Source: an uncultured Oscillospiraceae bacterium
GTDB taxonomy: Bacteria > Bacillota > Clostridia > Oscillospirales > Oscillospiraceae
Reading direction: 5' to 3'
Assembly: GCA_934589155.1 (NCBI GenBank)
Contig: CAKTNP010000023.1
Span: 1 to 31,258, forward strand
DNA: 31,258 nt
Both the position numbers and the translations under genes were made by a program. Shown one piece after another: positions 1 through 31,258 of the stretch. Below the pieces are notes generated by a model that was not told the origin of the DNA, did not search any database, and was given only the letters and a program-made list of their open reading frames with translations. Position 1 is the stretch's first letter. Each line of letters opens with the position of its first letter.

Positions 1-428
1 GGGCGGGAAAATACTATGTGATCGAGATAATCTATGGCATCCACGCCGGAGGCTATGACCCCACCGAGCGGATCTGGGACATCTGCGTCGTCAGCAAGGA
101 CGTCTTGCAAACTTACTGGAAGGTCTTTGACTTCCGCAGTTTCGACTACGCTTTGGTCCTGCACCGGATGCTGATCAATCAATACGAAACCACGCTGGAG
201 CGGCGGGAAGAGCAAGGCATAACTGCGGGGGGCGCCGTAGTCGCCCGGGACGATCAATATGTTTACATTGTAGACACCTATGAAACCGCCGGCGGCGATG
301 GTTTTTTTGCCGCATCCCGAGAAAATCTTCTTTCCAAAATTTCCGAGGAGGAGTATCTGAAGGCCCAAGGTGACATCACCTGCACCCTGGAAGAGGCCGT
401 CGCTATGTGCTCCGTAGACGAAAACTAA
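1..428 (+). CDS. Secreted lipoprotein paralogue, C-terminal part only (copy A of array)
   Basis: This reading frame is open from the first complete codon at position 3 and ends at a TAA at 426-428, so the gene begins upstream of the window. The visible 141 residues match the C-terminal half of the lipoprotein at 3531-4346 almost residue for residue, with roughly one change in ten. It ends in the tail shared by all copies: a GDITCTLEEA block with a second Cys nine residues after the first, then SVDEN. The N-terminal lipid-attachment signal is therefore expected just outside the window. The family is not recognised and the function is unknown; an exported, surface-anchored role is inferred from the complete paralogues. 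The internal GTG at 18 is only the first start-like codon in the visible part and is not the true start. Confidence 0.85.
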   Translation, partial: AGKYYVIEIIYGIHAGGYDPTERIWDICVVSKDVLQTYWKVFDFRSFDYALVLHRMLINQYETTLERREEQGITAGGAVVARDDQYVYIVDTYETAGGDGFFAASRENLLSKISEEEYLKAQGDITCTLEEAVAMCSVDEN

Positions 429-467
429 ACCGGCCGGTTTCCGGCCTGTGCAGAAGGAGTGATCATG
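425..467 (+). repeat. Array spacer repeat, copy 1 (palindrome plus RBS)
   Basis: The spacer carries the perfect 14-bp palindrome AAACCGGCCGGTTT (427-440), which overlaps a hairpin GGCCGG-TTT-CCGGCC (432-446), followed by the Shine-Dalgarno sequence AGAAGGAG (452-459). The same spacer recurs at 1265, 2105 and 3488. No T-run follows, so it is not a normal intrinsic terminator; an mRNA processing or stabilising hairpin is possible. Confidence 0.85.
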
Positions 468-1268
468 ATGAAACGTATTTCCCTGCTTCTGGCCGCCGTC
501 CTGCTTCTGTCCCTGCTGACAGGCTGCGGTGACAGCGGCGTTCCCCGGGAATCCACCGTTGGGACCACCGCTCCCGTGCCCACGGACCCGCTCCCGACGC
601 TCCCGCCGGAGACTGTGCCGGAAACCGTCTCAACCACCCTTCCGCCGGAAACCGAGACTGCGGAAACCCGCGCGCCGGTCCCGCATCGTGACCCAGCCCG
701 GGAACGGCAAAAGGCTATGGAAGAAAAATTCGGCTTGGAGTTTTATTCCGCTCCTGGTTTGTACACCCTGCGGGATCCCGGTCGGGAGTTCGATTTTCAG
801 GACGGCAGCGCCGTCAAACTCACCATTCCGGAATCCTGGGAAGGCCGCGTGGTGGTTTTTGAAGTGGTCAATGACCAACCCGACCCAGGACCCTGGATCG
901 GCTCGATCACCGTAGTAGGCAAACCCCTGATGGAGGCTTACTGGAGAAACGATATGAGCGTCCGGGATTACACCATAACCCTGCAGCGGGCGTATAAGTA
1001 TGCCTACTATCGCGATGACGGAAATACGGATGCCATGTACCGGACTTATGTTGAGGAAGGAAAAGCCGCTGTTGTTGCCGAAGATGATACATTTGTTTAC
1101 GTTGTATACACAGACCAGTCACTTTCTCCTATCCCCGGATACCCCAGCGGCGGATCTCGGGATGATCTGAAAGCCATCATTACAGAAGAAGGGTATCAGG
1201 AGGCCGTCGGCGACATCACCTGCACCTTGGAAGAGGCCGTCGCTATGTGTTCCGTAGACGAAAACTAA
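468..1268 (+). CDS. Secreted lipoprotein, tandem array copy B
   Basis: 266 residues. Residues 1-20 form a lipoprotein signal peptide: KR, a long Leu/Ala core, and the lipobox LTGC with Cys20 as the lipidated residue. Residues 21-70 are a Pro/Thr/Glu-rich stalk, followed by a globular domain of about 190 residues and the conserved tail GDITCTLEEAVAMCSVDEN, whose two Cys could form a disulphide. The start chosen is ATG 468, 8 bases after AGAAGGAG; ATG 465 and GTG 459 are in frame, but the other copies have only the equivalent of 468. From about 551 to 908 the DNA matches copy C without a visible difference, pointing to recent duplication or gene conversion. Expected on the outer face of the membrane; no known family is recognised and no function is proposed. 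Confidence 0.85.
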   Translation: MKRISLLLAAVLLLSLLTGCGDSGVPRESTVGTTAPVPTDPLPTLPPETVPETVSTTLPPETETAETRAPVPHRDPARERQKAMEEKFGLEFYSAPGLYTLRDPGREFDFQDGSAVKLTIPESWEGRVVVFEVVNDQPDPGPWIGSITVVGKPLMEAYWRNDMSVRDYTITLQRAYKYAYYRDDGNTDAMYRTYVEEGKAAVVAEDDTFVYVVYTDQSLSPIPGYPSGGSRDDLKAIITEEGYQEAVGDITCTLEEAVAMCSVDEN

Positions 1269-1307
1269 ACCGGCCGGTTTCCGGCCTGTGCAGAAGGAGT
1301 GATCATA
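1265..1307 (+). repeat. Array spacer repeat, copy 2
   Basis: Same spacer as at 425: palindrome AAACCGGCCGGTTT, hairpin GGCCGG-TTT-CCGGCC and AGAAGGAG ahead of the next ATG at 1308. It differs from copy 1 only near the start codon (ATAATG in place of ATGATG). Confidence 0.85.
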
Positions 1308-2108
1308 ATGAAACGCATTTCCCTGCTCCTGGCCGCCGTTCTGCTTCTGTCCCTGCTGACGGGCTGCAGTGACAGCGGCATCCCCCGGGAATCCACCGTT
1401 GGGACCACCGCTCCCGTGCCCACGGACCCGCTCCCGACGCTCCCGCCGGAGACTGTGCCGGAAACCGTCTCAACCACCCTTCCGCCGGAAACCGAGACTG
1501 CGGAAACCCGCGCGCCGGTCCCGCATCGTGACCCAGCCCGGGAACGGCAAAAGGCTATGGAAGAAAAATTCGGCTTGGAGTTTTATTCCGCTCCTGGTTT
1601 GTACACCCTGCGGGATCCCGGTCGGGAGTTCGATTTTCAGGACGGCAGCGCCGTCAAACTCACCATTCCGGAATCCTGGGAAGGCCGCGTGGTGGTTTTT
1701 GAAGTGGTCAATGACCAACCCGACCCAGGACCCTGGATCGGCTCGATCTTCGTGGTAGGCAAGTCTCTGATGGAAGCCTATTGGAAGAACGATTGGAGTG
1801 TCGAGGATTACACCATAACCCTGCAGCGGGCGTATAAGTATGCCTACTATTGCGATGACGGAAATACGGATGCCATGTATCGGACTTATGTTGAGGAAGG
1901 GAAGGCCGCTGTTGTTGCCGAGGATGATACGTTTGTTTACATTGTGTACACAGACCAGTCACTTTCTCCTATCCACGGATATCCCCGCGGCGGATCTCGG
2001 GATGATCTGATCGCCCTCATTACGGAAGAAGGATATCAGGAGGCCGTCGGCGACATCACCTGCACCCTGGAAGAAGCCGTCGCCATGTGCTCCGTAGACG
2101 AAAACTAA
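1308..2108 (+). CDS. Secreted lipoprotein, tandem array copy C
   Basis: 266 residues, the same length as copy B and lying exactly 840 bp downstream of it. The layout is the same: signal peptide with lipobox LTGC (Cys20), Pro/Thr/Glu-rich stalk, one globular domain and the shared two-Cys tail. Residues from the stalk to the middle of the domain are identical to copy B. Differences cluster around residues 145-165 (IFVVGKSLMEAYWKNDWSVE against ITVVGKPLMEAYWRNDMSVR) and in the last 60 residues. The start ATG 1308 has AGAAGGAG 8 bases upstream. This patchwork of identical and diverged blocks is what gene conversion between neighbours would leave. Function unknown; exported lipoprotein by its signal sequence. 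Confidence 0.85.
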   Translation: MKRISLLLAAVLLLSLLTGCSDSGIPRESTVGTTAPVPTDPLPTLPPETVPETVSTTLPPETETAETRAPVPHRDPARERQKAMEEKFGLEFYSAPGLYTLRDPGREFDFQDGSAVKLTIPESWEGRVVVFEVVNDQPDPGPWIGSIFVVGKSLMEAYWKNDWSVEDYTITLQRAYKYAYYCDDGNTDAMYRTYVEEGKAAVVAEDDTFVYIVYTDQSLSPIHGYPRGGSRDDLIALITEEGYQEAVGDITCTLEEAVAMCSVDEN

Positions 2109-2147
2109 ACCGGCCGGTTTCCGGCCTGTGCAGAAGGAGTGATCATA
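2105..2147 (+). repeat. Array spacer repeat, copy 3
   Basis: Same palindrome, hairpin and Shine-Dalgarno spacer as at 425 and 1265, directly after the stop codon of copy C and ahead of ATG 2148. Confidence 0.85.
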
Positions 2148-3491
2148 ATGAAACGTATTTCCCTGCTTCTGGCCGCCGTTCTGCTTCTGGCCCTGCTGAC
2201 AGGCTGCGGCGACAGCGGCGGACCTACGGAACCCTCTGCGGCTCCTACCGCCCCCGAAACGACGATTCCCACCACGGAAGCAGCCATAGTTCCCGCCCAG
2301 CGGGAATTCGGCCCGGATAACCGAAACCTGATCAACGAGCAGGGCTTTAGTGCCGATTTCTATTCCAACCCTTCTCTTTATACCGCCTTGTACCCTGCCA
2401 ATAGGCATGTGCAATGGGCAGATCGGGATTTTGAACTCCGTATCCCGGATGACTGGAGCAACCGGATTGAAATATTTTTCGTGATCAATCCGTCCTCTCC
2501 CGACGCGGACGTCTATGACAGCAAACTCTGCGCCGTCAGCGTCGTCAGCAAAAAGCTCCTGAATATCTGCAATAACGACCTGGGGCTTTTGTCCTATGAC
2601 TTTGCCTTTACCATCCAGCTTGTGGACACAGCGGATTACCCCGGCAGCTGCTACGAAGCCTGGGTCAATAACGGCGAAGCGGCCATTATGGACGAGTACA
2701 AGGACCAGTACTACATTCTCTACACCGATCAGTCCCTGCTTACGCCGGAATTGGGAAAGGACACGCCCTACGCCGTCGGTGACTCGGATCAGCTGAAGGA
2801 ACTCCTGACCCCCGAAGGGTATAAAGCCGCTAAGGACGGTATCACCTGCACCCTGGAAGAAGCCAAAGCCATGTGCAAGCTGGACGCGCACGGGCCATAC
2901 AGTGACATTCGCCGTATAAAGGACTATGACCTGCAAATGAGCAGGGGCGGATTTCAGCTGCCGGAGTTTGACCGGGAGATCCGTCTGCCAGATTGGCCCT
3001 GCACCATAACCCTCCCGGAGGAATGGGTGGATAAAGTCAACGTCTACGTGGACTTCGAGGATGACGTTTATAAATACTACTTCCAGGAATCCCGGGGACA
3101 CAGCTTTTTCCGGGTTTGGGTCACACCCAAGTCCATAATCGATTTGTACGACACTGTTATTGAAAATGCCACCACGCCGGAGACGGACTACACGCTCTGC
3201 CTGGGCTGTGTAGATACTGGAAATCCGGGGAAGATTTTGGACAGCATCCAGGCCCAGATCGATGCCGGAAACGCCGCCGTCATCGGCCAGGTGGGAGATT
3301 ACCTCTACTACGTCATGACGGACCAGACCCTGGACCTTTCTCAGGAATACAGCCGTGCCCCCAACACCCGGAAAGCGCTTATGGAAGCTCTGGAAGAAGA
3401 GGGGACCGAATATCTGTACGACGAGGCCCGGGGCGACATCACCTGCACCCTGGAAGAGGCCATCGCTATGTGCTCCGTAGACGAAAATTAA
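2148..3491 (+). CDS. Secreted lipoprotein with doubled domain, array copy D
   Basis: 447 residues, against 266-271 for its neighbours. It has the shared signal peptide with lipobox LTGC (Cys20) and a shorter Thr/Pro stalk (about 21-55). Two tandem copies of the family domain follow: residues about 60-245, closing with DGITCTLEEAKAMCKLD, and about 255-447, closing with RGDITCTLEEAIAMCSVDEN. The inner copy of the two-Cys tail shows that it arose by internal duplication or fusion of two array members after loss of the intervening signal peptide. Both domains are clearly diverged from copies B and C, with shared landmarks such as IPDDW or LPEEW and YYxLYTDQSL or YYVMTDQTL. The start ATG 2148 has AGAAGGAG upstream. 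Function unknown. Confidence 0.85.
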   Translation: MKRISLLLAAVLLLALLTGCGDSGGPTEPSAAPTAPETTIPTTEAAIVPAQREFGPDNRNLINEQGFSADFYSNPSLYTALYPANRHVQWADRDFELRIPDDWSNRIEIFFVINPSSPDADVYDSKLCAVSVVSKKLLNICNNDLGLLSYDFAFTIQLVDTADYPGSCYEAWVNNGEAAIMDEYKDQYYILYTDQSLLTPELGKDTPYAVGDSDQLKELLTPEGYKAAKDGITCTLEEAKAMCKLDAHGPYSDIRRIKDYDLQMSRGGFQLPEFDREIRLPDWPCTITLPEEWVDKVNVYVDFEDDVYKYYFQESRGHSFFRVWVTPKSIIDLYDTVIENATTPETDYTLCLGCVDTGNPGKILDSIQAQIDAGNAAVIGQVGDYLYYVMTDQTLDLSQEYSRAPNTRKALMEALEEEGTEYLYDEARGDITCTLEEAIAMCSVDEN

Positions 3492-3530
3492 ATCGGCCGG
3501 TTTCCGGCCTGTGCAGAAGGAGTGATCATA
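3488..3530 (+). repeat. Array spacer repeat, copy 4
   Basis: Fourth copy of the spacer. The outer arm has lost symmetry (AAATCGGCCGGTTT), but the GGCCGG-TTT-CCGGCC hairpin and AGAAGGAG are kept, suggesting that the hairpin rather than the longer palindrome is what is conserved. Confidence 0.8.
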
Positions 3531-4346
3531 ATGAAACGCATTTCCCTGCTCCTGGCCGCCGTCCTGCTTCTGTCCCTGCTGACGGGCTGCGGTGACAGCG
3601 GCGTCCCCCGGGAATCCACCGTTGGGACCACCGCTCCCGTGCCCACGGACCCGCTCCCGACGCTCCCGCCGGAGACTACCGTCCCAACGACCCTTCCGCC
3701 GGAAACCGAGACTACGGAAACCAGCCCCGAAACTGTCCCCGACGGTGGGGACGGGTCCGTCACCATGCCTCCTTCGGATTGGCAGAAGGAGAACATCGAG
3801 GAAAAATTCGGCGTGGAAACCTACAACGCCCCAGCGTATTTCCTGTTAAAGGATCCGGGACTGGAAATCGGTTTCCAAGATGGTTCCCCCGTAACGCTGA
3901 ATCTCCCCGAGTCCTGGGCGGGAAAATACTATGTGATCGAGATAATCTATGGCATCCACGCCGGAGGCTATGACCCCACCGAGCGGATCTGGAGCATCTG
4001 CGTCGTCAGCAAGGACGTCTTGCAGACTTACTGGAAGGTCTTTGACTACCGCAGTTTCGACTACGCTTTGGTCCTGCATCGGATGCTAATTGATGAATAC
4101 GAAAGCACGCTGGAGTGGCGGGAGGAGCAAGGCATAACCACAGGGGGCGCCGTAGTTGCTCAGGACGATCAATATGTTTACATTGTAGACACCTATGAAA
4201 CCGCCGGCGGCGATGGTTTTTGTGCCGCATCCCGAGAAAAACTTCTTTCCAAAATTTCCGAGGAGGAGTATCTGGAGGCCCAAGGTGACATCACCTGCAC
4301 CCTGGAAGAAGCCGTCGCCATGTGCTCCGTAGATCCGGAGGAATGA
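3531..4346 (+). CDS. Secreted lipoprotein, array copy E (last member)
   Basis: 271 residues. Signal peptide and lipobox LTGC (Cys20) are as in the other copies; the Pro/Thr/Glu stalk (about 21-85) differs in length and repeat number, with blocks such as PTLPPETT and PETETTETSPET. The single C-terminal domain is the close relative of the truncated copy A at the window start, not of copies B or C. The protein ends SVDPEE instead of SVDEN. The order of types along the array is therefore E-like, B, B, D, E. A strong terminator follows 14 bases after the stop, so this is the last gene of the transcription unit. The family is unrecognised and the function unknown. Confidence 0.85.
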   Translation: MKRISLLLAAVLLLSLLTGCGDSGVPRESTVGTTAPVPTDPLPTLPPETTVPTTLPPETETTETSPETVPDGGDGSVTMPPSDWQKENIEEKFGVETYNAPAYFLLKDPGLEIGFQDGSPVTLNLPESWAGKYYVIEIIYGIHAGGYDPTERIWSICVVSKDVLQTYWKVFDYRSFDYALVLHRMLIDEYESTLEWREEQGITTGGAVVAQDDQYVYIVDTYETAGGDGFCAASREKLLSKISEEEYLEAQGDITCTLEEAVAMCSVDPEE

Positions 4347-4360
4347 CCGCCAGCTGCCCT

Positions 4361-4392
4361 GCGGGGACCGGGAGACCGGTCCCTGCTTTTTT
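4361..4392 (+). terminator. Intrinsic terminator of the lipoprotein array
   Basis: An 11-bp stem (4361-4371 with 4376-4386, one G-T pair), a GAGA tetraloop, and six T directly after (4387-4392). It is placed just after the last array gene. Confidence 0.9.
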
Positions 4393-4429
4393 GTGCCCGC
4401 TCCCCTTTTCCGCTCTGGCGCGGCGGCTT

Positions 4430-4444
4430 TGCCTGTGGTATAAT
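4430..4444 (+). promoter_or_regulatory. Extended -10 promoter of the histidine kinase gene
   Basis: TATAAT at 4439-4444 preceded by TGG (4436-4438), an extended -10 element. No good -35 box is visible at 17 bases. It lies between the array terminator and the kinase start. Confidence 0.6.
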
Positions 4445-4513
4445 GGTCCCGATCACGATCGGTCGCCCATCAATTCGCGGCCCGGAACCCAAAAAAAGAC
4501 AGGAGGGATCCCC

Positions 4514-6295
4514 ATGGCAGGATCTGCCCCCGGCTCCCGGCAGAAGCCCGTCCGGAAAGCGCCGCCCCTGAAGCAGAGCATGTATGTGGTGATCCTGCTG
4601 TGCTGGGTACTGCCCCTGATTGCCACCCTCACCATCAGCTCCTACCTGACCCAGAAAAACACCCGGGCCCGGGTGGAGGACACCATCCGCTCCAGCGCCG
4701 AGCATGGAGCCAGTATCCTGGAGGAGCGCTTCCGGGAGGCCATGGACGACTCCCGGTCCGTATCCTATGACGGAACCATCTCCCAGGCTTACAACCAATA
4801 CCTGTCGGACGGAGACCAGATCAGTCTGTACGGCGCCACCAGCAACTACCTGTCCAATCAATTCGCTCACAACAGCCTGTTCGAGGCGGTATGGCTCATC
4901 TATCCGGAGGCTCCCAACATGCCCGTGTATGTATTCAACCGGGACCTGCAGGGCGCCGCCGGTATGGCCCGGGACTTTGAAGAGGGGGCCCGGGCCAAGA
5001 TCCTCCACCGCAGCGAAACCCTAAGCACCCGCATTGCTTTTTTGTTCATAGACGGAAAGCTTTACATGGTCCGGAATCTGGTGAACAGCCGGTTCCAGAC
5101 CTACGCCGTCCTTACCATGCAGTGCAGCCGGGACTATCTTTTTGAAAGTGCCGGAAACCTGGTCTGGGTCCGGGACGCCGCCGTGGAGCTGGGCGGCCAG
5201 CGCATCCACGTGGTGGGCGACCTGTCCGACACACCGGAGCCCGGCCTCCGCTATGACGCAAAAACCGGGGACTACTCCCTGAACCAGGAGCTGGACATTG
5301 AGAACTTCGACGCCCGGCTGCTGGCGGTGATCTCCGGAGATCTGCTGGCCCAGGAGCAGCAGAGCGTTCACGGGGTCATGCTGGTGCTCATTCTGGTGTC
5401 CGGGGTCCTGCTGCTCATCATGGTCCAGTTTTTGAGCCGGAACATTTCCAAGCCCGTGGACGCCCTGGTGGAGGCCATGGGCCATCTGGAGGAAGGGGAG
5501 CTGGGCTACCACGCGGAGGAATTCCGCCGGATCCGGGAATTCCAGTACCTGGACCAGCAGTTCAACGCCCTGTCCGACGAATTAAAGGACCAATTTGAAC
5601 GGAACACCCAGGAGCAGATCGCCCTGCACGAGGCCCGGATCAAGGCCCTGCAGTCCCAGATCAACCCTCATTTCCTCAACAACACCCTGGAGCTCATCAA
5701 CTGGGAGGCCCGGCTGGCGGACAACCAGAAGGTCTGCAAAATGATCGAAGCCCTGTCCGTAATGCTCAACGCCGCCATGGCCCGGGGGGGACGGGCCACG
5801 GTGAGCATGACCGAGGAGCTGAGCTACATTGATGCCTACCTCTACATCATCTCCCAGCGCTTCGGCAGCCGCCTGACAGTGAAGCGGGAGATTGCCCCGG
5901 AGGTCCTCAGCGCCGAGGTCCCCCGACTGATCCTCCAGCCTATTGTGGAAAACGCCATCGAACACGGCATCTCCCGTCTGGCCAAGGGCGAGCTGCTGAT
6001 CCGCCTTCACCGGGAAGGGGACCTGCTGATCCTGGACGTAGAAAACGATGGCACCATTTCCCTCAAGGACCGGGAGGCCATTGATAAGCTATTGAGCTGG
6101 GACGGCAAAGAACAGATGACGGCGGGCTCCACCCACATCGGCATCCGGAACGTGAACCTCCGGCTGAAGATCCTCTGCGGTCCCGACAGCGGCCTGACCC
6201 TGGAGGAGATTCGCCCCGGCTATATCCGCAGCCGGATCCGCCTGCCCTTCCGTAAAAAGGAATCCTCCCCTGTCTTTTCTGATTCCGACCAATGA
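4514..6295 (+). CDS. YesM/LytS-type membrane sensor histidine kinase
   Basis: 593 residues. It senses an extracellular signal and phosphorylates a response regulator, almost certainly the one at 7994. Membrane segments lie at about 24-45 and 287-306 and bracket an extracytoplasmic sensor region of about 240 residues. A HAMP linker follows (about 307-355), then the His_kinase domain with the motif QINPHFLNNTLE, phosphoacceptor His386, and a C-terminal HATPase domain with N-box Asn480 (QPIVENAIEHG) and the HIGIRNVNLRL block. Start ATG 4514 is chosen because AGGAGG (4501-4506) sits 7 bases upstream and the residues before it do not look like protein. Kinases of this class usually sit beside an AraC-type regulator and a sugar-binding protein, as here. 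The ligand is unknown. Confidence 0.93.
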   Translation: MAGSAPGSRQKPVRKAPPLKQSMYVVILLCWVLPLIATLTISSYLTQKNTRARVEDTIRSSAEHGASILEERFREAMDDSRSVSYDGTISQAYNQYLSDGDQISLYGATSNYLSNQFAHNSLFEAVWLIYPEAPNMPVYVFNRDLQGAAGMARDFEEGARAKILHRSETLSTRIAFLFIDGKLYMVRNLVNSRFQTYAVLTMQCSRDYLFESAGNLVWVRDAAVELGGQRIHVVGDLSDTPEPGLRYDAKTGDYSLNQELDIENFDARLLAVISGDLLAQEQQSVHGVMLVLILVSGVLLLIMVQFLSRNISKPVDALVEAMGHLEEGELGYHAEEFRRIREFQYLDQQFNALSDELKDQFERNTQEQIALHEARIKALQSQINPHFLNNTLELINWEARLADNQKVCKMIEALSVMLNAAMARGGRATVSMTEELSYIDAYLYIISQRFGSRLTVKREIAPEVLSAEVPRLILQPIVENAIEHGISRLAKGELLIRLHREGDLLILDVENDGTISLKDREAIDKLLSWDGKEQMTAGSTHIGIRNVNLRLKILCGPDSGLTLEEIRPGYIRSRIRLPFRKKESSPVFSDSDQ

Positions 6296-6321
6296 TATAC
6301 AAGAAAGCGCAATGGGATTCG

Positions 6322-6350
6322 TATGCAGGTCAGAGGACATCGTGTATAAT
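6322..6350 (+). promoter_or_regulatory. Promoter of the solute-binding protein gene
   Basis: TATAAT at 6345-6350, with TATGCA at 6322-6327 as a weak -35 at 17-base spacing. It lies 50 bases after the kinase stop, so the binding protein can be expressed independently of the kinase. Confidence 0.55.
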
Positions 6351-6419
6351 GGTACAAAGAAAGCTGCCATATGCACAAATTTTACCGGCGTACCGCCGAA
6401 ATGCAAGGGAGGAATGGAT

Positions 6420-7721
6420 ATGAAGCGGGTTCTGGCGGTTCTTTTGCTGCTGTCCGTGATACTGTCCCTGGTCGGCTGTTCCGCCGGGCTTGCCGGAAAT
6501 ACGGAAGCGCCGGAAGACGCCGACGCCATCACGTTGCAGGTGGTCACCTCCTTCGGCGGCGACGACGGCAACCGGGCCAATTACAGGGCGGCGGTCACAG
6601 CCTATGAGGTTGCCTCCGGCAACCGGATCAGCGACTCCTCCGAGGCCTCCACTGAGGAGTGGAAATCCCGGGTCATGCAGGATTTTGAGACCGGCAGCGA
6701 ACCGGACGTGCTATTTTACTTCAACGGTGCCGACTCCAACGCCATCGTATTTGCAGGTCTGGTGGTTCCCATCGAAGAGATTCGAGCGAGCTATCCCGAA
6801 TACGCGGGGAACATTAAGGAGGATATGCTGTCTCCCTCCACCGTGGACGGCAAGGCTTACGCCGTGCCCGTCAGCAGTTTTGCCGAGATCCTTTATGTGA
6901 ACAAAAAGGTCCTGGCGGCCTCCGGCGTGGAGGTTCCCGGCCCGGACTACACCTGGGACCAGTTCCTTCAGGACTGCGAGAAGGTCAAGCAGGCAGGCTA
7001 TGTGCCCATCGCCGCCTCCCTGCAGGAGGTGCCCCACTATCTCTTTGAATACTGCGTCTATAACGAAGGCAGCCGCGCGGATCATTTGACCCTGCCCCAG
7101 TCCTCCTCGGACGCGGCGGGCCAGCATTGGGTCCGGGGCCTCGGCACCATCCGGGAGCTTTATGCGGCCGGCTATTTCCCCCAGAACACCCTCACCGCCG
7201 GTGACACCGAAACGGTGCAGCTCCTGGCCGATGGGCAGGCCGCCTTCCTCATTGACGGCACCTGGCGTCTGGGCTTTTTCCGGGAGACCTGCCGGGACCA
7301 TCTGGAGGACTTCGCCGTGGCTTATGTGCCCGGCACCGGCAGCCGAAAGGCCACGGATATGATCGGCGGCATCTCCATGGGCTACTACATCACGCGGAAA
7401 GCCTGGGAGAATCCCAAAAAGCGGGATGCGGCCGTGCGTTTCGTGGAGTATATGACCTCGGACACCGTGGTGTCCACCTTCGCCACCTATCCCGCCGCCA
7501 CGCCCCTGAAAAACGGCGCCCTGCAATCCGGGGATATGGACTCTCTTCAGGCCCAAGCCGTAGCCATTATTGAGGGCGCCACCAGCATGGTGGGTGCGGT
7601 CCAGGACCTGCTGACCACCGAGGCCCGGGGAGAGCTCTTCGCCGGGGTCAAGGACATCGTTACGGACAAGAGCACCGCCGAGGCCGTGGTGGACCACTGC
7701 CTAGCCGTTCAGGAACCGTAA
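6420..7721 (+). CDS. Extracellular solute-binding lipoprotein (ABC transporter family 1 type)
   Basis: 433 residues. Signal peptide MKRVLAVLLLLSVILSLVGC ends in a lipobox with Cys20; the rest has the fold signature of family 1 sugar-binding proteins: a TLQVVTSFGG opening, a DVLFYFNG segment, YAVPVSSFAEILYVNKKVL, and a late VRFVEYMTSDTVV helix. Start ATG 6420 is preferred over the in-frame ATG 6414 because GGGAGG (6407-6412) is 7 bases from the first and only 1 from the second. It lies between a YesM-like kinase and its regulator. No permease or ATPase gene is adjacent, so it may share a transporter encoded elsewhere or act as a ligand-presenting subunit of the sensor. The substrate cannot be read from the sequence; an oligosaccharide is the family expectation. 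Confidence 0.9.
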   Translation: MKRVLAVLLLLSVILSLVGCSAGLAGNTEAPEDADAITLQVVTSFGGDDGNRANYRAAVTAYEVASGNRISDSSEASTEEWKSRVMQDFETGSEPDVLFYFNGADSNAIVFAGLVVPIEEIRASYPEYAGNIKEDMLSPSTVDGKAYAVPVSSFAEILYVNKKVLAASGVEVPGPDYTWDQFLQDCEKVKQAGYVPIAASLQEVPHYLFEYCVYNEGSRADHLTLPQSSSDAAGQHWVRGLGTIRELYAAGYFPQNTLTAGDTETVQLLADGQAAFLIDGTWRLGFFRETCRDHLEDFAVAYVPGTGSRKATDMIGGISMGYYITRKAWENPKKRDAAVRFVEYMTSDTVVSTFATYPAATPLKNGALQSGDMDSLQAQAVAIIEGATSMVGAVQDLLTTEARGELFAGVKDIVTDKSTAEAVVDHCLAVQEP

Positions 7722-7790
7722 AACGCCTTCGGCGTTTACTCAAAAGCCATCCCGGCCCCGGAAGCACATTTTCCGGGGCCGGATTTTTTT
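7721..7790 (+). terminator. Terminator after the solute-binding protein gene
   Basis: A perfect 7-bp hairpin AAACGCC-TTC-GGCGTTT (7721-7737) overlaps the stop. A second hairpin has a 12-bp stem (7752-7763 with 7771-7782), a 7-base loop and seven T at 7784-7790. The second one is a classical intrinsic terminator. Confidence 0.9.
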
Positions 7791-7831
7791 CGGAACGATC
7801 CTTCTGGCCATACCCGCTCAGTCCCCGCCCC

Positions 7832-7860
7832 TTGCAGAATCCGAAAAAACGGAGTATAAT
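7832..7860 (+). promoter_or_regulatory. Promoter of the response regulator gene
   Basis: TTGCAG (7832-7837), a 17-base spacer and TATAAT (7855-7860). The predicted leader to ATG 7994 is about 125 bases long and holds no clear hairpin or gene. Confidence 0.6.
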
Positions 7861-7993
7861 AGATTAAAAACCAGAAAACTCCGGCCAATGCCTGTGTCCC
7901 AAATTTTTCCAAACCCGGAAACTCTCCGGATACCGCTTCACCTGCGCTTTCTGGTACTCCGGATCAAATTACGGCGTGGGAGGACGATGCCCT

Positions 7994-8752
7994 ATGTATC
8001 AGGTCTTTCTTGTGGATGATGAGGCTCTCATTGTGGAAGGTCTAAAAAAGGTCATAGATTGGGAAAAATACGGCTGCACCGTCTGCGGCACCGCCACGGA
8101 CGGAAAAAGCGGCCTGGCAGAGATCCGGCGGCTGAAGCCGGACATTCTCTTTACCGACATCTGCATGCCGGAAATGGATGGCCTGACCATGATCGCCGCT
8201 CTGAAAAGCGAATTTCCGGGGCTGCAAATCTCCATTCTGACGGGCTTTCATGATTTTTCCTATGCCCAACAGGCCATCCGCTTGGGAGTCACCCGGCTTT
8301 TGACCAAACCCAGCCGTATGGACGAGATCCAGGAGGCCATTGAGGCCATGATCGCTGCTCTTCGGGCCGTGGAGCAGCAGCAGTCTCCCCTGCCGGAGGA
8401 CGACGGAGGCACCCAAGAGGGCGTTTCCGGCAGCTTCGTGGTGCGCCAGGCCCTGAACTACATGGACGAGAACTACGCCGAAAAGCTGACCCTCCAGGAC
8501 GTGGCGGAGCACTGCTACGTGTCCCAGTGGCACCTGAGCAAGCTCCTGAATAAGCACACGGGTAAGAGCTTTTATGATCTGCTCAACGCCGTTCGGATCC
8601 GGGAGGCCAAGCACCTGCTGAAGGATCCCAGTCTCCGGGTCTCCGATGTCAGCGAGCAGGTGGGCTATACGGATCCCGGCCATTTCTGTCGGATCTTCAA
8701 AAAAATTGCGGGCGTCAGCGCCAATGAGTACCGCAACAGCCTGGACAGTTAA
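7994..8752 (+). CDS. YesN-type response regulator with AraC DNA-binding domain
   Basis: 252 residues. The N-terminal receiver domain (1-120) has the acidic pair Asp8/Asp9, phosphoacceptor Asp55 (FTDICMPEMDG), Thr83 and Lys105. The C-terminal AraC/XylS domain (about 148-250) has two helix-turn-helix units, LTLQDVAEHCYVSQWHLSKLL and VSDVSEQVGYTDPGHFCRIFKK. Start ATG 7994 has GGGAGG at 7978-7983, a spacing of 10. It is the expected partner of the kinase at 4514 and probably activates genes for uptake of the ligand, possibly the binding protein between them. The order kinase, binding protein, regulator, each with its own promoter, is unusual but consistent with one sensory unit. Confidence 0.93.
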   Translation: MYQVFLVDDEALIVEGLKKVIDWEKYGCTVCGTATDGKSGLAEIRRLKPDILFTDICMPEMDGLTMIAALKSEFPGLQISILTGFHDFSYAQQAIRLGVTRLLTKPSRMDEIQEAIEAMIAALRAVEQQQSPLPEDDGGTQEGVSGSFVVRQALNYMDENYAEKLTLQDVAEHCYVSQWHLSKLLNKHTGKSFYDLLNAVRIREAKHLLKDPSLRVSDVSEQVGYTDPGHFCRIFKKIAGVSANEYRNSLDS

Positions 8753-8796
8753 GCGGCGCTTCATGAGATCTTAACTCAGATTTAACCTTCGTTTTC

Positions 8797-8826
8797 TTGC
8801 GTATCTCCGGCCCTCCATGGTATAAT
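8797..8826 (+). promoter_or_regulatory. Promoter of the small transporter gene
   Basis: TTGCGT (8797-8802), an 18-base spacer, and TATAAT (8821-8826) preceded by TGG, an extended -10. It lies 45 bases ahead of the gene at 8871. Confidence 0.65.
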
Positions 8827-8870
8827 ACTCTTATTATCGCAATCCTTAGGGATTCGGATCGGAGTTTCCT

Positions 8871-9344
8871 ATGCTGACCAAATATCTTTCCGTATTTTTC
8901 CTGTCCATGGTGCCCATTGTGGAGCTGCGGGGGGCCGTTCCCGTCGCCCTGGCCAAGGGTCTGCCCCTGATCCCCAGCTACATTGTGTGCATCATCGGCA
9001 ATATGCTGCCCGTTCCCCTGATCTATTTCTTCGCCCGGAAGGTCCTGATCTGGGGTTCCGACAAAAAATACATCGGCAAACTTTTCGGCTGGCTCCTGCA
9101 CAAGGGTGAGCGGGGCGGCCAAAAGCTCACGGCCAAGGCGGGCCGGGGCGGTCTGTTCGTGGCCCTGCTGCTGTTCGTGGGCATTCCCCTGCCGGGCACC
9201 GGTGCCTGGACCGGCACTCTGGCCGCCAGCCTACTGGACATGGGCTGGAAACCCACGGTGGCCGCCGTATGCCTGGGCGTCATGCTGGCGGGCGTGATCA
9301 TGGCCCTGGCCAGTATGGGCGTCATCTCCGTCATCGGTTTATGA
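8871..9344 (+). CDS. Small multi-drug export family membrane protein
   Basis: 157 residues, very hydrophobic, with about four membrane segments (near 5-28, 38-57, 95-117 and 128-155). The order of features, VPIVELRGAVPVALA near the N-terminus and LFVGIPLPGTGAWTG in the middle, is characteristic of the family Pfam calls Sm_multidrug_ex (COG2426). The family name rests on little functional evidence; the fold is that of a small DedA-like transporter, so drug export is not assured. Start ATG 8871 has GGAG six bases upstream. It has its own promoter and terminator and so stands alone. Confidence 0.85.
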   Translation: MLTKYLSVFFLSMVPIVELRGAVPVALAKGLPLIPSYIVCIIGNMLPVPLIYFFARKVLIWGSDKKYIGKLFGWLLHKGERGGQKLTAKAGRGGLFVALLLFVGIPLPGTGAWTGTLAASLLDMGWKPTVAAVCLGVMLAGVIMALASMGVISVIGL

Positions 9345-9351
9345 TAAGATC

Positions 9352-9385
9352 TCCCGCAGAGGACCTGGTTCTCTGCGGGGTTTTT
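9352..9385 (+). terminator. Terminator after the small transporter gene
   Basis: Stem CCCGCAGAG (9353-9361) with CTCTGCGGG (9371-9379), a 9-base loop that can pair partly, and TTTTT at 9381-9385. Confidence 0.85.
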
Positions 9386-9449
9386 GCGCCCATCCCGGCT
9401 TTTTGGCAAAAAAAGACCAAAAATATTTCCCGCCGCCTCCGGAAGGATA

Positions 9450-9478
9450 TTGTGCTCCCCGGCGGCGGGTGCTATAAT
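9450..9478 (+). promoter_or_regulatory. Promoter ahead of a 33-residue reading frame
   Basis: TTGTGC (9450-9455), a 17-base spacer and TATAAT (9473-9478). A transcript from here would carry the short frame at 9586 after a leader of about 100 bases. Confidence 0.55.
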
Positions 9479-9585
9479 GACAATACAGCATGGCCGCCGG
9501 GACCGGCTTTTTTCGGCCTCCATTGTTAGTTTTGTCTAACCGCCAAGGCCGTCGTGCGGATCCTGCCTGTCAGAAGGGACCCTCC

Positions 9586-9687
9586 ATGGATCTCAAAACT
9601 TGCCGCAAAGACTGCCTGCTGGGCGTTCTCTGTGCTCTTTTGCCGCTGACCGGCGGCATCATTTACGCGGCCTCCACCGCGGTCTGA
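9586..9687 (+). CDS. Possible 33-residue membrane peptide
   Basis: A short frame beginning ATG 9586 with GAAGGG at 9573-9578, a spacing of 7, and a promoter about 110 bases upstream. The peptide has a charged N-terminus (MDLKTCRKDC) followed by one hydrophobic stretch (LLGVLCALLPLTGGIIYAA), as in a single-span membrane peptide or an uncleaved signal anchor. GC content falls sharply just after its stop, so it could be the intact start of a longer gene cut off when the accessory DNA arrived. No family is recognised. Moderate support only. Confidence 0.45.
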   Translation: MDLKTCRKDCLLGVLCALLPLTGGIIYAASTAV

Positions 9688-9765
9688 TATACGCCTGCTA
9701 TTTACTGGCTATAACTATAATTTGTGATTCGCAGAATTTGTATGTTCAGATGAGGTGATGTTGAA

Positions 9766-10023
9766 ATGAAAAAGAGCGCATATGACTATATTTGCAGCCA
9801 CCCGGGGGCAAGCGTTCACGATATTGCGTCTGCAATAGATACACCGGAAATCGAAGTCTTGGATATTGTAAATACTCTTACAAAGAAAGAGTTTATCGCC
9901 TTAAGTCAAATCGTTCCACTTGGTCCAGAGAATCCTGATAGCTGCCGATACTCTGCAACTGGTAAACGATATTCCGGTGACTACATTCAAGTTTGTAGGG
10001 ATTACATGAAAATAAGTATTTAA
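9766..10023 (+). CDS. Small winged-helix DNA-binding protein
   Basis: 85 residues. The first 50 form a likely winged-helix domain: SAYDYICSHPGASVHDIASA gives helix 1 and the start of a helix-turn-helix, PEIEVLDIVNTLTKKEFI the recognition helix, and the following strands the wing. It probably acts as a small transcriptional regulator. Start ATG 9766 has an excellent site, GAGGTGA at 9752-9758, 7 bases upstream; TATAAT at 9716-9721 may be its -10. The gene is clearly AT-richer than its neighbours, with more ATA and AAA codons, which suggests transfer. Its neighbours, a broken relic and a duplicated tRNA end, fit a mobile-element remnant. Confidence 0.7.
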   Translation: MKKSAYDYICSHPGASVHDIASAIDTPEIEVLDIVNTLTKKEFIALSQIVPLGPENPDSCRYSATGKRYSGDYIQVCRDYMKISI

Positions 10024-10402
10024 GCGTTGTAACGAAGTCCCTGTCTTCAGAAAGTGCTCATTATGAATGCGTTGCCATTGACCGCAGGTCGGTGTTCTAA
10101 GAGTTTGGGAAAAGTTCCAACGAGCATTTTGCGTAAACTCATCCAAGCTTACACGGCTCGCCACTAGCAAGAAGCCGATTTTCGCCCTCCCTAAAAAAAG
10201 AAATTGCTCCAACCGCCATCCCTCATAACTGTGTGCCGCATCGCAGTGCTGTGACTCCCCTTGCAAGATTTCCCGCAAGCTTCTCATGGATAGGAAATAG
10301 AAAATGCTGCAACCTGCGGCCGCCAATATAGGGCAAAAAATTCCGTATTGTCAATTGCAAATTTGTCTCTCAACTCCGTGTATACATTCTAGCAAGTATC
10401 AT
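10024..10402. other. AT-richer stretch without a recognised gene
   Basis: No frame here has a convincing start, ribosome site and protein-like sequence. A 141-codon frame on the - strand (9901-10326) overlaps the winged-helix gene and is Cys/Trp/Arg-rich without domain character. Composition matches the accessory island, so decayed mobile-element sequence is the best guess. Confidence 0.5.
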
Positions 10403-10420
10403 AGAGGAAGGATGATGTCC

Positions 10421-10610
10421 ATGGCGATCATATTGCATCTTTTCTCGGCGCGGGACATGGGGGATGAATGGGCGGGAAAAACAAATCAACCAATCTGACT
10501 TTCCGGGTGAAGCCATTGTGCGTGTTGCTCGTTGTTTGCTTCCGCATGTTCTGGCTGACCTTGAAAGCGAAACCATGCCGGGAACGGTGAACGACCAGAC
10601 CACAGCATGA
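10421..10610 (+). pseudogene. Frameshifted relic of a small mobile-element gene
   Basis: Two overlapping frames join into one protein-like sequence. The first, from ATG 10421 (GAGGAAGG at 10404-10411), reads MAIILHLFSARDMGDEWAGK and ends TNQPI with a TGA at 10496-10498. The second, open in another frame, continues DFPGEAIVRVARCLLPHVLADLESE to a TGA at 10608-10610. Removing one T at about 10496 would fuse them as NQPIDFPGEAIV. From memory, small proteins with a DFPxEAIxRxARCLLP block followed by an FESEEG segment are common in conjugative elements of gut Firmicutes; here the sequence diverges after ESE. A frameshifted, truncated relic is inferred. A programmed frameshift is less likely, since no slippery run is present. 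Confidence 0.5.
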
Positions 10611-10615
10611 CAAAT

Positions 10616-10650
10616 GCCGGGTGCCATCCCTACTCGGGGCAGCACCCGGC
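10616..10650. repeat. Hairpin after the relic gene
   Basis: GCCGGGTGC (10616-10624) pairs with GCACCCGGC (10642-10650) around a 17-base loop that itself holds ATCCC and CGGGG. There is no T-run after it. It could be an attenuator or terminator remnant of the accessory island. Confidence 0.5.
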
Positions 10651-10656
10651 TTGATA

Positions 10657-10780
10657 TATTATCCGTTTCTGCTTCCTGGGCTTAGAGATCGGTTTAATTT
10701 GCCGACCATCGCCAAAAAACATACCCGCTAGAAACAGTATATCCGAACCCATCCTTTATCGGGACCAGATTCGGATAATA
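10657..10780. repeat. Imperfect 15-bp inverted repeat beside the tRNA scar
   Basis: TATTATCCGTTTCTG at 10657-10671 is repeated inverted at 10766-10780 (reverse complement TATTATCCGAATCTG), with two mismatches. The second arm ends 6 bases before the left copy of the tRNA 3' end. Possible integrase arm sites or remnant ends; no function shown. Confidence 0.4.
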
Positions 10781-10786
10781 CTGATT

Positions 10787-10807
10787 TGGTGCCGCTGACG
10801 GGGGTCG
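10787..10807 (-). repeat. Duplicated 3' end of tRNA-Leu (candidate att site)
   Basis: 21 bases exactly repeat 10960-10980, running from the T-loop through the acceptor 3' strand to the CCA of the tRNA-Leu gene. Flanking bases differ on both sides. This is the segment that tyrosine integrases use as an attachment core in tRNA genes. Confidence 0.8.
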
Positions 10808-10907
10808 TTTGCTTTTGCGCCTGCGGCGCAAAGAGCGGTTCGGCCGGTGCCTGCACCGGCCGCCGGCTGTCCACCGGGCAGCCGGATTGAGCCGTTCGAC
10901 CCCCGTC
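10797..10907. repeat. Nested hairpin element between the tRNA-end copies
   Basis: An outer 11-bp stem (10797-10807 with 10897-10907) encloses three hairpins: TTTGCGCC-TGC-GGCGCAAA (10814-10832), CGGCCGGTGC-CT-GCACCGGCCG (10841-10862) and CCGGCTG with CAGCCGG (10863-10885). All stems are perfect. It has no plausible reading frame. It could be a structured RNA, a recombination substrate or a miniature mobile element. Confidence 0.7.
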
Positions 10908-10919
10908 TATCTGACAATA

Positions 10920-10962
10920 CCAGGAACGTCGGCACCCCCATAGGGGGTGCCGACTTTCCTGG
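10920..10962. repeat. 43-base long hairpin reaching into the tRNA CCA end
   Basis: Arms 10920-10939 and 10943-10962 pair at 19 of 20 positions around an ATA loop; the single mismatch is 10927 with 10955. The right end covers the TGG complement of the encoded CCA of tRNA-Leu. No T-run follows on the - strand, so a simple terminator is not indicated. Confidence 0.8.
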
Positions 10963-11046
10963 TGCCGCTGACGGGGGTCGAACCCGTACGCCTGTTAGGG
11001 CGAGGGATTTTAAGTCCCTTGTGTCTGCCGATTCCACCACAGCGGC
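10960..11046 (-). tRNA. tRNA-Leu (UAA), CCA encoded
   Basis: On the - strand the sequence folds as a class II tRNA. The acceptor stem is GCCGCTG with CAGCGGC, discriminator A, then CCA. The D arm begins TGGTGGAATCGGCAGACAC. The anticodon stem AGGGA/TCCCT holds loop CTTAAAA with anticodon TAA, and a long variable arm (CGCCCTAACAGGCG) precedes the T arm GGGTTCGACCCCC. It is 87 bases with CCA. The 3' end is repeated at 10787-10807, so the gene has probably served as an integration site. Confidence 0.97.
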
Positions 11047-11054
11047 TTATGGAA

Positions 11055-11110
11055 GCCGGGCCTGGGCCCGGCGTTTCTGCTATTTTACCACGGCTTTCTC
11101 CCGCCGTCAA
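11055..11110 (-). promoter_or_regulatory. Promoter and leader hairpin of tRNA-Leu
   Basis: On the - strand TTGACG (11105-11110), 17 bases, TAAAAT (11082-11087). Between it and the mature 5' end is the palindrome GCCGGGCC-TG-GGCCCGGC (11055-11072), which would form a hairpin in the 5' leader. Confidence 0.75.
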
Positions 11111-11171
11111 GGAAAAGGACTTCCCGGAAAAATCAAGATAGATTTGTGTCCATTTTCTGGGGAAAAGCGTA

Positions 11172-11200
11172 TTGTTTTTCCCTATAAGGGGTGATATGAT
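11172..11200 (+). promoter_or_regulatory. Promoter of the nagB operon
   Basis: TTGTTT (11172-11177), 17 bases, TATGAT (11195-11200). Transcription would begin near 11207, leaving a leader of about 140 bases before nagB. Confidence 0.75.
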
Positions 11201-11207
11201 ACAGGTG

Positions 11208-11279
11208 TGCGGGGAGACGGCAATTTCGGACAAAGGGCGGCAAAAAGCCCCAATGACCGCCATTGCGGATCTCCCCGCA
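11208..11279 (+). ncRNA. Structured 5' leader of nagB (riboswitch or attenuator candidate)
   Basis: A perfect 10-bp closing stem (TGCGGGGAGA 11208-11217 with TCTCCCCGCA 11270-11279) and an inner stem GCAAT/ATTGC (11220-11224 with 11262-11266) enclose a centre where GGGC (11235-11238) can pair with GCCC (11247-11250), or GGCGG (11236-11240) with CCGCC (11257-11261), two exclusive foldings. It begins right at the predicted transcript start. It does not match a riboswitch class recalled in detail, and it is not a glmS ribozyme as far as can be judged. Confidence 0.45.
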
Positions 11280-11296
11280 GAAGGATATTGTAATCA

Positions 11297-11315
11297 TACC
11301 GTACAATGTGCGGTA
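11297..11315 (+). promoter_or_regulatory. 19-bp dyad in the nagB leader (candidate operator)
   Basis: TACCGTACA-A-TGTGCGGTA: 9-base half-sites around a central A, with a single G-T type deviation. It lies 30 bases before nagB. A repressor site or small hairpin is possible. Confidence 0.45.
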
Positions 11316-11345
11316 CGAAATCAGAAAAGGATGGGTGTTAGAATC

Positions 11346-12071
11346 ATGCAGATCATTCGTTGTGAAAACTATAAAGAGGCCAGCTTAAAGGCTGCCAGCA
11401 TCATTGCCTCTCAGGTCATCGTAAAGCCCGACTGCATTCTGGGTCTGGCTACCGGCTCCACTCCCCTGGGGACCTATGCCAACCTGGCAAAGTGGTGCGA
11501 CGAGGGCCTGGTGGACTTCTCCCGTGTGACCTCCTTCAACCTGGACGAGTACATGGGCCTGAGCCCCGAGCATGACCAGAGCTACCACTACTTCATGAAG
11601 CACAACCTCTTTGACAAGATCAACATCGACCAGACCCGGACCTTCGTTCCCGACGGACTGGCCAAGGATCCCGCCACCGTAGGCGCCGCCTATGACGCCC
11701 ACATCGCTGCCGAGGGCGGCATCGACCTGCAGCTGCTGGGCATCGGCCGCAACGGCCACATCGGCTTCAACGAGCCTGCCTCCGAATTCGTGAAGGCCAC
11801 CCATCTTGTAACCCTGAAGGAGAACACCCGCCAGGCCAATGCCCGGTTCTTCGCCTCCATCGACGAGGTCCCCACCCAGGCCATCACCATGGGCATGCTG
11901 TCCATCATGCAGGCCCGGAAGGTCCTGCTCATGGCCTGCGGCCACGACAAAATGGAGATCCTGAAGGCCGCCGTGGAAGGCCCTGTGACCCCCGAGGTCC
12001 CCGCCTCCATCCTGCAGCTGCATAAGGACCTGGTGGTGGTGTACTGCGAGAGGGGGCAGGACGAGGAATGA
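11346..12071 (+). CDS. nagB: Glucosamine-6-phosphate deaminase
   Basis: 241 residues, the usual length for NagB. It converts glucosamine 6-phosphate to fructose 6-phosphate and ammonia in the cytoplasm. Visible family motifs are the phosphate-binding GLATGSTP (33-40), the catalytic SFNLDEY (Asp67/Glu68) and GIGRNGHIGFNEP (132-144). Start ATG 11346 begins the standard MQIIRC sequence; its ribosome site is weak (GGATGGG about 10 bases upstream), and ATG 11331 is in frame as an alternative, so translation may be controlled. It is first gene of an operon: the stop overlaps the next start in ATGA. With the mutase and phosphorylase that follow, it points to amino-sugar disaccharide breakdown. The deacetylase NagA is not in the window. 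Confidence 0.95.
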   Translation: MQIIRCENYKEASLKAASIIASQVIVKPDCILGLATGSTPLGTYANLAKWCDEGLVDFSRVTSFNLDEYMGLSPEHDQSYHYFMKHNLFDKINIDQTRTFVPDGLAKDPATVGAAYDAHIAAEGGIDLQLLGIGRNGHIGFNEPASEFVKATHLVTLKENTRQANARFFASIDEVPTQAITMGMLSIMQARKVLLMACGHDKMEILKAAVEGPVTPEVPASILQLHKDLVVVYCERGQDEE

Positions 12072-13483
12072 TCCAATTCGGCACCGGCGGTTGGCGGGCT
12101 GAGATCGGCAAGGACTTCCATCGGGACAACGTCCGCCGCATCGGCCAGGCCATGGCCAACCGAATCATTTCCGAAGGCGTGAACGGCACCCCCGTGGTCA
12201 TCGGCTACGACCGCCGCTTCCTGTCCGACTCCGCCGCCCAGTGGCTGGCAGAGGTCCTGGCCGCCAACGGCATTCCCGTGTACTTCATGCACCGCAGTTC
12301 CCCCACGCCTCTGGTCATGCACACCGTCATGAAAATGGGCCTGGACTACGGCATGGAGGTCACCGCCTCCCACAACCCCCCCACCTACAACGGCATTAAG
12401 ATCATCGTGAAGGAGGGCCGGGACGCTCCTGTGGAGACCACCCAGGCCCTGGAGGCCGAGATCGCCAGGCTGCGGGAGGAGGACATCCATGTCATGTCCT
12501 TCGACGCCGCCGTGGCCGCCGGCACCATCACCTGGCTGGAGAATCCCTTCAACCGGTTCCTGGACGACATTCTGGGGGTCCTGGACAACGAGGCCATCCG
12601 CAAGAAGGGTCCCCGGATCCTCTTCGATACCATGCACGGCTCCTCCACCTATCCCCTGATGGTGATCTTCTACACCGACCGCTGCACCCTGGACCTGATG
12701 AACAGCAACAAGGACGCCTACTTCGGCGGCATGATGCCCGCTCCCACGGAGGGTACCCTCCAGGAGCTCCAGCGCCGGGTGGTTGCCGGCGGCTATGACC
12801 TGGGCATCGGCATCGACGGCGACGGCGACCGGCTGGGCGTCATTGACAGAGACGGCACCTATATCGACGCCAACAGCATTCTGGTGCTGCTGTACTACTA
12901 CCTCCATGAGTACAAGGGCTGGAAGGGCCCCGTGGTCCGGAACCTGTCCACCACCCATATGCTGGACAGGGTGGCCGAGGCCCTGGGCGAGAAGTGCTAT
13001 GAGGTCCCCGTGGGCTTCAAGTACATCTCCTCCAAGATCGACGAGGTGGACGCCGTCCTGGGCGGCGAGTCCTCCGGCGGCCTCACCGTCCGGGGACACA
13101 TCCACGGCAAGGATTCCGTCTACGCCTCCTCCCTGTTTGTGGAGATGCTCTGCGTCACCGGCAAGTCCGCCGGGGAGCTGCTGTCCGAGCTCCAGGAAAA
13201 GTACGGCAAGAGCGTTATGGAGTCCGACAACCTGGCCTTCCCCGCCGAGGACAAGCCCCGGATCCTCAAGACCGTTATGGAGGACAAGATCGTCCCCGAT
13301 TTCGGCGCCGAGGTGGACCATGTGGGCTATATGGACGGCTGCAAGGTCTATTTCAAGGACGGCTCCTTTGTGAGCTGCCGTTTCTCCGGCACGGAGCCTC
13401 TGCTGCGGATCTTCGCCGAAGCCTCCGACAGCGCCACCGCCCGGAAGTACATCGACATCTGGCGGACTTCCCTGGGTATGTAA
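12068..13483 (+). CDS. Phosphohexomutase (alpha-D-phosphohexomutase family)
   Basis: 471 residues. It interconverts hexose 1- and 6-phosphates. All four family sites are present: the phosphoserine loop TASHNPPTYNGIK with Ser101, the metal-binding DGDGDR (250-255), the sugar-binding GGESSGG (332-338) and the phosphate-binding RFSGTEPLLR (438-447). The GESSGG sugar loop is shared by phosphoglucomutases and amino-sugar mutases, so the substrate cannot be fixed from sequence alone. Its ATG overlaps the nagB stop by 4 bases (translational coupling), and a chitobiose-type phosphorylase follows. The likely role is turning GlcNAc 1-phosphate released by that enzyme into GlcNAc 6-phosphate. A general phosphoglucomutase is the alternative. 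Confidence 0.9.
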   Translation: MIQFGTGGWRAEIGKDFHRDNVRRIGQAMANRIISEGVNGTPVVIGYDRRFLSDSAAQWLAEVLAANGIPVYFMHRSSPTPLVMHTVMKMGLDYGMEVTASHNPPTYNGIKIIVKEGRDAPVETTQALEAEIARLREEDIHVMSFDAAVAAGTITWLENPFNRFLDDILGVLDNEAIRKKGPRILFDTMHGSSTYPLMVIFYTDRCTLDLMNSNKDAYFGGMMPAPTEGTLQELQRRVVAGGYDLGIGIDGDGDRLGVIDRDGTYIDANSILVLLYYYLHEYKGWKGPVVRNLSTTHMLDRVAEALGEKCYEVPVGFKYISSKIDEVDAVLGGESSGGLTVRGHIHGKDSVYASSLFVEMLCVTGKSAGELLSELQEKYGKSVMESDNLAFPAEDKPRILKTVMEDKIVPDFGAEVDHVGYMDGCKVYFKDGSFVSCRFSGTEPLLRIFAEASDSATARKYIDIWRTSLGM

Positions 13484-13518
13484 CCGAAAATTTCATTCGA
13501 TTATAAGGAGCATAATAT

Positions 13519-15912
13519 ATGCAGTACGGCTATTTTGACAACAAAAACCGGGAATATGTCATTGACCGGGTAGATCTGCCCGTCTCCTGGACCAACTACA
13601 TCGGCACCAAGAGCATGTGCGGCGTGTTCAACCACACCGCCGGCGGCTACCTCTTCAACGACTATGCCGAGTATCACCGCATCACCCGGTTCCGCCCCAA
13701 CGGCGTGCCCATGGACGGCCCCGGCCACTATGTGTACCTGCGGGACGACGACAATGGCGACTACTGGTCCGTGTCCTGGCAGCCTGTGGGCAAGCCCCTG
13801 GACCAGGCCAAGTATTCCTGCCGCCACGGCCTGTCCTACTCCAAGTACCTGTGCGATTACGCCGGGATCCACGCCGAGCAGAAGCTCTCCGTGGCCATGG
13901 ACGACCCCGTGGAGTTCTGGGACGTGAAGATCCGCAACGATTCCGACAAGCCCCGGAACATCAGCGTTTACTCTTACCTGGAGTTCTCCTTCCACCAGAT
14001 CCCCATGGACAACCAGAACTTCCAGATGAGCCTCTACGCCACCGGCAGCCGCTATGCCGAGGGCGTCATTGAGTACGACCTGTTCTACGAAGAGTTCGGT
14101 TTCCAGTTCTTTACTTCCAACTTCCAGCCCGACGGCTTTGAGTGCCTGCGGGATCAGTTCATCGGCCATTACCACACCGAGCGGAACCCCGAGTCCGTGG
14201 AAAAGGGCGTGCTGAAAGGCGGCTTCCAGAAGGGCGGCAACCACTGCGCCAGCCTGCAGAAGAAGCTGACCCTGGCCCCCGGTGAGGAAGTCCGGCTCAT
14301 TTACCTCCTGGGCGACGGCAATCTGGAGGCCGGCAAAAAGTTCCGGGCCAAGTACGCCGATCCCGCCGTTCTGGACCAGGAGGCGGAGCGTCTGGCCAAG
14401 TTCTGGGACGAGCGCCTGTCCTCCTTCCAGGTGTCCACTCCCGACGAGGGCATGAACACCATGACCAACATCTGGACCTACTATCAGAGCCAGATCAACG
14501 TGACCTTCTCCCGGTTCTCCTCCTTCATCGAGGTGGGCGGCCGGACGGGTCTGGGCTACCGGGACACCGCCCAGGACGCCATGTGCATCGCCAACGGCGA
14601 CCCCGAGGGCTGCAAGACCCGGATCACCCAGCTGCTGCAGGCTCTGACCACTACTGGCTACGGTCTGCACCTGTTCGAGCCCCGCTGGTTCGATCCCGAT
14701 CAGGGCCCCCAGCAGTCCTTTAAGTCCCCCACCGTGGTCCCCACCCCGGACAAATCCTCCATCGTTCACGGTCTGAAGGACGCCTGTGCCGACGACGCCC
14801 TGTGGCTCATCGGCTCCATTGTGAACTTCGTGAAGGAGACCGGCCGGTTCGACTTCCTGGATCAGGTCATCACCTACGCCGACGGCGGCGAGGGCACCGT
14901 GCTCCAGCACATGGAAAAGATCCTGGACTTCTCCACTGAGCAGGTGGGCATCAACGGCATCTGCAAGGGTCTCCGGGCCGACTGGAACGACTGCCTGAAC
15001 CTGGGCGGCGGCGAGAGCGCCATGGTCAGCTTCCTGCACTACTGGGCCCTGACCCAGTTCGTGGAGCTGTGCCGGTACCTGGGCAAGACCGAGGAGGCCG
15101 ACCGCTATGAGGCCGTGGCCAAGAAGGTCCAGGAGGTCTCCGAAAAGGTCCTGTGGGACGGCCAGTGGTATATCCGCGGCATCACCAAGTCCAACCGGAA
15201 GATCGGCACCCACGACGACACCGAGGGCAAGGTCCACATGGAGAGCAACACCTGGGCAGTGCTGTCCGGCGCCGCTCCCGAAGATCACGCCAAGTCCGCC
15301 ATGGCTGCCGTGAAGGAGTACCTGCTGACACCCTGGGGTCTGGTGCTGAACGCTCCCTCCTTCACCAAGCCCGACGATGAGATCGGCTTCGTGACCCGTG
15401 TATATCCGGGCCTGAAGGAGAACGGCTCCATCTTCTCCCATCCCAACCCCTGGGCCTGGGCCGCTGCCTGCCGCCTGGGTGACGGCAAGATGGCCATGGA
15501 GTTCTTCCGCTCCCTGTGCCCCTACTATCAGAACGACAAGATCGAGACCCGGCTGGCAGAGCCCTACACCTACTGCCAGTTCATCTCCGGTCCCGATCAC
15601 ACCACCTTCGGTGAGGCTCACCATCCCTTCATGACCGGTTCCGCCGGCTGGGCTTACTTTGCCACCACCCAGTACATCCTGGGCGTGAAGCCGGACTTCG
15701 ACGGCCTCACCGTGAATCCCTGCATCGAGCCCGACTGGAAGGAATTCTCCGTGACCCGTCGTTGGAGAGGCGCCACCTATGAGATCCATGTGACGAACCC
15801 CAAGGGCGTGCAGAAGGGCGTTGTCTCCATCACCGTGGACGGCAAGGCCGTGGAGAAGCTGCCGGTACTGCCCGCAGGCTCCGTGTGCCGCGCCGAAGTG
15901 GTCATGGGCTGA
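13519..15912 (+). CDS. chbP: GH94 phosphorylase, probably N,N'-diacetylchitobiose phosphorylase
   Basis: 797 residues, full length for GH94. These cytoplasmic enzymes split a beta-1,4 disaccharide with phosphate into a sugar 1-phosphate and a free sugar. The N-terminal beta-sandwich begins MQYGYFDNKNREYVIDR; the alpha-barrel holds TGLGYRDTAQDA and RADWNDCLNLGGGE, where Asp488 is at the position of the general acid. From memory, segments such as NHTAGGYLF, EYHRITRFRPN and GHYVYLRDDD follow the Vibrio chitobiose phosphorylase more closely than cellobiose phosphorylases, and nagB plus a mutase upstream support an amino-sugar substrate. Start ATG 13519 has AAGGAG 8 bases upstream. Cellobiose phosphorylase remains the alternative. 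No signal peptide; the disaccharide importer is not in the operon. Confidence 0.85.
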   Translation: MQYGYFDNKNREYVIDRVDLPVSWTNYIGTKSMCGVFNHTAGGYLFNDYAEYHRITRFRPNGVPMDGPGHYVYLRDDDNGDYWSVSWQPVGKPLDQAKYSCRHGLSYSKYLCDYAGIHAEQKLSVAMDDPVEFWDVKIRNDSDKPRNISVYSYLEFSFHQIPMDNQNFQMSLYATGSRYAEGVIEYDLFYEEFGFQFFTSNFQPDGFECLRDQFIGHYHTERNPESVEKGVLKGGFQKGGNHCASLQKKLTLAPGEEVRLIYLLGDGNLEAGKKFRAKYADPAVLDQEAERLAKFWDERLSSFQVSTPDEGMNTMTNIWTYYQSQINVTFSRFSSFIEVGGRTGLGYRDTAQDAMCIANGDPEGCKTRITQLLQALTTTGYGLHLFEPRWFDPDQGPQQSFKSPTVVPTPDKSSIVHGLKDACADDALWLIGSIVNFVKETGRFDFLDQVITYADGGEGTVLQHMEKILDFSTEQVGINGICKGLRADWNDCLNLGGGESAMVSFLHYWALTQFVELCRYLGKTEEADRYEAVAKKVQEVSEKVLWDGQWYIRGITKSNRKIGTHDDTEGKVHMESNTWAVLSGAAPEDHAKSAMAAVKEYLLTPWGLVLNAPSFTKPDDEIGFVTRVYPGLKENGSIFSHPNPWAWAAACRLGDGKMAMEFFRSLCPYYQNDKIETRLAEPYTYCQFISGPDHTTFGEAHHPFMTGSAGWAYFATTQYILGVKPDFDGLTVNPCIEPDWKEFSVTRRWRGATYEIHVTNPKGVQKGVVSITVDGKAVEKLPVLPAGSVCRAEVVMG

Positions 15913-15968
15913 GCGGAAACCATTCGGAATATCCCCACAGGCTCCTGACAGCCTGACGCAAAACATTC

Positions 15969-16000
15969 AGCGCCCCGGCGGGTCTCCGCTGGGGCGCTTT
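15969..16000 (+). terminator. Terminator of the nagB-chbP operon
   Basis: A 13-bp stem (15969-15981 with 15986-15998, one G-T pair), loop GTCT, and only a short T-run (15998-16000). Confidence 0.65.
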
Positions 16001-16054
16001 GCTGACAGTATGGATCTGCGGGATGGCCGGGTAAGCATGTATCGGCCGGGTTGC

Positions 16055-16083
16055 TTGTTTTCCAGCCGGATCTCCGCTAAGAT
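16055..16083 (+). promoter_or_regulatory. Candidate promoter of the acetyltransferase gene
   Basis: TTGTTT (16055-16060), 17 bases, TAAGAT (16078-16083). It lies about 100 bases ahead of the gene; the -10 is only a partial match. Confidence 0.4.
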
Positions 16084-16185
16084 GATACCATGGAATCCGT
16101 GGACATTTTCCGCAGCGACTGGCCCATATGGAGGCGGTTATGCCCCGGTCGAAGCAGCGGAACACGAAACAGATAGGAGAAGCCT

Positions 16186-16653
16186 ATGGAATTTTATGAA
16201 CCCCAAAACCGGGAGGCCCTGATCCCTGCCCTGGTGACGGTCTGGGAGGCCTCCGTCCGGGAGACCCACCGTTTTCTGTCCCCCGCCGAGATCGCGGCAA
16301 TCCGGCCCCAGGTGCCGGAGGCCTTGGAGGCGGTGGAGCACCTTCTGATCGCCCAGGATAGCCAGGGCGAGGCCGTTGGCTTTCTGGGAGCGGAACAGGG
16401 CCGCCTGGAAATGCTTTTCCTGGCCCCGGCAGCCCGAGGGAAGGGCCTGGGCCGGCAGCTCTTGGGGCTGGGGATCCGGCGGTACAAGATCCGTTCGCTG
16501 ACCGTCAACGAGCAGAATCCCCAGGCCCTGGGGTTCTATGAACACTGCGGCTTTCAGGTCTGCCGCCGGACGGCCCGGGACGAGGCTGGCCGCCCCTATC
16601 CCCTTCTGTATATGGAGCTGGCAGAAACAGGCAGACCGGAGCCAGATGTTTGA
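16186..16653 (+). CDS. GNAT family N-acetyltransferase
   Basis: 155 residues, the length of a single GNAT domain. The acetyl-CoA binding motif A is seen as LEMLFLAPAARGKGLGRQLLGLGI (about 80-105, with the R-G-K-G-L-G pyrophosphate loop), followed by motif B around NEQNPQALGFYEHCGFQVCRR. The N-terminus (ALVTVWEASVRETHRFLSP) resembles the YjaB-like branch of putative acetyltransferases. The acceptor is unknown. Start ATG 16186 has TAGGAG at 16174-16179, 6 bases upstream. It appears monocistronic, between two terminators. Confidence 0.88.
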   Translation: MEFYEPQNREALIPALVTVWEASVRETHRFLSPAEIAAIRPQVPEALEAVEHLLIAQDSQGEAVGFLGAEQGRLEMLFLAPAARGKGLGRQLLGLGIRRYKIRSLTVNEQNPQALGFYEHCGFQVCRRTARDEAGRPYPLLYMELAETGRPEPDV

Positions 16654-16720
16654 GATTCATAGGCAGACTTACGAAGGGGCCTAATTCTTCCTGCAAAACT
16701 GGGCCCGGCGCCCGGTTCGC

Positions 16721-16758
16721 CCCATAGGGCTATGTATAGCCCTATGGGTTTTCTTTTT
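16721..16758 (+). terminator. Terminator after the acetyltransferase gene
   Basis: A perfect 12-bp stem (16721-16732 with 16737-16748), loop TGTA, then TTTTCTTTTT. The stop codon of the small - strand gene lies inside the right arm. Confidence 0.85.
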
Positions 16759-16873
16759 CCTCCTCATCCAGATAAATTTCCTCACACTCCCTCTGGGCCC
16801 GAATCAGAATATTCATCGCCTCTTCTGTTGCCCGGACCATCTTCAAGTACATTTCCTTATAATCTACTTCCAT
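16742..16873 (-). CDS. 43-residue acidic protein, divergent from a ribbon-helix-helix regulator
   Basis: A short frame on the - strand, ATG at 16873-16871 to TAG at 16744-16742, with AAGGAG (16884-16889) 10 bases upstream. The product starts MEVDYKEMYLKMVRATEEAM and continues NILIRAQRECEEIYLDEEEK; it is strongly acidic and predicted to be almost wholly helical. Codon use is protein-like and the ribosome site is good. Small proteins of this look occur in clostridial genomes and phages, but no function is known. It is transcribed away from the regulator at 16997, and each gene has an operator-like dyad at its promoter. An antitoxin-like or regulator-binding partner is a guess. Confidence 0.65.
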   Translation of the reverse strand: MEVDYKEMYLKMVRATEEAMNILIRAQRECEEIYLDEEEKENP

Positions 16874-16903
16874 TTCAAAATCTCTCCTTCAAATTGCAGA
16901 TAC

Positions 16904-16925
16904 ATTATAAACATACAATATGTTC
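16904..16925 (-). promoter_or_regulatory. -10 box and operator-like dyad of the 43-residue gene
   Basis: On the - strand TATAAT (16904-16909) overlaps AAACATACAATATGTTC (16909-16925, + strand reading), which matches the core of the dyad at 16961-16977 in 15 of 17 positions. Confidence 0.6.
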
Positions 16926-16954
16926 ATCCAGAACATTGTATCATATTATATATC

Positions 16955-16983
16955 TAAAATAAACATATAATATGTTTATTTTA
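16955..16983 (+). promoter_or_regulatory. 29-bp near-perfect dyad operator over the regulator promoter
   Basis: 14-base arms TAAAATAAACATAT and ATATGTTTATTTTA around a single central A, a perfect inverted repeat. It contains TATAAT (16966-16971) and ends where the ribosome site of the next gene begins (AGGAGGG, 16983-16989). Occupancy would block both promoter and leader, as in autorepression. Confidence 0.75.
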
Positions 16984-16996
16984 GGAGGGATACTCT

Positions 16997-17158
16997 ATGG
17001 CCATCAAAAGCGTTTCCATCCGCATTGAGGAAGAGCTGCTGCACAAGCTTCACGTGGTGGCGGATTATGAGGGCCGGTCCGCCAACAGCCAGGTGCTGAA
17101 GCTGATCCGCCAGTGTGTGGAGCAGTATGAAAAGGAGCACGGCAAAATCGAGTTCTGA
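16997..17158 (+). CDS. Ribbon-helix-helix (Arc/CopG-type) DNA-binding protein
   Basis: 53 residues. KSVSIRIEEELLHKLHVVAD gives the beta-strand (about 4-9) and helix 1, and SANSQVLKLIRQCVEQYEKE helix 2 (about 28-45), the standard Arc-type fold in which a dimer places a two-stranded ribbon in the major groove. Start ATG 16997 has AGGAGGG at 16983-16989, 7 bases upstream. The gene lies directly after a 29-bp dyad that covers its own -10 box, so autoregulation is strongly suggested. A similar dyad controls the divergent 43-residue gene. This layout is typical of antitoxin or phage-type control modules, but no toxin gene is recognised next to it. Confidence 0.85.
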   Translation: MAIKSVSIRIEEELLHKLHVVADYEGRSANSQVLKLIRQCVEQYEKEHGKIEF

Positions 17159-17170
17159 TCCGGTCTTTTG

Positions 17171-17220
17171 CCGGGGCGGCCCGGCTTCGCTCTGCCGAGA
17201 ACGATCCCGGGCGGCTTTTT
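17171..17220 (+). terminator. Probable terminator after the ribbon-helix-helix gene
   Basis: An imperfect GC stem (CGGCCCGG region at 17177-17184 with CCGGGCGG at 17207-17214) followed by TTTTT at 17216-17220. Confidence 0.5.
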
Positions 17221-17229
17221 GATGCAGAT

Positions 17230-17253
17230 GGGCCCCGGCGAAAGCCGGGGCCC
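17230..17253. terminator. Hairpin between convergent genes, GAAA tetraloop
   Basis: GGGCCCCGGC-GAAA-GCCGGGGCCC, a perfect 10-bp stem, 6 bases past the cysK stop on the - strand. T-runs are weak on either side, so it is a terminator or 3'-end stabiliser of the cysK mRNA. Confidence 0.6.
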
Positions 17254-17259
17254 TTGCTG

Positions 17260-18192
17260 TTATTCCGCAAACATGGGGGAGGACAGATACCGGTCGCCGG
17301 TGTCAGGCATCAGGACCACAATGGTCTTGCCCTCATTCTCCGGCCGCTTGGCCAGCTCCATGGCTGCCCACAGGGCCGCGCCGGAGGAAATGCCCACCAG
17401 CACGCCCTCGGTATGACCCATGAGCCGCCCGGTGGCAAAGGCCGCCTCGTTGTCCACGGGGATGATCTCGTCATAAACCTTGGTGTCCAACACGTCCGGC
17501 ACGAAGCCCGCGCCGATGCCCTGAATCTTGTGGGCTCCGGCCTTGCCGCCGCTGAGGACCGGAGAGCCGGAGGGCTCCACCGCCACAACCTTTACGTTGG
17601 GGTTCCTGCTTTTCAGATACTCGCCCACGCCGGTGATGGTGCCGCCGGTGCCCACACCGGCCACGAAAATGTCCACATTGCCGTCGGTATCCTCCCAGAT
17701 CTCCGGGCCGGTGGTGGCCTTGTGGATGGCAGGGTTGGCGGGGTTCTCAAACTGGCCGGGGATGAAGGCATTGGGGATCTCCTTGGCCAACTCCGCCGCC
17801 TTGGCAATGGCCCCGGACATGCCCTTGGCCGCCTCGGTGAGGACCAACTCCGCCCCGTAGGCCTTCATGAGCTGGCGGCGCTCCACGCTCATGGTCTCCG
17901 GCATGACGATAATGGCCCGATAGCCCCGGGCCGCCGCCACGGAGGCCAGGCCGATGCCGGTATTGCCGGAGGTGGGCTCGACGATGACGGAGCCGGGCTT
18001 CAATTGACCCTTGGCCTCGGCGTCGTCGATCATGGCCTTTGCCACACGGTCCTTCACGGACCCGGCGGGGTTGAAATATTCCAGCTTTGCCAGGACCCGG
18101 GCCTTCAGGCCCTCCTTTTTCTCCAGGCGGCTCAGCTCCAACAGGGGCGTTTTGCCGATCAACTGGTCTGCGGCGGTGTAGATCTTACTCAT
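17260..18192 (-). CDS. cysK: Cysteine synthase A (O-acetylserine sulfhydrylase)
   Basis: 310 residues, the standard length. It makes cysteine from O-acetylserine and sulfide with pyridoxal phosphate. The PLP lysine is Lys47 in NPAGSVKDR, the substrate loop is TSGNTG (74-79), and the phosphate-binding loop is GVGTGGT. The end [15 protein letters not shown] is typical of bacterial CysK. Start ATG 18192 has GGGAGG 8 bases upstream. The promoter is consensus (TTGACA, 17 bases, TATAAT) and the gene is divergent from an Rrf2 regulator at 18347, so sulfur- or Fe-S-responsive repression is likely. In an organism with many Fe-S enzymes, such as the acetyl-CoA pathway genes nearby, cysteine supply and control matter. 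Confidence 0.96.
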
Positions 18193-18222
18193 TTTGAATT
18201 CCTCCCTGTTTTCTCTTCGTTT

Positions 18223-18286
18223 ATAAACCTACTTGTTCGTGTGGTTTATGGGTATTATAATCCTCTATTTCCTATTTGTCAATAGG
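18223..18286 (-). promoter_or_regulatory. Consensus cysK promoter with two inverted repeats
   Basis: On the - strand TTGACA (18277-18282), 17 bases, TATAAT (18254-18259), a perfect match to consensus. CCTATT-TGTC-AATAGG (18271-18286) overlaps the -35. ATAAACC (18223-18229) and GGTTTAT (18243-18249) form a second dyad downstream of the -10. Both are candidate sites for the Rrf2 protein encoded next door. Confidence 0.8.
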
Positions 18287-18295
18287 GTTTTATGG

Positions 18296-18324
18296 TTGAA
18301 TTTTCAAATTGTTTCGGGTATAAT
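18296..18324 (+). promoter_or_regulatory. Promoter of the Rrf2 regulator gene
   Basis: TTGAAT (18296-18301), 17 bases, TATAAT (18319-18324). It lies back to back with the cysK promoter, about 10 bases from the CCTATT/AATAGG dyad, so one bound regulator could affect both genes. Confidence 0.8.
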
Positions 18325-18346
18325 GAGAGAAAAAGGAGGGGCTTCT

Positions 18347-18778
18347 ATGTTTGTTTCCACCCGGGGGCGCTATGCCCTGCGCGTTATGATCGACCTGGCG
18401 GAGAACCAGGGCGACGGGTACCTGCCCCTGAAGGAGATCGCCCAGCGGCAGGAGATCTCCGAAAAGTACCTGGAAAGCATTCTCAAGACCCTGGTCCAGA
18501 ACAAGTTCCTCACGGGCCTCCGGGGCAAGGGCGGCGGCTATCGCCTGACCCGCCGGCCGGACCAGTACACCGTGGGCAGCATCCTGCGTCTGACGGAGGG
18601 CAGCTTCGCCGCCGTGTCCTGTCTCACCGGCGAGGAACAGGGCTGCGCCCGCATGGGCCAATGCCGGACCCTGCCCATGTGGCAGGAGCTGGACCGCCGG
18701 GTCAACGAATACCTGGACAGCGTGACCCTCCAGGACCTGGCCTTCCCGCCCCAGCCCGGCAACGACTATGTGATCTAA
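18347..18778 (+). CDS. Rrf2 family transcriptional regulator with three cysteines
   Basis: 143 residues. The N-terminal winged helix begins MFVSTRGRYALRVMIDLAEN and includes the recognition segment ISEKYLESILKTLVQNKFLTGLRGKGGGYRL, hallmarks of Rrf2. The effector loop has Cys92, Cys100 and Cys106, the number found in Fe-S-binding IscR/RsrR-like members but with spacing CX7CX5C. The divergent neighbour is cysK, as for the cysteine-metabolism repressor CymR, which from memory lacks such a triad. A cysteine or Fe-S responsive repressor is inferred. Start ATG 18347 has AAGGAGGG (18333-18340) 6 bases upstream. Confidence 0.88.
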   Translation: MFVSTRGRYALRVMIDLAENQGDGYLPLKEIAQRQEISEKYLESILKTLVQNKFLTGLRGKGGGYRLTRRPDQYTVGSILRLTEGSFAAVSCLTGEEQGCARMGQCRTLPMWQELDRRVNEYLDSVTLQDLAFPPQPGNDYVI

Positions 18779-18794
18779 TATACGTTTTTCCCGT

Positions 18795-18834
18795 AAAAAA
18801 TGCCCGGTGCTGTTGATGGACAGCACCGGGCATT
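18795..18834 (-). terminator. Terminator of the - strand cluster, convergent with Rrf2 gene
   Basis: A perfect 15-bp stem (18799-18813 with 18820-18834), a 6-base loop and, on the - strand, a run of six T (AAAAAA at 18795-18800 on +). Strong for the DUF1576 gene; it may also stop the Rrf2 transcript. Confidence 0.88.
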
Positions 18835-18841
18835 ATCTGTA

Positions 18842-20179
18842 TTAGAATCTTGCTTTTTCCGCCTTCATCTGGCGGCGCTCTTCCTTGGTCTTGCAGAAGT
18901 GCTCCAGCACCGGGGCCAGCCACAGGGCCACGAAGGCCGCGGTAAAGCCGCCGTTATACAGGCAGAAGCCGCCGTGGAGCAGGGGCACACAGGTCACAAG
19001 GCAGTAGTGCATCATGCCCGCCAGGATGCCGAAGGGCCAGCCGTATTTTCCGGAAATGGGGCTGAGGCCATTGGCAAAGCACAGGCCCACCACGATGGCC
19101 TGGGCGTTGATGGCCAGGGAGAAGGCCTCCCCGTGGAACAGGAGCTTTGCCAGGAAGGAGGCTGCCACGTAGCCCACCATAATAGGCCACACGTTCCGGG
19201 GATGAGAGCCGGAGTCCACACAGGCCAGCATACAGAAAATGCAGCCCAGGGTCACGGCGTTGAAGCTGGCGCCGATGAGGTTGTAGTACAGCACGATAAA
19301 CAGGCCGTAAACGCCCACGTTCATCAGAGCCGGAGCCGTGCCGTACCGGGCGGCGAAGTCCACGGAGTAGCCGGGATCCCGCAGGATCTCCAGATACCGC
19401 TTCCCCGTGCAGCCCATGAGGGCAGCGAAAACAATGCACAGGGCAAAGCAGACGATGCAGAACAGATTGCACACCGCCCAGAAGCTGTCCTCCAGACCCA
19501 GGCCCGCCGCCTCCGGCAGCTGGCCCCCCAGGGCCTTATACAAAATAGCCCGAAGGAAAAAGGCGGTGACGCCTACGGGAACGGCGGCGGAGTACAGATC
19601 ATAGCTCTTGTGGACATTGGGGGAATGCTTGCAGCCCGCCGGCAGGAAGAACGCGATGGCGCAGCCGATGACAAGGGCCCGGACAATGCCCGCCGCCGTG
19701 AAGCCGTGCCACGTGAGGCCGGGGTATTGGAACAGCAGGTCCGTAATGAGTGGGGCCAGGCCCGTGGCATACAGAGCGAAGTTCACGTTCTTGCCGTAGG
19801 CCTCTTTCTTCACCAGGCAGTAGATCCCAATGCCCAGCAGGCTGGGGATCATGTTCAAGGGGTTGATGCCCCAGAAGGCGAAGCCATAGGTCAGGAAAAA
19901 GGCAATGACCGAGGGGGCCGTGGCCTTAGCCTCCGGCAGGCAGTACAACGCCGTGCAGACGGCCCCCACCAGGGCGGCGTTCAGGAAGGTCCCGGACAGG
20001 CCGCCGTAGGCAAAGTAACTCTTGGTGACCTGGGCGGGGCTCAGGCAGATGGTACCAAAGCCCCGGAGCATATCGCCCCGATCCGGCAGGATCACCGCCA
20101 TCGCAAGAGCCGCCAGGGAAAAGAAGCCGAAGAGCACCTTCCAAAAGGCGCTGGGCTCCAATTTTTTCAGTTTTTCCAT
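18842..20179 (-). CDS. DUF1576 multi-pass membrane protein
   Basis: 445 residues with about ten to twelve hydrophobic segments, first at about 15-33. Recognised as the DUF1576 family from its overall pattern, with blocks such as FGFFSLAALAMAVILPDRGD, PSLLGIGIYCL and INAQAIVVGLCFANGLSPISG. Function is unknown; the repeated architecture looks like a transporter or channel. Start ATG 20179 is chosen over a longer frame because GGGAG lies 8 bases upstream and MEKLKK begins a natural cytoplasmic end. It follows folD on the same strand but is separated by a terminator-like hairpin, so it may be only partly co-transcribed with the acetyl-CoA pathway genes. A link to carboxylate or one-carbon transport is speculation. 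Confidence 0.8.
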   Translation of the reverse strand: MEKLKKLEPSAFWKVLFGFFSLAALAMAVILPDRGDMLRGFGTICLSPAQVTKSYFAYGGLSGTFLNAALVGAVCTALYCLPEAKATAPSVIAFFLTYGFAFWGINPLNMIPSLLGIGIYCLVKKEAYGKNVNFALYATGLAPLITDLLFQYPGLTWHGFTAAGIVRALVIGCAIAFFLPAGCKHSPNVHKSYDLYSAAVPVGVTAFFLRAILYKALGGQLPEAAGLGLEDSFWAVCNLFCIVCFALCIVFAALMGCTGKRYLEILRDPGYSVDFAARYGTAPALMNVGVYGLFIVLYYNLIGASFNAVTLGCIFCMLACVDSGSHPRNVWPIMVGYVAASFLAKLLFHGEAFSLAINAQAIVVGLCFANGLSPISGKYGWPFGILAGMMHYCLVTCVPLLHGGFCLYNGGFTAAFVALWLAPVLEHFCKTKEERRQMKAEKARF

Positions 20180-20190
20180 ATCGAAGTCTC

Positions 20191-20233
20191 CCGAACAAAC
20201 AAAGACCTGCACCGGGGACGGGCGCAGGCCTTT
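20191..20233 (-). terminator. Probable terminator or attenuator after folD
   Basis: On the - strand AAAGGCCTGC pairs with GCAGGTCTTT (20201-20210 with 20224-20233, one G-T pair), then GTTTGTT. The T-tract is interrupted, so partial read-through into the DUF1576 gene is plausible. Confidence 0.6.
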
Positions 20234-20247
20234 GCAGGTTCCGATCC

Positions 20248-21129
20248 TTACAGGGTGCGCTCAGCGGCCTCCACCACGTGCTTCATAAGTACGGAGGTGG
20301 TCACGCTTCCCACGCCGCCGGGCACCGGGGTGATCGCTTCCACAATAGGTTCAACCTCGCTGAACACGGCGTCGCCGGCAATGGCGCCCTTGCCGCCCTT
20401 GCTGTTCTCCTTCTCAGGATCCCAGTTGATGGACACGTCAATGACGACCTGGCCGGGACGGACGAAGTCCTTGGTCAAGGAGTTGAGCACACCGGCAGCA
20501 GACACCAGAATATCCGCGGACTTGGCGATCTCCGCCGTGTTCACGGTCTTGGTGTGGCAGACGGTGACGGTGGCATTCTTGCCCATGAGCATCATGGCTG
20601 CGGGCTTGCCCACCACCAGGCTCCGGCCGATGACCACAGCGTTCTTGCCCTTGCAGTCGATGCCGTAGAAATCCAGGATCTCCATGCAGGCCTCGGGGGT
20701 GCAGGGGGCAAAGCCCAGATCCTTCCGGCCCTCAAACACGCCGGCGTTGGACAGGTCCGTCATGCAGTCCACGTCCTTCTTGGGGTCCAGGCGATTGCAG
20801 ATCTCGTTCTGGTCGGCCTTCAGGTGCTTGGGCAGGGGCCGGAACATGAGAACGCCGTGGATGGAAGCATCGGCGTTAATCTCGTCGATCTTGGCAAGCA
20901 GAGCCTCCTTGGTCACATCCTCGGGCAGCTCGAACTTCACCACGTTCACACCCACCAGCTCGGCCCGCTTGGTGGCGCCCCGCTCATAGCTCAGGTCGCT
21001 GGGGTTGGCGCCGCAGCGGACGATGGCCAGGGTGGGAACAACGCCCTTTTCCCGGAGAGCAGCGGTGCGCTCCTGGAGCTTGCCGTTCAATGCATCGGTA
21101 ACTTCCTTGCCCAATAACAGTTTTGCCAT
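20248..21129 (-). CDS. folD: Bifunctional methylene-THF dehydrogenase / methenyl-THF cyclohydrolase
   Basis: 293 residues. It interconverts methylene- and methenyl-tetrahydrofolate with NAD(P) and can hydrolyse the latter to formyl-THF, in the cytoplasm. The family is clear from GRSLVVGKPAAMML (168-181), the DVDCMTD block at 120 and PVPGGVGSVTTSVLM near the end. The substrate-site motif is the variant Tyr48-ERGAT-Lys54 (YX5K) and the MFRPLPKHL loop replaces the usual QLPLP, a form seen in clostridial FolD as far as recalled. Start ATG 21129 has AAGGAG 8 bases upstream. It follows fchA by 19 bases. Since a separate cyclohydrolase is encoded next to it, FolD may mainly act as dehydrogenase here. 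Confidence 0.95.
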   Translation of the reverse strand: MAKLLLGKEVTDALNGKLQERTAALREKGVVPTLAIVRCGANPSDLSYERGATKRAELVGVNVVKFELPEDVTKEALLAKIDEINADASIHGVLMFRPLPKHLKADQNEICNRLDPKKDVDCMTDLSNAGVFEGRKDLGFAPCTPEACMEILDFYGIDCKGKNAVVIGRSLVVGKPAAMMLMGKNATVTVCHTKTVNTAEIAKSADILVSAAGVLNSLTKDFVRPGQVVIDVSINWDPEKENSKGGKGAIAGDAVFSEVEPIVEAITPVPGGVGSVTTSVLMKHVVEAAERTL

Positions 21130-21148
21130 GGTTCTTTCTCCTTATCAA

Positions 21149-21763
21149 TCAGAAATTCGCCCGCACATCGGCAAAGATTTCCTCTGCCAGTGCGCAGTAT
21201 TTGCTCAGCATAACGTTTGCCTGCCGGTTCAGCTCCTCGGCCACGGCCCGGTCCTTCAGGCTCTTGGTGTTGATAAACACGTTGAGAGAAGCGGCCTGGA
21301 GGGCAGCCTTGCAGCAAACGGCGCCGCAGCCCGCATCGGACACAGCCAGACGGCTGCCCTTTTCTGCGAAGATCTTGATATAGTCCAGGGCCTCGCAGCA
21401 TTTTTCCATGATCTCCATGGGGACCTTGCAGGCCTCCACGGTAGCCTTCTCCAGGATCTCGGCCCGGTTGGGGTCGTCCTTGGGGATGCCGTAGGCCTTG
21501 GCCAGGGGCTCGAAGCCCTCGGCGTCCTTCTTCACCAGATCCAGAAGCTCCGTCTGAAGGGTATCGCACTTGGCCTTCAGGTCCAGGATCTCCGCCTCTA
21601 CGTCGGCATACTTCTTCTTGCCCACGGTAAGGGAACCCACCATGTTGCCCAGGGCCGTGCCCACGGCGCCCACCAGGGCCGCCGCGCCGCCGCCGCCGGG
21701 GGTGGGAGCGGAAGAGGCCAGAACCTCCACAAATTTCCGGCAGGATTCGTTGGTCATATCCAT
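21149..21763 (-). CDS. fchA: Methenyl-THF cyclohydrolase (FTCD C-terminal domain family)
   Basis: 204 residues, a single cyclodeaminase/cyclohydrolase domain of the usual length. The signature SAPTPGGGGAAALVGAVG (18-35) and GNMVGSLTVGKKKY follow the family, which is an all-helical enzyme. In acetogens it converts formyl-THF to methenyl-THF. Start ATG 21763 has AAAGGAG 7 bases upstream. Placed between fhs and folD, it completes the branch formate, formyl-THF, methenyl-THF, methylene-THF. A glycine-histidine role as formimino-THF cyclodeaminase is the alternative, less likely in this context. Confidence 0.93.
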   Translation of the reverse strand: MDMTNESCRKFVEVLASSAPTPGGGGAAALVGAVGTALGNMVGSLTVGKKKYADVEAEILDLKAKCDTLQTELLDLVKKDAEGFEPLAKAYGIPKDDPNRAEILEKATVEACKVPMEIMEKCCEALDYIKIFAEKGSRLAVSDAGCGAVCCKAALQAASLNVFINTKSLKDRAVAEELNRQANVMLSKYCALAEEIFADVRANF

Positions 21764-21788
21764 AAAAATTCTCCTTTAGGTCGTATTT

Positions 21789-22124
21789 TCAGGGCTCCAG
21801 GAACAGCAGGATCCCCTGCTCCTCCGGCCCCGGTTCCGTTTCTCCGGCCCAAAGGGCCAGCTCCTCCGGCTCCTCCCCGTCCCATTTTTCCGGGGCGAAG
21901 CAGGATGCGGGCAGATTAAAGTACAGATGGATGTGGGTCTTGGCGGCCAACTCCCGGGGTTCCATATAAACTTCCCGCCAATGGCCTGCGGTCCTGCCGT
22001 AAAACCGGACCGGAGCCACCCGGGCCTCTCCCCGGTTGTCCGCCATGACCATGAGATTCACCGAGGCCCCCTGCCGGGCAGGATTCTCCGCAGGGATCAG
22101 CCCCACATATCGTGTGTCGATCAT
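21789..22124 (-). CDS. Hypothetical 111-residue protein in the acetyl-CoA pathway cluster
   Basis: 111 residues, soluble, beginning MIDTRYVGLIPAENPARQGA and ending GILLFLEP; acidic C-terminal half. Start ATG 22124 has GGAGG with only 4 bases of spacing, which is short but the only option. The frame lies between fhs and fchA with 25 bases to fchA, has coding-like composition, and so is probably real and co-transcribed. No domain is recognised. Strand-rich blocks (SVNLMVMAD, ARVAPVRFYGR, IHLYFNL) suggest a small beta-fold. It could assist a pathway enzyme; nothing in the sequence says how. Confidence 0.7.
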   Translation of the reverse strand: MIDTRYVGLIPAENPARQGASVNLMVMADNRGEARVAPVRFYGRTAGHWREVYMEPRELAAKTHIHLYFNLPASCFAPEKWDGEEPEELALWAGETEPGPEEQGILLFLEP

Positions 22125-22155
22125 CGATCCTCCATACTTTGGGATAAGCCGGAAA

Positions 22156-22183
22156 GCGCAGGCGAGGGTACCCCCGCCTGTGC
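22156..22183 (-). repeat. Hairpin after fhs
   Basis: GCGCAGGCGAGGG and CCCCCGCCTGTGC (22156-22168 with 22171-22183) pair almost fully, about 12 bp with a very small loop. On the - strand TTTCC follows. It may attenuate transcription or protect the fhs mRNA end. Confidence 0.5.
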
Positions 22184-22206
22184 TCTTCCATACGCGTTAT
22201 ACTTTC

Positions 22207-23880
22207 TTAGAACAGGCCGGAGATCTTGCCGTCCTCGTCCACGTCGATGCGCTCGGCAGCGGGGACCTTGGGCAGACCGGGCATGGTCATGATCTCACCG
22301 GTAAGAGCCACCAGGAAGCCCGCACCGGCGGAGACCTTTACGTTCCGGACAGTGATGGTGAAGCCCGTGGGGGCGCCCAGCTTGGTCTGGTCGTCGGTGA
22401 AGGAGTACTGGGTCTTGGCCATGCAGATGGGCATCTTGTCGTAACCCAGCTCCGTCAGGGTCTTGATCTGCTTCTCGGCGTTGGCGGTGAAGTTTACGCC
22501 GTCACCGTGGTAGATCTTCTTCACGATGGCCTCGATCTTGTCCTTGATGGGCATATCCACGTCATAGGAGAAGGTAAAGTCGTTGGGCTGCTCGCAGAGC
22601 CGGATGACCTCATTGGCCAGAGCAATGCCGCCTTCGCCGCCCTTGCCCCAGACCTCGCTGAGGGCAACGTTGACGCCCAGCTCCTTGCACTTCTCTTCCA
22701 CCAGCTTCAGCTCCGCCTCGGTGTCCTGGGGGAACCGGTTGATGGCCACCACGCAGGGCAGCTTGTAAACCTTGGTGATGTTCTCCACGTGCCGCAGCAG
22801 GTTGGGCAGGCCCTTCTCCAGCGCCTCCAGGTTTTCCTTGCCGGTCTCGGCCTTGGGAACGCCGCCGTTGTACTTCAGGGCGCGGACGGTAGCCACCAGA
22901 ACCACGCAGGAGGGATGCAGGTTTGCCATCCGGCACTTGATGTCCAGGAACTTCTCGGCACCCAGGTCGGCACCGAAGCCTGCCTCGGTGACGGTGTAGT
23001 CCGCCAGGCGCATGGCGATCTTGGTAGCGGTCACGGAGTTGCAGCCGTGAGCGATGTTAGCGAAGGGTCCGCCGTGGACAAAGGCGGGGGTGTGCTCCAG
23101 AGTCTGAACCAGGTTGGGCTTCAGGGCGTCCTTCAGCAGGGCGGCCATGGCGCCCTGGGCCTTCAGATCACCGGCGGTGACGGGCTTGCCGTCCCGGGTA
23201 TAGGCCACCACCAGGCGGGCCAGGCGAGCCTTCAGGTCGTTGATGTCAGAGGCCAGGCACAGAACAGCCATGATCTCGGAAGCCACGGTGATGTCGTAGC
23301 CATCCTCACGGGGCACACCGTTGGCCTTGCCGCCCAGGCCGTCCACCACATTCCGCAGCTGCCGGTCATTCATGTCCACGCAGCGGCGCCAGGTGATCTG
23401 CCGGGGGTCGATGTTCAGAGCGTTGCCCTGATAGATGTGGTTGTCCAGCATGGCGGCCAGCAGGTTGTTGGCAGCACCAATGGCGTGGAAGTCGCCGGTG
23501 AAGTGGAGGTTGATGTCCTCCATGGGAACGACCTGTGCATAGCCGCCGCCGGCCGCACCGCCCTTGACGCCGAAAACGGGGCCCAGAGAGGGCTCACGCA
23601 GGGCCACCAGCACGTTCTTGCCCAGACGCCGCATGCCGTCGGCCAGACCCACCGTCGTGGTGGTCTTGCCCTCGCCGGCGGGGGTGGGGTTGATGGCGGT
23701 GACCAGGATCAGCTTGCCGTCGGGCCGCTTGACCTCTTTGAGGATGTTGTAGTCTACCTTCGCCTTGTACTTGCCGTACTGCTCCAGGTACTTCTCGTCC
23801 ACACCGGCGGTCTTAGCGACCTCGGTAATGGGCTGCATTACGGTTTCCTGTGCGATCTCGATGTCGGTCTTGAATTCCAT
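22207..23880 (-). CDS. fhs: Formate-tetrahydrofolate ligase
   Basis: 557 residues, the standard length. It makes 10-formyl-THF from formate, THF and ATP, the entry step of the methyl branch of the Wood-Ljungdahl pathway. The ATP loop is [17 protein letters not shown], with downstream blocks [29 protein letters not shown] and [14 protein letters not shown] that are near invariant in the family. Start ATG 23880 has AAGGAG 9 bases upstream; a longer frame to 23940 lacks such a site. It has its own strong promoter at 24025-24053 and is followed by the small unknown, fchA and folD. Confidence 0.97.
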
Positions 23881-24024
23881 AACTGTACTCTCCTTGTATT
23901 GTGTGTTGGAGCCCTTGTCGTTGGAATGGCGCGGGTCCATACAGGATTTATGAAAAAAGCCGTTGGTGTGACTTTTTACATACGGTGTCAGCAGGGTTTT
24001 ATTCGGTATCCCTGTATCGATATA
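23881..24024 (-). other. Long fhs leader with possible attenuator
   Basis: About 135 bases from the predicted start of transcription to the fhs ATG. On the - strand it holds CAGGG/CCCTG (5 bp), the stretch AAAAAG to CTTTTTT (a terminator-like hairpin with only a few extra pairs), and a long-range pair ATACAGG with CCTGTAT. No tetrahydrofolate riboswitch core is recognised. Confidence 0.4.
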
Positions 24025-24053
24025 AGAATAGCATTATGAGGCGGTCTTGTCAA
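24025..24053 (-). promoter_or_regulatory. Promoter of the fhs operon
   Basis: On the - strand TTGACA (24048-24053), 17 bases, TATTCT (24025-24030). It lies 30 bases past the stop of the DUF3786 gene, so fhs-fchA-folD can be expressed apart from the acs genes. Confidence 0.8.
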
Positions 24054-24082
24054 CCACCTTGGAAAAAAATTCTTGTAAAGTT

Positions 24083-24694
24083 TTACATGGCCGCCTTGAT
24101 TGCGCCGATGAGCAGGTCCCCGGCCACCACCCGGTCCTCGGCAGCAAAGCCTCCGGCGAAATTGTCGGAATACAGGACCTGGGCGCTGGGGGGAAATTCC
24201 TCGTCCCCGGCCCACAGCAGGATCTCCATGAAGTAGGGACCGAAGAACCGGAACCGATAACCCGCCTCGCCGCTTTTCAGGGGCTCCGCCCCCAGCTTCT
24301 CGCAGGCGGCCCGGAAGGCGGGCAGCCTGGTGCCGAAGGTGAAAGCCGCCCGGGTCAGGACCCGTCCGGTGTAGGGGCCGATGTACATCTCGCCCCAGGG
24401 CATTTCCCGGAAGGTCTTGTAGGTGCCCGTGGAGGGCACCTCCTTCCCCTCCAGCAGGATCCGGAGAAGATAGGTCTGGGTGGGCAGACCGGGGGCCGGA
24501 CCCTTATCCACAGGCCGAACCTCCGCCGAGGGCCACAGGACCCGGTAGGTCCTGCCCAGTAAGGTCATGGTGAATGCCTCCCCATCAAAGGGGAGCTCAG
24601 GCCAGCGGGCCAGGGCCTCTTTTGGGTCCAGCGCCGCAAAGAGCCCGGCGTAATGGGAAAAGGGCACCTCTTCCTTATGATTTTCCACCTGCAT
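24083..24694 (-). CDS. DUF3786 protein linked to the acetyl-CoA synthase genes
   Basis: 203 residues. Recognised as DUF3786 from its pattern: an N-terminal helical part (SHYAGLFAALDPKEALARWP), then FTMTLLGRTYRVLWP, the block FREMPWGEMYIGPY, and RFRFFGPYFMEILLWAGDEEFPPSAQVLYSDN. The family is of unknown function, found in anaerobes, often with corrinoid or acetyl-CoA pathway genes. Start ATG 24694 has AGGAGG 7 bases upstream and lies 2 bases after the stop of the corrinoid activator gene, so the two are translationally coupled. A role in corrinoid or nickel centre assembly is inferred from position only. No Cys cluster is visible. Confidence 0.8.
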   Translation of the reverse strand: MQVENHKEEVPFSHYAGLFAALDPKEALARWPELPFDGEAFTMTLLGRTYRVLWPSAEVRPVDKGPAPGLPTQTYLLRILLEGKEVPSTGTYKTFREMPWGEMYIGPYTGRVLTRAAFTFGTRLPAFRAACEKLGAEPLKSGEAGYRFRFFGPYFMEILLWAGDEEFPPSAQVLYSDNFAGGFAAEDRVVAGDLLIGAIKAAM

Positions 24695-24696
24695 AC

Positions 24697-26625
24697 TTAG
24701 GCCTCCTGAACGCTGTGGGGGAACCGAGCCGCATCGGTATGGGGGATGAAGCAAGCCGCCACGAAGGCGTCCATATAGCCCGGATGGGTGGACAGCTCCA
24801 TGTAGGTCATGTTCCGGGCCACTTCCTCGGTCTTGGCCTCGGCCTCGTCGCTCATGACCATAGCATAGGCGCCGGTCAGGGACGAGTTACCGATATAGGT
24901 GAACTTATCCAGATCTACGTCCGGGAACATGCCGATATTCACCGTATTTTTCATATTGATGCCGGAGCCGATACCGCCGGCCACGTACACATGGTCGATC
25001 ATGTCCACGTCCATATCCACAGACTTGAGCAGCACGTCAATGGCGGAGAAAATGGCGCCCTTGGCCCGGATGAAGTTGTCGATGTCCACCTCGTTGATGG
25101 AGATCTCACGCTCCGTCTCGGATTCCTGGGGCCAGGCCAACACATACCGGCCCATGCCGTGATGGTCCCGCTCCACCCGCTTGCCCTCTTTTACAAACAG
25201 GCCCTTGGCGTTGATGATGCCGCAGCGGAACAGCTCAGAGATAATATCGATAATGCCGGAGCCGCAGATGCCCACGGGCTTCTGGCCGGGATCGCCCACG
25301 ATGGAAAGCTTGGGTTCCATGGTGTCCTTGTCAATGACGCAGGCCTCAATGGCGCCGTCGGTGGCACGCATGCCGCAGGAGATGTCGCCGCCCTCAAAGG
25401 CAGGGCCCGCAGAGCAGGCGCAGGACATAAGGAAGTCCCGGTTGCCGAAGACGATCTCACCGTTGGTGCCCAGGTCGATGAACAGACTCATTTCGTCCTT
25501 GTCCCAGATCAGGCTGGCCAGAGCGCCGGCGGTAATGTCGCCGCCCACATAGGAGCCGATGTTGGGCGAGACCAGTACGTCTGCCAGTGGATGGGCCGGC
25601 AGCTTCAGGTCCCCGGCCTTCAGGCCCTTCCAGTGAAAGAAGGAGGGAATGTAGGGCTCCATCCGCACGGACTGGGCGTCCACCCCCACGAACAGATGGT
25701 TCATGGTGGTATTGGCCGCCACGCAGAACTTCAAAATGCTGGTGGCCTTCACGTTGGCGCTCTTGCAGAGATTGATGATAATAGGGTCCAGGGTCTCCTT
25801 GATAATGGCATCCTGGAGCTTTTTCTTGCCGCCGGGCTTACCCTGCTCAATGATCCGGTTGATGACGTCGGCGCCGAAGCGGATCTGGCCGTTGCCGGAG
25901 GAGCCCTTGGCCAGGATCTTGCCGGTGGTCAGGTCCAGCAGCACCATGGTCACGGTAGTGGTACCGATGTCAATGGCGCAGCCGATGAGGGCCTTGTCCT
26001 CCGGCGGACACACATCCAGCACGGTAAACACGCCATCCTTCAATTCGCCCTTAACTGTCACGTGGAAGTCATTTTCCCGCAGGGTGGCCGCCAGCTTCAC
26101 CATGGCGTAATAGGGGGTATCCACCCGGTCAACCCCCAGCTGCTCCTGAAGGGCCCAGTCCAGCCGCTCGTTGTCGGGCATGGTGTCCTCCAGGGTGGGC
26201 TCCGCCAGTTGGACCTCCACCGCCCGGAGGCTGTTGGTAAAGGAAATACCCGCGGCCTGCAGATCGTGCTGCATGGCCTCGAAAATGGCTACCTCCTTGC
26301 CTGTGGACAGGTCGGCGGTCTTCATCCGGCTTTGGTAAGCCGAGGCAATGTCCGGCACCAGCACGGTCACGTCCTCGCAGATCTGGCTGGCGCAGGACAG
26401 CCGCCAACCCTCTTTATATTCCTCATCGGAGATGTGGCGGGTCTTGGGCCCCTCCACCTGGCCGGAAATCAGCTTGACCCGGCATTTGCCGCAGGATCCG
26501 TTGCCGGAGCATGGGGCGTCAATGGCCACATTTGCCCGGCGGGCCGCTTCCAGGAGGTTGTCTCCGGCGTTGCATTCAATTTCAACGGGGCTTCCGCCCT
26601 CAATTTGGAAGGTTACTTTGAACAT
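24697..26625 (-). CDS. acsV: Corrinoid protein reductive activator (RACo / AcsV)
   Basis: 642 residues. It restores the active Co(I) state of the corrinoid iron-sulfur protein in an ATP-driven electron transfer. The N-terminal [2Fe-2S] ferredoxin domain has Cys39, Cys45, Cys48 and Cys78 (CX5CX2CX29C). A linker domain and the ASKHA-type ATPase follow, with phosphate loop CAIDIGTTTVTMVLLDL, SLFIDLGTNGEIVFGN and CGSGIIDIISELF. Start ATG 26625 has GAGAGG 7 bases upstream. It stands next to acsB and upstream of the DUF3786 gene, as expected for an activator dedicated to the acetyl-CoA pathway and not to methanol or methylamine methyltransferases. Confidence 0.94.
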   Translation of the reverse strand: MFKVTFQIEGGSPVEIECNAGDNLLEAARRANVAIDAPCSGNGSCGKCRVKLISGQVEGPKTRHISDEEYKEGWRLSCASQICEDVTVLVPDIASAYQSRMKTADLSTGKEVAIFEAMQHDLQAAGISFTNSLRAVEVQLAEPTLEDTMPDNERLDWALQEQLGVDRVDTPYYAMVKLAATLRENDFHVTVKGELKDGVFTVLDVCPPEDKALIGCAIDIGTTTVTMVLLDLTTGKILAKGSSGNGQIRFGADVINRIIEQGKPGGKKKLQDAIIKETLDPIIINLCKSANVKATSILKFCVAANTTMNHLFVGVDAQSVRMEPYIPSFFHWKGLKAGDLKLPAHPLADVLVSPNIGSYVGGDITAGALASLIWDKDEMSLFIDLGTNGEIVFGNRDFLMSCACSAGPAFEGGDISCGMRATDGAIEACVIDKDTMEPKLSIVGDPGQKPVGICGSGIIDIISELFRCGIINAKGLFVKEGKRVERDHHGMGRYVLAWPQESETEREISINEVDIDNFIRAKGAIFSAIDVLLKSVDMDVDMIDHVYVAGGIGSGINMKNTVNIGMFPDVDLDKFTYIGNSSLTGAYAMVMSDEAEAKTEEVARNMTYMELSTHPGYMDAFVAACFIPHTDAARFPHSVQEA

Positions 26626-26672
26626 AAGGATACCTCTCTAAATCGTGTCTGTCATTCGGGGAGGGATTGGGA

Positions 26673-26704
26673 TTCAGGCGGGGCGGCACGCCGCCCCGCC
26701 TGAA
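26673..26704. repeat. Perfect 15-bp hairpin between acsB and acsV
   Basis: TTCAGGCGGGGCGGC (26673-26687), loop AC, GCCGCCCCGCCTGAA (26690-26704). No T-run follows in either direction. The sequence ATTCAGGCGGGGC also occurs at 28911-28923 after the fusion gene. An mRNA processing or stability element between cistrons is the likeliest role. Confidence 0.75.
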
Positions 26705-26718
26705 AAAGAAAGCAAAAA

Positions 26719-28845
26719 TTACATCAGGGGATCCAGGCCCAGAACAGGGTGGCCCTTCTCGGTGAGCCAGTTCAGCAGTTCCTCGCAGTCGGTGGTGACG
26801 GTCTCGTCGGCCACCATGTCGATGAAGTTGTCAATGCCGTAGAGCTCCTTGGCGGTCTTGTTCACCCGCTCGCCCACATCGTCCTTCAGCTCCTTGGGCA
26901 TCCAGACGATACGCTCAATGCCGCCCTCGGCAGCGATGAACTTCTTGGAGGAGATGAAGTGACGGCCGTGGCCCATATAGCCGGGGGTCTGAACGCCGCC
27001 GCCGGTGCAGGAGGCCAGCTCGCCGAAGGTCATGCCGGCGGGGGTCATGCCCTTGTATTCCCGGTTCACCACAATGAAGCCGTTGGACATGGGCTCGATG
27101 CCGCAGATGCACTCGAAGCAGCCGCAGGAGGTCATGGGATCCTCCAGGATAGAGTACAGGGTCACATTCTCCACGGCGCCATGGGTGGCCTCGGCCACCA
27201 TCTTGTTGACGGATTCATACCGGCCGGTGCGCTCGTCCAGGCAGCCCTCCTTGAAGATGGGCTGGCAGGGGCCGTTGGGGTTCAGCTCATTGGTAGCCTT
27301 GGCATCCAGCCAGGACACGGCGCCGCAGAGGCCCAGCCGCTCGGGGGTGACCACGCAGCAGTGGGCGGGGGCGAAGGACTGGCACAGGATGCAGGTGTAA
27401 TAGCGGTCCACGGACTCGTCGGTCATGGACAGGAGCCGGTCGTCACGCTCATTATACCGGGGCATAGCCAGCTCGTCACGGAACTTTCCGGCGGCCTCGG
27501 CATCGGTGATCAGGGTGATCTGACACTTATCCACAACGGCATCGAACTCGTCCATGATCATGACATACAGAACCTCGGCAAAATCCTTCATCCGCAGGCC
27601 CTTATCATAGGCATCGTTGGATACACGGATCCGGACCTGGTTCCGCTGGCCGGTGTGCATGACGCCCTCCATGTAGTTGAACCAGGCGTGGATCTTCCGC
27701 TCGATGACGGACTCGAAGTCGGCCTGCATCTTAGCGCCGGCCACCTCGATAAAGGTACCCAGAGCCAGGTCCTTCTGGTCGCAGAGGTCAGGGCCCTGAA
27801 TGGTGATCTTGTGATCCTCGATCTCGCCGGGATCCCGCATGAGTACCAGCTCGGCGGTAGGATTCTTGGAGGACCAGATCTCGTTGTGCATATCGGCCTT
27901 CCGGATGATCTCACCCTCGAAGGCGGCGGCGAAGGCCACGGGGATGGGCAGCTCCTTCACCTTGATCTTGATGCCCCGCAGCTCCAGGGAGTGCTTCACG
28001 GTCATGGAGTGATCGGTAACGGACTCTAGGGCGCCGGGGACCTGATTCTCGCCCAGGTCGATGTCCACCACCACGGGGAAGCCCAGAGCGATAGCGCCGG
28101 CACCGGCGGAAACCACCACATTGTCGATGGCGCCGAAGGTGTTGACGAAGGCGGGCACACGCTCCTTGGTATACTTCAGCAGGGCCGCCAGGTCACCGGC
28201 AGGCACGTTGCCGAAGATCAGAGCCGCACGGATGGCCACGGTGACCACATGGATCACGGCGGTGACGTCGTGGCCCAGAGGCACGATACGGAACTCCAGT
28301 CCCATCTTCACGCCGCCCTCAGCGCACTGCTCGATGACGTCGCCCACCAGGAAGGTCATGATGCCTTTGGACTGGTAGTCCTTCACCACGTTCACCACGT
28401 CGGCGGCGTTGTCGGCCTTGCCCAGGACCACCGCCACACCGGGAATATCGCCGGTGACCAGAGGCACGCCCAGGGACCGGATCACAGGATCCGGAACGAA
28501 GCCGATGCCGGAATCGTTGGCGTAGGGCTCGGCGCCGTCCACATACTTCAGGCCCTCCAGGATCTCAGCGCCCACGGCGGTGGCAAGACCGGCGTTCAGG
28601 GCCTGGCCCAGGTCCTCCTGATTGGTGATGAGGCTCTTGAGGACGCCCACGCAGGCGGGCAGGTCTCCCAGGGTCTTGACCTTCACGCCGGTGGCCGCGT
28701 AGATCGTGGGGAAGAAGTACGCAGTATCGGGGAAGGCGATCTCTTTGTCCGGGCCGTACTTGGCGATGGCGTCATTGACGGCGCCCTCGGTCAGGCCGGC
28801 TACGGCGTTGGAACCGCCATAGATCAGGTCAGTTAACACGCTCAT
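26719..28845 (-). CDS. acsB: Acetyl-CoA synthase (CODH/ACS alpha/beta catalytic subunit)
   Basis: 708 residues, 21 shorter at the N-terminus than the Moorella enzyme as recalled. It joins CO, a methyl group from the corrinoid protein and CoA into acetyl-CoA. The nickel-iron A-cluster ligands are all present with exact spacing: Cys485, Cys488, Cys497, Cys507 for the [4Fe-4S] part and Cys574-Gly-Cys576 for the distal nickel. The N-terminal domain that binds CO dehydrogenase is retained, as in bacterial and not archaeal proteins. Start ATG 28845 has GGGAGG 8 bases upstream. It lies downstream of the AcsC-AcsE fusion gene. The partner AcsA is not in the window. Confidence 0.97.
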   Translation of the reverse strand: MSVLTDLIYGGSNAVAGLTEGAVNDAIAKYGPDKEIAFPDTAYFFPTIYAATGVKVKTLGDLPACVGVLKSLITNQEDLGQALNAGLATAVGAEILEGLKYVDGAEPYANDSGIGFVPDPVIRSLGVPLVTGDIPGVAVVLGKADNAADVVNVVKDYQSKGIMTFLVGDVIEQCAEGGVKMGLEFRIVPLGHDVTAVIHVVTVAIRAALIFGNVPAGDLAALLKYTKERVPAFVNTFGAIDNVVVSAGAGAIALGFPVVVDIDLGENQVPGALESVTDHSMTVKHSLELRGIKIKVKELPIPVAFAAAFEGEIIRKADMHNEIWSSKNPTAELVLMRDPGEIEDHKITIQGPDLCDQKDLALGTFIEVAGAKMQADFESVIERKIHAWFNYMEGVMHTGQRNQVRIRVSNDAYDKGLRMKDFAEVLYVMIMDEFDAVVDKCQITLITDAEAAGKFRDELAMPRYNERDDRLLSMTDESVDRYYTCILCQSFAPAHCCVVTPERLGLCGAVSWLDAKATNELNPNGPCQPIFKEGCLDERTGRYESVNKMVAEATHGAVENVTLYSILEDPMTSCGCFECICGIEPMSNGFIVVNREYKGMTPAGMTFGELASCTGGGVQTPGYMGHGRHFISSKKFIAAEGGIERIVWMPKELKDDVGERVNKTAKELYGIDNFIDMVADETVTTDCEELLNWLTEKGHPVLGLDPLM

Positions 28846-28916
28846 GAATGATTCCTCCCAAATTGTTGTTTTTTGCAGTTATATGAAGCCCTGCCGGGCT
28901 GGATATACGAATTCAG

Positions 28917-28932
28917 GCGGGGCAATCCCCGC
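28917..28932. repeat. Small hairpin sharing the ATTCAGGCGGGGC motif
   Basis: GCGGGG-CAAT-CCCCGC, preceded by ATTCAG, resembles the left arm of the 26673-26704 hairpin. It lies between the fusion gene's terminator and acsB. Confidence 0.55.
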
Positions 28933-28975
28933 GAAAAAGCAAAGCGGCCGGGAGGGAGACTTCCCTCCCAGCCGC
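28933..28975 (-). terminator. Terminator-like hairpin after the acsC-acsE gene
   Basis: A 13-bp stem (28944-28956 with 28963-28975, one G-T pair), a 6-base loop, then TTTGCTTTTT on the - strand. It would reduce transcription into acsB unless read-through occurs; no clear separate promoter is seen before acsB. Confidence 0.75.
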
Positions 28976-28993
28976 TGGGATGCCGTTGAGCGA

Positions 28994-31258
28994 TCAGATC
29001 TCCAGATAGGAGTCGGAATACAGCTCGTGATTCTTGATGATGTCGCAGGTCTTGATGGTCTCCATGAGCCGCCGGTCGCAGGGGTTCACGATGGCGGAGG
29101 TCAGACCCTGCATCATGGCCATAGCGACCATGGCGGAGTCCATGATGGGACGCACGTCCTTGGGGGCGCCGTTGGAGTTGTTGGACAGGCCGCCGGTGGA
29201 CTTCAGTCCCTCGTCAGCGAAGAGCTTGATGGCGTTCAGCACATCCATCTGCTTGTCCTGCATGCCCTTGACCACCAGGAACAGGGGGTCGAACCACAGG
29301 TCGGAGGAGTCCATGCCCAGGGACAGGCCACGCTCCAGCATGTTGTGGCAGTGCTCCATCCGCTCCTCATTGTCCTTGGCAATGCCGTCGGCGGAGCAGA
29401 GGGCGATACAAATGGCGTCGTTGGCAGCAGCCAGATCAATGTTCTCAATACGGCTGCCGGCGTCGGCGGAGTTCACGATGGGCTTGCCGTTGGTCCGGTT
29501 GTAGACCTTGATACCGGCCTCAATGGCCTTCTTGTTGGCGGTATCCAGAGCCAGAGGCACGTTGTCGAAGTTCTGCTGCAGCAGCTGAACCGCCCACATC
29601 ATACGCTCGGGGCCGTCCTTCTCGGCAGGTCCGATGTTCACGTCCAGATAGGTGGCACCGGCGGCGATCTGCTCGGCGGCACGCTTCAGGATGGGGGCGG
29701 GATCACGCTCGTCCATAGCACGGCGGATGGAGGGGCTGATGCAGTGGATCCGCTCGCCGATGGTGACGAAGGTCTTGGCCTCGGGGTTGTGGCCCTTGTA
29801 CTTGACGCCCATGTCCACCACTTCGATGGCGGGGACCTTGAGCTTGATGGCCTCGAAGTCCAGGGGCTTGTCCTCTTCCACGGGGGCAGCCTCGGCAGCG
29901 GGTGCGGGAGCGGCCACGGGGGCCTCCTCGCCGCCCACGGCGTACTCCTTGTCCTTCATAAACTTAGGCAGCTGCACCGCCTCGGTGGGGCCGACCACGA
30001 CCTTCCAGCCGGGCAGCTTTTCCTGGATCTCACCCTTCATGACGGCAACCTTGCCGGGGATGATCAGGGTCCGGGACTTGATCTTGTTCTCGATGTCGTT
30101 GTCCACGAAGAACTTCTTGATGGAGTTGGAGGAGAACTTGCCGGCGGCCCAGGCGGTCAGAACGGACATACCGGAGGCGTCGGTGATCAAGAGGTTCACG
30201 GGGCAGTTGCTCCGCTCCAGCTCGCCGGAGACCAGGAAGTAGGTCAGAGCGAAGTCCACGGTCAGGGCGCAGGGGCTGTTCTCGTCGGCCCCGTTCAGGG
30301 GGTAGATCTTAGCCTCCACCTTCATGGGCTTCTGAGGATCGGTGTAGATGTTCTGCCGCAGGCCGTACAGAGGCAGGGCCTCGGCGTAGGTCATCTGGTC
30401 CATAACGATGATGGAGCCATACTTCTCGGTGAACATGGCGGCATAAGCGGTCTGCAGGCGGCTGTCACCAGCGGCGACCTTCGCCAGGTTCACGATGGAG
30501 GGATAACCGAAGGTCCGGTCTCCATCCTTCAGGGCGGTCCGGCGGACCAGGACGGCATTCTTCAGAGCTTCCTTGGCGTTGGCGCCGGTGCAGTCGATGA
30601 TGAGGTTCTTGTTGCCCAGCTTCTCCAGAGCGGCCACGGTGTCGTAGATCTCCTCGATGGAGGAGCCCTTCACGCCCAGAACGGCCTTGCCCATAACGGC
30701 GGCGTTCATGGCCTCATAGCACTTGGAGCAGGCGCCCAGGACGATCACGTCGGAGGTCACGGCCACAACGGCGGCAGCCACGTCAGCATCGCTGGTCTCC
30801 ACGATGGGGTACCGGCCGGAATCCAGGACCTTCTTGGTAAGGGCCACCACGGCGTCGGCAGCGGCGTCGGCCTCGATGTACACGAACTCCACGTACTCCC
30901 GCTCGCCGATCCGCTCATAGTCAATCTTGGCAGCCTCGGCCAGCTTCTTCTCGGCCTCGGCCTCGTCGGAAGCTTTCACGGTGATGGCGAAACGGTTCCG
31001 GGACACCAGGGTCTTCTCATGACGGAACAGGACGGTCTCGCCGCCCAGCTTGATGTCGCCCACGGAGATGGTCTTCATGGGGGGCGCAGTAGCCTCGGAC
31101 AGCTTGGCTACGGCGTCAGGGGAAAAGTACGGGCACTTGTCGATGGTCACAGCGCCCTGGGCCACCTTCATGCAGAATGCCATACAGGTGGGGCTGCCGC
31201 ACTCCTTACAGTTCTTCTTCGGAGACAGCTTAAAAATATCCAGACCTTTCAAAGCCAT
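28994..31258 (-). CDS. acsC-acsE: Fusion of corrinoid protein large subunit (AcsC) and methyl-THF methyltransferase (AcsE)
   Basis: 754 residues in one frame. The start ATG is the last three bases of the window and begins the usual AcsC sequence, so the gene is complete. Residues 1 to about 435 are AcsC, the large corrinoid iron-sulfur subunit, with its [4Fe-4S] motif Cys17, Cys20, Cys25, Cys42 and a corrinoid-handling domain. Residues 442-465 are a flexible Ala/Pro/Glu linker. Residues about 496-754 are a complete AcsE methyltransferase barrel: TIGERIH, YLDVNIGPA, LALDTANKKAIEAG, IVNSADAG, WFDPLFL and GLSNNSNG match the pterin-binding residues of the Moorella enzyme. In acetogens known to me these are separate proteins that must dock for methyl transfer; here they are tethered. 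AcsD is not seen. Confidence 0.93.
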   Translation of the reverse strand: MALKGLDIFKLSPKKNCKECGSPTCMAFCMKVAQGAVTIDKCPYFSPDAVAKLSEATAPPMKTISVGDIKLGGETVLFRHEKTLVSRNRFAITVKASDEAEAEKKLAEAAKIDYERIGEREYVEFVYIEADAAADAVVALTKKVLDSGRYPIVETSDADVAAAVVAVTSDVIVLGACSKCYEAMNAAVMGKAVLGVKGSSIEEIYDTVAALEKLGNKNLIIDCTGANAKEALKNAVLVRRTALKDGDRTFGYPSIVNLAKVAAGDSRLQTAYAAMFTEKYGSIIVMDQMTYAEALPLYGLRQNIYTDPQKPMKVEAKIYPLNGADENSPCALTVDFALTYFLVSGELERSNCPVNLLITDASGMSVLTAWAAGKFSSNSIKKFFVDNDIENKIKSRTLIIPGKVAVMKGEIQEKLPGWKVVVGPTEAVQLPKFMKDKEYAVGGEEAPVAAPAPAAEAAPVEEDKPLDFEAIKLKVPAIEVVDMGVKYKGHNPEAKTFVTIGERIHCISPSIRRAMDERDPAPILKRAAEQIAAGATYLDVNIGPAEKDGPERMMWAVQLLQQNFDNVPLALDTANKKAIEAGIKVYNRTNGKPIVNSADAGSRIENIDLAAANDAICIALCSADGIAKDNEERMEHCHNMLERGLSLGMDSSDLWFDPLFLVVKGMQDKQMDVLNAIKLFADEGLKSTGGLSNNSNGAPKDVRPIMDSAMVAMAMMQGLTSAIVNPCDRRLMETIKTCDIIKNHELYSDSYLEI

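Follow-up and report, generated by a model that had tools for sequence, protein, structure and literature searches.

AcsCE, a fusion of the corrinoid protein large subunit AcsC with the methyltransferase AcsE in a clade of Oscillospiraceae-like gut bacteria

In split acetogen systems, the corrinoid iron-sulfur protein (CFeSP) meets the methyltransferase (MeTr), acetyl-CoA synthase (ACS) and the activator one after another. The entry titles of the solved structures 4djd, 9fzy and 4c1n are those of CFeSP complexes with methyltransferase, ACS or activator. In Thermoanaerobacter kivui, acsD, acsC, acsE and acsB lie in that order in a single operon, according to the available part of the report (PMC4320612). 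The gene described here, designated acsC-acsE and its product AcsCE, has the same domain families and active-site residues as split AcsC/AcsD (CFeSP) and AcsE (MeTr) (PDB 4djd, 9fzy, 1f6y), and the neighbours acsD, acsB, acsV and DUF3786 are common to fused and split loci. It differs from the split acetogen systems in being one chain rather than two, with a linker of ~39-60 residues that contains a conserved segment, and a separate acsE was not found in the 16 fused genomes searched.

In MetH, homocysteine, folate, cap, B12 and activation domains are joined in one chain, so that a pterin-binding methyltransferase and a corrinoid domain share a polypeptide, as they do in AcsCE. AcsCE differs from MetH in having a CdhD-family corrinoid domain, the opposite domain order and an Fe-S domain, and it does not have the MetH domain set, since Pfam finds FeS, CdhD and Pterin_bind only and no homocysteine or activation domains. 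Another acetogen fusion of methyltransferase and corrinoid protein genes is mtaA-mtaC of Moorella thermoacetica; as far as the available text goes, it belongs to a methanol system built from other families, with neither CFeSP nor AcsE (PMC13391211). CFeSP has also been proposed, in the portions available of two papers, as a direct methyl donor to homocysteine via MesB, or core-MetE (PMC7857596, PMC7005905). MesB has the MetE fold, whereas the candidate acceptor in the AcsCE genomes is a lone PF02574 domain, and in contrast to the MesB systems the AcsCE genomes contain acsE, as a fusion with acsC.

The fused gene and its neighbours

The window, i.e. the whole stretch of DNA analysed (31,258 nucleotides from an uncultured Oscillospiraceae bacterium), contains the following features of the fused gene.

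28994..31258, minus strand: acsC-acsE fusion gene (AcsCE), 754 aa (ORF translation, Pfam, NCBIfam, solved structures)
31127..31222, minus strand: FeS domain, residues 13-44, Cys 17/20/25/42 (PF04060)
29960..31054, minus strand: AcsC barrel and B12-binding domain, CdhD, residues 69-433 (PF03599, NF003195, PDB 9fzy/4djd)
29861..29950, minus strand: unconserved spacer, residues 437-466, Ala/Pro/Glu-rich here (majority-residue fraction 0.528; AF2 pLDDT <50 at 443-464)
29774..29860, minus strand: more conserved linker segment, residues 467-495 (alignment; without counterpart in split AcsE)
28997..29773, minus strand: AcsE methyl-THF methyltransferase domain, residues 496-754 (NF040758, alignment to 1f6y)

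The original prediction, made from the sequence of the window, was of a single uninterrupted 754-codon frame joining a full AcsC to a full AcsE, and both parts of that claim held. The frame, 31258-28994, is stop-free: its ATG lies at 31258 and its stop codon occupies 28996-28994. Both halves exceed curated NCBIfam cut-offs: the AcsC half scores 453.7 bits against 306 with NF003195 (residues 1-437) and the AcsE half 469.7 bits against 370 with NF040758, the CODH/ACS methyltransferase model (residues 496-754). Pfam places the FeS domain, CdhD and Pterin_bind (518-725) in the chain and nothing else. Residues 1-436 match solved CFeSP large subunits (9fzy, E 1.4e-132; 2h9a, 4c1n and 4djd), and residues 495-753 match solved methyl-THF:CFeSP methyltransferases, e.g. 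1f6y and 2yck. The window stops at the first base of the AcsCE ATG, such that the upstream genes, acsD included, are out of view; since the first residues of AcsCE and of the solved AcsC chains coincide in the alignment, the N-terminus looks complete. The predicted CX2CX4CX16C site at 17-42 was read directly from the translation as C17-x2-C20-x4-C25-x16-C42, and its four Cys are invariant across the 47-row alignment of AcsCE. In the AcsE half, D572, N596, D657 and N693 align with the active-site D/N/D/N of 1f6y. We assume for these folate-site residues the roles assigned in work on the Moorella enzyme.

The linker was accurately described in its first part, where residues 442-465 are rich in Ala, Pro and Glu; its second part, residues 467-495, had been overlooked. 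This segment is more conserved, with a mean majority-residue fraction of 0.644 compared with 0.528 in the spacer, 0.856 in the B12 domain and 0.908 in AcsE. Among the 47 rows P476 is invariant, and I478, D482, V485 and Y487 are each present in >=90%. The split AcsE proteins compared mostly start 3 residues ahead of the F497 equivalent and lack any counterpart of the segment; at that start position, 83 fused proteins have Ser (63), Ala (19) or Arg (1). Linker length between BLAST ends varies from 39 residues (L081) to 60 (L037). A 25-residue slice of the spacer from 83 fused proteins, the window's own left out, consists of 41% Ala, 14% Glu and 13% Lys; EAAAK-like motifs (EAAAK, AENAAK, AERAAK or AAAKAA) occur in 51 of the 83 and >=3 Pro in 6. 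Because spacers elsewhere are mostly Ala, Glu and Lys, the Ala/Pro/Glu make-up of the window is a local trait, and the initial argument for a real fusion from a composition like that of swinging arms is weak. An AF2 model of AcsCE is mediocre (mean pLDDT 73.7, with residues 690-754 below 50); within the linker it gives values below 50 at 443-464 and near 80 at 470-489, in a model that is weak overall. Foldseek confirmed the domain families only, and the AF2 model gave no usable evidence for docking of the linker segment or for cis/trans pairing. We take the spacer to be slack; that segment 467-495 is a docking element is a guess. The idea that the linker came from a translated acsE leader was dropped, as no clear trace was seen in the DNA.

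Downstream of AcsCE, the order is acsB, acsV and the DUF3786 gene, then fhs, the FchA-like and the folD-like gene.

26719..28845, minus strand: acsB, acetyl-CoA synthase, 708 aa (NF040764, 986 bits)
24697..26625, minus strand: acsV / RACo, corrinoid activator, 642 aa (NF040756, 946 bits)
24083..24754, minus strand: DUF3786 protein, adjoining acsV in fused and split loci (PF12654)
22207..23940, minus strand: fhs, formate-THF ligase (NF010030)
21149..21763, minus strand: FchA-like cyclohydrolase, FTCD_C (PF04961; NF045657 192 bits, under the cut-off of 275)
20248..21129, minus strand: folD-like dehydrogenase/cyclohydrolase (PF02882/PF00763; the FolD models listed all under their cut-offs)

Among 80 fused loci (see below), acsD is present in 78, and the remaining two start inside or at acsC. 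The DUF3786 gene, an uncharacterised conserved member of the cluster, was found after acsV in 48 of the 80 fused loci and in 29 of 37 that are split. Elsewhere in the window, positions 459-4346 hold four head-to-tail paralogous lipoprotein-like genes with near-identical signal peptides at their start, and a partial frame at the left edge has the same end sequence as these genes.

Distribution of the fused form

Among the best 120 of 7998 scored homologues, all 120 have CdhD and Pterin_bind, at lengths of 726-765 aa, and P0009 alone is without the Fe-S domain. A genome scan gave 527 confirmed relatives; all of the best 80 of these 527 loci are fused in one stop-free frame, and no second AcsC- or AcsE-like frame was found in any of the 80. 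The fused protein served as query, so that this set leans to fused members; therefore genomes were also drawn without that selection and queried with the AcsE half (E 1e-40), some of them belonging to more than one draw. Of 391 genomes from the class of G001, 19 matched AcsE; the order of G001 gave 10 of 394 and the order of G008 18 of 392. By frame length, 1, 6 and 1 of these matches, respectively, are fused. On this measure, every match in these three draws is either a long fused frame or a stand-alone frame of 262-295 aa. G641, the sole long-frame match far from the others, was placed in the fused clade on the trees. The G001 record (L014) is titled Pseudoflavonifractor sp. MSJ-30 and the G008 record (L056) Lachnospiraceae bacterium.

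Of 400 genomes drawn from the G001 family, 106 have an AcsE match: 38 with full fused frames of 743-848 aa, 60 that are split, with frames of 116-323 aa, and 8 with incomplete pieces at 86-88% identity. In the three of these eight that were retrieved (L137, L138, L140), AcsC runs into AcsE and is cut by a contig edge. Counting the eight, the fused form occurs in 46 of the 106 AcsE-bearing genomes. The original prediction had considered that the fusion might already be described as the common form of its lineage; it is common there, and a description was not found in the literature searched, which covered few subscription papers. For example, the available sections of PMC10103890, PMC11474084, PMC3584212, PMC4320612 and PMC13391211 describe no AcsC-AcsE fusion. 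Each of 16 genomes selected among the 80 loci has one AcsE-level match (83-94%), which sits in a frame of 754-848 aa; a stand-alone second acsE was not found in any of the 16, and the remaining matches are 25-34% identical. A linker remnant in the longer split AcsE frames (282-323 aa) was considered and rejected, as open frame precedes the normal start.

An assembly or frameshift artefact could in theory merge two adjacent genes, and acsC and acsE are indeed adjacent in split relatives, where a miscalled stop could mimic a fusion. However, all 80 kept loci are fused, across many assemblies; the linkers of ~39-60 residues differ in sequence yet share a conserved segment; and Met stands at the old AcsE start position in 0 of 83 proteins. 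The probability of an artefact is negligible. Because the fusion is found in 80/80 loci and as 38 full-length frames in the family draw, it is no assembly error, in agreement with the initial proposal of a real fusion, and the suggested search for the architecture across genomes confirmed that the CdhD-Pterin_bind fusion recurs, also throughout the best 120 homologues. It is a genuine fusion, old and widespread in one gut clade, in which a known pair of enzymes takes a variant form.

Origin of the fusion

Of 37 split loci, 34 have acsD, acsC and acsE together. In L085 neither acsC nor acsD could be located close to acsE, and in L108 and L120 the stretch examined showed no acsD. In L121, the nearest split genome, the gene order is metF-cooC-acsD-acsC-acsE-acsB-acsV, which recurs in many fused loci; 67 bases, with a Shine-Dalgarno-like sequence, separate acsC from acsE. 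The nearest split relatives thus have the two genes adjacent, and so the fusion would have come about by loss of the boundary, apparently in an ancestor of this large Oscillospiraceae-like gut clade, with one or two origins.

Before L121 was included, the fused rows formed one clade requiring one change both on the AcsE tree (68 rows; 100/100) and on the AcsC tree (SH-aLRT 97). When L121 and other split rows were added, two changes were needed, with L121 beside one fused subclade at 85/74. This placement of a split locus would be expected if the fusion had arisen twice, or once with a later re-split, and so would the fact that just 18% of bootstrap trees with L121 hold the fused rows together; the linkers of L076-L080 also look different. 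On the other hand, P-x-I and Y-K-x-x-x-P-x-[SA]-x-x-F are common to the linkers of both subclades in most rows, a single fused clade is not rejected (AU p 0.398), and the 67-base gap of L121 has no visible linker trace. We therefore regard two origins or a re-split as unlikely, though well short of negligible. The AcsC/AcsE distance ratio has a median of 2.45 among 3052 fused pairs and 1.63 among 592 split pairs, a difference that is suggestive, although the pairs are not independent.

Four records with the fusion are titled Lachnospiraceae (L056, L059, L068, L075), and the three put on trees (L056, L068, L075) nest within the fused clade, which suggests either horizontal transfer or wrong labels. 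The AcsC parts of L072 (G010) and L081 (G641) lie on long branches, yet keep the Cys site and the SVLTAWAAGK motif.

Proposed methyl transfer and a possible role in methionine synthesis

It is highly probable that AcsCE is a tethered methyltransferase and corrinoid carrier that came about by boundary loss and replaced the stand-alone acsE in this clade. In the working that we propose, the AcsE part would bind CH3-THF and methylate the reduced corrinoid on the B12 domain of AcsC, the partner subunit being AcsD; the B12 domain would next move to acetyl-CoA synthase (AcsB) and hand over the methyl group, and AcsV would reactivate oxidised corrinoid. The tether would lead from the end of the mobile B12 domain through the unconserved spacer and the more conserved, docking-like segment to the start of AcsE, and since the B12 domain is tethered to AcsE, the carrier would never leave its methylating enzyme. 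AcsE is a dimer in solved structures, so AcsCE would be expected as (AcsCE)2(AcsD)2 particles, with methylation in cis or between chains. Plausible benefits of the tether are fast remethylation and, as originally suggested, a raised local concentration and a fixed, equal stoichiometry.

Free AcsE might also be made from an internal start in the linker, such that tethered and free enzyme coexist. A Met codon does occur in the DMGV motif of the linker; it is codon 483 of the window's gene, and a fraction of 0.70 of the 47 rows have Met there. In raw counts the best Shine-Dalgarno-like match ahead of an in-frame start within 150 bases is 4/6 in 47 of 83 genes and 5/6 in 7 of 83. However, 27 of 36 split genes reach 5/6 or 6/6, despite the shorter stretch scanned, many rows have another residue in place of the DMGV Met, and the old start position is without Met in 83/83. 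An internal start is therefore improbable, and we retain the reading of AcsCE as a tethered enzyme.

Of 17 fused-type genomes, 14 have an AcsB match, as do 35 of 36 further ones. CooS is over the cut-off in 12 of the 17, and G009, with CooS in two pieces, is a 13th. The fusion is kept without an AcsB match and without CooS over the cut-off in L014 (G001), L072 (G010) and L081 (G641), and G1423 has no AcsB match. A role in acetyl-CoA synthesis alone does not explain G001, G010, G641 and G1423, unless the drafts are incomplete. Eight genomes (G002, G003, G004, G006, G007, G009, G012, G013) have two AcsB paralogues: one is 80-90% identical to that of the window and on the acsCE contig (near acsCE in 6 of 8), and the other is 52-59% identical and close to cooS. 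G005, G011, G014, G015 and G016 have only the 52-59% type.

Another potential role of AcsCE is that of the methyl-THF-to-corrinoid half of a distributed methionine synthase, which in some genomes would be its sole job. This was surveyed in 17 fused-type draft genomes of unstated completeness; a single absence means little in drafts, and the argument is therefore the agreement of eight genomes. Nine of the 17 (G002, G003, G005, G006, G007, G010, G013, G015, G641) have no pterin-binding domain PF00809 other than the one in AcsCE, and all of these but G007 are also without the MetH B12 cap, PF02607. None of the 17 has PF01717, the catalytic domain of MetE, and for this reason MesB was rejected as methyl acceptor. 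A lone homocysteine-methyltransferase domain is present in all seven tested of the eight genomes, and PF02574 was found in all 11 searched of the 17, in nine of them only as frames of 291-320 aa. When one lone domain was compared with solved structures, the nearest was Thermotoga MetH (1q7m, E 3e-35), with a homocysteine S-methyltransferase structure at E 7.8e-20. In G010 and G641, AcsB and CooS are both without a match, yet metF, acsD and acsCE lie side by side. G001, with no AcsB match and a weak CooS match only, has a separate corrinoid and pterin pair.

Against this role, the cells could depend on external methionine, other pterin domains are present in 8 of the 17 genomes, and the lone gene and acsCE are on different contigs in 10 of 10 genomes compared. 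In addition, six lone domains scanned were matched best by the model for the bifunctional homocysteine methyltransferase/MTHFR (NF006396), and the models that follow are mostly MetH or betaine-homocysteine methyltransferase. As NF006396 outranks MetH and all are below cut-off, AcsCE is no more than a candidate methyl donor for the lone domain. We consider the methionine role possible, but less likely than not. Its specific form, in which AcsCE and AcsD would serve two acceptors, ACS and a lone MetH-like homocysteine methyltransferase, and methionine alone where ACS and CODH were lost, is offered a little more tentatively still.

The fusion also bears on published surveys. In the available sections of a 2024 gut survey (PMC11338639), acsE is undetected in 78% of Oscillospirales CODH/ACS genomes (7/9 genera) and acsCDE are missing from the cooS context in 7/8 Oscillospirales genera. 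That survey used eggNOG-mapper annotation with K15023 listed for acsE, and its discussion gives no reason for the gap. Six of our loci (L001, L008, L011, L012, L018, L020), all fused, are titled Candidatus Faecousia, a genus that appears in the survey, and the fusion probably explains the undetected acsE. A rumen survey, as far as its available text shows, demands acsE among six genes for an acetogen call, which took 449 acsB-bearing MAGs to 69; 15 Oscillospirales genomes were retained, and Oscillospirales is one of its two most prominent acsB-bearing orders (PMC12449052). If annotation names the fused gene acsC only, such counts would be biased against Oscillospirales.

AcsCE is a natural test of how tethering affects a corrinoid carrier with several partners to visit. 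The fusion also points to a candidate path by which methionine could be made where MetH and MetE are absent. If the methionine role is true, a Wood-Ljungdahl part would have turned methionine synthase in some gut genomes without ACS and CODH.
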